Origin: Croceitalea dokdonensis DOKDO 023
Lineage (GTDB): Bacteria; Bacteroidota; Bacteroidia; Flavobacteriales; Flavobacteriaceae
Length of the DNA stretch: 64,000 nt
Assembly (NCBI RefSeq): GCF_001306415.1
Contig: NZ_LDJX01000001.1
Coordinates: 62,001-126,000 of the forward strand
Direction of reading: 5' to 3'
Notes under the pieces: generated by a model
The model's input: only the letters and a program-made list of their open reading frames with translations
Database searches by the model: none
Told to the model about the DNA's origin: nothing
Shown: piece after piece, positions 1 to 64,000 of the stretch
Layout of the letters: every line of letters begins with the position of its first letter
How positions within the stretch are numbered: the stretch's first letter is position 1
Program-made: the position numbers and the translations under genes

Positions 1-2
1 TA

Positions 3-266
3 CCGTCATCATCCTTTACCATTTGCACCTTCTGGTTCATCAACGCCCTATTTAAAATTGGGGAAGAAGATAAGGCCCTTGCGCAATTTGAAAAACTCTT
101 GGGCTATAGTAATCATTTAGGCCTATTTAGTGAAGATATTGATTTTAAGACTAAACGATTGTTGGGTAATTTCCCCCAAGCTTATTCCCATTTGGCCCTG
201 ATTGAGTGTGCCATTAATTTTTCAAAAAAACATACCGAGGAGAAAATTTTGGAAACTATCAGTTAG
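3..266 (+). CDS. Glycoside hydrolase family 15 protein (glucoamylase-like), C-terminal fragment
   Basis: The 5' part lies outside the window; frame 3 stays open from the edge to a TAG stop at 264-266. The 87 visible residues read as the end of a bacterial GH15 glucan hydrolase: a FTICTFWFINAL helix, then a KLLGYSNHLGLFSEDID stretch and a NFPQAYSHLALI segment, which is the typical last alpha-helical hairpin of the (alpha/alpha)6 barrel. Family members cleave alpha-glucosidic bonds, for example in trehalose or malto-oligosaccharides; the substrate cannot be read from this piece. The 3' end overlaps the end of the convergent decarboxylase gene by 8 bases. Confidence 0.8.
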   Translation, partial: PSSSFTICTFWFINALFKIGEEDKALAQFEKLLGYSNHLGLFSEDIDFKTKRLLGNFPQAYSHLALIECAINFSKKHTEEKILETIS

Positions 267-1689
267 TGAGCTTAACTGCCATAGCGTCAATCTTGCCCAA
301 GAGATGCTCTAGATGGGAGAGCTCCGTGAATGGATTCATGAGACTGGTCCTTAGGTAGTTGGTATCTCCCAACTTGGTCTGTACCAAATAATATTCCCCG
401 TCTTCCAAAAGATGTTGTCTTATGGTTTGGTTGAGGCGGTTTAATTCTTCTTGATCAAAGTTGCCATTGACCCAACGGAAGCACACAATATTGGCCATGA
501 GCGGTGTGGCCAATTCAAACTGTGGGTGGTTCTCCAATAGTTTTTGGAATGCCCTGGCCAAATCGTACTGTCTGGTGACGAAGTCATCAAAGAGCTTTTC
601 CCCATAAAACTTTAATAAAATGAACCAATGCATCCCCATCATGGTTTTAGTGCACTCAAATGTACGCTTGCCACTGTTTATCCAGTCGTCCTCCATATCA
701 TCCAAGAGATAATCCGCTTTTTGGCTAAAGGTCTGCTGGGCGCGCTTTTTGTCTTTAAATAGCAGTGCAGTGGTAATGGTGGGCATCAGCATCATTTTGT
801 GCCCATCTATCACAACGGAGTCAGCCTTAGCTATACCATTGAGCAGAAAGCGATACTTATCCGAAAAAATGGCGGCACCACCATGGGCCCCATCCACATG
901 AAACCATATGTTTTTATTGCGGGCAAAATTGGCGATGGCTTCTAGGTCATCATAAGCGCCGGTAGCGGTAGATGGCGCACTTCCCACAATGGCAAAAATA
1001 TGAATTCCCTTTTGAACAGCCTCTTGATAGCCATATTCCAATTGGGCAATATCCATGGCAAAAGTATTTCGTGCTGGTATTTTAATGATTCCCTTTTGAC
1101 CTAACCCCATGATTTTAGCGGCCCTATCTATGCAATAGTGAGCCTGTTCGCATACCATGACCCCCAAACTGTCTTGATGTCCATGGTTCCAAACATCATG
1201 TTTCACCATTGCTTTTCTAGCAGACAGTAGCGCCGTGAGGTTGGCAAGGGTGCCCCCGGACGTTAGGAATCCCCCAAAATTATCGGAGTAGCCTATTTTT
1301 TTGCAGAGTATATCCACCACCACCTTCTCTATGGCCGTTGGGGCCATGCCCATTTCATAGACCGCCATGCCATTGTTGAGCAAGGAACTTACCATGGCCG
1401 TTAAAATGGTAATAGGTGCGGGCGCAGAAACTTGATGCCCTACATATTTGGGATGGTGGGTATGGGTTGTTCTCTTGAAAACTTCATCTAACATTTCTTC
1501 TGGAACACCATGTTCCAAGTAATCCTCCCAAAAATTTAGCTGATCTAATGGCTGGGTGTAATTTAAAGTGAAATCGTTTTTTCCTTTAGTAGTGTTGAAT
1601 AAGTGCTTTTTAAGTATTGGAATTATTTGAAGTAAATGCTTTTCAAATAGTCTAACATCAAACGCTTTTTCAAGAAGTTGGTTTTTCAT
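259..1689 (-). CDS. Pyridoxal phosphate-dependent decarboxylase (group II, glutamate/aromatic amino acid decarboxylase family)
   Basis: This 476-residue protein belongs to the PLP group II decarboxylases (fold type I). Seen in the sequence: a TSGGTLANLTAL cofactor-phosphate motif near residue 143, a His about residue 184 (EQAHYCIDRAA) placed to stack on the PLP ring, the HVDGAHGG motif with its Asp near 264-271, and the Schiff-base lysine in VIDGHKMM at about residue 298. Length fits the family. Members decarboxylate glutamate, aspartate, 2,4-diaminobutyrate or aromatic amino acids to amines, and the substrate cannot be decided here. No transporter or partner gene is adjacent. It is transcribed away from the secreted protein gene at 1866. 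Confidence 0.85.
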   Translation of the reverse strand: MKNQLLEKAFDVRLFEKHLLQIIPILKKHLFNTTKGKNDFTLNYTQPLDQLNFWEDYLEHGVPEEMLDEVFKRTTHTHHPKYVGHQVSAPAPITILTAMVSSLLNNGMAVYEMGMAPTAIEKVVVDILCKKIGYSDNFGGFLTSGGTLANLTALLSARKAMVKHDVWNHGHQDSLGVMVCEQAHYCIDRAAKIMGLGQKGIIKIPARNTFAMDIAQLEYGYQEAVQKGIHIFAIVGSAPSTATGAYDDLEAIANFARNKNIWFHVDGAHGGAAIFSDKYRFLLNGIAKADSVVIDGHKMMLMPTITTALLFKDKKRAQQTFSQKADYLLDDMEDDWINSGKRTFECTKTMMGMHWFILLKFYGEKLFDDFVTRQYDLARAFQKLLENHPQFELATPLMANIVCFRWVNGNFDQEELNRLNQTIRQHLLEDGEYYLVQTKLGDTNYLRTSLMNPFTELSHLEHLLGKIDAMAVKLTN

Positions 1690-1865
1690 GGAACTAAATT
1701 AAAAGGTTCAAGAAGAGAAACAAAACAATATGATTTTACCTTAAAATATTTAAAGCGGTTTGAAATACGTAATTGGTACCCTATTATTACATAGGTACAC
1801 ATTTCAATAAAATTTAGATCTATTGGTTATATTTTTGTGGCGAAAATTATATCTATTTAAATAAA

Positions 1866-3119
1866 ATGATGACAAAAAAAAAGATTCGAATAGTATTATG
1901 GTTCTTTTTGCTGACTACTGCTGTCATATCACAGACTAAATTTGAAAAAGGATATTTTGTAAAACTAAATGGGGAAAAGATAGATTGTCTCATAAAAAAT
2001 TCAAGATGGTTATTTTCCCCAGCAAAAGTATCTTATAAATTCTCTGAAGATGGCGAAACTATGGTCTTTTATCCCAATGAGGTCTTGAGCTTTGGTATTG
2101 AAAATGGCTCCTTTTATCTGAGTTTAGATGGGGATTTTCCTGTAACGGAGCAATTTACAAGTAATAAAACGAGTTCTGCTATCCCGAAAAAGGTAAAATA
2201 CCACGTTTTTGTAAGGCAAATTTTAGACGGTTATGCTAAACTATATTTTTACAAAGGCAACAACGATGAGGTTTACATAGTACAAAAAAAGGATGATGCT
2301 CCGGTGATTTTGGACTACAAACAGTACGTTCCCAACCAGGGTGTAAAAAGCATAAAGGAAAATAATCTATTTAGAAGGCAGCTATTGCAGTCATTCAATT
2401 GCGGTGATGGTAGGCTAATTCAAACTACCCAGTACAAGGTAAACTCCTTGGCCCACTATTTAAACGGTTTTAATGAGTGTATGACGGGAAAAAAAACGGC
2501 TGTGCAGCCCAAGGAAATGAGGAAAAAAGGTTCATTAAGGTTTTTTGCCATTGGGGGTGCTTTGTTGTACAACTATGAAACCGTCTTTAGTCGCCAAGAG
2601 CGGGATGCCAATGGTTTTTTATTGCCCGCAACCAACGTACCCGTGATGTTTAAAGAAAAACTAAGTCCAACCTTAGGTTTGGAAGCGGAATCTATATTAC
2701 CTTTTAACAACAAGAAATGGTCAATTTATTTTTCTGGGTTGTTTTCTTCTTACAATGCCAAAGGATCCTTAAAGGACGACTCAAGTCAAGAAATTGTTGA
2801 AATTAATTTACAACAATTGGTTTTTAGCCTTGGAACCAGACATTACATGTTTTTAGACCAAAAGAATGCGATAACCTTAACAACCGGGTTAGATTTTAAT
2901 TACAACTTAAAGCGGGATTTTAACGTTGCCCAGGACAACTTTGAAGAATTTGAAGATTTATTGCCTTTTAATATGGGTGGTTTTGCAGGTGTTGGTTATA
3001 GCAGAAACCAAAATCTGAACATTACCTTTAAATACTTTTTTGATACCAGTATAGATGAAGACGCTACTCAAGAAAACAACCTTCAAAGATTAGCTTTGTC
3101 CGTTGCATTTAAACTGTAA
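1866..3119 (+). CDS. Secreted/outer-membrane protein of unknown function, N-terminal Flavobacteriia domain plus beta-barrel-like C-terminus
   Basis: The 417-residue product starts with a signal peptide (basic MMTKKKIR, hydrophobic core, likely cut after ..AVISQ). Residues about 25-200 form a beta-rich domain beginning KGYFVKLNGEKIDCLIK. The second half has alternating aromatic/polar strands and ends in VAFKL, which is typical of a small outer-membrane beta-barrel. The N-terminal domain resembles the whole of the protein encoded at 45071-45685. A TATTTTTG -7-like element lies at 1830-1837, but no TTG is seen at a suitable distance. An imperfect inverted repeat (1776-1784 with 1791-1798) lies in the divergent intergenic region. 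No function is known to me. Confidence 0.7.
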   Translation: MMTKKKIRIVLWFFLLTTAVISQTKFEKGYFVKLNGEKIDCLIKNSRWLFSPAKVSYKFSEDGETMVFYPNEVLSFGIENGSFYLSLDGDFPVTEQFTSNKTSSAIPKKVKYHVFVRQILDGYAKLYFYKGNNDEVYIVQKKDDAPVILDYKQYVPNQGVKSIKENNLFRRQLLQSFNCGDGRLIQTTQYKVNSLAHYLNGFNECMTGKKTAVQPKEMRKKGSLRFFAIGGALLYNYETVFSRQERDANGFLLPATNVPVMFKEKLSPTLGLEAESILPFNNKKWSIYFSGLFSSYNAKGSLKDDSSQEIVEINLQQLVFSLGTRHYMFLDQKNAITLTTGLDFNYNLKRDFNVAQDNFEEFEDLLPFNMGGFAGVGYSRNQNLNITFKYFFDTSIDEDATQENNLQRLALSVAFKL

Positions 3120-3146
3120 AAAAAGCCGCTCTTATCGTAGAGCGGC
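3118..3146 (-). terminator. Rho-independent terminator of the beta-oxidation operon
   Basis: Read leftward, an 8-bp GC-rich stem GCCGCTCT/AGAGCGGC (arms 3139-3146 and 3125-3132) with a 6-base loop is followed by seven U. It lies 32 bases after the stop of the acyl-CoA dehydrogenase gene and just past the stop of the convergent gene ending at 3119, so it may also stall transcripts from that side. Confidence 0.8.
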
Positions 3147-3178
3147 CAAGATGGAAATACAAGGTTTTAGATTGCGAT

Positions 3179-4993
3179 TTAGGCATCAAACGTATACCCG
3201 CCATCTGCGGCAACCCTCTCTGCGATTTGGGTGCGTAATGCAACCACATTAGGTTGGTTGGCATATTTGGTAAAACGCTTAAGTCCCATCAACATCATTT
3301 TCTGTTCATCACCTTCAGAAAAGGAAACAATGGCTTCTTTTCCTCGCTGTGCAATGATATCCACTGCCCTGTACAAATAAAGTTTAGACATGGCAATCTG
3401 TGTGGCCTGTGCCTCCTCGCCGAATCTTTTGGCGTTCTTTTCGGTTCTTAAAATAGCGGACTCCGCCAGATATACTTGTATCAAGATATCGGAGGCTGCC
3501 ATTAAAAGTTGTTGGTGTTCTTCCAATTGTGGGCCAAATTTTTGAACCGCACTTCCGGCTACCATCAAAAACACTTTTTTAAGTCTTTTGACCAGGTCTT
3601 TCTCTTCTGCGAACAATGCTGAATAATCTGGCGTATCAAATGAAGGTATCCCCATTAACTCTTCGCCTACAGCAGTGGCGGGACCCAATAGGTCTACATG
3701 CCCTTTCATGGCTTTTTTAACTAACATGCCCACGGCAAGCATACGGTTTATTTCATTGGTCCCCTCGTATATACGCGCAATACGGGCGTCTCGCCATGCA
3801 GATTCCATAGGGGTATCCGCGCTAAATCCCATTCCTCCAAATATTTGGATTCCCTCATCCGTGGTCTGTTGTACGTGTTCGGAAACCGCTACTTTGAGGA
3901 TGGAACATTCAATGGCATATTCCTCAACACCTTTTAGTTCGGCTTCTTGGTGGGTGTTTCCTTCCGCTACGCGGATGGCAATCCTATCCTCAATGTCTTT
4001 CGCTGCCCGGTAAGAGGCAGCCTCATCTACATAGGCATTGGTGGCCATATCGGCAATTTTTGCCTTTATCGCCCCAAAATTGATAATAGGTGTTTTAAAT
4101 TGGACGCGCTCGTTGGCATATTTTGTGGCTTCGTTGATTACACGTCGCTGTGCCTCCAAACAAGCAGCGGCCAATTTAATCCGACCTACATTTAAGGCGT
4201 TCATTGCAATTTTAAATCCATTGCCGCGTTCGGATAGCATATTTTCAACCGGTACTTTGGTTTCGTTAAAAAATACCTGACGGGTAGAGGAGGAGTGAAT
4301 GCCCAGCTTTTTTTCTTCATCGCCAAGGGAAATGCCGTTAGATGGGTCGTTTTCCACAATAAAGCCGGTGATGTTCTTGTCGTCCCCAATTCTGGCAAAA
4401 ACGATAAACAGATTACAGAAGCCGGCATTGGAAATCCACATTTTTTGACCGGAAATTAGATAATGCTTGCCGTCCTCTGAAAGTACTGCTTTGGTCTTGC
4501 CGGAATTGGCATCGGATCCAGCACCCGGTTCTGTTAAACAATACGCTCCAAACCACTCACCAGAGGCTAGTTTTGGAACATATTTTTGTTTTTGTTCCTC
4601 GCTGCCGTAGAGGGTAATGGGCATAGTACCAATGCCCGTATGCGCTCCAAAGGCCGTGCTAAAGGAACCTGTTGCCCCAGAGATGTAATCACATACCAAC
4701 ATGGTTGACACAAAGCCCATTCCCATACCCCCGTAGGCTTCCGGTATCGCAACGCTCAACAACCCAAGTTCACCAGCTTTGCGCATGGTTTCCTCGGTGT
4801 AGGCGTAATCTTTGTTCTCAAAACGTTCCCAATGTGCCCAAAGCTCCCTGTCAACGAACTCTTTGGTGCTTTCACGCATCATTTGCTGTTCTTCGTTTAA
4901 ATCTTCTAGGGTGAAGATTTCTTCGCAATCCACCTGTTTGACCAAGAACTGGCCACCTCTCAATAGTTGTTTTTCTTTTGTTTCTGTGCTCAT
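3179..4993 (-). CDS. Acyl-CoA dehydrogenase, long form (about 600 residues)
   Basis: This FAD enzyme carries out the first step of beta-oxidation, acyl-CoA to trans-2-enoyl-CoA. The 604 residues contain the N-terminal helical domain, the beta domain with AYCLTEPGAGSDA and MWISNAG (FAD and substrate contacts), and the C-terminal helical domain with IQIFGGMGF and RIYEGTNEINR, where the Glu before INR is the expected catalytic base. A roughly 150-residue C-terminal extension is typical of the long bacterial form. It is the last gene of the operon, 38 bases after the small S23-type gene, and is followed by a terminator. Chain-length preference cannot be read. Confidence 0.92.
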   Translation of the reverse strand: MSTETKEKQLLRGGQFLVKQVDCEEIFTLEDLNEEQQMMRESTKEFVDRELWAHWERFENKDYAYTEETMRKAGELGLLSVAIPEAYGGMGMGFVSTMLVCDYISGATGSFSTAFGAHTGIGTMPITLYGSEEQKQKYVPKLASGEWFGAYCLTEPGAGSDANSGKTKAVLSEDGKHYLISGQKMWISNAGFCNLFIVFARIGDDKNITGFIVENDPSNGISLGDEEKKLGIHSSSTRQVFFNETKVPVENMLSERGNGFKIAMNALNVGRIKLAAACLEAQRRVINEATKYANERVQFKTPIINFGAIKAKIADMATNAYVDEAASYRAAKDIEDRIAIRVAEGNTHQEAELKGVEEYAIECSILKVAVSEHVQQTTDEGIQIFGGMGFSADTPMESAWRDARIARIYEGTNEINRMLAVGMLVKKAMKGHVDLLGPATAVGEELMGIPSFDTPDYSALFAEEKDLVKRLKKVFLMVAGSAVQKFGPQLEEHQQLLMAASDILIQVYLAESAILRTEKNAKRFGEEAQATQIAMSKLYLYRAVDIIAQRGKEAIVSFSEGDEQKMMLMGLKRFTKYANQPNVVALRTQIAERVAADGGYTFDA

Positions 4994-5013
4994 TTTAATA
5001 AGATTTAATAATC

Positions 5014-5405
5014 AAGAGACAAGAAATAAGACTACAGAGTAAGTCTACCTTGAAATCCTGAAATCATTTTTTGTAATTGTTGAATTTTAGTTTCTAATGC
5101 ATCATACCGTTGTTTGGAAATAAATCCTTGGCGAAATGCTACTATAAGCTGAGTTTCCCATTCAAAAGATGAGCCTAAACTATCTTCTAAATATTTATTG
5201 AAATGTTTATCGGTAGATTTACTTGTTCCCTCAGCTATGTTAGAGGGAATAGAAACTGCGCATCGGGCAAGCTGAGAACTTAAATTAAATTTTTCTTCTC
5301 TTGGGAAATCTATAATTAAAGCATAGGTATCGTCTACCAGGTCCATTCCATCCTGCCAGATTTTCAACTTTTTAAAATTATGTCTCCTCATTGGTGTTGA
5401 CTCTT
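5014..5405. mobile_element. Possible S23/IVP gene cassette bounded by short inverted repeats
   Basis: AAGAGACAAG at 5014-5023 and GTTGACTCTT at 5396-5405 are inverted copies matching at 8 of 10 positions and closely bracket the four-helix-bundle gene between the thiolase and acyl-CoA dehydrogenase genes. No transposase is present. That this is an inserted cassette is inference. Confidence 0.3.
5032..5391 (-). CDS. Four-helix bundle protein, 23S rRNA-intervening-sequence (S23/IVP) family
   Basis: The 119-residue, all-helical protein has the family's hallmarks: FKKLKIWQDGMDLVDDTYAL at the start, FPREEKFNLSSQLARCAVSIPSNIAEG in the middle and an EWETQLIVAFRQG third helix. The family was first seen inside intervening sequences of 23S rRNA genes and is also scattered as single genes in Bacteroidota and cyanobacteria; related avd proteins serve diversity-generating retroelements. 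No reverse transcriptase is seen here. It sits inside the beta-oxidation operon (33 bases after the thiolase gene, 38 before the dehydrogenase gene), where it has no obvious metabolic role. Its molecular role is unknown. Confidence 0.85.
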   Translation of the reverse strand: MRRHNFKKLKIWQDGMDLVDDTYALIIDFPREEKFNLSSQLARCAVSIPSNIAEGTSKSTDKHFNKYLEDSLGSSFEWETQLIVAFRQGFISKQRYDALETKIQQLQKMISGFQGRLTL

Positions 5406-5424
5406 GCTTCCAGTTTCTAATAGT

Positions 5425-6615
5425 CTAGTTCAAAAATTCAAATATCCCAGCGGCACCCTGACCGGTTCCTACGCACATGGTGACCATACCGTGTTTCCCC
5501 TTCATATCCCGCTTTCGCATTTCATCAAATAGCTGTACGGATAATTTGGCACCGGTGCAGCCTAATGGATGGCCCAAGGCAATGGCTCCTCCGTTGACGT
5601 TGATGATATCAGGATTTAAATCCAACTCCCGGATTACGGCCAAGGATTGCGAGGCAAAGGCTTCGTTAAGCTCAATCAACGCTATGTCCTGTTGTTGCAA
5701 ACCTGCCTGTTTCAGTGCTTTTGGAACCGCGGCTACCGGACCGATTCCCATAATTCTGGGTGGTACACCGGCGGCGGCATAGTTCACCAATCTTGCTATA
5801 GGTTCTACGTTGAGTTCTTTCACCATTTCTTCGCTCATCACCATGACAAAAGCAGCGCCATCACTGGTCTGTGAAGAGTTGCCCGCAGTAACACTTCCAT
5901 TGGCGGCAAACACAGGGCGTAATTTGGCCAAAGCTTCCATGGAGGTTCCCCGTCTTGGCCCTTCATCCTTGTTCACTGTAAATTTTTTAGTCGCTTTTTT
6001 TCCGTTAGTATCAACATAGGTCTGTTCTACTTCAATGGGTACGATTTGATCTTGAAAACGGTTTTCATCCAATGCTTTTAAGGCTTTCATATGGGAGTTA
6101 AAGGCAAACTCATCTTGATCTTCCCTGGATACCTTGTATTCTTGGGCAACTGCTTCTGCGGTATTTCCCATGCCCCAATAATAGTCTTCGTGGCCAGATT
6201 TAACGATGTCATAGTTCAATTCCGTTTTAAAGCCCGTCATGGGGACGGAGCTCATACTTTCCACGCCGCCAGCAATAATGCAGTCTGCCATGCCTGCCTG
6301 AATTTTAGCCGATGCAATTCCAATAGTTTCCAATCCTGAGGAACAGAATCTGTTTACAGTGACTCCGGGAACATCAACAATATCCAATCCCATTAATGAA
6401 ATGAGTCTGGCCATGTTTAATCCTTGCGAACCCTCTGGCATGGCATTGCCCACAATGACGTCATCAATTCTTTTTTTGTCAAATTCAGGCATCTTACCCA
6501 CTAAATGGGCGATGGTCTCCGCCGCAAGTTCATCTGCGCGCTTAAAACGGAATCCGCCTCTACCGGATTTCCCAACTGCTGTTCTGTATCCTTTTACGAT
6601 GTATGCTGTTCTCAT
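5425..6615 (-). CDS. Acetyl-CoA C-acyltransferase (3-ketoacyl-CoA thiolase)
   Basis: The thiolase cleaves 3-ketoacyl-CoA with CoA, the last step of beta-oxidation. At 396 residues it has normal length. The acyl-accepting Cys lies in VNRFCSSGLET (about residue 90), the His in GGAIALGHPLGCTGA (about 350) and the second catalytic Cys in TMCVGTGQGA (about 380). FadA/FadI-type function is supported by the operon: it follows the hydroxyacyl-CoA dehydrogenase gene and precedes the S23-type gene and the acyl-CoA dehydrogenase gene. A biosynthetic acetoacetyl-CoA thiolase role is less likely in this setting. Confidence 0.92.
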   Translation of the reverse strand: MRTAYIVKGYRTAVGKSGRGGFRFKRADELAAETIAHLVGKMPEFDKKRIDDVIVGNAMPEGSQGLNMARLISLMGLDIVDVPGVTVNRFCSSGLETIGIASAKIQAGMADCIIAGGVESMSSVPMTGFKTELNYDIVKSGHEDYYWGMGNTAEAVAQEYKVSREDQDEFAFNSHMKALKALDENRFQDQIVPIEVEQTYVDTNGKKATKKFTVNKDEGPRRGTSMEALAKLRPVFAANGSVTAGNSSQTSDGAAFVMVMSEEMVKELNVEPIARLVNYAAAGVPPRIMGIGPVAAVPKALKQAGLQQQDIALIELNEAFASQSLAVIRELDLNPDIINVNGGAIALGHPLGCTGAKLSVQLFDEMRKRDMKGKHGMVTMCVGTGQGAAGIFEFLN

Positions 6616-6726
6616 ATTAGCCCCCTAGCCCCCGATGGGGGAATTCCTATTAGGGGTCAATAGGATTTTAATGATTATTCAAACTCTTTTTGTTCAATTA
6701 TTGCGTATGGCATTACTTACAGGACC

Positions 6727-9132
6727 TTAATTGCGTAATGGTTTCCCTGTTTTTAACATATGCTGGATACGCTCCAATGTTTTCCGTTCCGTACACAAGG
6801 ATAGGAAGGCTTCACGTTCAATATCCAATAAGTACTGTTCTGATACCATGGTAGGTTCAGATAAGTCTCCACCGGCCATCACATAAGCAAGTTTGTTGGC
6901 TATTTTCTTATCATGCTCACTTATATAATTGCTAGCTTCCATAGAATCCGTTCCCACTAAGAACATCCCCAATGCCTGCTTGCCCAGAACTTTTACATCC
7001 TTACGTGCTGGTGGCCTGGTGTAGCCCGCTTCCGCCATAAGTTTGGCGTGCGCCTTGGCTGTTGCAATCTGCCGATCTTTATTGACCACCACGATATCTT
7101 TCCCTTTTTGTAGCAGTCCCAGATCGTAAGCCTCATAGGCAGAGGTGGATACCTTGGCCATACCGATGGTAAGGAAATATTCTTGTAAAACGTTTAATTC
7201 CACATCTCCTTTTCTAAAGGAATCGGATGCCCTCATGGCCAGTTCTTTAGACCCGCCACCACCGGGAATAACGCCAACCCCAAATTCCACGAGGCCCATG
7301 TAGGTTTCCGCGGCTGCCACCACTTTATCTGCGTGTAGCGAAAGTTCACAACCGCCACCAAGTGTCATGCCATGTGGGGCGGCAACGGTTGGTATGGAGG
7401 AGTAACGCATGCGCATCATACTATCTTGGAACATTTTAATAGCCATGTTCAACTCGTCATATTCCTGTTCTACGGCCATCATAAAAATCATTCCTATGTT
7501 GGCACCAACGGAAAAATTGGCCGCTTGGTTACCTACCACCAGTCCTTGGAAATCTTTTTCGGCAAGGTCAATTGCCTTGTTGAGCCCAGCAAGGACATCG
7601 GCACCAATGGTGTTCATTTTAGACTGGAACTCACAGTTTAAAATGCCGTCTCCCAAATCTTCTATGACCACCCCAGCATTTTTAAACACCTCTTTAGTTG
7701 TCCTAATGTTGTCCAAAATGATAAAGGCATCCTGACCGGGAACTTTTACCATCTGTTTGGATGGGATATCGTAAAAATAGGTAGCCCCGTCCTTTACTTG
7801 GTAAAAGGAAGTAATCCCTGCCGTTTTCATTTCACTAACCCATGCAGCTGCTTCTTGTTTTTCTGCGGCGATAAATTCCAATCCTTTATCAAGACCAATG
7901 GCATCCCAAATCTGAAATGGACCGTGTTCCCAACCAAAGCCCGCTTTCATGGCATCATCAATCTTATATAACTCGTCCGAAATCTCTGGAATTCTATGGG
8001 AAACATAGGCGAACAATTGTCCAAAACTTTTCCTGTAGAATTCACCGGCCTTATCTGTTCCAGCGGTCAAAACCGCAAATCTGTCCACTACAGTATCAAT
8101 GGTCTTGGTCTGTTCAAGAGTGGGGAATTTGGCACTTTTCTTGGAGCGATACTCCATAGTATCCAAATCCAAGGTCAGAATCTCCGTTTTGCCTTTAGCG
8201 TCTTTTGATTTTTTGTAAAAGCCTTGTCCCGTTTTGCTGCCCAACCATTTGTTTTCCATCATGGTGGCAATAAAATCTGGTAGGGCAAACAGCTCATGCC
8301 GCTCATCATCCTTGCAATTTTCCGAAATGCCGTTGGCCACATGTACCAGCGTATCCAGCCCTACAACATCTACCGTTCTAAAGGTGGCGGATTTAGGACG
8401 ACCAATAACAGGGCCTGTCAACTTATCCACCTCTTCAACCGTCATTCCCAATGCTTTTAATGCATGAAACAGGCTTTGAATACTAAAAATACCTATACGG
8501 TTTCCTATAAAGGCTGGGGTGTCTTTGGCCAATACGGAAGTTTTGCCTAAAAATTGCTCTCCGTATCCGTTTAAAAACACCAGTACTTCTGGGGATGTTT
8601 TTGGCCCAGGAATGATTTCAAATAACTTTAAATATCGCGCAGGGTTAAAGAAGTGGGTTCCACAGAAATGTTTTTGAAAGTCATCACTTCTACCTTCACT
8701 CATAAAATGAATAGGTATCCCAGACGTATTTGATGTAATTAAAGTACCTGGGGTCCTGTGTCTTTCCAAGGTTTCAAAAACTTGTTTTTTGATATCCAAA
8801 CGTTCCACTACAACCTCTATGATCCAGTCTACTTTTGCCACTTTGGCAATATCATCCTCCAAATTGCCCGTTGTAATCCTATTGGCAAATTTTTGGTGGT
8901 AAACGGGGGAGGGTTTTGACTTTAAGGCGGCCGCAAGCGAATCGTTAACAATACGGTTTCGTACTGTTGTATCATCCAATGTTAGTCCCTTGGCTTTTTC
9001 CTTAGCATTAAGTTCCCTGGGTACAATATCCAAAAGAAGGACTTCTACCCCGATATTGGCAAAATGACAGGCGATACCACTTCCCATGATACCGGATCCG
9101 ATTACTGCAATTTTATTGATATGTCTCTTCAT
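6727..9132 (-). CDS. 3-hydroxyacyl-CoA dehydrogenase / enoyl-CoA hydratase fusion protein
   Basis: This is a two-domain beta-oxidation enzyme of about 801 residues. The N-terminal half is an NAD-dependent 3-hydroxyacyl-CoA dehydrogenase (AVIGSGIMGSGIACHFA Rossmann loop, then GTHFFNPARY with the catalytic His). The C-terminal part (about 490-700) is a crotonase fold with FSVGANIG and GGGCELSLHAD oxyanion/CoA loops and a Glu in GLVEFGVGVIPGGGG. The order is dehydrogenase then hydratase, the reverse of E. coli FadB. I take the ATG at 9132; another in-frame ATG is at 9138. It lies just after the MarR gene and 111 bases before the thiolase gene, in one operon. Confidence 0.92.
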   Translation of the reverse strand: MKRHINKIAVIGSGIMGSGIACHFANIGVEVLLLDIVPRELNAKEKAKGLTLDDTTVRNRIVNDSLAAALKSKPSPVYHQKFANRITTGNLEDDIAKVAKVDWIIEVVVERLDIKKQVFETLERHRTPGTLITSNTSGIPIHFMSEGRSDDFQKHFCGTHFFNPARYLKLFEIIPGPKTSPEVLVFLNGYGEQFLGKTSVLAKDTPAFIGNRIGIFSIQSLFHALKALGMTVEEVDKLTGPVIGRPKSATFRTVDVVGLDTLVHVANGISENCKDDERHELFALPDFIATMMENKWLGSKTGQGFYKKSKDAKGKTEILTLDLDTMEYRSKKSAKFPTLEQTKTIDTVVDRFAVLTAGTDKAGEFYRKSFGQLFAYVSHRIPEISDELYKIDDAMKAGFGWEHGPFQIWDAIGLDKGLEFIAAEKQEAAAWVSEMKTAGITSFYQVKDGATYFYDIPSKQMVKVPGQDAFIILDNIRTTKEVFKNAGVVIEDLGDGILNCEFQSKMNTIGADVLAGLNKAIDLAEKDFQGLVVGNQAANFSVGANIGMIFMMAVEQEYDELNMAIKMFQDSMMRMRYSSIPTVAAPHGMTLGGGCELSLHADKVVAAAETYMGLVEFGVGVIPGGGGSKELAMRASDSFRKGDVELNVLQEYFLTIGMAKVSTSAYEAYDLGLLQKGKDIVVVNKDRQIATAKAHAKLMAEAGYTRPPARKDVKVLGKQALGMFLVGTDSMEASNYISEHDKKIANKLAYVMAGGDLSEPTMVSEQYLLDIEREAFLSLCTERKTLERIQHMLKTGKPLRN

Positions 9133-9146
9133 GTGCATGAAAGGAA

Positions 9147-9596
9147 TTAATTTGTTGTTGTTTTCTTATAGATGTTTTTCTCTGAAATTAGCTTGTTGAT
9201 ACCTTTAATCGTCTCAAAAAAACCAAGGATATGTTCGTGGTCAATATGGGATTTTACGGTATCATTAAACCGCAGTACCACTTCTTTGGAGTCTTTGCGC
9301 TTTTCAAGCCCCAAAGTGGTTAAATGGATAAGCACTCCACGACCATCATTCGGGTTTGGCTTACGTTCTATAAAACCGCGTTCTTCCAAATTTTTAAGGA
9401 TACGGGACAGACTGGTGCCCTCCATACCCATTTTTGGGCCCAAGGCCGTACTAGGGGTTCCCTTTTTTGGGTCGATACTTAATAAGGTAAACCCTATGGC
9501 CATGGTGAGGTCATAATTCTTGGCCTCTTCATTATATAATTTGGTAACGGCCTGCCAGGTGGCCCGCAGTGCATAGTCTATGGTCAGTTCTTGCAT
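9147..9596 (-). CDS. MarR-family transcriptional regulator
   Basis: The 149-residue protein has the winged-helix MarR layout: an N-terminal dimerisation helix, a recognition region (TALGPKMGMEGTSLSRILKNL, about 55-75) and a wing with the family signature NPNDGRGVLIHLT (about 82-95). It is the first gene of the beta-oxidation operon, only 14 bases before the next start, so it probably controls the operon in response to acyl-CoA or fatty acids; the ligand is inference. A perfect 12-bp palindrome lies 40 bases upstream of its start and is the best candidate operator. Confidence 0.88.
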   Translation of the reverse strand: MQELTIDYALRATWQAVTKLYNEEAKNYDLTMAIGFTLLSIDPKKGTPSTALGPKMGMEGTSLSRILKNLEERGFIERKPNPNDGRGVLIHLTTLGLEKRKDSKEVVLRFNDTVKSHIDHEHILGFFETIKGINKLISEKNIYKKTTTN

Positions 9597-9635
9597 GTTA
9601 CGAAAAATTCGAACGCTAAGATACTAAAAAAATAC

Positions 9636-9647
9636 TATGCATGCATA
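9636..9647. promoter_or_regulatory. Candidate MarR operator (perfect palindrome TATGCATGCATA)
   Basis: A 12-bp perfect palindrome lies 40 bases upstream of the marR-type start codon. Leftward, a TATCTTAG element (close to the -7 consensus TAnnTTTG) lies between the palindrome and the start, so the palindrome falls near the -33 region. This is a good place for autorepression. Binding is inferred. Confidence 0.45.
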
Positions 9648-9699
9648 ATAAATTTGATAAAATGAGCGCCTCTAAACATACGCCGAGCAGATAACATTT

Positions 9700-9966
9700 T
9701 TAGGAATGCTTGGCTTGGTTACTTTGTTTCCGTAGGTCTTTTTCTGCGCTTATGTATACCATGTACAAAGGCAACATGGTTATTGGGCCAAACAAAGCGG
9801 GTGCCAATGTGAACCATTCTAGCTGGTCTTTCTTAAGGTCGTCTATTGCGTACCAAATAATGACGACTATGATGAAAAGCCAAATAAAGCCAAAAGCAAT
9901 GGTGATTATCTTTAAGCTCTTGACCTTTTTCTTTAGTATTTCCAAATCTTCACCTGTAGAAATCAT
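9700..9966 (-). CDS. Small membrane protein of unknown function
   Basis: The 88-residue product has a short acidic/basic N-terminal coiled stretch (EDLEILKKKVKSLK), a first membrane helix (about 17-41) and a second near the middle (about 53-72), then a charged tail. It reads as a two-helix inner-membrane protein. It sits between the beta-oxidation operon and the acyl-CoA ligase gene, same strand as both, but gaps of over 100 bases on the 3' side and 277 on the 5' side make operon membership doubtful. I do not recognise a family. Confidence 0.6.
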   Translation of the reverse strand: MISTGEDLEILKKKVKSLKIITIAFGFIWLFIIVVIIWYAIDDLKKDQLEWFTLAPALFGPITMLPLYMVYISAEKDLRKQSNQAKHS

Positions 9967-10243
9967 AGCGCGTCGATGGTAAGGTATAAAACATGGTTTA
10001 CAAGTGGGTGAGATAATACTTTACAAATAAATCAAGTGCCAGCTTCTTCTCTCTTTTTTGTAATTCATTACCGGTACTTGCAGAAAAGATTGGCAGCAAC
10101 AAGCATGGATAAAAAAATCACTGGAATCAAGATATTTAATAGCGTTCCACTGGCACATGCCATGGTGCCTCATAAAAAAATATCATTGCTACTGGTGCGC
10201 TTTGCTGCGTTTAAGGTGGTGCGTGGCCCATTTTTAAAGGCCA

Positions 10244-12013
10244 TTATCGTCCATAGATGTTATTATATAAATCCATATACTTTTCCTTGATGATTTTCCG
10301 CCGGAGTTTCATGGTAGGGGTAAGGTGGCCATCGTCAATACTCCAAACATCGGGCGTGAGCCTAAACTGTTTTACTTTCTCCCATTTGGCAAAGTCCTCA
10401 TTGGCAAGGTCCACTTCTTCCTGTATCCGTGCCAGTACCTTTTGGTTGACCACAATATCCGAGTTTTCGCTCAAGGTAATTTGGTAGCGTTCTGCCCATG
10501 CGTACAAAAATTCAAAGTTGGGCTGTATCAAGGCCGCAGGCATTTTTTCGCCTTCGCCCACCACCATGATCTGTTCAATAAAGCGGGATTGTTTAAACCT
10601 ATTTTCCAATAACTGTGGGGCAACATACTTGCCCCCAGAGGTTTTGAACATCTCTTTTTTACGGTCGGTAATCTTTAAAAAACCTTCCGCGTCTATTTCA
10701 CCGATGTCTCCCGTATGAAAGTAACCGTTCTTGATTACCTCATCTGTTTTTTCCTTATCCTTGTAATAGCCCATCATCACGTTAGGACCTTTACAGAGAA
10801 TTTCTCCATCATCCGCTATTTTCACCTCTACATTACTGATTACCTTTCCCACGGAACCTATTTTCCAACCTTTGTTCCTTTCTTGGTTGACCGATATTAC
10901 CGGGGAAGTCTCCGTAAGCCCATAACCTTCCATTACGGGTATGCCTGCAGCGCCAAAAATACGGCTTAACCTAGGCTGTAAGGCGGCACTGCCGGAAACC
11001 ATGGTGTTTAGATTACCACCAAGGCCTTCTTGCCATTTACTAAAAATCAATTTTCTGGCCAGCCCCAATTTTTTCTCGTACCACCAACCGTTGGCACCGT
11101 AAGGTTCATAGGCAAGACCTAGCTCCACGGCCCAAAAGAACAGTTTCTTTTTAATGCCCTCCAACGCTGTGCCTTTGGCTATGATGGAATCGTACACTTT
11201 TTCCAGTAACCTAGGCACCACGGTCATCACTTCCGGTTGTACCTCTTTAAGGTTATCACTGATCTTATCCAGTCCCTCTGCAAAGTGGATTTGGATACCA
11301 CAGTATTGGTATAAATACAAGATCATCCGTTCAAAAATATGGCAGACAGGAAGAAAACTTAAGGCACTCGCACCGGACTCAAACGGTACACGTTCTTTAC
11401 TAGTAATGACGTTTGATACGATATTGTTGTGGGATAGCATTACCCCTTTGGGTCTTCCTGTCGTACCAGAAGTATATATTAAGGTAGCTAAATCCGCGGG
11501 TTTTACTGCTGCTTTTCTAGCTTCAACATCTTCCTGGTTTGAGGTATCCCTTCCCTTTTCCAAAACGGATGACCAATGGTTACAGTTCGCTAATTCATCA
11601 AAAGAAAAAACGTCCTTCAATTTTTTTAGTTTACCGCTGATGGAAAGTACCTTGTCCAGAACTTCTTGGCATGAAACAAAACAATAGGTGGCCTCAGAAT
11701 GGTTGAGAACATACTCATAATCATCTTCCGAAATGGTGGGATAAATAGGGACGTTCTGCGCGCCAACTTGTAAAATTCCGATATCACAGATGTTCCATTC
11801 CGTTCTATTGGTCATGGAGATGATGGCAATTTTATCATTAGCCTTAACCCCTAAGCGCAAAAGACCCCTGCTAATGGCATTGGCTTGGTCTATATATTCC
11901 TGGGTGGACGTACTCACCCATTTTCCCTCTTTTTTGCTTACCAGTGCCTTGTCTAGATTAAAATGTTCTTTCTGGTAGTATGGAAAATCAAAAAGTCTGG
12001 TGACGTGTTGCAT
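10244..12013 (-). CDS. AMP-dependent long-chain fatty acid--CoA ligase
   Basis: The enzyme activates fatty acids to acyl-CoA using ATP, feeding the beta-oxidation operon downstream. Motifs of the adenylate-forming family are all present: TLIYTSGTTGRPKGVMLSH (P-loop-like, about 170), GYGLTETSP (about 375), HTGDIGEID and the hinge FLKITDRKKEMFKTSGGKYVAP. The last form, with KEMFKTSGGKYVAP, is typical of long-chain ligases. I place the start at the ATG at 12013 (589 residues); the longer reading frame begins only with TTG. It is separated from the small membrane protein gene by 277 bases in which I see only a doubtful tiny ORF. Confidence 0.9.
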   Translation of the reverse strand: MQHVTRLFDFPYYQKEHFNLDKALVSKKEGKWVSTSTQEYIDQANAISRGLLRLGVKANDKIAIISMTNRTEWNICDIGILQVGAQNVPIYPTISEDDYEYVLNHSEATYCFVSCQEVLDKVLSISGKLKKLKDVFSFDELANCNHWSSVLEKGRDTSNQEDVEARKAAVKPADLATLIYTSGTTGRPKGVMLSHNNIVSNVITSKERVPFESGASALSFLPVCHIFERMILYLYQYCGIQIHFAEGLDKISDNLKEVQPEVMTVVPRLLEKVYDSIIAKGTALEGIKKKLFFWAVELGLAYEPYGANGWWYEKKLGLARKLIFSKWQEGLGGNLNTMVSGSAALQPRLSRIFGAAGIPVMEGYGLTETSPVISVNQERNKGWKIGSVGKVISNVEVKIADDGEILCKGPNVMMGYYKDKEKTDEVIKNGYFHTGDIGEIDAEGFLKITDRKKEMFKTSGGKYVAPQLLENRFKQSRFIEQIMVVGEGEKMPAALIQPNFEFLYAWAERYQITLSENSDIVVNQKVLARIQEEVDLANEDFAKWEKVKQFRLTPDVWSIDDGHLTPTMKLRRKIIKEKYMDLYNNIYGR

Positions 12014-12204
12014 CGTTATTATGTTTGGTTCTTGCAAAATAGGTAAAGGAACGGGATTTATAAAAAGGATACAACAAAATTATTTGTTAATTTTTAGGAA
12101 TTTCTAAACAATCGGTATTTATGGAATGCTGTTGTTCCGTGATGAATTAACAGTAGAACTATTGTTTATGGGCGTGAAATCATAAAATTAACATCAAAAC
12201 TCGC

Positions 12205-12226
12205 AAAGCTGATAATTATCAGCTTT
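12205..12226. promoter_or_regulatory. CRP/FNR-type operator (perfect 22-bp palindrome) upstream of pflB
   Basis: The palindrome is symmetric over all 22 bases and has TGAT-AATT-ATCA at its centre, the core of the FNR consensus TTGAT-N4-ATCAA. Its centre (12215.5) lies 73 bases before the pflB start. A TAATTTTA element at 12245-12252, close to the -7 consensus, would put the transcript start near 12257 and the site near -41.5, the class II activator position. The regulator is not in the window. Confidence 0.6.
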
Positions 12227-12288
12227 TTAGCGCTATGGCCTATTTAATTTTAGCACTTGTAAGCAGTCTAATATCTAATTGATAAGCC

Positions 12289-14514
12289 ATGGAAGTAAAA
12301 GAACTAAGCACAGGTAAATGGGCAACCTCCATTGATGTTCGTGATTTTGTCATTAACAATGTAACACCGTATTACGGTACATCGGACTTTTTGGTAGGCC
12401 CAAGTGAAAGGACCCAAAGATTATGGGAGACTTGTAAAGGGGCCCTCTTGGAGGAAAGAAAGAACAACGGGGTGAGATGTGTTGATACCGAAATCATTTC
12501 TACCGTAAGCGCCTTTAAAGCAGGCTATATTGATGAAGAAGATGAAGTGATCGTTGGCTTACAGACCGACGAGCTCTTAAAAAGGACCATGAAACCTTTT
12601 GGTGGTTTTAACGTGGTACAAAAGGCCTTGGAAGAGCATGGCCTCCAACCCAGTGACGCTATACAAACCTTGTTTTCCAAATATGTAAAGACCCATAATG
12701 ATGGGGTTTTTGACGCTTACAATGCCGAGATAAGAAAATACCGATCACTTGGCATACTTACCGGATTGCCAGACAATTATGCCCGTGGCCGTATCATTGG
12801 GGACTACAGGCGCGTTGCGCTTTACGGTATAGATTTCTTGATCGCACAAAAGAAAAAAGACTTAGATGGTATCACAGGACCAATGACAGACGCGGTCATC
12901 CGCCTGCGGGAGGAAGTGGCGGAGCAGATTAAGGCACTCAAAGAAATGGTAGAACTGGGTGCAAAATACGGGTTGGACCTCACAAGGGCTTCGGATACTG
13001 CACAAGAGGCGGTTCAATGGACCTATATGGCCTACCTCGCCGCCGTCAAGGAACAAGATGGTGCAGCCATGTCTTTGGGCAATGTTTCCACCTTCTTGGA
13101 TATTTATATAGAAAATGATTTACAGCAAGGCCTGATAACCGAGGTAGAGGCCCAAGAGTTTATTGATCAGTTTGTGATGAAGTTGCGAATGGTCAGGCAC
13201 TTGCGAATGAGCGCCTATGATGAGATTTTTGCTGGTGATCCCACCTGGGTAACCGAGGCCATCGGCGGTATGTTCAGCACGGGCAAGACAAAAGTGACCA
13301 AAACATCGTTCCGATTTTTAAACACCCTTTACAATCTAGGACCATCCCCAGAACCTAATATGACGGTGCTCTGGTCAGTAGACCTGCCCAAGCATTTTAA
13401 GGATTTTTGTGCCAAAGTGGCTATTGACACCTCCTCGCTTCAGTTTGAAAACGACACCTTGATGCGCGAAAGTAGGGGGTCTGATGATTACGGTATTGCC
13501 TGTTGTGTTTCACATCAAGAATTGGGAAAATCCATTCAGTTCTTTGGTGCCCGTACCAATTTGGCAAAAACCTTACTGTTAGGCCTTAACCAAGGGCGTT
13601 GTGAGATTACTGGGAAAACCGTTGTTGACGGCATCCCTGAAATTAAAGGTGAATATTTGGATTTTGATGAGGTCATGGCCAATTATAAAATGGCAATGAA
13701 AGATGTAGCTAGGGTCTATAATGATACCATGAACATCATCCACTACATGCATGACAAATATTATTACGAAAAGGCACAGATGGCTTTGATAGATACGAAT
13801 CCAAAAGTGGATATTGCTTATGGTATGGCAGGATTGTCCATTCTTGCAGATTCCCTTTCCGCTATTAAGTATGCTAAGGTGAGACCCATTCGTAATGAAG
13901 ACGGACTAACGGTAGATTTTAAAATTGAGGGTGAATTTCCAAAATATGGTAATGATGATGACAGGGCAGATGAGTTAGCTGCAAAAGCCGTAGCCGATTT
14001 CAATCAAGAATTACAACAATTGGCGGTTTATAAAAATGCGAAACCTACCTTATCCGTACTTACCATTACCTCAAATGTGGTATATGGTAAGAAAACAGGA
14101 GCAACACCAGATGGACGTGCCCTAGGTGTACCATTTGCACCTGGGGCCAACCCGATGCATGGAAGGGACTCCGAGGGTGCAATCGCCTCTTTGAACTCGG
14201 TGGCCAAAATTAATTATGAGGATGCCCAAGATGGTATTTCCAATACCTTCTCCATAGTTCCTAAATCTTTGGGAACCAATGAGGAAGCAAGGATAGAAAA
14301 CCTCTCTAGTATTTTGGATGGTTACTTTGAAAAAGGCGCACAACACGTTAATATCAATGCGTTGGACAAGGATACGTTATTGGATGCGATGGAGCATCCA
14401 GAAAAGTATCCACAACTTACGATTCGGGTTTCTGGATATGCGGTGATTTTTACCAGATTGTCCAGGGAGCAACAACAAGAGGTGATTACGCGATCGTTTC
14501 ATGAATCGTTGTAA
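12289..14514 (+). CDS. pflB: Formate C-acetyltransferase (pyruvate formate-lyase)
   Basis: This glycyl radical enzyme converts pyruvate plus CoA to acetyl-CoA and formate without oxygen. The 741 residues show the adjacent catalytic cysteines in [10 protein letters not shown] (C405-C406) and the radical site RVSGYAV with Gly716 near the C-terminus, at the expected spacing; the adjacent Cys pair separates true PFL from diol dehydratases and other glycyl radical enzymes, which have one. Length is close to E. coli PflB (760). The activase gene follows after a 70-base gap. Control by a CRP/FNR-type activator is suggested by the palindrome at 12205-12226. Confidence 0.95.
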
Positions 14515-14584
14515 GTACCTATAATTTGGCACCTGTTTAGTTTTGGGGGAAGCTATGCGGGTGCCTATTTATGTTAAGACTAGA

Positions 14585-15337
14585 ATGACCAATTTACCAG
14601 AAGAAGTTTTAAACGTACATTCCATAGAATCTTTAGGCACCCATGACGGACCCGGAGTTCGTTGGGTGCTTTTTTTGCAAGGTTGCAAATTAAAATGCGT
14701 GTATTGCCATAATCCTGATACCATAGCCATGGAGGGAGGAACCGCCTACCCGATAACCCAACTTGTAAAAAAAGCGGTCAATATGAAATCCTATTTTGGT
14801 GCAACGGGCGGTGTTACGGTTTCAGGTGGTGAACCCTTACTCCAAGCCAAAGCCCTGGTTTCATTTTTTAAAGCACTTAAGGCACAAGGAATCCACACGG
14901 CCTTGGACACCAACGGTAGGATTTTAAACCATTTTACCAAAATCCTTTTGGACGAGTATACGGATTTGGTGATGCTGGATATTAAGCACATGACCGAAAA
15001 GGGCTACCAATCCATCACTGGGATGCGCAACAAAGAGACCACATTTAACCTAGCAAAATATCGAGAGCAATCTGGTAGACCAATGTGGTTACGGTATGTA
15101 CTTATACCAGGGATGACCAACCAGAACCAATTACTGCACCAGATGGGGGAGTATTTTAAAGACTATAAAACCATAGAAAAAATAGAGCTTCAGCCCTATC
15201 ATAAATTGGGGGTACATAAATGGGAGGCCTTGGGATGGGACTACCCATTAAAAGGCGTTAGGGAAAACACCATGGAAGAAATCGCAAAGGCCAAAGCCAT
15301 TCTCAACGGTTATTTTAAAGAAGTGAAAATTAATTAA
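14585..15337 (+). CDS. pflA: Pyruvate formate-lyase-activating enzyme (radical SAM)
   Basis: The radical SAM protein installs the glycyl radical on PflB. It carries the CKLKCVYCH motif (CxxxCxxC) for the 4Fe-4S cluster, the N-terminal IESLGTHDGPGVRWVLFLQGC stretch typical of PFL activases, a TVSGGEPL SAM-contact motif and a LRYVLIPGMTN stretch. Starting at ATG 14585 gives 250 residues, matching the family (about 246). The frame is open further upstream with an ATG at 14555, preceded by GGGGGAAG, and a TTG at 14543; I prefer 14585 on length. It follows pflB and precedes the DUF3360 gene on the same strand. Confidence 0.93.
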   Translation: MTNLPEEVLNVHSIESLGTHDGPGVRWVLFLQGCKLKCVYCHNPDTIAMEGGTAYPITQLVKKAVNMKSYFGATGGVTVSGGEPLLQAKALVSFFKALKAQGIHTALDTNGRILNHFTKILLDEYTDLVMLDIKHMTEKGYQSITGMRNKETTFNLAKYREQSGRPMWLRYVLIPGMTNQNQLLHQMGEYFKDYKTIEKIELQPYHKLGVHKWEALGWDYPLKGVRENTMEEIAKAKAILNGYFKEVKIN

Positions 15338-15396
15338 AGGCAACGCTTTAAAAAACAACCAACACCACCAAACTTGCAGTAAATTCCAAACCGTCT

Positions 15397-16899
15397 ATGA
15401 AAAGCTATAAAAAACGGCATAAACCGGCATCAGAATTCCAAAGCCGTTCAGCCTATTTGGACCATGAACTACAAATCATGCAACCTAGGCGTTACCGACT
15501 TAATTTACCAGGTCGTGATTTTAGATTTGAGTGGGAAGACTTGGTACCCGCGTTGGCGGGTACCTTGGGGATTATCGCCATGTATTCCTCTGTTATGATG
15601 GCTTGGGCCACAGGGCTTACCCAAGCACATGAACATATAACCTTGGGAAAAGAATTTGCCATAGAAGTATCAAGGGTAGAGATGTTGATTCCCGCCTTAT
15701 TGTTTGTGATATTGGCTTCAGGTTTTTTTAATCCCCGTGCCAATTTGGCCGGTAACCACGGGCCAATGATTCCCTTGATCGCGAGCATTGCCCTGGCAGG
15801 TGCGCACCCTTTGGCGTTGGCCATATTAATAGGTGTCTTTGGGTTGCTGCTAAGTATTTTTAAAGGGGGATCTAGGTTGGTAGATTTAACTAGTAAGGGC
15901 GTTGCCGGAGGCCTATTGATTTTTCTTGGATTTACCGGGGCGATGAGCCAGATTTCAACGATTCAAGGCTGGAGCATGGGTTTGGAAACGTTGACATCCA
16001 AAGCTGGCTATTTGGGTTTTTTGGGTTTGATGATTCTTGTGGTCACAGTGGTATTGTACAGCTATCTTGCCCGTATTGATAAACGTTGGTTGGCCATACC
16101 CGCCTGCGCGATAACAGCCCTGTTGGTTGCCCTTGTTGGAGGGGCAGGATCTGATCTTCAGTTTACGACGGAAATGGGTCTGCCCAATTTAAATCCTGTG
16201 CATTGGTGGGGCAGTACCGAAAAAGGCTGGATGCTGGGCCTGCCAAACACGGAGCATTTTATCGCTTCTTTGCCCTTTGCCATTTTAGCGGTGGCCATGT
16301 GGTCACCTGATTTTTTGGGGCATCGCATTTTTCAAGAAATGAACTATCCTAAAAATTCGGGGAAGGTTTTAATGGATGTCGATGATACCATGACCATGTG
16401 CTCCATAAGACAAATGGTGGGCACCGCTGTAGGTGGGGGTAATATCACTTCCTCATGGGGCACCTATATGATTCCTGCCGCCATTGCCAAGCGGCCCATT
16501 CCGGCAGGGGCCATACTTCTTGGTATTTTGGTCATGGCGGTTGCTATTTTGGGCTTCCCCATGGATGTGGCCGTCTGGCCGCCCGTACGTTGTATTGCCT
16601 TGTTGGTGGGTGTTTTTTTGCCTATGATTGAGGCGGGTATACAAATGGTGAAAGAGAGTGCCAGCGCACAGGCTGCAGGTATCTGTATTTTTATGGCCAT
16701 GGTCACCAATCCTGTACTGGCTTGGGCTTTTGCCATGTTCTTGGATAATAATGGTCTTATAGGGGATAAAGATCGCCCCAAGAAACTGTCCAAATTGGAT
16801 CGATTGGTCATTCCCATTGGTATTGTGGCCATCTGTGTACTGGCCATTCTCGCCGTGGGGATGTTTGAGGGCAGTTATGGGATTAGGGCCTTTTTGTGA
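15397..16899 (+). CDS. DUF3360 family polytopic membrane protein, transporter-like
   Basis: The 500-residue protein has about 12 hydrophobic segments after a basic, soluble N-terminus of some 55 residues. The region FFNPRANLAGNHGPMIPLI followed by glycine-rich helices is what I associate with DUF3360, a family distantly resembling SulP/nucleobase-type (UraA fold) carriers; that fold link is recalled, not shown here. It begins 59 bases after pflA on the same strand, so it is probably co-transcribed. No FocA-type formate channel is present in the cluster, which makes formate or another organic anion a reasonable substrate guess. No STAS domain is visible. Confidence 0.75.
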   Translation: MKSYKKRHKPASEFQSRSAYLDHELQIMQPRRYRLNLPGRDFRFEWEDLVPALAGTLGIIAMYSSVMMAWATGLTQAHEHITLGKEFAIEVSRVEMLIPALLFVILASGFFNPRANLAGNHGPMIPLIASIALAGAHPLALAILIGVFGLLLSIFKGGSRLVDLTSKGVAGGLLIFLGFTGAMSQISTIQGWSMGLETLTSKAGYLGFLGLMILVVTVVLYSYLARIDKRWLAIPACAITALLVALVGGAGSDLQFTTEMGLPNLNPVHWWGSTEKGWMLGLPNTEHFIASLPFAILAVAMWSPDFLGHRIFQEMNYPKNSGKVLMDVDDTMTMCSIRQMVGTAVGGGNITSSWGTYMIPAAIAKRPIPAGAILLGILVMAVAILGFPMDVAVWPPVRCIALLVGVFLPMIEAGIQMVKESASAQAAGICIFMAMVTNPVLAWAFAMFLDNNGLIGDKDRPKKLSKLDRLVIPIGIVAICVLAILAVGMFEGSYGIRAFL

Positions 16900-17065
16900 A
16901 CGTCATCAAGTCCAGAAAGCCATGTCACCCTTTTTGTAGGATGCAACTTGCTCCGTAAATAAAAAAAACAATAAAAATGCACAGGACAGAGCCATTAACA
17001 GGTAGTATTGGCTAAGATTAAAAAGCTTTATAGTTCAAATTTCACTATAAACTAATAATCGCCAT

Positions 17066-20000
17066 TTATGCGGGTAATTTCTCCAACCACTTTCTCGCAT
17101 TTACAAAAGCCTCTAACCAAGGGGAAACCGCATCGTTTTGTCTATCTTTTGGATAATACGCCCAGTTCCAAGGAAAAATACTTCGTTCTATATGCGGCAT
17201 GGTCACCAAATGGCGACCGGTTTTATCGCAGAGCATGGCCGTATTATAGTCACTACCGTTAGGATTGGCAGGATATGCTTCATAGCCATATTTTGCGACA
17301 ATTTCATAGTTCTCCTCTGAAAGAGGTAAGCTAAATTTACCTTCTCCGTGGCTTATCCAAACGCCAAGTTTAGCCCCTTCCAAACCGGAAAGCATTACAG
17401 AATTATTTTTTTGAATTTCTATGGAGGTAAAGTTGCTTTCGTGTTTACCGGAATCATTATAGGTCATTTTTCCATGAGTTTCATGCTCTGGATTGATGAG
17501 GTCCAGCTCCATAAACAATTGACAACCGTTGCAAATACCTACAGATAACGTATCCGGACGTGCGAAAAAATCTCTGATGACCTTATTAGCGCGTTCATTG
17601 TATTTGATGGCACCCGCCCATCCTTTTGCACTTCCAAGAACATCAGAATTAGAAAATCCCCCAACAGCTCCCAAAAATTGAATGTCTTTTAAATCTTCAC
17701 GACCGGATATCAAATCGGTCATATGGACATCTTTCACGTCAAATCCCGCCAAGAACATGGCATTGGCCATTTCACGTTCAGAATTGCTTCCCTTTTCGCG
17801 AAGGATGGCCGCTTTGGGTGCCCCAACCCGACCTTCTCCCTTAGGGAAGGAGTAAGACTGTTTAAAAGCCTTTGGAAAAATGTATTTCAGAGGTTGTTTT
17901 TTGTAATTCCCATAGCGCTCTTTGGCCAAACCGTTTGCCGTCTGTTTATTGTCTAAAAGATAGGAAGTTTTAAACCAGGCATCTCTTAGACTTGGAATGT
18001 TCAGTCCAATTTCAACTCCTTGGTTTTTAAGTTTGAGTTCGGCACCTTCTGTAACCTTACCAATGTTATGGTAGGTAATACCGGCAGCGTCTAAAACAGC
18101 CTCCGCAGAATCATCCTTGGTTTGGATGACAATACCAATGTTTTCCGAAAAAAGGAGCTTGATGCTATCTTGCTCTCCCAAGGGGGACATGTCTAATAGG
18201 GCCCCTAAATCATTATCGGCAAAACAGAGTTCCAACAAAGTGGTAATTAATCCACCCGAACCAATGTCATGACCAGCGACTATATGCCCGTCAATCATCA
18301 ATTGTTGGATGGTATTAAAGGCTGACTTGAAATAACCGGCGTCTGCGATACCTGGCGCTTCACTACCAATACGGTTTAAAATTTGCCCAAAAGAAGAACC
18401 TCCAAGCTTAAAAGAATCTTGTGAAAGGTTGATGTAATAAATACTTCCACCATTTTTTTGGAAAACGGGTTCTATAACTTTGGTGATGTCTTGACAATTC
18501 CCCGCTGCCGAAATGACCACGGTACCCGGAGCGATGACCTCTTGGTCTTTGTACTTTTGTTTCATGGATAAGGAATCCTTACCCGTAGGAACGTTGATGC
18601 CCAGTGCAATAGCAAAATCGGAAACCGCTTCAACCGCCTTGTAAAGACGGGCGTCTTCCCCCGGGTTTTTACAGGGCCACATCCAATTGGCGGAAAGGGA
18701 AACTGATTTTAGTCCCTCTTTTAGCGGGGCCCAAATAATGTTGGTCAACGCTTCCGCAATACTGTTTTGGCTTCCTACCACTGGGTCTATGAGTCCTGAA
18801 ATAGGGGAGTGGCCAATACTGGTCGCCATTCCCTCCTTGCCCTTAAAATCCAATGCCATTACCCCCACGTTGTTTAGTGGCAGCTGCAACGGCCCCACAC
18901 ATTGCTGTTTGGCCACCCGGCCACCAACGCAGCGGTCCACTTTATTAGTGAGCCAATCTTTACAGGCAACGGCCTCCAATTGCAATACTTGGTCCAGATA
19001 ATTATGAAAATGCTCTAGGGAATACTCAGGGTTTTTAAAGGAAACGTTGACCGTTTTATCTTCAAGAATGGTCTTTGGGGAGCTTCCAAACATATCAGAA
19101 AGGGCCAGATCCATAGGTTTGTCGCCGGTTGTGGTGGATTCAAAGGTAAATCTGTGTTTTTCCGTCACCAGACCCACCTCATACATGGGAGAACGTTCCC
19201 GATCTGCTATTCTTTTTAGCAGAGGGGTATCTTCCTTGGCAATGACCAAGCCCATGCGTTCCTGGCTTTCGTTCCCAATAATTTCTTTGGCGGATAAGGT
19301 GGGGTCACCTACGGGGAGTTTATCCAAATTGATATGCCCGCCGGTATCTTCTACCAATTCTGATAGGCAGTTCAGGTGGCCTCCAGCACCATGGTCATGA
19401 ATGGAGACAATGGGATTTTTATGACTTTCTACCATACCACGAATCGCATTGGCGGCACGTTTTTGCATTTCGGGATTGGAGCGTTGCACGGCATTGAGCT
19501 CGATGCCGGATTCAAACTCGCCCGTATCCGCACTGGAAACCGCAGCTCCCCCCATTCCGATGCGGTAATTGTCACCTCCCAAAATAACAATGGCATCATC
19601 CTTTTTTGGCGTATCCTTTAAGGCTTGATCTGCCTTTCCATATCCAATGCCCCCGGCCTGCATAATCACTTTATCGTATCCAAGGGCGCTACCCCCTTCT
19701 TGATGCTCAAAGGTTAGCACAGAACCCGCTATTAGGGGTTGCCCAAATTTATTCCCAAAGTCCGATGCTCCGTTAGAAGCTTTAACTAAAATATCCATTG
19801 GGGTTTGATAGAGCCATGGTCTCGCAGGAAAAGCTTTTTCCCAATGCCGATTTTCTTCCAATCGGGAATATGCGGTCATGTAAACGGCAGTGCCCGCTAA
19901 CGGCAATGATCCTTTACCGCCGGCAAGGCGGTCACGTATTTCTCCACCGGAACCCGTAGCAGCGCCGTTAAAGGGTTCTACAGTGGTGGGAAAATTATGG

Positions 20001-20743
20001 GTTTCTGCTTTTAAGGATAGAACGGACTCAAACTCTTGCTCCTCATAAAAATCTGGCTTATCGGCAGATTTAGGGGCAAACTGTACTACCTTGGGCCCTT
20101 TGATAAAGGCTACATTGTCCTTGTAGGCAGAAACAATATCATTAGGGTGTTCTGCCGCCGTTTTTTTAATGAGTTTAAAAAGGGAAGTAGGCATTTCTTG
20201 CCCATCAATGATAAAGGTGCCATTGAAGATTTTATGCCTACAATGTTCAGAATTAACTTGGCTGAAACCAAAGACCTCGGAGTCTGTTAATTTTCGTCCT
20301 ATGCGTTGAGAAAGCTGTTCCAAATACGCAACTTCATCCTCACTCAAGGCCAAGCCTTCTTGTTGGTTGTAGGCGGCAATATCAGCAATTTTCAATATAG
20401 GTTCTGGAGTGATGGCCACGGTATACAAGTCTTGGTCCAGTCGATCATATTTCTGGAAGAGCATCGGGTCAAAGTCCGAATAGTCCCTGGCTACCGCTTT
20501 AAACTCCTCAATACGAAGTATACCGGAAATACCCATGTTTTGGGTAATTTCCGTGGCATTGGTGCTCCATGGGGTAATCATGGCAGCACGTGGGCCAACA
20601 AAAAAGGCGTCAATAGACGCCAAGTTGAGTTTGGGCTGGCTGCCAAACAACCAAGTTAATTTCTTTTCGTTCTCAGCGTTGATGTCTCCAACGGTTTGAA
20701 CAGCAAAAATTTTGGTGGTACTATCCCCGAAAAAATGAATCAT
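17066..20743 (-). CDS. purL: Phosphoribosylformylglycinamidine synthase (large, single-chain type)
   Basis: This enzyme carries out the fourth step of purine synthesis, FGAR plus glutamine and ATP to FGAM. The 1225-residue protein combines N-terminal, linker (SEVFGFSQVNSEHCRHK), two AIRS-like synthetase halves (SLKAETHNFPTTVEPF; DIGSGGLITTLLEL) and a C-terminal class I glutamine amidotransferase domain with the nucleophile Cys1071 in GICNGCQLF. It is the gammaproteobacterial/eukaryotic-like large form rather than split PurLQS. A TAAATTTG -7-like element lies at 20777-20784 upstream; no clear -33 TTG is seen. It is transcribed alone. Confidence 0.96.
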   Translation of the reverse strand: MIHFFGDSTTKIFAVQTVGDINAENEKKLTWLFGSQPKLNLASIDAFFVGPRAAMITPWSTNATEITQNMGISGILRIEEFKAVARDYSDFDPMLFQKYDRLDQDLYTVAITPEPILKIADIAAYNQQEGLALSEDEVAYLEQLSQRIGRKLTDSEVFGFSQVNSEHCRHKIFNGTFIIDGQEMPTSLFKLIKKTAAEHPNDIVSAYKDNVAFIKGPKVVQFAPKSADKPDFYEEQEFESVLSLKAETHNFPTTVEPFNGAATGSGGEIRDRLAGGKGSLPLAGTAVYMTAYSRLEENRHWEKAFPARPWLYQTPMDILVKASNGASDFGNKFGQPLIAGSVLTFEHQEGGSALGYDKVIMQAGGIGYGKADQALKDTPKKDDAIVILGGDNYRIGMGGAAVSSADTGEFESGIELNAVQRSNPEMQKRAANAIRGMVESHKNPIVSIHDHGAGGHLNCLSELVEDTGGHINLDKLPVGDPTLSAKEIIGNESQERMGLVIAKEDTPLLKRIADRERSPMYEVGLVTEKHRFTFESTTTGDKPMDLALSDMFGSSPKTILEDKTVNVSFKNPEYSLEHFHNYLDQVLQLEAVACKDWLTNKVDRCVGGRVAKQQCVGPLQLPLNNVGVMALDFKGKEGMATSIGHSPISGLIDPVVGSQNSIAEALTNIIWAPLKEGLKSVSLSANWMWPCKNPGEDARLYKAVEAVSDFAIALGINVPTGKDSLSMKQKYKDQEVIAPGTVVISAAGNCQDITKVIEPVFQKNGGSIYYINLSQDSFKLGGSSFGQILNRIGSEAPGIADAGYFKSAFNTIQQLMIDGHIVAGHDIGSGGLITTLLELCFADNDLGALLDMSPLGEQDSIKLLFSENIGIVIQTKDDSAEAVLDAAGITYHNIGKVTEGAELKLKNQGVEIGLNIPSLRDAWFKTSYLLDNKQTANGLAKERYGNYKKQPLKYIFPKAFKQSYSFPKGEGRVGAPKAAILREKGSNSEREMANAMFLAGFDVKDVHMTDLISGREDLKDIQFLGAVGGFSNSDVLGSAKGWAGAIKYNERANKVIRDFFARPDTLSVGICNGCQLFMELDLINPEHETHGKMTYNDSGKHESNFTSIEIQKNNSVMLSGLEGAKLGVWISHGEGKFSLPLSEENYEIVAKYGYEAYPANPNGSDYNTAMLCDKTGRHLVTMPHIERSIFPWNWAYYPKDRQNDAVSPWLEAFVNARKWLEKLPA

Positions 20744-20776
20744 AGGTGCTTACGTATTGAGCGGTTTGGCAAAAGG

Positions 20777-20784
20777 CAAATTTA
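20777..20784 (-). promoter_or_regulatory. Likely -7 promoter element of purL (TAAATTTG)
   Basis: On the minus strand TAAATTTG matches TAnnTTTG exactly and lies 33 bases before the purL start codon. No TTG occurs 17-23 bases further upstream, so only half of the consensus is met. Confidence 0.4.
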
Positions 20785-20885
20785 CATTTTTTTGCATCCG
20801 ATGCGTTCATCGAAACAAACAGTTTTTAACTGCTATTGTTGATAATCAACCCCTTTTACTGAAATACTTATAGTTTGGCCCTTCC

Positions 20886-22100
20886 TTATTTTTTCTTGGA
20901 AAGCAGCGCCATATAAAAACCATCAAAACCATGCTTAGAGGCATAGATGTTACGTTCTTTTTCAAAAGTAAAGTCTGCCCCCACCTCGGAAGCCAAAAAA
21001 GATTTCACCTGTTCCCCATTTTCTTCGGGAAGGATGGAACAGGTGGCGTAGACCATCTTCCCACCCGGTTTTACCATTTTGGAGTATCTAGATAAGATAT
21101 CGGCCTGGACAGCTTTAATTTTGGAAATAAATTCTGGCTGCAATTTCCATTTGGAATCCGGGTTGCGGCGCAGGACCCCAAGTCCAGAACAGGGGGCATC
21201 TAGCAGCAAACGGTCTGCGGAGTGATGTGATTTTTTGATTACTTTGGTAGAATCAATTACCCTGCCTTCCACATTGTGGACCCCATTTCTGCGGGTCCGT
21301 ACTTTTAATTTTTTTAATTTACTTTCATAAATATCCATGGCAATGAGTTGGCCTTTGTTTTCCATTAATGCGGCCAAGTGCAAGGTTTTGCCCCCAGCAC
21401 CTGCGCAGGCATCAATGACCCGCTGACCGGGCGCAACTTCCAAAAAGGGAGCCACCAATTGGGATGAGGCATCCTGAACTTCAAAAAGCCCATTTTTAAA
21501 GGCGTCCGTGGTAAATACGTTTTTGCGCACTACCAATTGGAGCGCATCTTTGGCCCCGGAAATTGGTTCTGTTTCAATATCTTCCGCTTTTAGCAATCGC
21601 TGCAGTTCTTGCTTTGTGGTCTTTAAGGTATTTGTCCTTAAGATGACATTGGCTTGGGTATTTAATGCGGCAATCTCCTTGGTCCAAAGTTCACCGCCAA
21701 GGGCTTTCTCACCTAAGGCATCCATCCAATCTGGAATGGATTCTCGGTATTTTCTTATTTTGGAGAGTTCATCAAAACGACCTTTGATTCGGCGTTCCGG
21801 GGTTTCTTCTAGTTGTTTCCAATCTGGCAATGGTATGCCCCGTAACACACACCAAACGGAAAAAAGCCTAAATAAGTTTTGCCGCGAATAGGGGGAATAG
21901 ACTTCGGCAATTTCGGCATATAACCTTTTCCACCTTACAATATCATAAGTGGTTTCTGCAATAAACCCACGGTCACGGGCGCCCCAACGCTTGTCATAGC
22001 GCAGTACTTTTTCAATGACCTTATCCGCATACGCATCGTCATTAAAAATCATTCCCAAGGCATCAATGACTGCAAAAACCAAATTTCTATGTAGTCTCAT
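20886..22100 (-). CDS. RsmB/NOP2-type rRNA (cytosine-C5) methyltransferase
   Basis: The 404-residue protein is a SAM-dependent RNA m5C methyltransferase. Seen: a helical NusB-like N-terminal region (about 1-150), the SAM-binding DACAGAGGKTLHLAAL, LLLDAPCSGLGVLRRNPD with the product-release PC motif, and VYATCSILPEENGEQV with the catalytic Cys. The full RsmB layout suggests 16S rRNA as substrate; the exact site is inference. A TACCTTTG -7-like element lies at 22120-22127. It is transcribed divergently from the lipoprotein gene at 22249. Confidence 0.88.
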   Translation of the reverse strand: MRLHRNLVFAVIDALGMIFNDDAYADKVIEKVLRYDKRWGARDRGFIAETTYDIVRWKRLYAEIAEVYSPYSRQNLFRLFSVWCVLRGIPLPDWKQLEETPERRIKGRFDELSKIRKYRESIPDWMDALGEKALGGELWTKEIAALNTQANVILRTNTLKTTKQELQRLLKAEDIETEPISGAKDALQLVVRKNVFTTDAFKNGLFEVQDASSQLVAPFLEVAPGQRVIDACAGAGGKTLHLAALMENKGQLIAMDIYESKLKKLKVRTRRNGVHNVEGRVIDSTKVIKKSHHSADRLLLDAPCSGLGVLRRNPDSKWKLQPEFISKIKAVQADILSRYSKMVKPGGKMVYATCSILPEENGEQVKSFLASEVGADFTFEKERNIYASKHGFDGFYMALLSKKK

Positions 22101-22119
22101 TTTTTTTACAATAAGGCTG

Positions 22120-22127
22120 CAAAGGTA
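22120..22127 (-). promoter_or_regulatory. Likely -7 promoter element of the rRNA methyltransferase gene (TACCTTTG)
   Basis: On the minus strand TACCTTTG (followed by CA) fits TAnnTTTG and lies 19 bases before the start codon, implying a very short leader. A -33 TTG at standard spacing is not seen. Confidence 0.4.
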
Positions 22128-22248
22128 GGATTTCTTAGGGCATTTGTTATGAACGCCCTACAATCATTTGGCTGGGGATACTCCTGCTAATATGGACCAA
22201 AGGCCATTATAATGACGTCAAGTAAACCAATATGAGTATTTTTAGCTT

Positions 22249-23280
22249 ATGATAAGAAGTAGTTTTTTATGTTTAGCCTTGGTATTGGTTTGTTGCCAAC
22301 CTGCACCAAAATCATTTCAGTACACCCAAGTAGCCATAGAAACGGTTTTTGAAGATGAAGTAAGCATTAGGGCCATTGAATTCTTAGATGAAAATACCTT
22401 GGCTTTTGCGGGGAGTAAAGGAAGCTACGGCAGTATTGATCTACCTTCTGGAAAGGTGCGCACCAACCAAATGGTCTATGATTCCATTATTCCGGAGTTT
22501 CGTGCCGTAGCGCATACAAGCACTGATTTTTTTATGATGTCCGTTGCCAGTCCGGCGCTTTTGTATAAAACAGGAGACAACGGAAAGATGGAGTTGGTGT
22601 ACAAGGAAGAAGGAGAAGGGGTATTTTACGATGCAATGAAATTCTGGAACGATACTGAAGGTATTGCCATAGGGGATGCCATTAACGGCTGTTTAAGTAT
22701 GATAATGACACGGGATGGCGGTGCTACATGGACCAAGTTGCCCTGTACCAAGTTGCCAGGGTCACCACCGGGAGAAGGAGCTTTTGCCGCCAGTAATACC
22801 AATATTGAAATTGTTGGGGAACATACATGGGTAGCCACCACAGCAGGTAGAGTGCTGTTTTCTGCCGATAAGGGGAACAGTTGGAAAGCAATACAAACAC
22901 CTATGGCAAATGAAGCAGAGGCCCAGGGTATTTATTCCATTGATTTTTACGGGAAAAAGAATGGCTATGGTATTGGGGGGGACTATACCAACCCAGACGG
23001 TAATGAAGCCAATAAAATCATTACCACAGATGGTGGGGGCACTTGGATGTTAAGGGCTAGTGGGGAACATCCCGGATATAAAAGTTGTGTACAGTACATT
23101 CCGGGTGCAGGTGCGGAAGATTTGGTTGCCGTGGGGTTCACGGGGATCTCTTATTCTAATAATCGTGGTGCCAGTTGGAAACAGCTGAGCGGGGAAGGAT
23201 TTTATACGATTAGATTTTTGGACGATAAAACTGCCTATGCAGCGGGTAAAAACAGGATAGCCAAGCTCACTTTTCATTAA
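22249..23280 (+). CDS. BNR/YCF48-like beta-propeller lipoprotein
   Basis: The 343-residue protein begins with a lipoprotein signal (MIRSSFLCLALVLVCC, Cys15/16). The rest is a beta-propeller built from repeats with Asp-box (sialidase-type) motifs: MTRDGGATWTKL, FSADKGNSWKAI, TTDGGGTWML and SNNRGASWKQL. Such proteins are named oxidoreductase, YCF48-like or sialidase-like in Flavobacteriia without a proven reaction. It probably sits on the periplasmic face or outer membrane as a binding scaffold. It is a single gene, convergent with the small secreted protein gene at 23286. Confidence 0.75.
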   Translation: MIRSSFLCLALVLVCCQPAPKSFQYTQVAIETVFEDEVSIRAIEFLDENTLAFAGSKGSYGSIDLPSGKVRTNQMVYDSIIPEFRAVAHTSTDFFMMSVASPALLYKTGDNGKMELVYKEEGEGVFYDAMKFWNDTEGIAIGDAINGCLSMIMTRDGGATWTKLPCTKLPGSPPGEGAFAASNTNIEIVGEHTWVATTAGRVLFSADKGNSWKAIQTPMANEAEAQGIYSIDFYGKKNGYGIGGDYTNPDGNEANKIITTDGGGTWMLRASGEHPGYKSCVQYIPGAGAEDLVAVGFTGISYSNNRGASWKQLSGEGFYTIRFLDDKTAYAAGKNRIAKLTFH

Positions 23281-23285
23281 ATGGT

Positions 23286-23522
23286 TTAGGCCATTACCGC
23301 CTTGTTTCTTTTGGTCTTGAAGGAGAGGGCTTTTTTTATCCTAGAATTTTTAAACATATAAAGACGTGCCGTGCTATTTTCAATTTTAGAAGTCTTTTCA
23401 ATTTTGATATCCAGGGTAACACCGTAAGATAAAGCAGCTACTTTCATTTCTTTTTGGCCTGTACTTGCCATGGCCGTGGTAGCGGTGAAGATAATTAGAA
23501 CAAAGGTTAAAACAGTTTTCAT
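23286..23522 (-). CDS. Small secreted protein of unknown function
   Basis: The 78-residue protein has a clear signal peptide (MKTVLTFVLIIFTATTAMAS) and a short basic remainder ending KTKRNKAVMA. Its stop lies 5 bases from the stop of the convergent propeller gene. The mature part has one likely beta-strand pair (GVTLDIKIEKTSKIENSTARLY) and no cysteines. I recognise no family. Confidence 0.55.
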   Translation of the reverse strand: MKTVLTFVLIIFTATTAMASTGQKEMKVAALSYGVTLDIKIEKTSKIENSTARLYMFKNSRIKKALSFKTKRNKAVMA

Positions 23523-23845
23523 GACTTGGGTTATTTTTACATGGTAAAATTAACCCAGGCCTCTAGCTGCCCCCGATTTTGGTCGTTTACCGTGCCTAAA
23601 TAATCGCTGTAAAACCAAACTTCGGATAAAGTGTAATGTATCTTCGATAAGCGTTTTTAGGGCCAAATGCAACTTGTCGAGTCAGCGTGTATTTTATCGG
23701 TATACCAAAAAAAGGGAAGATCAATACACCTTCCCTTTTTAACCAAAATTAGATGGTTTTAAAGGTATCATGACCACGTACTCTAGTAAAATGCGACGAT
23801 GTTCCTTAAAGAGGTACGGCAACCTTGCTATTAGGCGTTTGGTGT
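23523..23845. other. Intergenic stretch of 323 bases with one terminator
   Basis: Apart from the terminator at 23707-23740 I see no ORF with coding character, no tRNA and no clear promoter consensus here. The left part must hold the promoter of the leftward gene starting at 23522. Confidence 0.5.
23707..23740 (-). terminator. Rho-independent terminator downstream of the DUF6515-like gene
   Basis: Arms AAAAAGGGAAG (23709-23719) and CTTCCCTTTTT (23730-23740) flank a 10-base loop. With A-rich and U-rich sides on both strands it can work in either direction; leftward it lies about 105 bases past the stop at 23846. Confidence 0.7.
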
Positions 23846-24196
23846 CTAAACGTTCACGATGGTGTAGTGCCGTCCCGTTTTCTTGTACCACACCCCTTTA
23901 TATCGGTATAGTTTTCTGCCATTGCGCACCACCAGCTTGTTTCCTTTTGGAAGCCTTCTGAGTTGTAACCCTAAAGGTGGTGCCACAACTACATAGTTTC
24001 TTCCCCTAGCCCTATACCAGATACCATTGGCCAAGTGATAATTGATATTGTGATGTACCAGTCTTACGGGTTTATGGATTTTGGCTACTACAGTGCCTTG
24101 TTTTGGATATACACGGATTACATTTCTTTGTGCGCTCAAAAGTTGTGTGTTACCTACGAACAACGCGATAAGGAATACTAATTTTAAATGTGTCAT
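23846..24196 (-). CDS. DUF6515-like small secreted protein
   Basis: The 116-residue protein has a signal peptide (MTHLKLVFLIALFVGNTQLLSAQ) and a basic, aromatic-rich mature part. It contains two copies of a G-x-WY unit (NGIWYRARGRNYVVVAPP and KGVWYKKTGRHYTIV) separated by GLQLRRLPKG, a pattern I associate with DUF6515. The mature pI is clearly high. Function is unknown; location is periplasm or cell surface. It follows the ECF sigma factor cluster on the same strand, after a 129-base gap. Confidence 0.6.
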   Translation of the reverse strand: MTHLKLVFLIALFVGNTQLLSAQRNVIRVYPKQGTVVAKIHKPVRLVHHNINYHLANGIWYRARGRNYVVVAPPLGLQLRRLPKGNKLVVRNGRKLYRYKGVWYKKTGRHYTIVNV

Positions 24197-24325
24197 ACTA
24201 TAGATTTTTATGGGTTTCTATAGATATGACCGATGTTTTGGGCTATGGTTTAAGACAAAAGGAGGCAAATGGCCTTGTTTAAGTGTCTTTTATCGAATTC
24301 TAACTGAAATATACGGGCAACCTGA

Positions 24326-24772
24326 TCAACGTTGTCCTCGTTTGTTTCGATATTCTTGTAGCAAACGCTTTTTAAAATTGTTTTCTGCCCGGAACAACAA
24401 AATGATTTTTTTGTTGGATATGACCGTCCTTAAATCCTTAATAAATTTTTCTTCGATTTCATGCTTTTGTTGTTGTAGGAATACAAAGGAATTGACCATA
24501 TCATTTGCTTGTTCATCTGTAATAACGGACATGTCTGTTTGGACGCCAACAAACTTTTCCCTTTCCTTTTTTCTGATGCGCTCTAATTGTTCTTCATGGG
24601 CGTTGTATACTGGCCAAAAACTTTGGGCCTCTGTAGGGGTAAGGCCCAGTTGTTCCGTGATATAGGCCACCTTTAGTGTTTTTATCCTGTCCCGCGCCGG
24701 GCCTTGGGCAGTTAGAACCATGGTAAAACAAAAAGCTAAGACTGTAAGAAGTATTTTATTCCATTTCATCAT
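24326..24772 (-). CDS. Periplasmic Spy/CpxP-like protein of an ECF sigma factor module
   Basis: The 148-residue product has a signal peptide (hydrophobic LLTVLAFCFTMVLTAQ) and a helical mature part: EQLGLTPTEAQSFWPVYNAHEEQL and later EIEEKFIKDLRTVISNKKIILLFRAENNFKKRLL. The LTPxQAxxFWPxYN pattern is common in Bacteroidota proteins sometimes called sensor of ECF-type sigma factor, and recalls Spy/CpxP chaperone-like repeats. It overlaps the end of the upstream membrane protein gene by 17 bases, so the two are translationally coupled. Sensing envelope stress for the sigma factor is inference. Confidence 0.7.
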   Translation of the reverse strand: MMKWNKILLTVLAFCFTMVLTAQGPARDRIKTLKVAYITEQLGLTPTEAQSFWPVYNAHEEQLERIRKKEREKFVGVQTDMSVITDEQANDMVNSFVFLQQQKHEIEEKFIKDLRTVISNKKIILLFRAENNFKKRLLQEYRNKRGQR

Positions 24773-25274
24773 AATCCAAATTTAAGTCTTCAAATTCATC
24801 CACATTGTCATCCAAATAATCTAAAATCACTTGCCCTTCCAGTATTTCAGTCGTTTCCGTGATATCATCAACCGTTAAGTTGTCCAAATTTACTACTTGT
24901 GCCAGATCATAGACCGTTAAATCCATTTGGTTGTCATCCAAATAGGAATCAATTTCTGTACTTGCCAAATCCTCAAACTCAATGGTGTTATTTTTAAACC
25001 TGTTGGAATTAATGACCAAGGCCAAGAGCAACAGGGCGGCAATGGATGCCGCTGCCCAATAGTATTTTTTTAATGGATATAAGAAAACTACCTTGGGTTT
25101 GATCTTATGGGATAAGGTTTTGGGCAATTCTTCAAAGTAATGTTCCGGCACTTGAAAACCATCGGATTTTGGAATAATCCCTTCCTCTTTGGACATCTTG
25201 GCCATCAATCTCTCATTAAAGGACTCAAAATAACCTTCAGGGGTTTTGAATTTATTGTTGTGGTTCTTCTTCAT
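24756..25274 (-). CDS. Single-pass membrane protein, putative anti-sigma factor
   Basis: From the ATG at 25274 the product has 172 residues; the longer frame to 25334 starts only with TTG and would overlap the sigma gene. It has a cytoplasmic N-terminus with two repeats of the pattern FKTPEGYFESFNERL and FQVPEHYFEELP, one membrane helix (YYWAAASIAALLLLALVI), and a very acidic outer part rich in Asp/Glu pairs. The order sigma factor, one-TM protein, secreted helical protein is standard for Bacteroidota ECF modules; anti-sigma activity is inference and no zinc-binding motif is visible. Confidence 0.7.
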   Translation of the reverse strand: MKKNHNNKFKTPEGYFESFNERLMAKMSKEEGIIPKSDGFQVPEHYFEELPKTLSHKIKPKVVFLYPLKKYYWAAASIAALLLLALVINSNRFKNNTIEFEDLASTEIDSYLDDNQMDLTVYDLAQVVNLDNLTVDDITETTEILEGQVILDYLDDNVDEFEDLNLDYDEME

Positions 25275-25308
25275 AACATTACTTTGGACACTTTTTTTTC
25301 CAAAAGGT

Positions 25309-25854
25309 TTATTCTTGTTTAAGATAGGCTTCAATTTTTTTGGTCGCTAAATGGTAAGATGCTTTAAGTCCGCCAACAGATGTTTCTAGAACCTCCGATA
25401 TTTCCTCATATTTCATTTCTTGAAAATACTTCATGTTAAAAACCAGTTTTTGTTTTTCTGGCAAGGTGGCCAAGGCTTTTTGAAGTTTTAGTTGAATGGC
25501 GTCCCCCTCAAAATAAACATCTGTTTGCAAATTTTGTATCATTTGTTGCTGCAAGCCTTCATCGGTGGTTCCTAATTTACGGGACTTTTGTTTTAAAAAG
25601 GTCAGTGATTCATTGGTGGCAATGCGGTACATCCATGAATACAGTTTGCTATCTCCCTTAAAACCAGCAATATTGCGGTACACTTTGATAAAGGTGTTCT
25701 GCAGCACATCATCTGCATCATCATGGTTAAGCACAATGCGCCTAATGTGCCAATACAGGCGTTCTTTAAACGTATTGACCAGCACCTCAAAGGCTTTGGC
25801 CTGGGTATTGGGGTCTTTTAAGTCGTTCAGTAAATCGGCTTCGTTGGTCAACAA
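25309..25854 (-). CDS. ECF-type RNA polymerase sigma factor
   Basis: The 181-residue protein has sigma region 2 (DADDVLQNTFIKVYRNI and SKLYSWMYRIATNESLTFLK, about 47-87) and region 4 (LPEKQKLVFNMKYFQEMKYEEISEVL then VGGLKASYHLATKKI, about 132-175), the two domains of ECF sigma factors. It heads a three-gene leftward unit with a one-TM protein and a secreted helical protein. Target promoters are not evident in the window. Confidence 0.9.
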   Translation of the reverse strand: MLTNEADLLNDLKDPNTQAKAFEVLVNTFKERLYWHIRRIVLNHDDADDVLQNTFIKVYRNIAGFKGDSKLYSWMYRIATNESLTFLKQKSRKLGTTDEGLQQQMIQNLQTDVYFEGDAIQLKLQKALATLPEKQKLVFNMKYFQEMKYEEISEVLETSVGGLKASYHLATKKIEAYLKQE

Positions 25855-25907
25855 AAAAATGTTTGCTTCTTTGACTACTAAGATATGGAAAGGTTTAATT
25901 TGCTCCG

Positions 25908-26039
25908 TTAGCGGCTAAAGCGGATGGCAATAAAAGAAATATCTTCCCAACCGTTATTTTTCAGCTCACTAATGTTACCGGCATATTTCTGAAACTTGGT
26001 CTGCAGGTCATAAGAAGCTAAAAACTTAAACCATACACT
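25908..26039 (-). pseudogene. Open reading remnant, C-terminal piece of an unidentified gene
   Basis: Between the ABC exporter gene and the sigma factor gene, the minus strand is open for 43 codons with protein-like composition (LASYDLQTKFQKYAGNISEL, then NNGWEDISFIAIRFSR and a stop). A TAA lies directly upstream of the first open codon (26040-26042) and no ATG occurs in frame. It looks like the decayed 3' end of a former gene rather than a working ORF. I do not recognise the family. Confidence 0.4.
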
Positions 26040-26057
26040 TTATAGAAAGGCCTCCAA

Positions 26058-27887
26058 TTACCCCAAGGTTTGAAGTTCCACAAGTTTTTTATACCCATTG
26101 GCAGACTTCATAAGTTCCTCATGTGTGCCTTGCTCTACAATGTTTCCCTTTTGCAGGACCACAATGTTGTCCGCATTTTGTATCGTAGACAACCTGTGTG
26201 CAATTACTATGGACGTGCGGTTTTGCATCATTTTTTCCAAGGCATCTTGTACCAAACGTTCACTTTCCGTGTCCAAGGCAGATGTGGCCTCATCTAAAAT
26301 CATGATTGGGGGGTTCTTTAAAACTGCCCTAGCGATGGAAAGACGTTGTTTCTGCCCTCCACTTAATTTATTTCCACTATCACCTATATTGGTATTGTAG
26401 CCATTGGGAAGTTCCATGATAAAATCGTGGGCGTTGGCAATTTTAGCGGCTTCCATAATTTCTTCATCGCTTGCATTTTCCTTTCCAAGTCCAATGTTGT
26501 TCCTTACCGTGTCATTGAATAAAATGGAATCCTGGGTCACAAGGCCCATTAGATTACGGAGGGATTTTTTTGTAACCACTTTGATATTGATGCCGTCAAT
26601 TAAAATTTCTCCCTTGTTGACATCGTAGAAGCGGGTAACTAGATTGGCTATGGTGCTTTTTCCGCTACCAGATTGCCCAACCAAAGCAACCGTATGGCCT
26701 TTTTTAACTGTGAGATTAAAATCCTTTAAAACATATTCATCTTCGTATTTGAACGAGATATTTTTGAGCGATATCTCATGGTCAAAAGTATTTTTTTGAA
26801 CGGCATCCGGTGCATCCGTAATTGGATTGATGGTCTCTAAAACTTCAAAGATCCTTTCTGCGGATGCATTCCCCTTTTTAATACTGTAGTTAACCGTAGT
26901 AATTGCCTTTACTGGGTTGATGATAGTGTAGAACAGGCCAATATAACCTATAAATTCTTGTGGGCTTAACGCACTTTCATTACCTAAAACCAAACTCCCC
27001 CCATACCATAAAACGGCGATGACCACGGTAACCCCTAAAAACTCGCTAAAGGGGGATGCAAGTCCTTGTCGCTGTACTACTGAAATCATGATTTTCTTGA
27101 AACGTGAGGTAGATTCCGTGAAACGGTTGGCCAACCGTTCTTCGGCATTGAAACCTTTTATAATTTTCAATGAACCCAAGGTTTCCTCAATGAAGGAAAG
27201 AAATGTTCCGGTTTCCTTTTGGGCAGCTAAGGATTGGGCTTTTAACCGTTTGCCAACAATTGATATCAAAAAGCCGGCAATTGGTAAAAAAATGAATACA
27301 AAAAGGGTTAACTGTGCGCTTAAGACCAACATGGACAACAAAACAATAATAATGGTAATGGGTTCTCTGGCCAATGACTCCAAAGAATTGATGATAGAAC
27401 CTTCTACCTCCTTTACATCAGAAGTCATACGGGCCATTAAATCGCCTTTTCTGGATTCTGAAAAATACTCAAGGGGTAAATCCAAGGTTTTGAGGTACAG
27501 GCTATCTTGTATATCTTTTACCATACCGGTTCTTAAAAAAGCCAGAACGTACATGGCGGCATATCTAAAAAGGTTCTTGAAAAAAAAGATGGAAATACTC
27601 GCAATACAAATAAACGCCAATGCAGCCAGTGGCCCTTCATTGGTCACTTTTTGGGTAAGTAAGTAGTTTAGTGAATCCTCAAGGTAGCCCTGTAAATTTC
27701 CAATCCCGGAATAGATTGGAGCATCAAACACTTTTTTTTGAGTACTGAACAAAATACCAAGTGTGGGAATGAAAATGATGATGGACAGTACATTAAATAT
27801 GGAGTACAGAACATTGAACAAAATATTTAAGAGGGCAAAGGATTTATAGGGTTTCGCAAACCGTAAAATCTTTTTAAAGTAGTTCAT
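26058..27887 (-). CDS. ABC transporter, fused permease/ATP-binding protein (MsbA-like exporter)
   Basis: The 609-residue half-transporter has a six-helix membrane domain (about 1-340) and a nucleotide-binding domain with Walker A GQSGSGKST (about 395-405), signature LSGGQKQR, Walker B MILDEATSALD and the switch His in VIAHRLST. The membrane domain carries the exporter coupling segment and the YFSESRKGDLMARMTSDV motif common in MsbA/lipid-type exporters. Likely works as a homodimer in the inner membrane; lipid A or another lipid-linked cargo is possible but not shown. The start lies 3 bases from the stop of the phosphohexomutase gene, so the two form one transcription unit. Confidence 0.9.
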   Translation of the reverse strand: MNYFKKILRFAKPYKSFALLNILFNVLYSIFNVLSIIIFIPTLGILFSTQKKVFDAPIYSGIGNLQGYLEDSLNYLLTQKVTNEGPLAALAFICIASISIFFFKNLFRYAAMYVLAFLRTGMVKDIQDSLYLKTLDLPLEYFSESRKGDLMARMTSDVKEVEGSIINSLESLAREPITIIIVLLSMLVLSAQLTLFVFIFLPIAGFLISIVGKRLKAQSLAAQKETGTFLSFIEETLGSLKIIKGFNAEERLANRFTESTSRFKKIMISVVQRQGLASPFSEFLGVTVVIAVLWYGGSLVLGNESALSPQEFIGYIGLFYTIINPVKAITTVNYSIKKGNASAERIFEVLETINPITDAPDAVQKNTFDHEISLKNISFKYEDEYVLKDFNLTVKKGHTVALVGQSGSGKSTIANLVTRFYDVNKGEILIDGINIKVVTKKSLRNLMGLVTQDSILFNDTVRNNIGLGKENASDEEIMEAAKIANAHDFIMELPNGYNTNIGDSGNKLSGGQKQRLSIARAVLKNPPIMILDEATSALDTESERLVQDALEKMMQNRTSIVIAHRLSTIQNADNIVVLQKGNIVEQGTHEELMKSANGYKKLVELQTLG

Positions 27888-27890
27888 GCA

Positions 27891-29597
27891 CTATAAATTC
27901 AATTCGGCAATGATTCCTTCCAATTTAGAATCCAATTGCGAATTTACGGATTTAAAATCCCCCGCCTTGGGCAAACGGGCATTGGTGCTAATGTAAAACT
28001 TCACCTTAGGCTCGGTGCCGCTGGGCCTCGCTGCAATACGGGTACCGTCCTCGGTCTCATAGATCAATACGTTGGATTTTGGAAGGTCTATACCAACCTC
28101 TTCACCTGTTTGTACGTTTTTGGCGATGGAGGTGTTGTAGTCCTCAATCCAACGGAGTTTTGAACCCTGAACACTGGATACAGGGTTTTCTTTAAAGTCT
28201 TTTAGCATTTGTTTGATCTCATCCGCACCGCTCATTCCCTTTTTGGTAATGGAGATTAATTTTTCTCTGTAAAAACCAAAATCTACATAACATTGTATAA
28301 GGTCTTTGTAGAAAGAACTTCCATTGGCCTTGGCCTGAGCCGCGATTTCACATGCCAATAGGGTAGAGGTAACAGCGTCTTTGTCGCGAACAAAATCTCC
28401 CACCATATAGCCAAAGCTTTCTTCACCGCCCCCAACAAAAGTGGAATCGGGAAAGTCCTTTATCATCTTGCCTATCCATTTAAAACCCGTCAGTGCGGTT
28501 TTGAATTCCACCCCGTACGCCTTTGCCATTTCTTCCATCATTGGTGTGGAAACTATTGTGGTGGCGATAAACTCATTGCCTTTCATCCCTTTTTTCTTGT
28601 ATTGGTCCAACAGAAATTTGGTCATTAAAACCATAGTTTGGTTGCCATTGAGCAATTCCATTTGCCCATCTAGATTTCTAACGGCTATCCCAAGCCTATC
28701 GCTATCTGGATCTGTACCCACCACCATGTCCGCACCAATCTCCTCCGCTTTTGCAATGGCCATGGCCAGAGCTTCTGGCTCTTCTGGGTTGGGGGATTTT
28801 ACCGTTGGGAAATTGCCATCAGGTTTGGCCTGCTCTTCAATAATGGTAACATGGGCATAACCTGCCCGTTTTAAAACCTCTGGTATAGCCGTTATGGATG
28901 TTCCGTGAATGGAGGTGAAAACAATTTTAAAGTTGTCTTTTCCTGCCGCGTTAAAACTCCCGTTTTTAACAGACTCAGCAAAAAAAGCCTCATCCACCTC
29001 GGTGTCTATACTTTTAATCAATTCCGGTTTTGCGTCAAAATTGATTTGCTCAAAATCCAAACTGTCTATTTCCTCAATAATTTCAGCATCTTGCGGAGGA
29101 ACTATTTGTCCACCATCACCCCAGTATACTTTATAACCGTTGTACTCCGGTGGGTTGTGTGATGCGGTTAAGACAATACCGGCATGACAACTTAAATGTC
29201 TTACCGCAAAGGAGAGTTCAGGGGTGGTTCGCAGTTCGGAAAACCGGTATACCTGAATCCCGTTTGCGGACAACACTTCCGCTACCACTTGGGAGAGTGT
29301 ATCACTGTTATGGCGACAATCGTAGGCGATGACCACCTTTATAAGCTCATCGGGATATGTTTTTTTAAGGTAATTACTTAGTCCTTGGGTGCTTTTTCCC
29401 AAGGTGTATTTATTGATTCTATTGGTGCCTATACCCATAACACCTCGCATCCCACCGGTACCAAATTCTAAATTTTTATAAAAGCGTTCCGTAAGCTCTT
29501 CGGTATTGTTTTCTAGTAGGTTTTTAATTTCTTTTTTGGTTTCAGCATCAAAGAAATCCGTCAACCATGTTTTTGCTGTGGTAATGATAGCGTCCAT
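27891..29597 (-). CDS. Phosphoglucomutase/phosphomannomutase
   Basis: The alpha-D-phosphohexomutase of 568 residues interconverts hexose 1- and 6-phosphates. All four family loops are visible: the phosphoserine loop LTASHNPPEYNGYK (about 143), the Mg loop GTDPDSDRLGI (about 297), the sugar loop GGGEESFGY (about 385) and the phosphate loop ARPSGTEPKVKFY (about 525). The long form (over 550 residues) is the one usual for Firmicutes PgcA and Bacteroidota. It is directly followed by the ABC exporter gene, which hints at envelope sugar supply, and is divergent from the type IX cargo gene. Confidence 0.92.
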   Translation of the reverse strand: MDAIITTAKTWLTDFFDAETKKEIKNLLENNTEELTERFYKNLEFGTGGMRGVMGIGTNRINKYTLGKSTQGLSNYLKKTYPDELIKVVIAYDCRHNSDTLSQVVAEVLSANGIQVYRFSELRTTPELSFAVRHLSCHAGIVLTASHNPPEYNGYKVYWGDGGQIVPPQDAEIIEEIDSLDFEQINFDAKPELIKSIDTEVDEAFFAESVKNGSFNAAGKDNFKIVFTSIHGTSITAIPEVLKRAGYAHVTIIEEQAKPDGNFPTVKSPNPEEPEALAMAIAKAEEIGADMVVGTDPDSDRLGIAVRNLDGQMELLNGNQTMVLMTKFLLDQYKKKGMKGNEFIATTIVSTPMMEEMAKAYGVEFKTALTGFKWIGKMIKDFPDSTFVGGGEESFGYMVGDFVRDKDAVTSTLLACEIAAQAKANGSSFYKDLIQCYVDFGFYREKLISITKKGMSGADEIKQMLKDFKENPVSSVQGSKLRWIEDYNTSIAKNVQTGEEVGIDLPKSNVLIYETEDGTRIAARPSGTEPKVKFYISTNARLPKAGDFKSVNSQLDSKLEGIIAELNL

Positions 29598-29722
29598 AAG
29601 GTGGTTTTATTTGTTGTAAAATTACATCAGTTTAGGCTGAATTGATAACGTTCTTTATTGAAAATTATGAAATGCTAAAGTACAATTGGCAATGAAACAC
29701 TTTTTTACTAGCTTTCGAAAGA

Positions 29723-32362
29723 ATGAAAGAAGGGGCGTTACTCATAGCATTTTTATACGTATCCATAGCATTTTCCCAAAGGCAATCTGCCCATTGGTAC
29801 TTTGGTGAAAATGCAGGATTAAATTTTAATTCCGGTTCACCGGTAGCGCTGTTGGATGGCCAAATCAATACCATTGAGGGATGTTCGGCAATTTCAGATG
29901 AAGACGGGAATTTGCTATTTTATACGGAGGGACGCACCATTTGGAACCGCAATCATGAGGTAATGGGCAATGGAACCAATTTAGCGGGCAGTTTTTCCTC
30001 CGCACAGGCTGCTTTGATCGTTCCCAATCCAGACCATCCAAATCTCTATTATGTCTTTACCCCGGATGACGCAAGGCAGGAGCCCGGGGTGCCGTTTGGG
30101 TTTCATTATACCACCGTTAACTTAAACGAGGCCAATGGCTTGGGCGCAGTGGTGGATAAAAACAGCCCATTGCTATTGGCAACCTCGGAAAAAGTGTCTG
30201 CTGTTTGGAATGAGGTGGCCAATGTATATTGGGTGGTAACCCATTACCAAGATACATTCTATGCCTATGAAATCACTGCAGAAGGGGTAAATGAAACCCC
30301 GGTAGAGTCCCAAGTTGGACCGCAAATTTTGGGTGTACAAAATTTACGGGGCGCGCTCAAGTTTTCTCCTGATGGTGCAAAACTGGCGATGGCCAGCACT
30401 ATTATTTCACCAGAGTTTCAAGGAAGCTTGTATTTGTTTGATTTTGATGTGGAAACGGGGCAAGTGAGCAATCCAGAGCGCATTGATGGTGACAGGGCAT
30501 ATTACGGCGTGGAGTTCTCCAGTAATAGTCAGATATTGTATGCCAGCGGTATGCAGATAGATGCATCCGATCCTACCGCTTCATCTGGAGCCTACGCCAT
30601 TGTGCAGTTTGATTTGAATCTGCCTTTTGAGGACAAAACAGCTTTTACATTGGCTACCTTGGCAAACCAAAATGGCATTTTTGTCTCAGGAGCACTACAA
30701 CTGGCATTGGACAAGCGTATTTATTACGCTTTTCCGGGAAACCGTTTATCCGTCATAAAAAGTCCGAATCTCTTGGGAGATGCGGCGGACATTGACCTTT
30801 TTTCCATTGATTTAGGGGGTAGAAACGCTACCTACGGTTTGCCCCCATTTATCCAGTCGTTTTTTGAAACCCTTGTTACCGTTCAAAATTTTTGCTTTGG
30901 TAGCGAGACCAATTTCAGCCTTGACCAAACCAATACTATTTCCGCAGTTAGGTGGGACTTTGGCGACCCGGAATCTGGGCCGGACAATACATCAAATATA
31001 TTGAATCCCAGCCATATCTTTACCGGTCCAGGAACCTATGACGTGAATTTTACCATCAATTATGACAACGGAGTCACTAAAAATTATACGGAGGTAGTGG
31101 CCATTCTCCCAGTGCCCGACGTAATGCCATCCTTGGATTTGGTTCAATGTGATGTGGATGGTTTGGATGATGGTCTTACCGTTTTTGACCTTTCTGAAGC
31201 AGTGCCTAGGCTAACATATTCCAATAATGCCATTGACATCGATTTCTTTTTGTCTGAGATAGATGCTTTGGCGAATAGTAACCCACTGAATTCAAACATC
31301 TTTGAAAACCAATTCCCAGAACAACATATTTATGCACGGGCAATGGGGAACAATGAGTGCTATTCCATTTCGCAGATAAGGTTGCTCACTGAACCTATGT
31401 CCAACCTTGGGATTTATGACACGCTCACTATTTGTGATGGCCAAGCGGTAGATGGCTTAGTAGAAATATCCCTTGCATCTGTTAAGGCTCTTTTGAATAC
31501 TGATTTTTCTGCCTATGAAAGCATTGCCATATATCCCAGCCAAGATAATGCACTGCTACAAGAGGCAGCTATCATGGGGAACACGTATAGCTTTGCCCAA
31601 CACGGGGATAGCCGTCTATTTTTTAGGATTGATGGTGCCAACAGATGCGCATTTATAGGGCAACTGGCATTAGAAATTTTTGAGTCTCCCAATTTTCAAG
31701 AAGTGATTCACCAAGAACTCTGCCAAGGTAAGACAGTTTTAGAAGCCCCTTTGGGGTATGACAGGTACCAGTGGTCAAACGGAATTTTAGGCCCTGAGAT
31801 AAAGGTAAGTGGGGCCGGACTATATGAGGTGGCTTTCTTTAGCGGGAACTGTAGTTATACCCAATATTTTGAGGTGTTTCCTGAGCCAGTGGTCCAAGTT
31901 GAAAACATCCTTGTGGACGATTTTAAGGTAAATAGTACGGTCACCATAGTGATGGGAGCCAATGAAAATTTGGAAACTACCACATTTTCCTTAGATGGCG
32001 GTCTATCCTTTACCAAGAACAATATATTTACAGGATTACTTCCGGATATCTATGCCCTAGTGGTGGACAATGGCTGCTCAAGGTATGAGACAGAGGTTTT
32101 AGTAGGTGGATTACCCACATTTTTTACCCCAAACGGCGATAGCTCCAATGATCTATGGCTGTTGAACAATAGCGAATACTTTCCGGCATATCGTTTGGAT
32201 ATTTTTGACCGTTTTGGAAAGCCTATCTTTAGCGGAGGTTCTGCTACCAGCGGTTGGGACGGTACGTACAATAACCAAGAAATGCCTGCAAGTGATTATT
32301 GGTACCATTTGCAGTTCGTTGATGGTCGCAACTTTAAAGGAAATTTTGCCTTAAAGCGTTAA
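29723..32362 (+). CDS. Type IX secretion cargo protein: beta-propeller, PKD domain and type B (gliding motility-associated) C-terminal domain
   Basis: This 879-residue secreted protein starts with a short signal peptide (MKEGALLIAFLYVSIAFSQ). Residues about 25-380 look like a propeller-type domain; about 395-455 is a PKD domain (VRWDFGDPES and HIFTGPGTYDVNFTI); then several Ig-like segments follow. The C-terminal 85 residues match the gliding-motility-associated/type B sorting domain (PTFFTPNGDSSNDLW, YRLDIFDRFGKPIF, GWDGTYNNQEMPASDYWY, KGNFALKR). It should be exported by the Sec system, then the type IX machinery, to the cell surface. The 3' end overlaps the convergent glycosyltransferase gene by 4 bases. 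Confidence 0.9.
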   Translation: MKEGALLIAFLYVSIAFSQRQSAHWYFGENAGLNFNSGSPVALLDGQINTIEGCSAISDEDGNLLFYTEGRTIWNRNHEVMGNGTNLAGSFSSAQAALIVPNPDHPNLYYVFTPDDARQEPGVPFGFHYTTVNLNEANGLGAVVDKNSPLLLATSEKVSAVWNEVANVYWVVTHYQDTFYAYEITAEGVNETPVESQVGPQILGVQNLRGALKFSPDGAKLAMASTIISPEFQGSLYLFDFDVETGQVSNPERIDGDRAYYGVEFSSNSQILYASGMQIDASDPTASSGAYAIVQFDLNLPFEDKTAFTLATLANQNGIFVSGALQLALDKRIYYAFPGNRLSVIKSPNLLGDAADIDLFSIDLGGRNATYGLPPFIQSFFETLVTVQNFCFGSETNFSLDQTNTISAVRWDFGDPESGPDNTSNILNPSHIFTGPGTYDVNFTINYDNGVTKNYTEVVAILPVPDVMPSLDLVQCDVDGLDDGLTVFDLSEAVPRLTYSNNAIDIDFFLSEIDALANSNPLNSNIFENQFPEQHIYARAMGNNECYSISQIRLLTEPMSNLGIYDTLTICDGQAVDGLVEISLASVKALLNTDFSAYESIAIYPSQDNALLQEAAIMGNTYSFAQHGDSRLFFRIDGANRCAFIGQLALEIFESPNFQEVIHQELCQGKTVLEAPLGYDRYQWSNGILGPEIKVSGAGLYEVAFFSGNCSYTQYFEVFPEPVVQVENILVDDFKVNSTVTIVMGANENLETTTFSLDGGLSFTKNNIFTGLLPDIYALVVDNGCSRYETEVLVGGLPTFFTPNGDSSNDLWLLNNSEYFPAYRLDIFDRFGKPIFSGGSATSGWDGTYNNQEMPASDYWYHLQFVDGRNFKGNFALKR

Positions 32363-33309
32363 ACGTTTAGTTTTTCCCTGATGCGATACCCTGTACTGGT
32401 TGTTTTTTTGCTTCTCACCACAATTTCTCCAAGAAAACCTGCAAGGAACAATTGGGTTCCCAACAGCATGCTAGTGAGGGAGATGTAGAATTGGGGACGG
32501 TCTGTGATCAACCTTCCGGTAGGGTCCAAAAACAGTTTGTCAATCCCAAGGTATAGCGCAAATGCAAAGCCCACAAAAAACATCACTACTCCCCAAGCCC
32601 CAAATAAATGCATTGGTCTCCTGCCAAATTTTGAAACAAACCAAATGGTCAAAAGATCTAAAAAGCCATGTATAAAGCGTTCCATTCCAAATTTGGTATT
32701 TCCGTATTTACGGGCTTGGTGTTGCACCACCTGTTCCCCAATTTTGGCAAACCCCGCGTTTTTGGCAAGCACCGGAATGTACCTGTGCATTTCGCCGGAA
32801 ACCTCAATGGTTTTGATGACCTCTCTTTTATAAGCCTTTAAACCACAGTTAAAGTCGTTTAAGCGTACGCCAGAAGTTTTGCGGGCCGCCCAATTAAACA
32901 GTTTGGAGGGGAGGTTCTTGGCCAGAACGGAATCATACCGTTTCCTTTTCCAACCGGAGACCAAATCATAGTCCGCTGTCGTTATCAATTGGTACAATTG
33001 TGGGATTTCTTCTGGGTTGTCCTGCAAATCTGCATCCATGGTAATTACCACATCGCCCTTAGCTGCTTCAAAACCGGCGTGCAAGGCCTGTGATTTGCCA
33101 AAGTTCTTTAAAAAACGGATGCCCTTAACTTCTTGGTGCTGTTTGGCCAGTTCTTGGATAACCTCCCAAGATCCATCCGTGCTGCCATCGTCTATGAAGA
33201 GCACTTCAAATAAAAAATGATTGGATTGCATCACCTTTGCAATCCAACCATAAAGCTCTTTGAGAGACTCTTCTTCATTAAGTAAAGGAATTACAATGGA
33301 TAATTGCAT
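32359..33309 (-). CDS. Family 2 glycosyltransferase, polyprenyl-phosphate type (DPM1/GtrB/ArnC-like)
   Basis: The 316-residue enzyme has a GT-A domain (SIVIPLLNEEESLKELY at the N-terminus; MDADLQDNPEEIPQL with the metal-binding DxD near residue 92; DFNCGLKAYKR about 158) and two C-terminal membrane helices (about 230-255 and 268-292). Proteins of this shape move a sugar from a nucleotide to undecaprenyl phosphate at the inner membrane, feeding glycan or lipid A decoration. The sugar is not known. A DUF4199 protein gene lies upstream on the same strand, 42 bases away. Confidence 0.9.
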   Translation of the reverse strand: MQLSIVIPLLNEEESLKELYGWIAKVMQSNHFLFEVLFIDDGSTDGSWEVIQELAKQHQEVKGIRFLKNFGKSQALHAGFEAAKGDVVITMDADLQDNPEEIPQLYQLITTADYDLVSGWKRKRYDSVLAKNLPSKLFNWAARKTSGVRLNDFNCGLKAYKREVIKTIEVSGEMHRYIPVLAKNAGFAKIGEQVVQHQARKYGNTKFGMERFIHGFLDLLTIWFVSKFGRRPMHLFGAWGVVMFFVGFAFALYLGIDKLFLDPTGRLITDRPQFYISLTSMLLGTQLFLAGFLGEIVVRSKKTTSTGYRIREKLNV

Positions 33310-33351
33310 TGTGGCTTTCTGGAATTCCTTTCAAAAATAGGATATTTTGTT

Positions 33352-33882
33352 TTAGTATTCTGGTTCCGATTTTTTGATGACCAAGGCAGGGATTATGGAC
33401 CCAAGGAAACCAAATATTATGGAAGAAATGAGTCCTACCACCAATCCAGTAAACGGACTTTGATTCTTGGCACCTTCCAATTGTTGGTCAATTTGGGCCG
33501 CTGTCATACCAGCATCCCTCATCATCTCTGCACTGTATTCCAACGCTTTTTGTTGGGTATCTGGATCAATGACCTGTGTAAGAAGAATGTTGAACAAACC
33601 TGCTATGATACCAGAGATAAGTGCGGCACCAATACCAATTTTAAGGCCCTGACCAATGGACATAAAGCCATTGTTGGCCTTTTTAAACTCCAACATCCCC
33701 AAAACTGCGGCAACTGCTATAAAGACAAGACTTATGATTACTGTTATGATGATGCGTTGTAAATCTAATTGGTAATGAAGGTCCTGCGTATAAAGCATAA
33801 AGGTGAATACCACTGTGATTAACCCGAATATGATTCCATATTTTAAGGCTACCTTACCCGTTGATGTTTTGTTGTCTTCCAT
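33352..33882 (-). CDS. DUF4199 domain membrane protein
   Basis: The 176-residue protein has four hydrophobic segments (about 12-28, 43-63, 80-105 and 138-165). The layout, with a long hydrophilic stretch before the last helix (MMRDAGMTAAQIDQQLEG), fits DUF4199, a family common in Bacteroidota and of unknown role. It precedes the polyprenyl-phosphate glycosyltransferase gene by 42 bases, a neighbourhood I believe is common in Flavobacteriia, and is divergent from rpmE2. Confidence 0.8.
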   Translation of the reverse strand: MEDNKTSTGKVALKYGIIFGLITVVFTFMLYTQDLHYQLDLQRIIITVIISLVFIAVAAVLGMLEFKKANNGFMSIGQGLKIGIGAALISGIIAGLFNILLTQVIDPDTQQKALEYSAEMMRDAGMTAAQIDQQLEGAKNQSPFTGLVVGLISSIIFGFLGSIIPALVIKKSEPEY

Positions 33883-33978
33883 TTTATGTTATTTTTAGTT
33901 GATTACGCTTATTTAGTGCCTAGATATAACCATTTGTTACAGGTAAATGTAATTTTTTTAAGTTTTTAATTGGCCTCG

Positions 33979-34008
33979 TTGTCTTTGTTTATTTTTTGTT
34001 TAAATTTG
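33979..34008 (+). promoter_or_regulatory. Promoter of rpmE2 (TTG-N19-TAAATTTG)
   Basis: A TTG at 33979-33981 and TAAATTTG at 34001-34008, 19 bases apart, match the Bacteroidota housekeeping promoter. The predicted transcript start near 34013 leaves a leader of about 45 bases before the ATG at 34057. Confidence 0.7.
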
Positions 34009-34056
34009 CACCCGCAAAAGTGCCTGTTGGAATGGGCGCGCAAAAAACAAAGAGAA

Positions 34057-34332
34057 ATGAAAGCAGGTATACACCCAGAAAATTATAGATTGGTTGCTTT
34101 TAAGGATATGTCCAATGAGGATGTCTTTATCACCAAATCAACCGCAGAGGCCAAAGAGTCCATTACCGTGGACGGTGTGGAATATCCTTTGGTAAAATTG
34201 GAGATTTCCAGAACGTCCCATCCATTTTACACTGGTAAGACCAAACTCATTGATACCGCTGGTAGGATTGATAAGTTTAAGAACAAATACAAAAAGTTTA
34301 AGAAAGCGGACAAGGCGGATTCCGCAGAGTAG
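34057..34332 (+). CDS. rpmE2: 50S ribosomal protein L31, type B
   Basis: From ATG 34057 the protein has 91 residues ([15 protein letters not shown] start, [28 protein letters not shown] core), the normal size of L31 type B. A frame extending to 33970 would run through the promoter and is rejected. There are no cysteines, so this is the zinc-free paralogue type, here with a strong housekeeping promoter; in some bacteria that type is induced by zinc limitation. A perfect terminator follows. Confidence 0.95.
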
Positions 34333-34355
34333 CTTTTTAGCTAAAATATAATACC

Positions 34356-34388
34356 AACGCCTTCGTTTTTTAATGAAGGCGTTTTTTA
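34356..34388 (+). terminator. Rho-independent terminator of rpmE2
   Basis: Stem AACGCCTTC (34356-34364) and GAAGGCGTT (34375-34383) with a 10-base loop, followed by a U run, 24 bases after the rpmE2 stop. Confidence 0.85.
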
Positions 34389-34415
34389 GTTTTAACCCAA
34401 CCGAAACCATTCCGA

Positions 34416-35591
34416 ATGAATTATATCCTTACAGATGGCCCTTATCGAACAAATTTATTGCCCTTTACCTTTACGCGGCCCGTTGGCGATATAAGAATTG
34501 GTATTTTAACTATTCGTGAGAAATGGCAAAAAAGGTTGGGAACGGAAATAAGCTCTTTGACGGAGGATTACCTGGCAAAAAAGTACCCTTTGCATACTGA
34601 AGCCGAAAATGTGGTGATACACGGGTCTATCCTCCCCACCGATGTCTTGGTTAAAGCGGTTACAAATTTAAGCTTAGGCCAGTCTATAATTTGGCAGGAC
34701 CATGTGGTTGCCTATTGTACCGCAGACCTAAAAAAAGGATATCATCCTAACGAGTATACCGCAATAGAGTTGGCAGAAGATTTGATTTGCATAAAGAACA
34801 CCTGGGATATTTTCTCCAAAAACGAAGCGGCTTTACGCGTAGATTTCGATTTACTGACCAAAGGAAGAAAAAGCAAGCCCATTCCAGATACTAACCGCGT
34901 TATTGCAGCGGAACACATCTTTTTGGAAGAAGGTGCCCAAGTAGAGCACAGTATTTTAAATGCTTCTACCGGACCCATCTACTTGGGAAAGGACTCCTTG
35001 GTCATGGAAGGGAATATGATTCGTGGCGCTTTGGCACTTTGTGACCATGCTGTTGTTAAAATGGGTGCCAAAATGTATGGGGCTACCACCGTGGGCCCTT
35101 ATGGAAAAGTAGGTGGCGAAATAAGCAACTCGGTGATTTTTGGCTATTCCAGTAAGGGACATGATGGCTATTTGGGCAACTCTGTGTTGGGAGAATGGTG
35201 CAATATTGGGGCAGATTCCAATAACTCAAACCTAAAAAACAACTATGCCAAGGTCCGCTTATGGAATTACGCCACGGAAAGGTTTGACCAAACCGGCCTC
35301 CAATTCTGTGGGTTAATGATGGGAGACCATAGCAAGACTGCAATTAACACCATGTTTAACACGGGCACGGTCATTGGGGTAAACGTTAATGTCTATACAC
35401 CTGGTTTCCCAAGAAATTTTATTCCAAGTTTTAGTTGGGGAGGGGCTTCTGGATTTAGTACTTACCAAACCCAAAAGGCCTTTGAAGCGGCTAAGGTAAT
35501 GATGGCCAGAAGGGGAGTGGAGTTTGATGATACCGAAGCTGATATCCTGAACCACGTTTTTGAAGCGTCCAAAAAGTGGCGAAAAGAGTAA
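34416..35591 (+). CDS. GlmU-like putative sugar nucleotidyltransferase (Bacteroidetes alternate form)
   Basis: The 391-residue protein has an unusual N-terminus (YILTDGPYRTNLLPFTFTRP) in place of the usual GxGxR-type loop of sugar-1-phosphate nucleotidyltransferases, then a left-handed beta-helix (about 165-330: HIFLEEGAQVEHSILNAS, GPIYLGKDSLVMEGN, NSVIFGYSSKGHDGYLGNSV). This is the pattern I recall for the alternate GlmU-like family of Bacteroidota, thought to make or modify UDP-sugars. The beta-helix hints at a trimeric acyltransferase. Activity is not proven by sequence. It is downstream of rpmE2 but beyond its terminator. Confidence 0.75.
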   Translation: MNYILTDGPYRTNLLPFTFTRPVGDIRIGILTIREKWQKRLGTEISSLTEDYLAKKYPLHTEAENVVIHGSILPTDVLVKAVTNLSLGQSIIWQDHVVAYCTADLKKGYHPNEYTAIELAEDLICIKNTWDIFSKNEAALRVDFDLLTKGRKSKPIPDTNRVIAAEHIFLEEGAQVEHSILNASTGPIYLGKDSLVMEGNMIRGALALCDHAVVKMGAKMYGATTVGPYGKVGGEISNSVIFGYSSKGHDGYLGNSVLGEWCNIGADSNNSNLKNNYAKVRLWNYATERFDQTGLQFCGLMMGDHSKTAINTMFNTGTVIGVNVNVYTPGFPRNFIPSFSWGGASGFSTYQTQKAFEAAKVMMARRGVEFDDTEADILNHVFEASKKWRKE

Positions 35592-35752
35592 ATTTTCATT
35601 AGAACAAAACTAAGTGGCCTACTCCTTTCTTTTTGTGGTTGCTGCTAAAACCATTCCAGCACACGTATACAAGGGCATGGGTTTTTGATGATTTTCAACC
35701 ATAATTGTGTAGTGCTCTTAAGCAAATTCCTATCATGGTTTGTAAATGATAA

Positions 35753-37210
35753 TTATAGCTTCTTAGGCATAATGTTCGCTTTTGCTATGAAAGATTTACT
35801 TTTTTTAGGGTCTACATTGGTCATCAAACTAATGCCTACAAACAGCACAAGTGAAATGGAAACCCCAATTAGGGCTTGGGTTGCGGAGGCAATTTCCCAA
35901 GCAACAGGTAAATCAACCCCCAAGGCGATAAGTAAGTTATACGTAGAAAAGGCCAAACCAAAAAGCATGGAAACTACAGCAGCTTTTGCGGTGCCACGGT
36001 ACCACACAAAGCCAAGCACCAAAGGTATAAAGGCACCGGTAGTTAAAAAATCTGAGCCTATCCATGAAATGGTTAAAACGGATTGTATTTTTAGCGCGAT
36101 GAGGAGGGCAAAAAGTGCTACTACAATTGTGGCTATTTGAGCGACTTTTACGTTTAACCTAGGAGACGCCGATGGGTTAATGTATTTTTTATATACATCT
36201 ACAGAAAGTGATAAAGCCCCCGTGTTTATAAGGGAATCCATGGTGGACATGATCGCAGAACAAAGTCCTAAAAAAATAAAGGCGCCCAATACCGGGTTGG
36301 TTATATTTTTTACCATATCTGGGACTATACCCCCAGTGGGAACTGTTTCATAAAGTACAGAACTAAACATACCGGTATAGGTGACCATAAGGTAAAGAGG
36401 AATAAAAACTACAAAACTTACCAACATCATTTTTTTGGCGTCCATAGCCGTCTTTGCAGCAGATATACGTTGCCATATATTGGCCTGTATCATCCATGAA
36501 GTGCCAAAAGTAATCACATATGCCAAGTTGTCCGATACGTTGTTAAAGAAAGCGGTATACCCCTTTTTATGGTTTGCCAAGGATAGATTTTTTACGGCTT
36601 CCATACCTCCAGAATTGTAGTAGGTGACGCCGAAAAGGAAACAGGCCGTAATCAAAAAGAAAAAGAATTGTAAAAGATCGGTCAAGACGACCCCCTTAAA
36701 GCCTCCAAAAAGGGAATAGGTCAACACAATGGCCACACCAATAATAGCACCAGTTTCATAACTGACATTAAAAAAAGAATGGAAAAACTTACCCACCACA
36801 ATGATTTGAATGGCGGCAGCGATGACCATAAAGATGATAATGAAAATGGTGAGCAACAAAGCGGCGGTAGCATTGTACCGCTCTTCCATGAGTTGTGGCT
36901 GGGAAATGGTACCAATGTTCCTGATACCCTTGGCAAATACAAACATAAGGAAGGTGGCAATAAGCACAGGGACTCCGTATATCCAAAAAGAGCTGAGTCC
37001 ATTTTTGTGTGCGTGGTCTACCAAGTCTATGGCAGAGCCACCGCCCCACCAAGATGCAATAAAGGTGACCGCCAATAACCAAGCAGGTAGCTTACGCGAT
37101 GCCAAAAAATAGTCTTCATTACTGCTATTTTTTCTGTTGTAGATACCTACAGCGATAATAGCCACCACGTACACGGTGAGCAATACAAGGGTAAGGGTGG
37201 TGTTTTGCAT
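35753..37210 (-). CDS. Sodium:solute symporter family protein
   Basis: From the ATG at 37210 the protein has 485 residues; the longer frame to 37243 begins with TTG. It has about 13 membrane helices and family traits such as NSSNEDYFLASRKLPAWL after helix 1, FIASWWGGGSAIDL, and the SAIMSTMDSLINTGALSLS sodium-site helix (about 320-340). SSS members import sugars, organic acids, amino acids or vitamins with sodium; the substrate cannot be told here. It is alone on its strand and divergent from mtaB. Confidence 0.88.
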   Translation of the reverse strand: MQNTTLTLVLLTVYVVAIIAVGIYNRKNSSNEDYFLASRKLPAWLLAVTFIASWWGGGSAIDLVDHAHKNGLSSFWIYGVPVLIATFLMFVFAKGIRNIGTISQPQLMEERYNATAALLLTIFIIIFMVIAAAIQIIVVGKFFHSFFNVSYETGAIIGVAIVLTYSLFGGFKGVVLTDLLQFFFFLITACFLFGVTYYNSGGMEAVKNLSLANHKKGYTAFFNNVSDNLAYVITFGTSWMIQANIWQRISAAKTAMDAKKMMLVSFVVFIPLYLMVTYTGMFSSVLYETVPTGGIVPDMVKNITNPVLGAFIFLGLCSAIMSTMDSLINTGALSLSVDVYKKYINPSASPRLNVKVAQIATIVVALFALLIALKIQSVLTISWIGSDFLTTGAFIPLVLGFVWYRGTAKAAVVSMLFGLAFSTYNLLIALGVDLPVAWEIASATQALIGVSISLVLFVGISLMTNVDPKKSKSFIAKANIMPKKL

Positions 37211-37481
37211 TAAAATAAGAATCGTTAAACATAAAGTCGACAAAGAGCTCCCAAAGGTCCATTTGAATCAGTAACAAATCGTAAATCTAATGGAATTAAA
37301 GCATTATTTTTTTATGACCCTTTAATTGCCGCCGCATCTGACTTTTTTTAGTCCTTTTTTCTACGGGCAACGTGGGTATTTTTTCAATCCCTGCCATAGT
37401 AACAATAAAAGAAGGGGAACTAAGCCATTTGCCAATTTTGGTCGCAGCGGTTGTGCAATAGGCGTAACAGGAACAATTTAG

Positions 37482-37489
37482 TATCTTTG
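37482..37489 (+). promoter_or_regulatory. Likely -7 promoter element of mtaB (TATCTTTG)
   Basis: TATCTTTG followed by CA matches TAnnTTTG and lies 25 bases before the start codon. The nearest upstream TTG (37451) is 28 bases away, outside the usual 17-23, so the -33 box is weak or absent. Confidence 0.45.
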
Positions 37490-37514
37490 CACTCTTCAAA
37501 AAAGGGCGTACGCC

Positions 37515-38843
37515 ATGAATAAAAAAGTCGCTTTTTACACTTTGGGTTGTAAACTTAATTTTTCGGAAACTTCTACCATTGCCAGAGGTTTTGAAGGTGA
37601 AGGTTTCCAGAAGGTAGATTTTTCCGAGACCGCCGATATCTATGTAATCAATACTTGTTCTGTAACGGAGAATGCAGATAAACGCTTTAAAACCATTGTA
37701 AAACAAGCGCAAAAGGCTAATCCGGACGCTTTTGTGGCGGCAGTAGGTTGTTATGCCCAACTAAAACCAGAGGAGCTGGCGGCGGTTGACGGTGTAGATT
37801 TGGTTCTTGGGGCCACGGAGAAATTTAAGATTACGGATTATTTAAACGATTTATCCAAGAATGATCATGGGGAAGTGCATTCTTGTGAGATAGAAGACGC
37901 CAACTTTTATGTGGGCAGTTACGCCATAGGGGATAGGACGCGCGCCTTTCTCAAGGTGCAGGACGGATGCGACTACAAATGCAGTTACTGTACCATACCC
38001 CTTGCCCGGGGCATTTCCAGGAGCGATGCTTTAGAGAACGTTTTGGATAATGCCGCAGAAATTGCGGCCAAGGGCATCAAGGAAATTGTATTGACGGGAG
38101 TTAATATAGGCGACTACGGCAAAGGAGAGTTTGGAAACAAAAAGCATGAGCATACGTTTTTGGATTTAGTACGGGCATTGGATGGGGTTAACGGAATCCA
38201 TAGATTACGGATTTCTTCCATAGAACCCAATCTTTTAAAAAATGAGACCATTGATTTTGTGGCAAACAGCAAATCTTTTGTCCCTCATTTCCATATCCCG
38301 CTGCAAAGCGGAAGCGATACCATTTTAAAATTGATGCGCCGTAGGTATTTGTCCAATCTGTATATAGACCGTGTACAACGTATTAAAGCGGTAATGCCAC
38401 ATGCGTGCATTGGTGTGGATGTAATTGTTGGTTTTCCAGGGGAAACTGAAGAGCACTTTTTGGAAACCTACCATTTTTTAAATGAGTTGGATATCAGCTA
38501 CCTACATGTTTTTACCTATTCTGAACGGGAAAATACGGAAGCCGCACAAATGGATGCTGTGGTGCCGCATCAACTAAGAAAAAAACGTAGTAAAATGTTA
38601 CGGGGGCTTTCCGTCAAAAAACGGAGGGCGTTTTATGAAAGTCAGCTAGGGACACTACGATGCGTCCTGTTTGAGGGAGAGAATAAATCTGGCTATATCC
38701 ATGGTTTTACAGAAAATTACGTTAAGGTAAAGGCACCATGGGACCCTAAATTGGTCAATACCCTGCACCAAGTACGTTTAACGGAAATAGACGGGGATGG
38801 TTTGGTACGATTTGATTTTGTAGGGGCCAAAGTGGCGGTCTAA
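37515..38843 (+). CDS. mtaB: tRNA (N6-threonylcarbamoyladenosine(37)-C2)-methylthiotransferase
   Basis: This radical SAM methylthiotransferase makes ms2t6A at position 37 of ANN-decoding tRNAs. The 442-residue protein has the N-terminal cluster-binding cysteines (TLGCKLNFSET, NTCSVTENAD, AVGCYAQ), the radical SAM motif DGCDYKCSYCTIPLARG, and a C-terminal TRAM-like region (FEGENKSGYIHGFTENYVKV). The NTCSVTENAD form and length point to MtaB rather than MiaB or RimO. It reads alone, with a short leader. Confidence 0.9.
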   Translation: MNKKVAFYTLGCKLNFSETSTIARGFEGEGFQKVDFSETADIYVINTCSVTENADKRFKTIVKQAQKANPDAFVAAVGCYAQLKPEELAAVDGVDLVLGATEKFKITDYLNDLSKNDHGEVHSCEIEDANFYVGSYAIGDRTRAFLKVQDGCDYKCSYCTIPLARGISRSDALENVLDNAAEIAAKGIKEIVLTGVNIGDYGKGEFGNKKHEHTFLDLVRALDGVNGIHRLRISSIEPNLLKNETIDFVANSKSFVPHFHIPLQSGSDTILKLMRRRYLSNLYIDRVQRIKAVMPHACIGVDVIVGFPGETEEHFLETYHFLNELDISYLHVFTYSERENTEAAQMDAVVPHQLRKKRSKMLRGLSVKKRRAFYESQLGTLRCVLFEGENKSGYIHGFTENYVKVKAPWDPKLVNTLHQVRLTEIDGDGLVRFDFVGAKVAV

Positions 38844-38871
38844 TTGTTGATGTCCGTTGGCGACAGCGCAT

Positions 38872-38900
38872 AAAAAACCCTGACTTTTAAGGGCCAGGGT
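38872..38900 (-). terminator. Rho-independent terminator downstream of the GNAT-like gene
   Basis: Read leftward: stem ACCCTG/CAGGGT (38895-38900 and 38877-38882) with a 12-base loop, followed by a U-rich tail at 38872-38876. It ends the gene whose stop is at 38912 and lies in the convergent gap with mtaB. Confidence 0.6.
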
Positions 38901-38911
38901 CAGTAGTTTAC

Positions 38912-39205
38912 TTAGATTCTAATGCCAACGGGCAACATTTCTTTGTATTGTCTGTTCTTTCGCAAAAAGCCTGCAATATGCGGACTTGTAGGAACAACCC
39001 GCAGGTTTTGCTCTTGAATGTGGTTTAAAACAGCCTTTATAAAGGACTCTTTAAACCCTTCTTGGGTAATTTCCTCAGGTACAACAAGTTTGGTAAGAAA
39101 AACTTTTCGCTCCTGTGAAGAATACTCAATTTTAGCAAGGTTTCCATCAACTTTTGCTTCAAACTGGCGCAAGAAACTGTTATCCTTAATTTCCATTTCT
39201 ATCAT
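38912..39205 (-). CDS. GNAT-like N-acetyltransferase (YjdJ type)
   Basis: The 97-residue protein fits the short GCN5-related family PF14542 (YjdJ type): two antiparallel strands (FEAKVDGNLAKIEYSS, VFLTKLVVPEEITQEG), a helix (FKESFIKAVLNHIQEQ), then LRVVPTSPHIAGFLRKN matching the conserved P-x-C/S-P-x-x-x-x-F-x-x-x-H/N end. Members are about 90-100 residues and bind acetyl-CoA; their acceptor is not known. A second in-frame ATG at 39196 is possible. Confidence 0.8.
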   Translation of the reverse strand: MIEMEIKDNSFLRQFEAKVDGNLAKIEYSSQERKVFLTKLVVPEEITQEGFKESFIKAVLNHIQEQNLRVVPTSPHIAGFLRKNRQYKEMLPVGIRI

Positions 39206-39369
39206 ATAGTTATTGTTAGCTTCGTCTGGCGATGTTCAAAATAAAGAAAACGGATGTTGAAACATCATTCAGTGGCGTTTGGTAGATTAATGATAAAATC
39301 ATAACAAACGAAATACAAAAGTAGTTAAAAAATTACTAATTTCCTAGGCAAATAGACCATCGGTACCAT

Positions 39370-40035
39370 ATGTCGGATAATAAAATCGCAATTTACCTGA
39401 TGCCTGGAATGGCAGCCAACCCATCTATTTTTGATGGTCTAGTTTTGGATAAGGAACGTTTTGAACTCATACGGTTGAGCTGGTTTCAACCGGAAAAAGG
39501 GATTTCATTGGAAGCATACGCCCAGCAGATGTGCCAAAACATTACCCATAAGAACCCGGTGCTGTTAGGCGTTTCCTTTGGGGGGTTATTGGTTCAGGAA
39601 ATGGCACGGTTTATTGCGCCAAAAAAGGTAATTGTCGTATCCAGTGTTAAATCTGACAAAGAACTGCCCAAACGCATGATTTTTGCCAAATACACCAAAA
39701 TACACAAGCTACTGCCAACCGGCCTGGTGAACAATGTGGAACTTTTGGCCAAGTATGCCTTTGGGGAAACGGTGACCAAACGTTTGGCATTGTACGAAAA
39801 GTACCTGTCCATTCGTGATAAGTACTATATAGATTGGTCCATTGAACATATCGTGAATTGGAAACCCAAAGGACCGGTAGAGAACCTGATTCACATCCAT
39901 GGGGACAAGGATGCCGTTTTTCCCATAAACAATATCAAGGAATGCATCAGCGTTAAAAATGGGACACATACGATGATCATCCATAGGGCAAAATGGTTCA
40001 ATGAAAATTTGCCAGACTTGATTTTAAATGGATAA
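39370..40035 (+). CDS. Alpha/beta hydrolase fold protein
   Basis: The 221-residue protein has the alpha/beta hydrolase nucleophile elbow GVSFGGLL (Ser about residue 68), an acidic residue in HIHGDKDAVFP (about 178-188) and the candidate catalytic His in NGTHTMIIH (about 198). It is short and lacks a clear lid. An esterase or thioesterase role is possible, but no substrate can be read. The lytic transglycosylase gene follows after 46 bases on the same strand. Confidence 0.78.
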   Translation: MSDNKIAIYLMPGMAANPSIFDGLVLDKERFELIRLSWFQPEKGISLEAYAQQMCQNITHKNPVLLGVSFGGLLVQEMARFIAPKKVIVVSSVKSDKELPKRMIFAKYTKIHKLLPTGLVNNVELLAKYAFGETVTKRLALYEKYLSIRDKYYIDWSIEHIVNWKPKGPVENLIHIHGDKDAVFPINNIKECISVKNGTHTMIIHRAKWFNENLPDLILNG

Positions 40036-40081
40036 GTTGAGTACCTTCACCTAAATTTTTGACAAGCTTAAAAAAGTATAC

Positions 40082-41038
40082 ATGAAAAATATAAAAAACA
40101 TCTTTGCGGTCATTGGTTTCCTTTTTGTGATGGCCAGTTTGGTTTATGCGGTTCAAAACTCAGATGCGGAAGCGGCACTTGTAGCAGCCTCTGAAAACGT
40201 CGTGGATGAGAACACAGCGGATGTTGGTTATAAAATAAGTGCCATTGATATTCCTGAAGATTTAAATTTTGCGGGCGAGGCCGTGCCCTTGGATGACCCA
40301 GAAGTTTTGGAAAGGGTTGATCGGGAGTTTTTGGTGAACACCTATTGGCAGTCCAATGCCATTTTATTAATGAAGCGTGCGCACAAGTACTTTCCTATCA
40401 TAGAGCCAATACTTGCCAAAAATGGCATTCCAAATGATTTTAAATATTTGGCAGTGGCAGAAAGTGGCCTGCAGAACGTGGTGTCTCCAGCTGGGGCCAC
40501 CGGCTTTTGGCAGATTATGAGGGCAACGGCAAGGGAATATGGCTTAGAGGTCAATGAGAACGTGGATGAGCGTTACCATATTGAAAAGTCTACCCAGGTG
40601 GCCTGTGACTATCTAAACAAATGGAAAAAGCGTTTTGGGACATGGACGTTGACCGCGGCGGCTTATAACGCTGGTCCTGGCGGTATCCAAAAATACATGG
40701 ACATCCAAAAAGCAAATGACTATTATGATTTGTTGTTGAACCCAGAAACTTCGCGCTATGTATTCCGTATTATGGCCATAAAGGAAATTGTATCCAATCC
40801 GGCCAAATATGGTTTTGATGTGGCCAAGGAAGATTTTTACCAAGCTGTGCCCACATTTACGGTAGAGGTTGATGAACCTATTGGAAATTGGGCAGATTTT
40901 GCACAGCAATATGAAATCTCATATAAGGTCTTAAAAAGGCACAATCCTTGGTTACGGGAACCCCATTTAAACAACGCCTCAAGAAAGAAGTACACCATTG
41001 AAATCCCAAATAAAGGCTACTACAGGGAATCTAAATAG
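40082..41038 (+). CDS. Lytic transglycosylase (GH23, MltD-like)
   Basis: The 318-residue protein starts with a membrane/signal segment (about 7-22) and contains a GH23 lysozyme-like domain (about 100-240): IPNDFKYLAVAESGLQNVVSPAG with the catalytic Glu, then GFWQIM and AAAYNAGPGGI. The C-terminal part (TFTVEVDEPIGNWADFAQQY, then LKRHNPWLRE) resembles a diverged LysM peptidoglycan-binding domain. It would cut peptidoglycan glycan strands in the periplasm during wall remodelling. Confidence 0.9.
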   Translation: MKNIKNIFAVIGFLFVMASLVYAVQNSDAEAALVAASENVVDENTADVGYKISAIDIPEDLNFAGEAVPLDDPEVLERVDREFLVNTYWQSNAILLMKRAHKYFPIIEPILAKNGIPNDFKYLAVAESGLQNVVSPAGATGFWQIMRATAREYGLEVNENVDERYHIEKSTQVACDYLNKWKKRFGTWTLTAAAYNAGPGGIQKYMDIQKANDYYDLLLNPETSRYVFRIMAIKEIVSNPAKYGFDVAKEDFYQAVPTFTVEVDEPIGNWADFAQQYEISYKVLKRHNPWLREPHLNNASRKKYTIEIPNKGYYRESK

Positions 41039-41090
41039 CGTTGGTGCCCACGAATGCCATAAGGAAATGATAAAGTGCGCAGTGGGGTTG

Positions 41091-41606
41091 TCAGATTTTT
41101 TTCATTTGCTCCTTCATCATCTTAATTTGATCGGTGAGCATATTATTTTTGTCCAACTTCTTTGCTTCATGCAGTAGGGTAGTCGCTTCCCTTTTTCTAC
41201 GTTTTTGCATCGCAATTCCTGCTAAACTCAATTTAGCCATGGCAACGTCATAATCCATATTAAGCCCAAGGCTTAAGGCTTTCTTGAAATATTTTTCTGC
41301 CGTGGTCAGGTTTTTTTGGGAATAAATGATGCCATGTAGGTAATTGTAATAGCCTTGTTGCTTCTTTACAAGGGCGCTCTCTGGGTTTTTAATTTTGGAC
41401 AACCATTTTTCCGTACCTGCAAGATCTTGCTTGCGCATCCTTAGAAAAGACAATAGAATGATTTCATTCCTGAAATAAAGAAAGATAAAAATACCTGATA
41501 GTAATATCAAAAAAATACCATTGCCAACATAGCCCTCAAAAAATTGGTATATGGCAAAAGCAATGATAAGGGCGGCGATGACCAACTTAATATTTTTATG
41601 GAACAT
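41091..41606 (-). CDS. Membrane protein with two N-terminal helices and a TPR-like domain
   Basis: The 171-residue protein has two adjacent membrane helices (about 7-25 and 28-46), then a cytoplasmic or periplasmic helical domain with TPR-like repeats (HGIIYSQKNLTTAEKYFKKA; VAMAKLSLAGIAMQKRRKRE). It probably acts as a scaffold. It is convergent with the transglycosylase gene and divergent from rpmH. I do not know its function. Confidence 0.65.
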   Translation of the reverse strand: MFHKNIKLVIAALIIAFAIYQFFEGYVGNGIFLILLSGIFIFLYFRNEIILLSFLRMRKQDLAGTEKWLSKIKNPESALVKKQQGYYNYLHGIIYSQKNLTTAEKYFKKALSLGLNMDYDVAMAKLSLAGIAMQKRRKREATTLLHEAKKLDKNNMLTDQIKMMKEQMKKI

Positions 41607-41700
41607 ATTGTTTTTTTAATACGGTTCTAAAATAAAATTTCCCTTGGTATTTGGGTTGGCAAAAGTACTAAAAACAATTCTAAATTATTTTTACAACTAC

Positions 41701-41730
41701 TTGCCAAAGTAAAAACTCTTTGTATCTTTG
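41701..41730 (+). promoter_or_regulatory. Promoter of rpmH (TTG-N19-TATCTTTG)
   Basis: TTG at 41701-41703 and TATCTTTG at 41723-41730 are 19 bases apart, an exact Bacteroidota promoter. The transcript would begin about 41735, about 40 bases before the rpmH start. Confidence 0.75.
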
Positions 41731-41776
41731 CGCGCAGAAAATTAGGAAAGCCACTCACATTATAATATAGCTTACA

Positions 41777-41935
41777 ATGAAAAGAACGTTTCAACCTTCA
41801 AAAAGAAAAAGAAGAAACAAGCATGGTTTTAGGGAACGTATGGCTTCTGCCAACGGAAGGAAGGTGTTAGCTAGAAGACGGGCAAAAGGAAGAAAGAAAT
41901 TAACCGTTTCTTCAGAACCGCGTCACAAAAAATAA
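41777..41935 (+). CDS. rpmH: 50S ribosomal protein L34
   Basis: The 52-residue, strongly basic protein begins [19 protein letters not shown] and continues [20 protein letters not shown], the near-invariant L34 sequence, with a short Flavobacteriia-type C-terminal extension ([12 protein letters not shown]). It has its own promoter and a perfect terminator just after the stop. carB follows downstream. It is not next to dnaA/rnpA as in many other phyla. Confidence 0.98.
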
Positions 41936-41956
41936 TGACTGTCAATAACTTTTAAT

Positions 41957-41994
41957 AAAGGTGCTACTTCTATAAGTTTAGCACCTTTTTTTTT
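41957..41994 (+). terminator. Rho-independent terminator of rpmH
   Basis: Stem AAAGGTGCTA (41957-41966) and TAGCACCTTT (41979-41988) with a 12-base loop, followed by more U, 21 bases past the rpmH stop. It separates rpmH from carB. Confidence 0.85.
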
Positions 41995-42038
41995 GTCGAA
42001 ATTTGAAAAATTTTTGAATAACGAATAACCCCGGAGGA

Positions 42039-44891
42039 ATGCCTAGAAGAGACGATCTTAAATCCATTTTAATTATAGGTTCTGGTCCCATTATCATTGG
42101 ACAAGCATGTGAATTTGATTATTCTGGCTCCCAAGCCCTACGATCCTTGCGTGAAGATGGCATTGAGACCATTTTGATCAATAGTAACCCTGCCACCATT
42201 ATGACCGATCCCGTGATGGCGGACCATGTGTACCTGAAACCGTTGAATACCAAGTCCATAGTCCAAATTTTAAAAAACCACCCAAATATAGATGCCGTTT
42301 TACCTACCATGGGTGGGCAAACGGCCTTGAACTTGTGTATTGAGGCAGATGAAAAAGGTATTTGGAAGGATTTTGATGTTGAAATTATAGGGGTAGATAT
42401 CGAAGCCATCAACATAACGGAAGACCGGGAAAAATTTCGTGAACTTATGTTGGAAATTGGCGTTGGCATGGCACCTCAGGCCACGGCAACCTCCTTCTTA
42501 AAAGGTAAGGAAATTGCCCAGGAATTTGGTTTCCCATTAGTTATACGCGCTTCCTTTACCCTAGGCGGGGCAGGAGCTTCCATTGTCTACGATCCAGAAA
42601 AATTTGACGATTTACTGAGTCATGGTCTGGAGGTGTCACCCATTCACGAGGTGATGATCGATAAGGCCTTAATGGGGTGGAAAGAGTACGAGTTGGAGCT
42701 ACTTCGTGACAAAAATGATAATGTGGTCATTATTTGTGCCATAGAAAATATGGACCCCATGGGAATCCACACCGGGGACTCCATAACGGTGGCACCTGCC
42801 ATGACGTTATCTGACAGAACGTACCAACGGATGCGGGACATGGCCATACATATGATGCGCAGCATTGGGGATTTTGCTGGGGGATGTAACGTGCAATTTG
42901 CCGTTAGCCCTGATGAAAAAGAAGAAATCATTGCCATAGAAATTAACCCTAGGGTCTCCCGTTCCTCCGCATTGGCGTCTAAGGCCACAGGATACCCTAT
43001 TGCTAAAATCGCAGCCAAATTGGCCATTGGCTATACCTTGGATGAATTGGACAACCAAATTACCAAGTCTACCTCGGCTTTGTTTGAACCTACCTTGGAT
43101 TACGTTATCGTAAAAATTCCCAGGTGGAACTTTGATAAGTTCGAAGGCTCCGATCGTACTTTGGGCCTACAGATGAAATCCGTAGGGGAGGTCATGGGAA
43201 TTGGTCGTTCTTTCCAAGAAGCACTTCATAAGGCAACCCAGTCACTTGAGATTAAAAGGAATGGGCTTGGAGCAGATGGTAAGGGGTACAAGGATTATGA
43301 CACGATCATCCAAAAGCTTACCGTGCCTAGCTGGGATAGGGTTTTTGTGATTTACGATGCCATCCAGTTGGGTATTCCGCTGAAACGGATACATGAAATC
43401 ACAAAAATTGACATGTGGTTTTTAAAACAATATGAAGAACTGCACCATCTAGAACAGGAGATTTCCAAGTATACCATAGAGAGTTTGTCCAAGGCATTAT
43501 TGCTGGAGGCCAAGCAAAAGGGATTCGCCGATCGCCAAATTGCCCATATGTTGGATTGTTATGAAAGTGAGGTACATAAAAAGCGTACGACCCTAAACAT
43601 CAATCGGGTATTTAAGTTAGTGGATACCTGTGCGGCAGAGTTCAAGGCCATGACACCTTACTATTATTCCACTTTTGAGGAAGAAATAGAAACGCCGGAT
43701 GGCACACGTTATGTTGCCAACGACAGTATTGTTACCGAGAAAAAGAAAATTGTGGTTTTGGGTTCTGGCCCTAACCGCATTGGACAAGGTATAGAGTTTG
43801 ATTATTGTTGTGTCCATGGGGTTTTGGCATCTGCGGAATGCGGGTATGAGACGATTATGATCAATTGCAATCCAGAAACGGTTTCCACGGATTTTGATAC
43901 GGCGGACAAACTGTATTTTGAACCTGTCTTTTGGGAACATATTTATGACATCATCCTTCATGAAAAGCCAGAGGGCGTTATCGTGCAGCTAGGAGGACAG
44001 ACCGCTTTAAAGCTTGCGGAAAAATTATCCAAATATGGCGTAAAAATCATAGGGACAAGTTTTGAATCCCTAGATTTGGCAGAGGATAGGGGTAGCTTTT
44101 CCACCTTGCTTCAAGAAAATAACATTCCCTACCCAAAATTTGGGGTAGCGGAAAGTGCGGATGAGGCATTGGACCTTGCAGATGAATTAGGTTTTCCATT
44201 GCTGGTTAGGCCCTCTTACGTATTGGGCGGACAGGGAATGAAGATAGTGATAAACAAAGAAGATTTGGAGTCCCATGTAGTCAGTTTATTGCGTAAGATA
44301 CCTAATAACAAATTGCTGTTGGACCATTATCTGGACGGAGCCATTGAAGCGGAAGCAGATGCCATTTGCGATGGCGAGGACGTCTACATTATTGGGATTA
44401 TGGAGCATATTGAGCCCTGCGGCATACACTCCGGGGATTCCAATGCTACACTGCCCCCATTTAACTTAGGGGAGTTTGTGCTGCAACAGATAAAAGATCA
44501 CACCAAAAAGATTGCCTTGGCATTGAATACCGTGGGATTGATCAATATCCAATTTGCGGTAAAGGACGATACGGTTTTTATCATTGAAGCCAACCCAAGA
44601 GCCTCCAGAACAGTACCTTTTATAGCCAAGGCTTACGGGGAACCCTATGTGAACTACGCTACCAAAGTGATGTTGGGGGAGAAAAAAGTACGGGATTTTA
44701 AGTTTAATCCCCAATTAGAGGGCTTTGCCATTAAACAGCCTGTTTTTTCTTTTAACAAGTTTCCCAACGTCAATAAAAACTTAGGCCCTGAAATGAAAAG
44801 TACGGGAGAAAGTATATTGTTTATTGATGATTTAAAGGATGACGAGTTTTACAACTTGTATTCGCGCAGAAAAATGTATTTAAGCAAATAA
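42039..44891 (+). CDS. carB: Carbamoyl-phosphate synthase large subunit, lacking the allosteric domain
   Basis: The 950-residue ATP-grasp enzyme makes carbamoyl phosphate for arginine and pyrimidine synthesis. Both homologous halves are present: GSGPIIIGQACEFDYSG and later GSGPNRIGQGIEFDYCC, with two ATP-grasp domains (EINPRVSRSSALASKATGYP; EANPRASRTVPFIAKAYG). The protein stops soon after GPEMKSTGES, where the E. coli enzyme (about 1070 residues) goes on with an MGS-like allosteric domain that binds UMP and ornithine; that domain is absent. carA is not next to it. GGAGG precedes the start by one base, too close for a normal Shine-Dalgarno. Confidence 0.95.
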   Translation: MPRRDDLKSILIIGSGPIIIGQACEFDYSGSQALRSLREDGIETILINSNPATIMTDPVMADHVYLKPLNTKSIVQILKNHPNIDAVLPTMGGQTALNLCIEADEKGIWKDFDVEIIGVDIEAINITEDREKFRELMLEIGVGMAPQATATSFLKGKEIAQEFGFPLVIRASFTLGGAGASIVYDPEKFDDLLSHGLEVSPIHEVMIDKALMGWKEYELELLRDKNDNVVIICAIENMDPMGIHTGDSITVAPAMTLSDRTYQRMRDMAIHMMRSIGDFAGGCNVQFAVSPDEKEEIIAIEINPRVSRSSALASKATGYPIAKIAAKLAIGYTLDELDNQITKSTSALFEPTLDYVIVKIPRWNFDKFEGSDRTLGLQMKSVGEVMGIGRSFQEALHKATQSLEIKRNGLGADGKGYKDYDTIIQKLTVPSWDRVFVIYDAIQLGIPLKRIHEITKIDMWFLKQYEELHHLEQEISKYTIESLSKALLLEAKQKGFADRQIAHMLDCYESEVHKKRTTLNINRVFKLVDTCAAEFKAMTPYYYSTFEEEIETPDGTRYVANDSIVTEKKKIVVLGSGPNRIGQGIEFDYCCVHGVLASAECGYETIMINCNPETVSTDFDTADKLYFEPVFWEHIYDIILHEKPEGVIVQLGGQTALKLAEKLSKYGVKIIGTSFESLDLAEDRGSFSTLLQENNIPYPKFGVAESADEALDLADELGFPLLVRPSYVLGGQGMKIVINKEDLESHVVSLLRKIPNNKLLLDHYLDGAIEAEADAICDGEDVYIIGIMEHIEPCGIHSGDSNATLPPFNLGEFVLQQIKDHTKKIALALNTVGLINIQFAVKDDTVFIIEANPRASRTVPFIAKAYGEPYVNYATKVMLGEKKVRDFKFNPQLEGFAIKQPVFSFNKFPNVNKNLGPEMKSTGESILFIDDLKDDEFYNLYSRRKMYLSK

Positions 44892-44985
44892 GATGCTGTT
44901 TTTGCCAGGTTCATTGACTTGGTCCAGCGTTACAAATCAGCCTCAAGGCAATAAAAGACCCGTTTAGGTCAGGCTAGAGACGGCA

Positions 44986-45006
44986 TTTTCCTATGTCCTA
45001 GGAAAA
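44986..45006. other. Hairpin between carB and the secreted protein gene
   Basis: TTTTCCTA (44986-44993) and TAGGAAAA (44999-45006) form an 8-bp stem with a 5-base loop in the convergent gap. There is no U tract after it on either strand, so it is at best a weak terminator. Confidence 0.3.
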
Positions 45007-45070
45007 GGGTTAGGTTATTTGTTTTCGTGGCAAGGAAATAGAAGGAGAATTCCGTTCTGCTATTTTGGTT

Positions 45071-45685
45071 TTATTTCGGGCAGTTTTTGGAATAGTACTC
45101 AAAAACATCACCCGTGTCCTTAAAGCTTTTGATTTTTAATTCTGCTATTAACTTGGGACAATCTTTAAAATACTGCATTAGTTGTTTTCGCTTTAATCCA
45201 AGAAAACCCTGTGTTGCGCGCACCATGGTATCAGATTCCGCCTTGTGCAGTAATGGGTAAGCGGAATAATAGCTTTGGTCTACATCCACAAATTCCTTTT
45301 CGTAATAGGCTATAAATTGGTTTTTAGCTATTCGTTTTAAAAACATATGGTCATTGGTAGGGCTTAGTTCATAGGAAAATGTAAAAAAATCTGCACTTTC
45401 CTTAAGGGGTACGGACTCAAAATGGTCATTGTCGTAGCCGTATCCCAAAAGTTCTTTGGCACGGTATCGTTTTTTGCTCTTTGGTTTGGTACTCCTAAAG
45501 TAAATTCGCTCGTAAAGTTCAAGTACTGGTTCATCCACGGTACGGTCCTTGACCCATCCAGAGATAGTATCCCTTTCTAAGGTGATAATGTAGCCTTCTT
45601 GGTATCCTTTTTTTTGTGCTGTGCCATGATGGGTATGACCAAGCACAGCCATTAAAATAAAAGCCAGATACAGGTGGTTTTTCAT
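45071..45685 (-). CDS. Secreted protein of unknown function, Flavobacteriia domain shared with 1866-3119
   Basis: Taking the ATG at 45685 (another lies at 45694), the protein has about 204 residues with a signal peptide (MKNHLYLAFILMAVLGHTHHGTAQ). The mature domain starts GYIITLERDTISGWVKDR and ends with YFKDCPKLIAELKIKSFKD and YYSKNCP. This follows the same plan as the N-terminal domain of the protein at 1866-3119 (GYFVKLNGEKIDCLIKNS, then LLQSFNCGDGRLI and GFNECM). It is 27 bases downstream of gnd on the same strand (18 from the other ATG), so may be co-transcribed. No known function. Confidence 0.65.
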   Translation of the reverse strand: MKNHLYLAFILMAVLGHTHHGTAQKKGYQEGYIITLERDTISGWVKDRTVDEPVLELYERIYFRSTKPKSKKRYRAKELLGYGYDNDHFESVPLKESADFFTFSYELSPTNDHMFLKRIAKNQFIAYYEKEFVDVDQSYYSAYPLLHKAESDTMVRATQGFLGLKRKQLMQYFKDCPKLIAELKIKSFKDTGDVFEYYSKNCPK

Positions 45686-45712
45686 GGGTGTCATTATCTA
45701 GGCCTATAACGC

Positions 45713-47122
45713 TTATTTTTCCCATTCCGTATGGAAAACCCCTTTACGATCTAATCTTTCGTAGGTATGTGACCCAAAATAGTCCCGTTGCGCTTGTATA
45801 AGGTTGAGCGGAAGACGGGAGGAGGTGTACGCATCAAAATACGTAAGGGAGCTGGAAAGTCCAGGCAGTGGAATGCCATTGGTGGCACCATAACCCACCA
45901 ATTCCCTTGCTGCGCCAACCGTTTCTTTTACCTTATCCACAAATGCAGGTGAAAGGAGTAGATTGGGCAAACGGCTGTTTTCTTTAAAAGCCTCTGTAAT
46001 ATCCGCTAAAAGCGCTGCCCTAATAATACAGCCTGCCCTCCATATTTTTGCAATTTCGCCAAGATCAAGGTTATAGCCATATTCCTTTGAGGCGTCCGCC
46101 AACTGGTGCATACCCTGTGCATATGCCATAATAAAGGCAAAAAACAGTGCTTTCTCTGTTTTTGACACCAGGGTATCCTTCTCTAGTGGTTCAGGTGAGG
46201 GCGTGTCATAAAGCCCGTCTGCCAAGATTCTTTCATCCTTTAAGGCAGATATTTCCCGCATACTTACGGCAATGTCAATGGTGGGTACCGGAATGCCCAG
46301 GTCCATGGCATTTTGTGAGGTCCATTTTCCAGTTCCTTTTTGTTTGGCTTTATCTAATATCATATCTACCAAATCAGCCTCGGTAAAATCATCTTTTTGG
46401 GCCAGAATGTCGGACGTGATCTGTACTAGGAAAGATTGTAAACGGCCTTGGTTCCATTGGGCAAAAATCTGATGAAGTTCTGTATTAGTGAGCCTACCCG
46501 CTTTTTTGAGTACATCATAAATTTCAGAGGTTAACTGCATTAGACCGTATTCTATACCATTATGAACCATTTTTACGTAGTTACCGGCAGACTTGGGCCC
46601 TAAATAGGCGACACAGGGCTCTCCCTTATACTTTGCGGAAACGGCCTCAAAAATTGGTTTTACATGTTGATACGCTTCTTTTGAGCCCCCTGGCATGATA
46701 CTTGGCCCTTTCCTGGCTCCCTTGGCCCCGCCAGAAACACCTGCGCCAAAGAAATGGATGCCCTTGTCTTTTAGATAAGCTTCCCGCCGATCGGTATCAG
46801 TGAAAAAGGAATTGCCTCCGTCAATGATAATATCACCCTCATTTAAAAAAGGAAGTAAATTCTCAATTACGGAATCTACTATTTTGCCGGCGGGCACCAA
46901 TAACATGATTTTACGGGGCGTGCCTAGGGCGCTAACAAAGGTTTTTACATCTGTAGCTGCATTTACTTTTTTTGTATTGCCGCCTTCTTTAATCAAGGCA
47001 TCTACCTTTTCTGAGTCCAAATCATTGCCAAAGGCCGTAAACCCGTTATCGGCCACGTTTAGGATAAAATTTCTACCCATCACCCCTAATCCTACCAACC
47101 CAAAATCATATGTATTTGTCAT
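45713..47122 (-). CDS. gnd: 6-phosphogluconate dehydrogenase, decarboxylating
   Basis: The enzyme converts 6-phosphogluconate and NADP to ribulose 5-phosphate, carbon dioxide and NADPH. The 469-residue protein shows the Rossmann loop GLGVMGRNFILNVADNG, the family motif IIDGGNSFFTDTDRR, GVSGGAKGARKGPSIMPGG and the catalytic Lys region NYVKMVHNGIEYGLMQL (about 185-200). Length is normal. It is transcribed divergently from zwf, with 90 bases between starts, so a shared control region is likely. Confidence 0.96.
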   Translation of the reverse strand: MTNTYDFGLVGLGVMGRNFILNVADNGFTAFGNDLDSEKVDALIKEGGNTKKVNAATDVKTFVSALGTPRKIMLLVPAGKIVDSVIENLLPFLNEGDIIIDGGNSFFTDTDRREAYLKDKGIHFFGAGVSGGAKGARKGPSIMPGGSKEAYQHVKPIFEAVSAKYKGEPCVAYLGPKSAGNYVKMVHNGIEYGLMQLTSEIYDVLKKAGRLTNTELHQIFAQWNQGRLQSFLVQITSDILAQKDDFTEADLVDMILDKAKQKGTGKWTSQNAMDLGIPVPTIDIAVSMREISALKDERILADGLYDTPSPEPLEKDTLVSKTEKALFFAFIMAYAQGMHQLADASKEYGYNLDLGEIAKIWRAGCIIRAALLADITEAFKENSRLPNLLLSPAFVDKVKETVGAARELVGYGATNGIPLPGLSSSLTYFDAYTSSRLPLNLIQAQRDYFGSHTYERLDRKGVFHTEWEK

Positions 47123-47212
47123 GTATCTTTTTATTTAGCTTAGCTGAAAATCGCTAAGAGCAACCTAAAATAAACGTTATATTCGTCATGCTCAAATATT
47201 GGTCCAACTACC

Positions 47213-48745
47213 ATGAAAAAAACTGAAAATCAATTATTGGTCATCTTTGGTGCCTCCGGTGATTTAACGGCGCGCAAACTTGTACCATCATTGTTTAATT
47301 TGTATGTGGCACGCCAACTCCCAAAAAACTTTATTGTTTTGGGTACGAGCCGTAGTGATATGACCGATAATGAATTTAGGAACCGGGTGGTTTTAGATAG
47401 CAAGTATCTTAAACCAAAGCTTGAAGACCTACAAAAGGACTATATTGAGGGGTTTTCCAATAGCTTTTTCTATGAAGATTTGGGTGGCTCCTATAACACG
47501 CATTATGGACGGCTGCAAAAACGAATAGAGGATTTGGATACCAAATATGGTTTAGATGGAAACGTCATATATTATTTTTCCACACCCCCTACATTGTACC
47601 AACCCATCGCCAAGCGTTTAGGGGATGTAGGTTTAAACAATCAACAAAATGGTTGGAAACGTGTAATTGTTGAAAAGCCTTTTGGGTATGACCTAGAAAC
47701 GGCAAAGGAATTAAATTCTGGTTTGCAAGAGCATTTTGCGGAAACACAAATTTACAGGATAGACCATTATTTAGGCAAGGAAACCGTTCAAAACCTTTTG
47801 GTTACACGTTTTGCCAATACTATTTTTGAACCCTTATGGAATAGGAATTACATCCACCATGTTGAGGTGACCAATGCGGAAAGTGTTGGCGTGGAAAAAC
47901 GGGGCGGTTATTATGACACCTCCGGGGCCCTACGGGATATGTTTCAAAACCATTTGCTTCAAATTGTCTCGCTGATCGTTATGGAGCCGCCCATTGGCGA
48001 TGCCCCTGAGGACATTAGAAATGAAAAAGTTAAGGCACTAAAGTCACTTAGGGTTATGACAGACCCGGAGGTTTTGAAATCGCATACCATTCGTGGCCAA
48101 TATGTGGGTTCAGAAATCAAGGGAGAAAAAATAAAGGGATACCGGGAAGAGGATGGGGTGGCTAAAGACTCAACTACTGAAACCTATGCCGCCATTAAAT
48201 TTTTTGTGGATAACTGGCGGTGGAAAGATGTGCCTTTTTATGTGCGTACCGCTAAGAGAATGCCTACCAAGGTAACGGAGGTGGTCATACATTTTAAGTC
48301 TCCCCACCATCATATTTTTGAAAATTCTGGAGTAAATAATAAGGATAATAAACTGATTATTAGGATTCAGCCAGATGAAGGAATTTTGATGAAATTTGGG
48401 GTTAAGGTTCCGGGTCAAGGCTTTAAGGTGGAACGGGCCAATTTGGATTTTTACTACAGTAGCCTCGCAGAAACAAGGGTCATGGAAGCCTACGAAAGGC
48501 TCTTGCTGGATTGTATGCAGGGCGATGCAACCTTGTATGCAAGATCGGATGAAGTTGAGGCGGCCTGGCAGTTTGTAGATCCTATCTTGACGTATTGGAA
48601 TAAGACTGAGGACGTGCGTATGTACGGTTATGCGGCCGGTGTTTGGGGCCCTGAGAATGCAGACGAACTCATTGAAGGTATTGGCTACTGGCGAAATCCT
48701 AGTGAGAATCTTGCAGATGACCCCGGCTATTGTGTTATTTGTTAA
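47213..48745 (+). CDS. zwf: Glucose-6-phosphate 1-dehydrogenase
   Basis: The first enzyme of the oxidative pentose phosphate pathway, it oxidises glucose 6-phosphate to the lactone with NADP. The 510 residues carry the Rossmann loop FGASGDLTARKLVPSLFNL and the active-site motif RIDHYLGKETVQNLL with the catalytic His (about residue 183). A lactonase gene (pgl), often next to zwf in Flavobacteriia, is not in the window: the next gene is an M14 carboxypeptidase on the other strand. Confidence 0.97.
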   Translation: MKKTENQLLVIFGASGDLTARKLVPSLFNLYVARQLPKNFIVLGTSRSDMTDNEFRNRVVLDSKYLKPKLEDLQKDYIEGFSNSFFYEDLGGSYNTHYGRLQKRIEDLDTKYGLDGNVIYYFSTPPTLYQPIAKRLGDVGLNNQQNGWKRVIVEKPFGYDLETAKELNSGLQEHFAETQIYRIDHYLGKETVQNLLVTRFANTIFEPLWNRNYIHHVEVTNAESVGVEKRGGYYDTSGALRDMFQNHLLQIVSLIVMEPPIGDAPEDIRNEKVKALKSLRVMTDPEVLKSHTIRGQYVGSEIKGEKIKGYREEDGVAKDSTTETYAAIKFFVDNWRWKDVPFYVRTAKRMPTKVTEVVIHFKSPHHHIFENSGVNNKDNKLIIRIQPDEGILMKFGVKVPGQGFKVERANLDFYYSSLAETRVMEAYERLLLDCMQGDATLYARSDEVEAAWQFVDPILTYWNKTEDVRMYGYAAGVWGPENADELIEGIGYWRNPSENLADDPGYCVIC

Positions 48746-48761
48746 AAAAAGACATTAAAAT

Positions 48762-50048
48762 TCAATTCATCAACAGGCGCATTAATTCTTGGGCCGCCAC
48801 TTTTCCTTTTTCGTTTAAAAATGGCCTTGGGGTGTTGTCTCCCAGTTCAAATACGATAGCGGGCATACCGTGCGCTACAAAAAAATAGGTCCTTGAAACC
48901 ATGGTAGGGTCAAGGTCTTTGGAGGCTTTTACGTTGGTTTTTTTCTGTGGTAACCTCTCCCCAATGGCAGCAATCCAATCAAAAACAATTTTTCCCTTTG
49001 GCCCAGTGGCCAAAGTATCCAAAGGATAGTAAATATCGTCCCAGGTAGAATGAAAATCGGCACCGAATACAAACTCATAGCCATCCTTTTCTTTTGATTT
49101 TAAAAAATTCCGGACACTTTGTGTTTCTGGTTGGTTAAAGTTTTGCCAGTCACGATTTAGGTCAACACCACCCATATTGTGTCTCCAGTGCCCATTGTCC
49201 ACGCCATCTGGGTTCATAAGGGGTACTACAAAAACATCATGTGTGGCCCTAAACTGTTTTGCCTCTTCAGATTCAGACGCAAGGGTTTCAACAAAGGATT
49301 TCATGGCCAGGAAACCGGTAACCTCTGGAGGGTGTTGTCTGGAAATTACTAGGATAGCCTTTTTGTTATTGGGGTTAGCCTTAATTTGTAACAGCCGCAT
49401 AGGCCTACCTTCTTTACTGTGACCAATCACGGACTTTTTGATAAAGGGTTTGGAGGCCAAGGAATCCATCCAACTAAAAACACGCTTGGAAGGATACAAT
49501 TCCTGTGCACTTACCCAAAGCGTATCGGCCCCAACGCGTAGGCTCATTTGAGCAAACTCTGGGGCAGCTTTAAGGCCAAACTTCCCTTCTCCTGGGTTCA
49601 CTCCTTGGAATTTTGTACTATCCAAGGCCCTAAAATTTACACCATCCTTGCTAATTTTTGGGTAATATCTGCTTCTGGAATTTTGATAGGCAAGTTTGAG
49701 TGTAATGTCTTTTGGCTCTTTGCCCCAAATTTTAAATGCATACCAGGGACTACCGTTAATTGGGGTGTTTTCTGCAGTGACCAAAGCGGTAAAATGGTAG
49801 TTGCCGTCATCTGACAAACCGTTTAGTCTTGCACCATCAAATTCATTTGAAAAAAAAATGCTACTATCCTTAGAAGCCCAAATGCCTTTCCATTGTTTTT
49901 GAACGGGGACATCGACCGTGGGTACTATGGGACTTTTTGGCTGTCCTTGATATCCGGTTGTGGTTTTGGATTCCACCGAGGGAGCAGAGGATTTGCAGCT
50001 CAACAATAAAAGGGGTAAAACAAGGCCTATGGAAAAAAAATACTTCAT
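48762..50048 (-). CDS. M14 family zinc carboxypeptidase lipoprotein
   Basis: The ATG at 50048 gives 428 residues with a lipoprotein signal (MKYFFSIGLVLPLLLLSC, Cys about 18); the longer frame to 50168 lacks a signal and is rejected. After an N-terminal beta domain resembling that of cytosolic-carboxypeptidase-like enzymes (about 50-190), the M14 domain shows the zinc ligands in SRQHPPEV (HxxE) and ADFHSTWDD, the substrate Arg in DLNRDW and the catalytic Glu in VFELGDNTP. It is anchored on the periplasmic or outer side and probably trims peptides. Confidence 0.88.
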   Translation of the reverse strand: MKYFFSIGLVLPLLLLSCKSSAPSVESKTTTGYQGQPKSPIVPTVDVPVQKQWKGIWASKDSSIFFSNEFDGARLNGLSDDGNYHFTALVTAENTPINGSPWYAFKIWGKEPKDITLKLAYQNSRSRYYPKISKDGVNFRALDSTKFQGVNPGEGKFGLKAAPEFAQMSLRVGADTLWVSAQELYPSKRVFSWMDSLASKPFIKKSVIGHSKEGRPMRLLQIKANPNNKKAILVISRQHPPEVTGFLAMKSFVETLASESEEAKQFRATHDVFVVPLMNPDGVDNGHWRHNMGGVDLNRDWQNFNQPETQSVRNFLKSKEKDGYEFVFGADFHSTWDDIYYPLDTLATGPKGKIVFDWIAAIGERLPQKKTNVKASKDLDPTMVSRTYFFVAHGMPAIVFELGDNTPRPFLNEKGKVAAQELMRLLMN

Positions 50049-50181
50049 TGTTCCAAAATTTACCAACAAGATAGTGAAATGAAACAATGTAGTGTTACCA
50101 CCTTCCCATTCCATCGTTGTTTTTAAAGGCCACTTTTGCCCTTCAAATGATTTACCTAAATTTAGCATCTAAACAAGGCCT

Positions 50182-51354
50182 ATGCAATCTAAGACTATTG
50201 GATTAAATACCATTTGTACCCATACCGGAGAAGTAAGGGATGAACAGTTTAAAGGGGCGGTATCTCCCATTTACATGTCAACCTCCTACGCTTTTGAGGA
50301 CGTTGATGTAAAACGATACCCCCGTTATTTTAATACCCCCAACCAAGAAGCATTAGGGAAAAAGATTGCCGCTTTGGAGCATACGGAAGCGGGAATGATT
50401 TTTACGAGCGGTATGGCCGCCATAAGTCATGCTTTGATGGCATTTTTAAAAGCTGGGGACCATGTGGTCTTTCAACAGACACTGTATGGTGGAACATATA
50501 ACTTTGCCACGACCCAACTGGAGCGTTACGGTATTTCCTATACGTTTTCTGATGGGTGGGGGGCAGCCGATATTGCCAAAGCAGTAAAGCCAAATACCAA
50601 GGTGGTTTATATTGAAACCCCATCCAATCCATTGCTTACCATCACCGATATGAGGGCCGTTGCCAATTTGGCGAAATCCAAAGGAATTGTGAGTATGATC
50701 GATAATACTTTTGCCAGTCCCGTAAATCAAAACCCTGCAGATTATGGGATTGATATTATCATCCACAGTGCAACCAAGTATATGGGAGGCCATTCAGATA
50801 TCTGTGCCGGTGCGGTTGCGGCATCAAAGGAACATATGCAACAAATTTGGCATTCTTCCATTTGTTTTGGAGGAAGCTTAAGTGACCAGACCGTATGGTT
50901 GTTGGAACGTAGCCTTAAGACCATGGGGCTGCGGGTTAAGGCACAAAACCAGAATGCCCAGGGTATGGCTATTTTCCTGCAAGCGCATGAAGCTATTGAT
51001 CAGGTGTATTATCCTGGACTGCCCTCCCATGAAGACCATCATTTGGCTGCATCCCAAATGCACGGTTTTGGAGGAATGCTTTCCTTTGAGCTTACCCGGG
51101 AAATAGAACCATCGGATTTTATGAAACAACTTCAACTCATTAAGCCCTCCATGAGTTTGGCGGGAGTGGAGAGCACCATGTTGCTGCCTGTTGCTACCTC
51201 CCATTCCCTAATGACGCCTCAAGATCGGGCAGCCCAGGGAATTAAGGATGGCCTCATCCGTTTTTCTGTTGGCATTGAAGAGTTGGATGATTTAAAAGCT
51301 GATATTGCCCAAGCCCTAAAAGCGGCAACCCAAAAATCCGCTATGACGATATGA
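50182..51354 (+). CDS. PLP-dependent trans-sulfuration enzyme (Cys/Met metabolism family)
   Basis: The 390-residue fold-type I enzyme has the PLP site SATKYMGGHSD with the Schiff-base Lys (about 201), the FTSGMAAISHALMAF phosphate-binding stretch and EKT-like tyrosine region YGGTYNFATTQLE. Such enzymes include cystathionine gamma-synthase/-lyase, O-succinyl- or O-acetylhomoserine sulfhydrylase and methionine gamma-lyase; the sequence alone does not decide. Its stop overlaps the start of the bshB1-type gene (ATGA at 51351-51354), which ties it to thiol metabolism and makes a cysteine-forming role attractive. Confidence 0.88.
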   Translation: MQSKTIGLNTICTHTGEVRDEQFKGAVSPIYMSTSYAFEDVDVKRYPRYFNTPNQEALGKKIAALEHTEAGMIFTSGMAAISHALMAFLKAGDHVVFQQTLYGGTYNFATTQLERYGISYTFSDGWGAADIAKAVKPNTKVVYIETPSNPLLTITDMRAVANLAKSKGIVSMIDNTFASPVNQNPADYGIDIIIHSATKYMGGHSDICAGAVAASKEHMQQIWHSSICFGGSLSDQTVWLLERSLKTMGLRVKAQNQNAQGMAIFLQAHEAIDQVYYPGLPSHEDHHLAASQMHGFGGMLSFELTREIEPSDFMKQLQLIKPSMSLAGVESTMLLPVATSHSLMTPQDRAAQGIKDGLIRFSVGIEELDDLKADIAQALKAATQKSAMTI

Positions 51355-52073
51355 AATTGGATATTTTAGTATTTGGTGCGCATCCGGACGATGCCGAGTT
51401 GGGTGCCGGAGCAACTATGGCCAAGGAAATCGCAAATGGGAAAAAAGTTGGGATTGTTGATTTGACCCGTGGTGAACTGGGCACCCGTGGAACAGCGGAA
51501 ATCCGTGATGCAGAAGCTGCCAAAGCGGCTCAGATACTTGGGGTTTCCGTAAGGGAAAACCTTGAGTTTGCCGATGGTTTTTTTGTAAATGATAAACCCC
51601 ACCAATTAGAGATTATAAGGATGGTACGCAAATATCAGCCGGAAATTGTGCTTTGCAATGCCATTGATGACAGGCACATTGATCATGGAAAGGGCGCAAA
51701 ATTGGTAAGTGATGCCTGCTTTTTGAGCGGGTTGGTAAAAATAGATACCAAAGTGGACGGTGGTGAGGATTGGCAAGAACCATGGAGACCTAAACTGGTA
51801 TACCATTACATACAGTGGAAAAATCTAAATCCGGATTTTGTAGTGGATGTTTCTGGATATATGGAAAAGAAAAAAGAGGCTATCCTTGCTTATGGATCGC
51901 AGTTCTTTGATCCAAATAGCGAAGAGCCGCAAACGCCGATAAGTAGCAAGAATTTCTTGGATAGTGTGGAATACCGAGCACGTGACCTGGCCAGGCTCAT
52001 AGGTACTGAGCACGCAGAGGGCTTTAACGTGGAACGCTTTGTTGCGGTAGATAGATTAACGGATTTGGTGTAG
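51351..52073 (+). CDS. bshB1: Bacillithiol biosynthesis deacetylase BshB1
   Basis: The 240-residue zinc deacetylase removes acetyl from GlcNAc-malate in bacillithiol synthesis. Zinc and catalytic residues are visible in FGAHPDDAELGAGAT (AHPDD) and RHIDHGKG (about 105-110), and the LTRGELGTRGTAEIRDAEA stretch is typical of BshB1. It is translationally coupled to the upstream PLP enzyme gene (4-base overlap). The other bsh genes are not in the window. It is convergent with the first kinase gene, with 17 bases between stops. Confidence 0.93.
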   Translation: MKLDILVFGAHPDDAELGAGATMAKEIANGKKVGIVDLTRGELGTRGTAEIRDAEAAKAAQILGVSVRENLEFADGFFVNDKPHQLEIIRMVRKYQPEIVLCNAIDDRHIDHGKGAKLVSDACFLSGLVKIDTKVDGGEDWQEPWRPKLVYHYIQWKNLNPDFVVDVSGYMEKKKEAILAYGSQFFDPNSEEPQTPISSKNFLDSVEYRARDLARLIGTEHAEGFNVERFVAVDRLTDLV

Positions 52074-52090
52074 CGGAAAGCAACGGGAGT

Positions 52091-54178
52091 TTAACCAGCC
52101 TTTTTATATTTTTTCTCCACTTTTGGGATGGTGAAATTAAAGGTCGACCCTTTTTTAGGAACACTTTCTACCCATATTTCACCATTGTTTTTCTCCACCA
52201 TTTCCTTACATAGGGAAAGCCCTAGACCAGTCCCTTTTTCATTGTTGGTGCCATAGGTCGTAAATGTGGATTGGGTCTCAAAAATCTTTTGCTGCGTGCT
52301 CTCATCCATGCCAATACCGGTGTCCCTTACAATTATCTGCCAGAATTTATGTTGCTCTTCACACTCAATGGAAACAAGGCCGTTTTCTTCTGTGAATTTT
52401 ATGGCATTGGATACCAGGTTGCGCACAATAATGTCAAAATGGTTCTCATCTACATAACCAAGCGGATTGTCCGGTAGTTGGTTCAGGATTTTTATTTGTT
52501 TTTTATTGGCCACCTCAGATAAAAGCTTCAGGTTTTGTGCTACCACTTTGTTAAGGCAGGTCACCTTTGGTTTGGTAGAGGTGCCATTCATTTGTGCATA
52601 TCCCCAGGAAAGTAGATTATTAAGGGTAAAAAGAATGTGGTCTACATCGGCCTTAAGTTTTGGGACAAAGTTTAAAAAGTCCTTATCAGGAAGGTCTCCA
52701 CTTGCATTTAACCTTAAGATTCCTTGCAAGGCTCCTATGGGTCCCCGTAAATCATGTCCAATGATTGAAAATAGTTTATCCTTGGTATTATTAATTTCAT
52801 GCAGCTGCGCTTCCCTATCCCTAAGATTCTCAGTTTTTAGGTTGAGCTCTTTATTGAGTTGTTTTTGCTTTTTGTGGTTAAGGTATAGCGGTATGGAGGT
52901 AGCCAATAGAATCAACAGAATTGCCAGCGTAACAAAAATAATGTACCGTTGTTTGGCAAGAGCTTTATCGTTGTCCGCAATAAGCGCTTTCTTTTGTTGG
53001 TCATATTGGAATTTGGTTTTTAACAGATTGAGGCTGCGCTGGTTTTCGTTTCTTGACAAGGAATCATGTAATTTTTGATAGTTTTCGTGGAAAGTCAGTG
53101 CCTGTTGGTAATCTGCTCCATTCTTATATACTTGATACAGGGTTTCCTCACAGTCCCGCTGTCCCTGCAAATCATTTATTTTTTTTGAGGACTCTAGTCC
53201 TTTGTAAGCATAATTCCGTGCCTTTTCATCTTCTCCAATACCAAGAAATGCCTTGGCAAGACCATTATTAAGGTCAATGGTCGCTCTTTCATCATCAAGG
53301 TCTTTATGTAAGATTTCGCACTGTTCATACCAATAAATGGCCCAGTTATATTTTTTTTGTTTTAGGTAAATTTCGCCCTTAACACTGTAAGCAAACGCAA
53401 GCCAGTCATAAATTTCCCTTTTTTCAAATACGGATATGCTGCTGTTAATACTAAACATGGCAAGGTCAAAATCGCCCATATCTGCATAAATGGAAGCTAT
53501 ATTGCTCAGTGTTTCTGCGGTAAAAATTTCGTTATTTAGGCTTTGATTTATTTTTTTGACGATATCATAAAATTCAAGTGCTTGCTCATACTCTCTCTGC
53601 GAGGCATACATGTTCCCAATGTTTTCATTTAAAATGGACAACATTTTTTGGTCGTTATGAAGCTTGGCCAAATCTATTGCCTTTAAAAACCGCTCTAGTG
53701 CTCTTGCATAGTTCCCTTGATACGAATACTCTGATCCAAGATTGTTTAAAATGGAGACTTGAATTTTACTTTTATCGTGCTTCTCTGCCAGCTTAAGCGC
53801 TTGCTTAAAAAAGGATATGGCGGTGGTGCTGTTGCCATCATCCGAACTATGCCCACCTAAGAGATTTAATGCCTTAATACGGCCCGCAGTGTAATTAATT
53901 TGTGTACTTAGTTGAAGACTTTTTTCGCTTAACTGTCTTAGACTGTCTTGATTTTTAAACCGATATGCGGACCCCAGACTTAAAAGTGCGTCTACGTAAA
54001 CACTGTCTTTTTCTTGTAAAGAATTGGAAGTGGAATATCTCTTGATAAGCTTGTTTAAGCTGTCTATAGTTGTGTTTTGAGAGGATGAATGACCCGTAAT
54101 AGCTAAGAAAAAAAGCAGGGAAGCCAAAAGTTTCCATTGGTGCCGTAAAGGATGTATATGATTCTTATTTTTGGGCAT
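52091..54178 (-). CDS. TPR-containing membrane sensor histidine kinase (first of three tandem paralogues)
   Basis: Starting at ATG 54178 (another at 54187; the longest frame begins with TTG) the protein has 695 residues: signal/anchor, a periplasmic array of TPR repeats (about 45-390), one membrane helix (YIIFVTLAILLILLATSIPL), a coiled coil, a HisKA-like helix pair with the phosphoacceptor in FSIIGHDLRGPIG (His codon 52754-52756) and an HATPase_c domain (NLVSNAIKFTEENG, VRDTGIGMD, EKGTGLGLSL). No response regulator or DNA-binding domain is fused or nearby. It is the closest to a normal kinase, together with the third copy. Confidence 0.9.
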   Translation of the reverse strand: MPKNKNHIHPLRHQWKLLASLLFFLAITGHSSSQNTTIDSLNKLIKRYSTSNSLQEKDSVYVDALLSLGSAYRFKNQDSLRQLSEKSLQLSTQINYTAGRIKALNLLGGHSSDDGNSTTAISFFKQALKLAEKHDKSKIQVSILNNLGSEYSYQGNYARALERFLKAIDLAKLHNDQKMLSILNENIGNMYASQREYEQALEFYDIVKKINQSLNNEIFTAETLSNIASIYADMGDFDLAMFSINSSISVFEKREIYDWLAFAYSVKGEIYLKQKKYNWAIYWYEQCEILHKDLDDERATIDLNNGLAKAFLGIGEDEKARNYAYKGLESSKKINDLQGQRDCEETLYQVYKNGADYQQALTFHENYQKLHDSLSRNENQRSLNLLKTKFQYDQQKKALIADNDKALAKQRYIIFVTLAILLILLATSIPLYLNHKKQKQLNKELNLKTENLRDREAQLHEINNTKDKLFSIIGHDLRGPIGALQGILRLNASGDLPDKDFLNFVPKLKADVDHILFTLNNLLSWGYAQMNGTSTKPKVTCLNKVVAQNLKLLSEVANKKQIKILNQLPDNPLGYVDENHFDIIVRNLVSNAIKFTEENGLVSIECEEQHKFWQIIVRDTGIGMDESTQQKIFETQSTFTTYGTNNEKGTGLGLSLCKEMVEKNNGEIWVESVPKKGSTFNFTIPKVEKKYKKAG

Positions 54179-54304
54179 GAATAGCATACTGGCTATAACT
54201 TCCAAAACTATCTTAATTGGTATTCCCTTACCAATATTTGTTGTGAATTCAAGGTTATTGTGTGTTTAAGCGAAACAAAAGGACCGTTTGTCGGTTATTT
54301 ATAT

Positions 54305-56263
54305 TCAATCAAAATAAATTAACACTTCAGTACCTTTGCCAACTTCACTTTTATACCCCAATCTGGCTTTGTTGATGTTAAGCAGATAGCGACAGATAGA
54401 AACGCCTATTCCAGTACCCTTCTCATTTAATGTCCCAGGTTCTGATTGGTGCTGTTTGTTCTGGCCCAAATTCGATAGGATTTCCTTGGTCATCCCCAAC
54501 CCGTAGTCTTTAATGGAAAGGATTGTGCCATCCATTTTGGCGTTACAGGAAATTATTATTTTCCCCTTGGGATGAGAATATTTAATGGCATTATAAATAA
54601 GGTTTTTTAGGATAATGCTCAGGTGGTCCTTATCTATAAAGGCTTGTTGGGATTCAGCTATCTCATTGGAGATGACGATGTTTTTTTGGTTTACCTGAAA
54701 AGCGAAAACAGCGCAAACTTTTTCTACCTCAATGTTTAGGGCCACATATTCCCGTCTGGGGATAATATTCTGTAATTCTGACTGTGCCCATATAAAAAGA
54801 TTGTTTATGGCGAATAATCCCTTGTCCACGTTGGTTTTTAATTGTGGTGCCACTCTTTTAAATTCCTGTGGTGTAATACCCTGTTGATTATAAACTTCAA
54901 GTAATTCCCTTAAGGTGGCGACCGGGGTTTTTAAATCACCGGCTACAGTTTGGAATACCCTATTTTTGGTCATGTTCAATCTTGTTAATTCCAGACTGAG
55001 CCTGTTTTGGGTTTTTTTATTCCTAACGATTAGAAAAATGATTAGCCCAGCTGTAAGCAAAAGGGCCAAAGATATATAACCAATTGATTTTTGACTCCGT
55101 ATTTTCTGTTGGTTCTGTGCGATAATGGCAGATTCCTTATTATCAAAATTGAGTTTTGCCTTTAATAACTTTACATTATCCGTACTCTTTTGTTCGTTTA
55201 TTCGTTTTTGGGTGTTTATCTGTTGCTCTAGATAATGCAGACTTTTGTTTTTGTTATTTTTCTTTTTTTGGAGTTGCCATAACAGTTCATAGCTCTGTTG
55301 TAGCCGGTTTAAATCATTAAGGGCTTGTGCGGTTGTTTTAGCCTTTTCCGCATAGTGGAGTGCTTGATCTACTCCGCCGGAACGGAAGTGTATTTGAGCA
55401 CGCAAAAGATGGATTTCTAGAAGGTCACGAATACCATCCATACCCTCTAATTGCTTTGCCGAATTTTCAATGAAATTTTGTGCAGTATCAAGGGAATCTT
55501 GCGCGAGTTTAACTCTGCCCATTACGCGGTAACCCCTGGATAGCCAGAGGGGGTCCTTCTGTTTTTTAAGTAAATCCATGGCCAATTGGCCGATGGAATC
55601 AGCGGGGCGAATGGCATTTTTGTTAAGATGGTTTAGGGCAAGGTTAGATAAGGTCCTCGCCTTTTCGAATACAGCATTGGTAGCCTTATATAAAGCCAAG
55701 GCGTTTTGATACTCCGTCTCCGCCTCATCATAAAGTTGGTTTTGCCAATAGACATATCCTAAATTATGCCTTAATATGGCTTCTGTGTAGGCATTGTTTA
55801 TCCTTTGGGCATCCTTTATGGCCTCGTTGTAGGTGGTTACAGCATTCTTTGGGTCACCTTTCCATTGATGGAATAAAGCTAAACTCTTTAGTATCTCTAC
55901 CTCAAGGTCTTTGTACCCAAGTTTTTCTGCTTTTTGTTTCGCTTCTTGGTAAAAGGCTAAAGCTTTTTCCATTTTGTTGATATCGTCAAAATAGTTGCCA
56001 ATCCTTAAAGTAGCCATCACCTTACCGTAGGAATACCCTCTATCTTCACTTAACCGTAATCCTTTTTGCGCAAAAAAAAGGACACTGTCTGATTTTCTAA
56101 AACTGTATGATTTAGCTCTATTTAGAAGGCTGTCAATTTCAGGGTCCTTGATGCGGTTTGTTGTGTTTAACCAAGGACTGGTATCAGTAGTATCCCTACC
56201 CATGCATCCCACAAGCAGGGACATCAATAAGGTTAGGCTTAGTATGTGGAGTGTATGTTTCAC
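54305..56263 (-). CDS. TPR-containing sensor kinase homologue lacking the phosphoacceptor histidine; lipoprotein-type N-terminus
   Basis: The 652-residue protein follows the plan of its two neighbours: TPR repeats (about 45-370), membrane helix (SIGYISLALLLTAGLIIFLI), coiled coil, HisKA-like helices and HATPase_c. Two things are odd. The H-box reads FQTVAGDLKTPVATL: Gly442 (codon GGT, 54938-54940) stands where both paralogues have His. The ATP-binding part looks intact (LKNLIYNAIKYSHPKG; IKDYGLGMT; NEKGTGIGVSI). The N-terminus is a lipoprotein signal (LMSLLVGC, Cys about 20). It may bind ATP and act as a regulator or partner of the flanking kinases; that is inference. Confidence 0.88.
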   Translation of the reverse strand: MKHTLHILSLTLLMSLLVGCMGRDTTDTSPWLNTTNRIKDPEIDSLLNRAKSYSFRKSDSVLFFAQKGLRLSEDRGYSYGKVMATLRIGNYFDDINKMEKALAFYQEAKQKAEKLGYKDLEVEILKSLALFHQWKGDPKNAVTTYNEAIKDAQRINNAYTEAILRHNLGYVYWQNQLYDEAETEYQNALALYKATNAVFEKARTLSNLALNHLNKNAIRPADSIGQLAMDLLKKQKDPLWLSRGYRVMGRVKLAQDSLDTAQNFIENSAKQLEGMDGIRDLLEIHLLRAQIHFRSGGVDQALHYAEKAKTTAQALNDLNRLQQSYELLWQLQKKKNNKNKSLHYLEQQINTQKRINEQKSTDNVKLLKAKLNFDNKESAIIAQNQQKIRSQKSIGYISLALLLTAGLIIFLIVRNKKTQNRLSLELTRLNMTKNRVFQTVAGDLKTPVATLRELLEVYNQQGITPQEFKRVAPQLKTNVDKGLFAINNLFIWAQSELQNIIPRREYVALNIEVEKVCAVFAFQVNQKNIVISNEIAESQQAFIDKDHLSIILKNLIYNAIKYSHPKGKIIISCNAKMDGTILSIKDYGLGMTKEILSNLGQNKQHQSEPGTLNEKGTGIGVSICRYLLNINKARLGYKSEVGKGTEVLIYFD

Positions 56264-56338
56264 ATTTGCTTTTTAAGTAGGGCATCACAGTTTTAACCTT
56301 GTTTTGCACAAGAATTGGGGGTACTTTATGTGTTTATT

Positions 56339-58342
56339 TTAAGGAGATGAAAAAATTATTTCTATGCAAGTTCCTTTACCCAGCGTACTATTTATCTTTA
56401 GATTCCCATGGTTAAGCTTTAGAAGTTCCTTGCAAATGTTAAGGCCAATTCCGGTTCCCTTTTCCTTACTTGTCCCTGGTTTAGATATTGGTCGTCCGTT
56501 GATAATTTTTTCAATTGTGGCTATAGACATCCCCACACCATCATCACAAACTGTTAAACTAGGTTGGTTGCCCTGATGGTAAGAAAATATGATTTTACCG
56601 TTTTCATGAGTGTACTTAATCGCATTTGAAATGATATTGCGTAGAATGATGTTAAGGTGTTCCGGATCAATAACAACCTTTGCATCCGTAGGAATTTTAC
56701 ATTCAATAGCTATATTTTTTTTATCTATTTGTTCTTGGTGAAGTGCAACAACGTTATTACCTGCTGTTTTAAGCGTAACGCTCTCTGGCCTACTTTTTAT
56801 ACCATTTAATTGCTGCTGGGCCCAAAACAATAGATTATTAAGCGTAAAAGCACTATGGTCCACGTTGGACTTTAACTTAGGGGCTATTTTTAAAAATTGC
56901 TCTGTGGATAACTTATCACTCTGGTATAGGGACAAAAGTTCCTGTAATGTGCCAATGGGTGCTTTTAGGTCATGGCCAACTATGGAAAAGACTTGATCTT
57001 TTGTCCTACTTATTTCTTTGAGACGTGCATTGGCCTTTTTTTGTATTTGGATGTTTCGCCGAATCAATAAAAGAATGGCGATTAGGACAATTAAAGATAG
57101 TACGCTAACGGTGGTAATCAGCTTTTGTTTTTTTAACTTGTTTTGGGATGTGAGTTCCAATCTCCTTTGTTGTTGTTCAAATTCCGTTTGCGCTTCAAGC
57201 ACCAATAATTGGGTTTTACTCGCTTCCACCTTAATAGAATCAGAAATCCTTGTCGCCGTTTCTAAATACGTTAGCGCTAAATCATTATTGTTTTCTTTCT
57301 TGTTGATTTGATATAGGAGGTTAGATGCCCTAATGATACCATCATAATAATTAATGGATTTGGAATTTTTTTCACCAAGGACAGCTTTTGCCTTACTTTT
57401 GCCCAAGTCATTTTCAAGCAAATAAATTTCGGCATAGGCCAAATCTTTTTCTACTTCGCGCTGTTTATCATCAATGGTTTCTAGTAGTTCTTCTGCGAGG
57501 TTTAGATAGTGTTTTGCTTGGGTAATGTCATTTCTTTTGATACAGGCTTCTCCAGCATTTACTATGGCAAAAGCGGCCCACGCATTAATTCCTTTTTTTT
57601 TGAGGTAATCAAACGCCTGAATCCCATAGTTTTCTGCAAGGGTGTAATTGCCTTTTTTGTTTTGCAAATAACTTAAGTTGCTTTTGATCTGTGCAAGACC
57701 AATACTATCTGTGGTGCTCTCCAGTAATTTTAGTCCTTGTTCATAATAATTAAGGGCATTTTCGGTATCCTTTAATAGCAAAAAGCCAGTGGCAAGGTTA
57801 ATGGTGAATATAAATTCCATTTTACTTATATCGTACTCCTTGGCCTTTATAGCTCCGGTCTTTCCCACCATGTAGCCCTTAGGAAAATCCCCACGCTTTA
57901 GGTAATTCATGCACTGTACATTAAGGGCTGCCAGTTCCAGACTATCACTGCTAGCGGCCAATGCTAAATTCTCGGATTTTTTAGCATAGGTCATACCCTT
58001 TTCAAATTCCCCTTGTAATGTTGCTCCGGTGGCTAAGGCCAAGTAACCACCTGCCACACCTTGTTCAAATTTATAGTTGAGGCTTAGGTCTATAGCCCTT
58101 TGGCCAACGGACAAAACACTGTCATAATTTTGATACGCATAACTTCTCGCGAGCAGATAAAGCGTTTTTAAGTAGTTAGTGTCATTTGGCTGAAAATTAC
58201 CTTGGGATTCATAGTAGCGTCTGCGTTGCTCCAGACTATCTTTTAAATGCTCTTGTGCATTTAGGGTACAACAAAAAAACTGGACAAAGGTAACTGCCAA
58301 TATACAGAAATGCACATTTGTTTTTTGGCCATTTAAAAGCAT
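56339..58342 (-). CDS. TPR-containing membrane sensor histidine kinase (third tandem paralogue)
   Basis: The 667-residue protein has a signal segment (CILAVTFVQFFCCTLNAQ), TPR repeats (about 60-370), one membrane helix (LITTVSVLSLIVLIAILLLI), a coiled coil, HisKA-like helices with His457 in FSIVGHDLKAPIG and an HATPase_c domain (LRNIISNAIKYTHENG; CDDGVGMS; EKGTGIGLNICKELL). Stretches such as FLKIAPKLKSNVDHSAFTLN are clearly shared with the other two, so all three arose by tandem duplication. It is the most upstream of the leftward trio, 75 bases before the next, and lacks a neighbouring response regulator. Confidence 0.9.
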   Translation of the reverse strand: MLLNGQKTNVHFCILAVTFVQFFCCTLNAQEHLKDSLEQRRRYYESQGNFQPNDTNYLKTLYLLARSYAYQNYDSVLSVGQRAIDLSLNYKFEQGVAGGYLALATGATLQGEFEKGMTYAKKSENLALAASSDSLELAALNVQCMNYLKRGDFPKGYMVGKTGAIKAKEYDISKMEFIFTINLATGFLLLKDTENALNYYEQGLKLLESTTDSIGLAQIKSNLSYLQNKKGNYTLAENYGIQAFDYLKKKGINAWAAFAIVNAGEACIKRNDITQAKHYLNLAEELLETIDDKQREVEKDLAYAEIYLLENDLGKSKAKAVLGEKNSKSINYYDGIIRASNLLYQINKKENNNDLALTYLETATRISDSIKVEASKTQLLVLEAQTEFEQQQRRLELTSQNKLKKQKLITTVSVLSLIVLIAILLLIRRNIQIQKKANARLKEISRTKDQVFSIVGHDLKAPIGTLQELLSLYQSDKLSTEQFLKIAPKLKSNVDHSAFTLNNLLFWAQQQLNGIKSRPESVTLKTAGNNVVALHQEQIDKKNIAIECKIPTDAKVVIDPEHLNIILRNIISNAIKYTHENGKIIFSYHQGNQPSLTVCDDGVGMSIATIEKIINGRPISKPGTSKEKGTGIGLNICKELLKLNHGNLKINSTLGKGTCIEIIFSSP

Positions 58343-58441
58343 AAGCGGTGATAAGGTAACTTTGGACTGTTAATATAGCACATTAAATGGTTAAAACACC
58401 AAATAACACAAAGACTTCTAAAAATTTCTTGTGGCTTTTAT

Positions 58442-58473
58442 TTGGAATCATACCTTAAAAAAAATTACCTTTG
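58442..58473 (+). promoter_or_regulatory. Promoter of tRNA-His (TTG-N21-TACCTTTG)
   Basis: TTG at 58442-58444 and TACCTTTG at 58466-58473, 21 bases apart. The -7 element ends 14 bases before the tRNA, so processing of a very short leader is expected. Confidence 0.65.
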
Positions 58474-58487
58474 CCACCGCTTAAATG

Positions 58488-58564
58488 GTGGTTGTAGCTC
58501 AGTTGGTTAGAGCGCTTGATTGTGGTTCAAGAGGTCGCCGGTTCGAACCCGGTCTTCCACCCCA
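58488..58564 (+). tRNA. tRNA-His (GTG anticodon)
   Basis: A full cloverleaf with D arm GCTC...GAGC, anticodon arm CTTGA-TTGTGGT-TCAAG carrying GTG, T arm GCCGG-TTCGAAC-CCGGT and an encoded CCA end. A G sits just before position 1 (58487), the G-1 needed for His identity, opposite discriminator C73. The acceptor stem GTGGTTG/CTTCCAC has U-U at 5:68 and 6:67. Promoter and terminator flank it. Confidence 0.95.
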
Positions 58565-58568
58565 AAGT

Positions 58569-58598
58569 AAAAAGTCCTGAACACATCAGGACTTTTTT
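58569..58598 (+). terminator. Rho-independent terminator of tRNA-His
   Basis: Stem AAAAAGTCCTGA (58569-58580) and TCAGGACTTTTT (58586-58597) with a 5-base loop and one more T, 4 bases after the tRNA. It may also serve the leftward M28 gene, whose stop is at 58656. Confidence 0.85.
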
Positions 58599-58655
58599 GG
58601 TTTTCATAAGTAATCAAGCGTTTAAATCCCTAGCGGTACAGTTGATTTAAGGCTC

Positions 58656-60227
58656 TTATTTAGCTGTGCTTGCTTTATCCACGATAAGCTTATTCTCCCT
58701 ATTGGCTATATCCCAAGCTGTGTAAAAAACAAGCTGGGTTCTATTGGTCAATAAGTCATAGTTGATTTTGTCAGGAGTATCCGTGGGCTTATGGTAATCC
58801 GCGTGGGTTCCGTTAAAATAAAAAATGATAGGGATATTATTTTTTGCAAAGTTGTAGTGGTCACTTCTATAATAAAATCGGTTTGGGTCATTTTCATCGT
58901 TATAGGTGTAATCTAGTTCAATGTTCATATGTTTTTTGTTCACCTCCTCGGAAAGTTCATGCAGCTCCGTACTCAACTTATCGGAACCTATAAGATAAAT
59001 ATAATTTCTATCTCCAGTTCTTTTGGGGTCTATCCTTCCTATCATATCAATATTTAGGTTGGCAACGGTTTCGTTTAACGGGAAAATAGGTTCGTAGTCC
59101 GTATAATACTTAGAGCCAAGCAATCCTTTTTCCTCGCCTGTGACATGTAAAAAAACTACGGACCGATCGGGGCCGTTACCTTCATCGGCCGCTTTTTTAA
59201 AAGCCTCTGCGATTTCTAGCAGGGCCACAGTTCCAGAACCATCATCATCCGCGCCATTGTTAATTTGGCCATCTCCCGTAATCCCAATATGGTCCAAATG
59301 GGAAGAAAGCACTACATATTCGTTGGGTTTGGTCTTTCCTTTAATGAAGGCCACCACATTTTCTGATTCTACAGAATTGTCCTCACTTTCAATATTAAAA
59401 TCAAGTTTTTTATCTATCAGTTTATTTTCTGATGCTTCTAAAATATCAGGATAAATGGCCAAGGCCACCTTTTCATTGATGAGCATCATAAATTCCTTGG
59501 CGCGTTCCGCAGTTAACTGCATTCTGCCGCTATCATTGGTTTTCATAAATTGAAAATAACGTCCATAACGGCTAAAGTTGTCCGGGTCTAGATAAAGCAT
59601 TCCTTTGGCTCCTTTGCTCATGGCCAACTCACTGCGCTTGCCCAACGCCTCTGACATATTGCTCCAAACAGAGACCTCATCCGTACCTGAAATAAGATAG
59701 CTGCCATCTGCATTTTTTGGCTCTCCAGACTTGACCAGTACAATTTTATCGGTTACGTCTATTTTCCCATAATCCGTGTACTTTTCATCTTCAATTCCGT
59801 AACCAACATAAACAATACTACTGTAATTTCCCTTTACTTCTGAAAAGGTTAAAATGTCTTCACCAACGGTGAAAGCAGAATTTTCAATGGTCATGGTTCC
59901 CTGTGGTACTTTGCTTAGTTCAAGTGCTACTTCCTGAAAGTAATTACCGTCTGGTTGAGCAGCCGGTATTCCAAGTTTTTCGTATTCCTTTTTTAAATAG
60001 TCCACAGCTTTTTTTTGTCCAGGCTCCCCAGTTTCCCTACCTTCAAATTCATCAGAAGCATAGATAAACAGGTGTTCCCTTAGTTCTTCCTCCGTAATGG
60101 ATTTTGCATATGTTGGCGCCAGTTCGGCCTTGGCAATGGAAGTTGATTTTTCGGTGCCGCTTGTGGTTTTCTGTGAAGAGTTACAAGATAACGCTAGCCC
60201 AAGGGCGATTACATAAATTTTTTTCAT
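58656..60227 (-). CDS. M28 family metallopeptidase lipoprotein with PA domain
   Basis: The 523-residue protein has a lipoprotein signal (MKKIYVIALGLALSC, Cys about 15), a PA-type insert (about 110-250) and an M28 domain with the two-zinc ligands visible: SSHLDHIG (His), NGADDDGSG (Asp), HVTGEEKGLLG (Glu), NIDMIGR (Asp) and THADYHK (His). It is an aminopeptidase-type enzyme on the periplasmic or outer membrane face, releasing N-terminal amino acids from peptides. It starts 57 bases after the AraC gene on the same strand, which may tie peptide use to the hydroxyproline operon. Confidence 0.9.
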   Translation of the reverse strand: MKKIYVIALGLALSCNSSQKTTSGTEKSTSIAKAELAPTYAKSITEEELREHLFIYASDEFEGRETGEPGQKKAVDYLKKEYEKLGIPAAQPDGNYFQEVALELSKVPQGTMTIENSAFTVGEDILTFSEVKGNYSSIVYVGYGIEDEKYTDYGKIDVTDKIVLVKSGEPKNADGSYLISGTDEVSVWSNMSEALGKRSELAMSKGAKGMLYLDPDNFSRYGRYFQFMKTNDSGRMQLTAERAKEFMMLINEKVALAIYPDILEASENKLIDKKLDFNIESEDNSVESENVVAFIKGKTKPNEYVVLSSHLDHIGITGDGQINNGADDDGSGTVALLEIAEAFKKAADEGNGPDRSVVFLHVTGEEKGLLGSKYYTDYEPIFPLNETVANLNIDMIGRIDPKRTGDRNYIYLIGSDKLSTELHELSEEVNKKHMNIELDYTYNDENDPNRFYYRSDHYNFAKNNIPIIFYFNGTHADYHKPTDTPDKINYDLLTNRTQLVFYTAWDIANRENKLIVDKASTAK

Positions 60228-60284
60228 ATCCTCAATTCAAAGTATTCAAAAATAGGAAACCTGTATTGATTTGGTCGCTACAAA

Positions 60285-61127
60285 TTACAAGAACTTTTTT
60301 TTAAAACCTGTAGGGGGAATTCCCTTATGTTTTAAAAAGTATTTATTAAAGTTTGAAATGCTTTGGTACCCACTTTTAATCGCCACTTCTGAAACGCTAA
60401 GTTCTGGATGCCTTGCCATGTATTGGCAAGCTTGGGCCACCCTTACCTCATTTACAAATTGGAAAAATGTTTTGTTGGTCCGTTGCTTAAAAAAACGACA
60501 AAATGCGCTAACACTCATATGCATTCTGTTAGCTACTTTTTTTAGTTCAATATCTTCATGATAGTGCTGTAAAACAAAGTCTATGGCCAATTGAAGCCTA
60601 TCCCCTTGTTTGTAGGTAAGTTGCTGGTTATTTGCCAGCGTGTTTAATTGTTGCTTTTTTTCTTGTGAGATGGCCCTTAGAATTTCTAAAAACTGAATAA
60701 AAAAGGAAAAGGTGTCCGTATCATTAAGCTTTAAAAACATAGCTCTAAGCGGTGTCTGCCCAGTAGGTAGTTTAAAACCATAGGATAGCAAGGAAAAAAG
60801 CGGGTAAATTATTTTCATTTCCCGTTGTTCAAAAAAAGAGCCACCAAAGGCATCTCTGGTAAAGAACATAGAAATCATCTCAGATTCACCCGCGCTTACA
60901 CTACTTTTAAACACATGTGGTAATTGACCGCCTATTCCAATAATATCTTCGGCCTGGTAGGTATGTACCGAGTTCCCAACGATTAACGTCCCGTTACCCT
61001 TGACCACAAAACTTAACTGTATTTCTTCATGTTGATGTAGTTTGTCATAAAAGGCAATGCCTTTGTCATGTTGTAACAGAAGGTTTTGTTCTGGTTGTTT
61101 GGTAATATGAAAAGGGTAAACCTTCAT
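60285..61127 (-). CDS. AraC family transcriptional regulator, likely for hydroxyproline use
   Basis: The 280-residue protein has an N-terminal cupin sensor domain (EIQLSFVVKGNGTLIVGN, about 34-52; DIIGIGGQLPHVFKSS) and a C-terminal double helix-turn-helix (KKVANRMHMSVSAFCRFFKQ; VSEVAIKSGYQSISNFNKYF), the AraC/XylS layout. It is divergent from the hydroxyproline catabolic genes, with a 124-base gap, so it most likely controls them; the inducer is inferred. On the minus strand a TATTTTTG -7-like element lies at 61162-61169. Confidence 0.88.
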   Translation of the reverse strand: MKVYPFHITKQPEQNLLLQHDKGIAFYDKLHQHEEIQLSFVVKGNGTLIVGNSVHTYQAEDIIGIGGQLPHVFKSSVSAGESEMISMFFTRDAFGGSFFEQREMKIIYPLFSLLSYGFKLPTGQTPLRAMFLKLNDTDTFSFFIQFLEILRAISQEKKQQLNTLANNQQLTYKQGDRLQLAIDFVLQHYHEDIELKKVANRMHMSVSAFCRFFKQRTNKTFFQFVNEVRVAQACQYMARHPELSVSEVAIKSGYQSISNFNKYFLKHKGIPPTGFKKKFL

Positions 61128-61181
61128 TGAATTGAAATTATCCTAATAATTAACAATGCAACAAAAATAATGATAAAATAG

Positions 61182-61200
61182 TGGCAATAATGGCCAATAA
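61182..61200. promoter_or_regulatory. Candidate AraC-type operator: near-direct repeat
   Basis: TGGCAATAA (61182-61190) is followed directly by TGGCCAATAA (61191-61200), a tandem repeat differing by one inserted base. It lies 51-70 bases before the first catabolic gene. AraC proteins often bind direct repeats; binding here is inferred. Confidence 0.3.
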
Positions 61201-61251
61201 GGTCGAACCGTATTTCCACATTCACCTGTATTTTTACCAAAAAAATATCAA

Positions 61252-62175
61252 ATGGCAACAATAGATTGGCAGGGGGTAATGCCCGCTGTAACCACAAAAT
61301 TTACTAAAGACGATAAGTTGGACCTTAAAATGTTTGAGGTAAATATCAATGCCCAATTGGATGCTGGGGTAAGTGCAATTATCTTAGGAGGAACGTTGGG
61401 AGAGGCAAGTACCTTGTCACAGGAAGAAAAAAAGGAACTGACAGAATTTACCGTTTCCGTTGTGAACAACAGGGTCCCCGTCATCCTTAACATTGCTGAG
61501 CAGTCTACAAAAGACGCCATACTGGCAGCCAAAAATGCAGGGGACTATGGGGCCTCTGGTTTAATGATGCTACCACCCATGCGTTACAATGCCACAGATA
61601 ACGAAACAGTGGCTTATTTTGAGCGGGTGGCTAAAAGTACAGATTTGCCAATTATGATTTACAATAACCCCGTGGATTACAAAATTGAGGTGACCTTAGA
61701 TATGTTTGAGCACTTATTAAAACTGGACAATATTCAGGCTGTGAAGGAATCCACACGCGATATCTCCAACATCACAAGAATAAGGAACAGGTTTGGTAAT
61801 GATTTAAAAGTCTTGTGTGGGGTGGATACCTTGGCCTTGGAGAGCATTCTTATGGGAGCGGATGGATGGGTGGCTGGTCTGGTTTGCGCGTTCCCTGCGG
61901 AAACCGTCGCTATTTGCAACCTTGCCAAAGCAGGACGTATCCAGGAGGCCATTGAAATTTACAGATGGTTTTTACCATTGTTGGAGTTGGACATTAATCC
62001 GCAATTGGTCCAGAATATTAAATTGGCAGAAGTTGCCACACAAATTGGAACGGAACACGTACGCGAACCGCGTTTGCCATTAATTGGCGAAGAACGGAAA
62101 AGGGTATTAAAAATTATTGAGGAAGGCATGGCGACAAGGCCGCAACTGCCAGACTACAAAACCTTATCCATATGA
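61252..62175 (+). CDS. Dihydrodipicolinate synthase family protein, probable 1-pyrroline-4-hydroxy-2-carboxylate deaminase
   Basis: The 307-residue class I aldolase/lyase barrel has the Schiff-base Lys in AVKESTRDISN (about 164) and the Tyr in IYNNPVDYKIE (about 138), with the family's LGGTLGEASTL loop near residue 44. In hydroxyproline pathways such a protein converts 1-pyrroline-4-hydroxy-2-carboxylate to 2-oxoglutarate semialdehyde. The function rests on the downstream aldehyde dehydrogenase and hydroxyproline epimerase genes; sequence alone would also allow other DapA-like activities. The stop overlaps the next start (ATGA at 62172). Confidence 0.85.
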   Translation: MATIDWQGVMPAVTTKFTKDDKLDLKMFEVNINAQLDAGVSAIILGGTLGEASTLSQEEKKELTEFTVSVVNNRVPVILNIAEQSTKDAILAAKNAGDYGASGLMMLPPMRYNATDNETVAYFERVAKSTDLPIMIYNNPVDYKIEVTLDMFEHLLKLDNIQAVKESTRDISNITRIRNRFGNDLKVLCGVDTLALESILMGADGWVAGLVCAFPAETVAICNLAKAGRIQEAIEIYRWFLPLLELDINPQLVQNIKLAEVATQIGTEHVREPRLPLIGEERKRVLKIIEEGMATRPQLPDYKTLSI

Positions 62176-63755
62176 TTACAGGTACTAACTTTATTGGCTT
62201 TAAAAGTGTAAAAGGTGGAGGTAAAATGTTCACTACAACCAACCCAGTGTCCAACACAGAGAACCCTTGGAAGTTTACGGAGGTAGATGAAAATCAAGTG
62301 GACCAGGCGCTTGGATTGGCGACCCAAGCTTTTGAAATTTACCAACAAACCACGCCTACAAAAAGAGCTGAATTTTTAAACGCCATCGCCGATGGGATTG
62401 AGGCATTAGGTGATTCACTCATCAATACCTATTGTTTGGAAACCGGTCTGCCCCAAGGTCGCGCTAAAGGTGAGCGTGGAAGAACTGTGGGACAATTAAG
62501 GTCTTTTGCCAATTTGGTGGCTGAGGGTTCATGGGTTAAGGCAACTATTGATACCGCAGATTTAGGCCGGGAACCTATGCCTAAGTTGGACATCCGCAAA
62601 ATGATGGTGCCACTAGGTCCTGTGGTGGTCTTTGGGGCCAGTAATTTTCCATTGGCATATTCTACTGCTGGAGGTGACACGGCAAGTGCATTGGCTGCTG
62701 GTTGCCCGGTGGTGGTAAAGAGCCACCCCATGCATGCAGGAACTGGGGAACTGGTGGCAACGGCAATCATTGGCGCCGCCAAGGCCACGGGCATGCCAGA
62801 TGGAGTGTTTTCCAATCTAAATTCTTCGGGAATTGAGGTGGGACAGCAACTGGTAAAGCATCCGCAGGTAAAAGCGGTAGGTTTTACAGGAAGTATCAAA
62901 GGTGGTCGCGCTCTTTTGGATTTGGCGGCCGCCAGAAAGGAACCTATTCCCGTTTTTGCGGAAATGGGCAGCGTGAATCCGGTTGTGCTATTGCCAATTG
63001 CCTTAGGCTCCAAAGGAGATTATTGGGCCAAAACCTATGCAGGTTCCATTACTTTGGGTACCGGGCAATTTTGCACAAATCCAGGTGTCCTGTTGGGTTT
63101 GGATAGTGAAGTGCTTGATCATTTTATACAGATCCTTGGGGAAGAAATTATCAAAATTGAGCCAAGTTGCATGTTGCACCCCAATATCGCTAAGGCCTAT
63201 GAAACCAACAAGAATAGAATAACGGAAAAGAGCGGTGTGAACTTGGTGGCAGAGTTCCCAAAAGAAACAGCTCAAAACCATGCAAGGCAGGCGGTGGTCA
63301 AGATAAGCGGCGCGGATTTTAAGGCAAATCCAGAAGTACAAGAAGAAGTGTTTGGACCTTTTTCCCTAGTTGTGGCCTGTTCCAATACAGAAGAAATGAA
63401 CCAAGTAATCGCATTGATGCATGGCCAACTAACGGGAACCATTATCGCAGAACGCCAAGAATTGGATAACTACGGCAGTGTGGTCAATACCTTGCGTAAT
63501 AAGGTAGGCAGACTTATTTTTAATGGAGTGCCTACCGGTGTGGAAGTTTGTGCTGCCATGCAACATGGAGGTCCCTATCCCGCCAGTACGGACAGTAGGT
63601 TTTCTGCTGTTGGAGTTCATGCCATTGATCGTTGGGTACGTCCGTTAAGCTACCAAAACTGGCCCAACAACTTACTGCCGGCAGAATTGCGCAATGAGAA
63701 TCCATTGCAAATTGTAAGAACCATAGATGGTACATCTACCAAGGCAAAAATTTAG
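62172..63755 (+). CDS. Aldehyde dehydrogenase (NADP), probable 2-oxoglutarate semialdehyde dehydrogenase
   Basis: The 527-residue enzyme has the cofactor loop VFGASNFPLAYS, the general-base Glu in FAEMGSVNPV (about 263) and the nucleophile Cys in TLGTGQFCTNPG (about 301). Enzymes of this subtype oxidise 2-oxoglutarate (2,5-dioxovalerate) semialdehyde to 2-oxoglutarate, the last step of hydroxyproline and some sugar-acid pathways. It is translationally coupled to the deaminase gene by a 4-base overlap and is followed 3 bases later by the epimerase gene. Confidence 0.88.
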   Translation: MITGTNFIGFKSVKGGGKMFTTTNPVSNTENPWKFTEVDENQVDQALGLATQAFEIYQQTTPTKRAEFLNAIADGIEALGDSLINTYCLETGLPQGRAKGERGRTVGQLRSFANLVAEGSWVKATIDTADLGREPMPKLDIRKMMVPLGPVVVFGASNFPLAYSTAGGDTASALAAGCPVVVKSHPMHAGTGELVATAIIGAAKATGMPDGVFSNLNSSGIEVGQQLVKHPQVKAVGFTGSIKGGRALLDLAAARKEPIPVFAEMGSVNPVVLLPIALGSKGDYWAKTYAGSITLGTGQFCTNPGVLLGLDSEVLDHFIQILGEEIIKIEPSCMLHPNIAKAYETNKNRITEKSGVNLVAEFPKETAQNHARQAVVKISGADFKANPEVQEEVFGPFSLVVACSNTEEMNQVIALMHGQLTGTIIAERQELDNYGSVVNTLRNKVGRLIFNGVPTGVEVCAAMQHGGPYPASTDSRFSAVGVHAIDRWVRPLSYQNWPNNLLPAELRNENPLQIVRTIDGTSTKAKI

Positions 63756-63758
63756 GAT

Positions 63759-64000
63759 ATGGCAAAACATGTCTTTGAATGTATTGATGGGCATACCTGC
63801 GGAAACCCAGTGCGGTTGGTGGTGAGCGGTGCTCCAGAATTAATGGGAGCCAATATGAATGAAAAAAGACTTCATTTCTTGAAGGAATATGACTGGATCC
63901 GCACCGGACTTATGTTTGAGCCTCGCGGACATGATATGATGAGCGGAAGCATGCTCTATCCCGCACATGATGTAAAAAATGATGTTGCCGTACTGTTTAT
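63759..64000 (+). CDS. 4-hydroxyproline 2-epimerase (proline racemase family), 5' part
   Basis: The gene runs off the window; the first 80 codons are visible. The start IDGHTCGNPVRLVVSGAPE and the later FEPRGHDMMSGSMLYPAHD are diagnostic of the proline racemase superfamily, in the form seen in 4-hydroxyproline epimerases. The catalytic Cys motif lies past the edge. The enzyme turns trans-4-hydroxy-L-proline into cis-4-hydroxy-D-proline, the first step of the pathway whose later steps are encoded just upstream. An oxidase/dehydrogenase for the D-isomer is expected further right. Confidence 0.9.
   Translation, partial: MAKHVFECIDGHTCGNPVRLVVSGAPELMGANMNEKRLHFLKEYDWIRTGLMFEPRGHDMMSGSMLYPAHDVKNDVAVLF

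Follow-up and report, generated by a model that had tools for sequence, protein, structure and literature searches.

The three-gene kinase row

We analyzed a stretch of 64,000 nucleotides from Croceitalea dokdonensis DOKDO 023 (the window), which contains three tandem genes for TPR sensor kinases, all on the minus strand. K1 (52091..54205) and K3 (56339..58342) are intact paralogues, with CAT codons for the phosphoacceptor histidines His484 (52754-52756) and His457 (56972-56974), respectively. K2 lies between them at 54305..56263. Its open reading frame begins with GTG and encodes 652 amino acids, and its Pfam domains and a structural model identify it as a putative TPR sensor pseudokinase. 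The H-boxes read FSIIGHDLRGP in K1, FQTVAGDLKTP in K2, and FSIVGHDLKAP in K3. A preliminary description had reported that the middle kinase lacks the phosphoacceptor and that its neighbors retain it, and when we checked the codons, this was correct: K2 has GGT (Gly442, 54938..54940, minus strand) where K1 and K3 have CAT. In phmmer alignments to solved histidine kinases, Gly442 also falls under the phospho-His of SrrB and HK853 ("vagdlktp" in K2 vs. "VSHELRTP" in SrrB and "ISHELRTP" in HK853).

As we read the sequence, K2 has a periplasmic TPR region (residues 40-390 or so) and a TM segment at about 392-414, followed by the DHp domain (about 417-507) and the CA domain (about 508-652). The ATP-binding boxes, which we located from conserved columns, are the N-box at residues 554-561 (N554, N558, and K561; 54581..54604), the G1 box at 586-591 (DYGLGM; 54491..54508), and the G2 box at 616-621 (GTGIGV; 54401..54418), all on the minus strand. 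Pfam finds TPRs and HATPase_c (E = 8.2e-16) in K2. At E ≤ 0.001, the HisKA model matches none of the three proteins, including the intact ones, so it is uninformative about K2. The DHp assignment comes instead from alignment (the C-terminal part of K2 matches SrrB with E = 1.5e-16 and HK853 with E of about 8e-15) and from the fold model.

The AlphaFold2 model of K2 has TPR helices, a single long helix that crosses the membrane into the DHp domain, and then a CA domain. Its mean pLDDT is 87.2 and its pTM is 0.61, with the DHp domain as the less certain part (pLDDT of 67-78 over residues 421-500). The top PDB matches of the model are HK853 complexes (the first is a DHp-CA structure, with TMt of 0.81); the DivL structure 4q20 is at rank 28 (TMt of 0.79). 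In other words, K2 has the DHp-CA fold and the N, G1, and G2 boxes of a sensor kinase, and it lacks the acceptor histidine.

We also noticed other features of the row and of its relatives in this genome. By eye, K2 begins with a lipoprotein-like signal that ends in LVGC; in the other K2 proteins that we compared, the ending is closer to that of an ordinary signal peptide. A gene for tRNA-His (window 58488-58564) adjoins the row, which we dismissed as a coincidence. Scans of 51300-58750 for promoters and terminators gave no excess over shuffled sequence (20 sites vs. 19.1 for promoters and 9 sites vs. 7.7 for terminators). Receiver domains have 44 matches across the genome and none in the window (C1:62001-126000); the nearest is at C1:136151. 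Outside the row, the closest relative in this genome (L078:5543-6679, G000:C12) is a protein of 378 amino acids with a receiver domain before its kinase module, and its surroundings look by eye like sugar-nucleotide genes.

Loss of the acceptor site and retention of the ATP site

As a reference for conservation, we used 53 intact relatives, in which 38 columns are conserved in at least 95% of the proteins. K2 keeps 19 of the 20 that lie within the CA domain, in agreement with the earlier claim that its ATP-binding motifs are intact, but 7 of the 12 that lie within the DHp domain. It also keeps 4 of the 5 conserved columns of the TPR part and the single one of the linker. The DHp domain has retained significantly fewer of these columns than the CA domain (P = 0.018, Fisher exact test; P = 0.042 if column 442 is left out). 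Two near-invariant neighbors in the H-box have also changed (S438Q and I439T), the codon for Gly442 is two bases away from CAT, and no histidine is present in residues 417-507.

The branch leading to K2 is very long (2.11, the longest in a tree of 48 rows, or 1.87, the third longest in a tree of 61 rows). Since the conserved columns were kept in the CA domain and lost from the DHp domain along such a branch, K2 is, as judged from its sequence, a protein whose ATP site was held while its acceptor site was lost. Calling it a pseudokinase, as had been proposed, seems fair: K2 cannot accept phosphate at the canonical site, and the ATP motifs were held on one of the tree's longest branches. Among 91 distinct TPR-kinase homologues (from loci that were fetched for their similarity to these kinases, and hence not a random sample), 85 have His at column 442, 4 have Lys, 1 has Gln, and only K2 of the window has Gly.

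Counterparts in related genomes

We compared the locus in 23 genomes, including that of the window. The neighborhood of the kinase row is conserved in these relatives. The flanking genes on one side are presumably of the cystathionine-synthase-like and PIG-L types, and those on the other side we take to be M28-type peptidase, AraC-type, DHDPS-like, and aldehyde-dehydrogenase-like genes (some of these names come from Pfam). K1 is the only kinase at 9 of the 23 loci, and the other 14 have two to four kinases. No close relative turned up: within the genus set, the nearest hit to K2 has 32% identity, and a search of genome contigs found one distant locus.

Five of the 14 multi-kinase loci have a member without the histidine. 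These are K2 in the window (Gly), K2 in genomes G194 and G433 (Lys), K3 in G432 (Lys), and K3 in G002 (Gln). Conversely, 6 of the 9 K2 counterparts at this locus have the histidine (those of G116, G370, G432, G428, G005, and G002). The K2 gene of G002 is split over two contigs, so we assigned it by position only and kept it out of the trees. This result rules out an old, conserved clade of pseudokinases, and it is compatible with a functional protein. The loss is not conserved among orthologues; a kinase fold without an acceptor, in an open frame that has been kept, is what we find. The preliminary description had suggested that if orthologues carried the histidine, then the change might be a sequence error or a recent local mutation. 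Such orthologues do exist, which formally counts against its interpretation, but the reading as an error or a one-off event does not hold up, because the acceptor was lost separately four to five times (see below).

Two proteins from G180 belong to the K2 clade but are encoded at another locus, so they are not part of the count of nine. They lie in tandem (L074:5879-7897 and L074:8390-9919) and are the mirror case of K2, as the histidine is present and the aspartate of the G1 box is replaced (NEGVSI and NEGDKI). The second of these genes seems to be split at its start. In G364, four very similar TPR kinases in tandem (L075:2127-11350) all have the histidine.

Repeated loss of the acceptor

At the locus, the histidine was lost from 0 of 24 K1 proteins, 3 of 9 K2 proteins, and 2 of 13 K3 proteins (P = 0.019, Fisher exact test). 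After merging near-identical rows, the losses are 0 of 22 for K1 vs. 5 of 20 for K2 and K3 (P = 0.018), and if G194 and G433 are counted as a single event, 0 of 22 vs. 4 of 19 (P = 0.038). These tests ignore the relatedness of the proteins. A sixth case comes from another genus. In G299, a non-syntenic row of three tandem TPR kinases (L175:5426-12406) has lysine at the acceptor position of the middle kinase (FSLISKNLKGP). (By eye, a short ORF on the minus strand at 4130-4531 of L175 has a receiver-like beginning.) Overall, 4 of the 6 proteins without the histidine have lysine instead, with codon AAA, but the events are few and the genome is low in GC.

Parsimony on the full-length tree gives five changes of the acceptor state. 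A clade of the window's K2 with those of G194 and G433 is not rejected, however (P = 0.566), and the tree with this constraint is slightly better than the free one, so we consider four to five separate losses to be a fair statement of what the sequences imply.

Three of the proteins without the histidine kept their ATP boxes: K2 of the window, the middle kinase of G299 (20 of 20 CA columns), and K3 of G002 (18 of 20). In the other three, the boxes are damaged, either mildly, as in K3 of G432 (17 of 20, with D586N and G590V), or severely, as in K2 of G194 and of G433 (4 of 20). Even these last two have frames of 637 and 639 amino acids and keep 4 of the 5 conserved sensor columns. That the loss recurs in gene rows of one kind, while the genes retain long open frames, speaks against error as well as accident. 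Because related bacteria have lost the same residue several times in such rows, K2 is probably a working helper protein and not a mistake.

Separate histories of the sensor and kinase halves

We built separate trees for the sensor (residues 40-390) and for the kinase module (without column 442), with the careful versions based on 23 chosen rows. In the sensor trees, K2 and K3 form separate clades (SH-aLRT support of 100 and 99 with 61 rows; 100/100 and 100/99 with 23 rows). In the kinase-module tree, K2 and K3 are intermixed and the K1 modules lie apart. For example, K2 of G116 groups with K3 of G116 (100/99), and K2 of G432 groups with the K3 proteins of G370 and G432 (93/90). The kinase-module tree rejects a single K2 clade (P = 2.2e-7), a single K3 clade (P = 1.5e-5), and a K2 clade without the window's protein (P = 3.6e-8). 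The contrast is visible in the proteins themselves: K2 and K3 of G116 are just 14-22% identical in three stretches of the TPR part, but 72, 53, and 51% identical in three stretches of the kinase part. As read from these trees, K2 and K3 have traded kinase modules with each other and not with K1, a conflict between the two halves that is masked in the tree of whole proteins.

For the K2 of the window, a link of its kinase module to K3 is no more than suggestive. It is 19-23% identical to the window's K3 in the TPR stretches and 41% identical across the kinase module (232 columns), and its closest kinase module is that of K3. In comparison, its identity to K2 of G116 is 22-42% in the TPR stretches and 31-39% in the kinase stretches. 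The kinase-module tree groups the window's K2 with K3 proteins of its genus (those of the window, G004, and G002), but at a support of just 63/82. A pair of the window's K2 and K3 is absent from the best tree but is not rejected (P = 0.31), and neither is a pairing of the window's K2 with that of G116 (P = 0.097); a set of the K2 proteins from the window, G370, G432, and G428 is weakly rejected (P = 0.041). We also looked in four genomes for recent gene conversion between K2 and K3, in the form of near-identical DNA, and found none. Since the longest identical runs are 11-19 bases, the exchange is, by this measure, old.

A proposed role for K2, and alternatives

The preliminary description had suggested that the middle protein may heterodimerize with its neighbors or modulate them. 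Since K2 and K3 swapped kinase modules with each other and K1 took no part, the domain trees point to K3, rather than K1, as the putative partner of K2. (We dropped K1 as the likeliest partner, as its kinase module stays apart.) An exchange with these limits fits modules that have to work together, whether in mixed dimers or with a shared regulator. Also, at the columns that correspond to HK853 positions 268, 271, 272, 298, and 301, the residues of K2 are T, E, L, L, and N, identical to those in K3 of the window, while K1 has A, G, I, L, and D. (We mapped these positions from the phmmer alignment; according to PDB entry titles, the rewired positions of HK853 are 268, 271, 275, 294, and 297.)

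We propose, with a probability of about 50%, that K2 is a sensory pseudokinase that is paired with K3, as a heterodimer and/or via a shared response regulator, and that feeds in a signal of its own; we infer both the partner and the output. The TPR domain of K2 would read this signal, and K2 and K3 would act together, either as a mixed dimer or by way of a response regulator that both use and that is encoded elsewhere. The signal would then shift the balance between the kinase and phosphatase activities of K3. Since the ATP domain was kept, K2 might phosphorylate the histidine of K3 across the mixed dimer, or else ATP might serve as a conformational switch. (Trans-phosphorylation across a dimer is described for VirA in PMC4030172.) It counts against the proposal that most K2 counterparts have the histidine, so that its loss is not needed for the K2 role.

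Within this proposal, K2 may act mainly as a phosphatase. It has the residues of the phosphatase motif (HD/E-x-x-T/N), with D443 at +1 and T446 at +4 matching E261 and T264 of HK853, and it is the only one of the window's three kinases with threonine at +4: K3 has alanine, and K1 proteins have glycine in 23 of 24 cases (and serine in one). According to PMC3510030, threonine or asparagine at +4 is required for phosphatase activity, while the histidine enhances the activity but is not required. In the strictest version, K1 and K3 would phosphorylate and K2 would only dephosphorylate. We think that this is unlikely, as the other five proteins without the histidine have S, A, G, S, and K at +4, and as threonine is also found in K2 of G005 and K3 of G427, which have the histidine, so it is not tied to the loss. 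Because the threonine is not common to the proteins without the histidine, it hints only weakly that K2 may be biased towards phosphatase activity. It is similarly unlikely that K2 is a reader like DivL, that is, a kinase fold turned sensor that binds a phosphorylated response regulator or a partner kinase and relays its state without catalysis. DivL also lacks the acceptor (it has tyrosine) and keeps the other boxes, and it is inactive both as a kinase and as a phosphatase (PMC4211667); the K2 model also matches its structure, and K2 keeps residues of the K2/K3 type at positions that touch the regulator in HK853. But a fold match of this kind is seen throughout the family, with HK853 first, no response regulator is linked to the row within the window, and orthologues do not share the change, which sets K2 apart from DivL.

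Another explanation is relaxed constraint: the K2 and K3 copies might be dispensable, and K2 might be on its way to being lost. K2 is absent from many relatives, as shown by the loci with K1 alone. Decay would also give a long branch and altered neighbors in the H-box, and in G194 and G433, K2 has lost its ATP boxes as well. We give this explanation no better odds than the previous two, because K2, at roughly two changes per column, still has a frame of 652 codons and nearly all of the conserved columns of its CA domain, and because even the fully dead proteins of G194 and G433 retain long frames and most of their sensor columns. We see very little chance of a sequencing or assembly error, or of autophosphorylation at another residue. 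Apart from the histidine in K2 counterparts, we found nothing in favor of either. We rejected an error at Gly442 because two bases and neighboring residues (S438Q and I439T) differ, and the DHp domain offers no other histidine.

More broadly, rows of TPR kinases could be receptors that form mixed dimers, in which the sensors diversify, the K2 and K3 modules remain compatible because they are traded, and a spare histidine is dropped repeatedly (often for lysine), leaving an ATP-binding, input-only subunit that drives its neighbor. We consider this generalization to be less likely than not.

Comparison with known systems

Most of the bacterial pseudo-histidine kinases that are known so far are single cases. 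In the open-access papers that we searched, we found no report of tandem TPR kinases that have lost the acceptor, nor of exchange of kinase modules among them. In these rows, acceptor losses can be counted on a tree beside intact sister genes, so one can ask at what point, and for what reason, a kinase subunit turns into an input-only one. The rows also make it possible to ask if mixed dimers of neighboring kinases occur in nature, and the exchange of modules between K2 and K3, without K1, leads to predictions of pairing partners.

That a dead histidine kinase can control a living one is shown by DivL (PMC4211667), RocA (PMC7028121), RetS (PMC5992135), and a ChrS that evolved in the laboratory (PMC9491836), and the term pseudo-histidine kinase domain has been used for RcsD (PMC3762810). 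Like K2, DivL of Caulobacter has a histidine-kinase fold with a replaced acceptor and the other boxes kept, and it modulates another kinase, as K2 may do. But the sensors of DivL are PAS domains and its tyrosine is conserved, while K2 has a TPR sensor, a glycine that is found in this genome alone, and its own paralogues as neighbors in the row. Another membrane sensor pseudokinase, RocA of group A Streptococcus, acts through the kinase CovS, but it keeps a dispensable histidine and has a degraded ATP domain, which is the reverse of K2.

In the RetS/GacS system of Pseudomonas, the member that cannot autophosphorylate controls the other one, partly via a phosphatase motif with threonine at +4, as might be the case for K2. 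Unlike K2, RetS keeps the histidine, has no G-boxes, and carries receiver domains as a hybrid kinase. The ChrS pseudokinase and HrrS of Corynebacterium resemble what we propose for the K2 row in that a dead paralogue improves signaling by the intact one, and the native paralogues heterodimerize. The dead ChrS arose in laboratory evolution, though, with a truncated ATP domain, and the truncated form did not heterodimerize in the assay described, whereas K2 has an ATP domain that appears intact.
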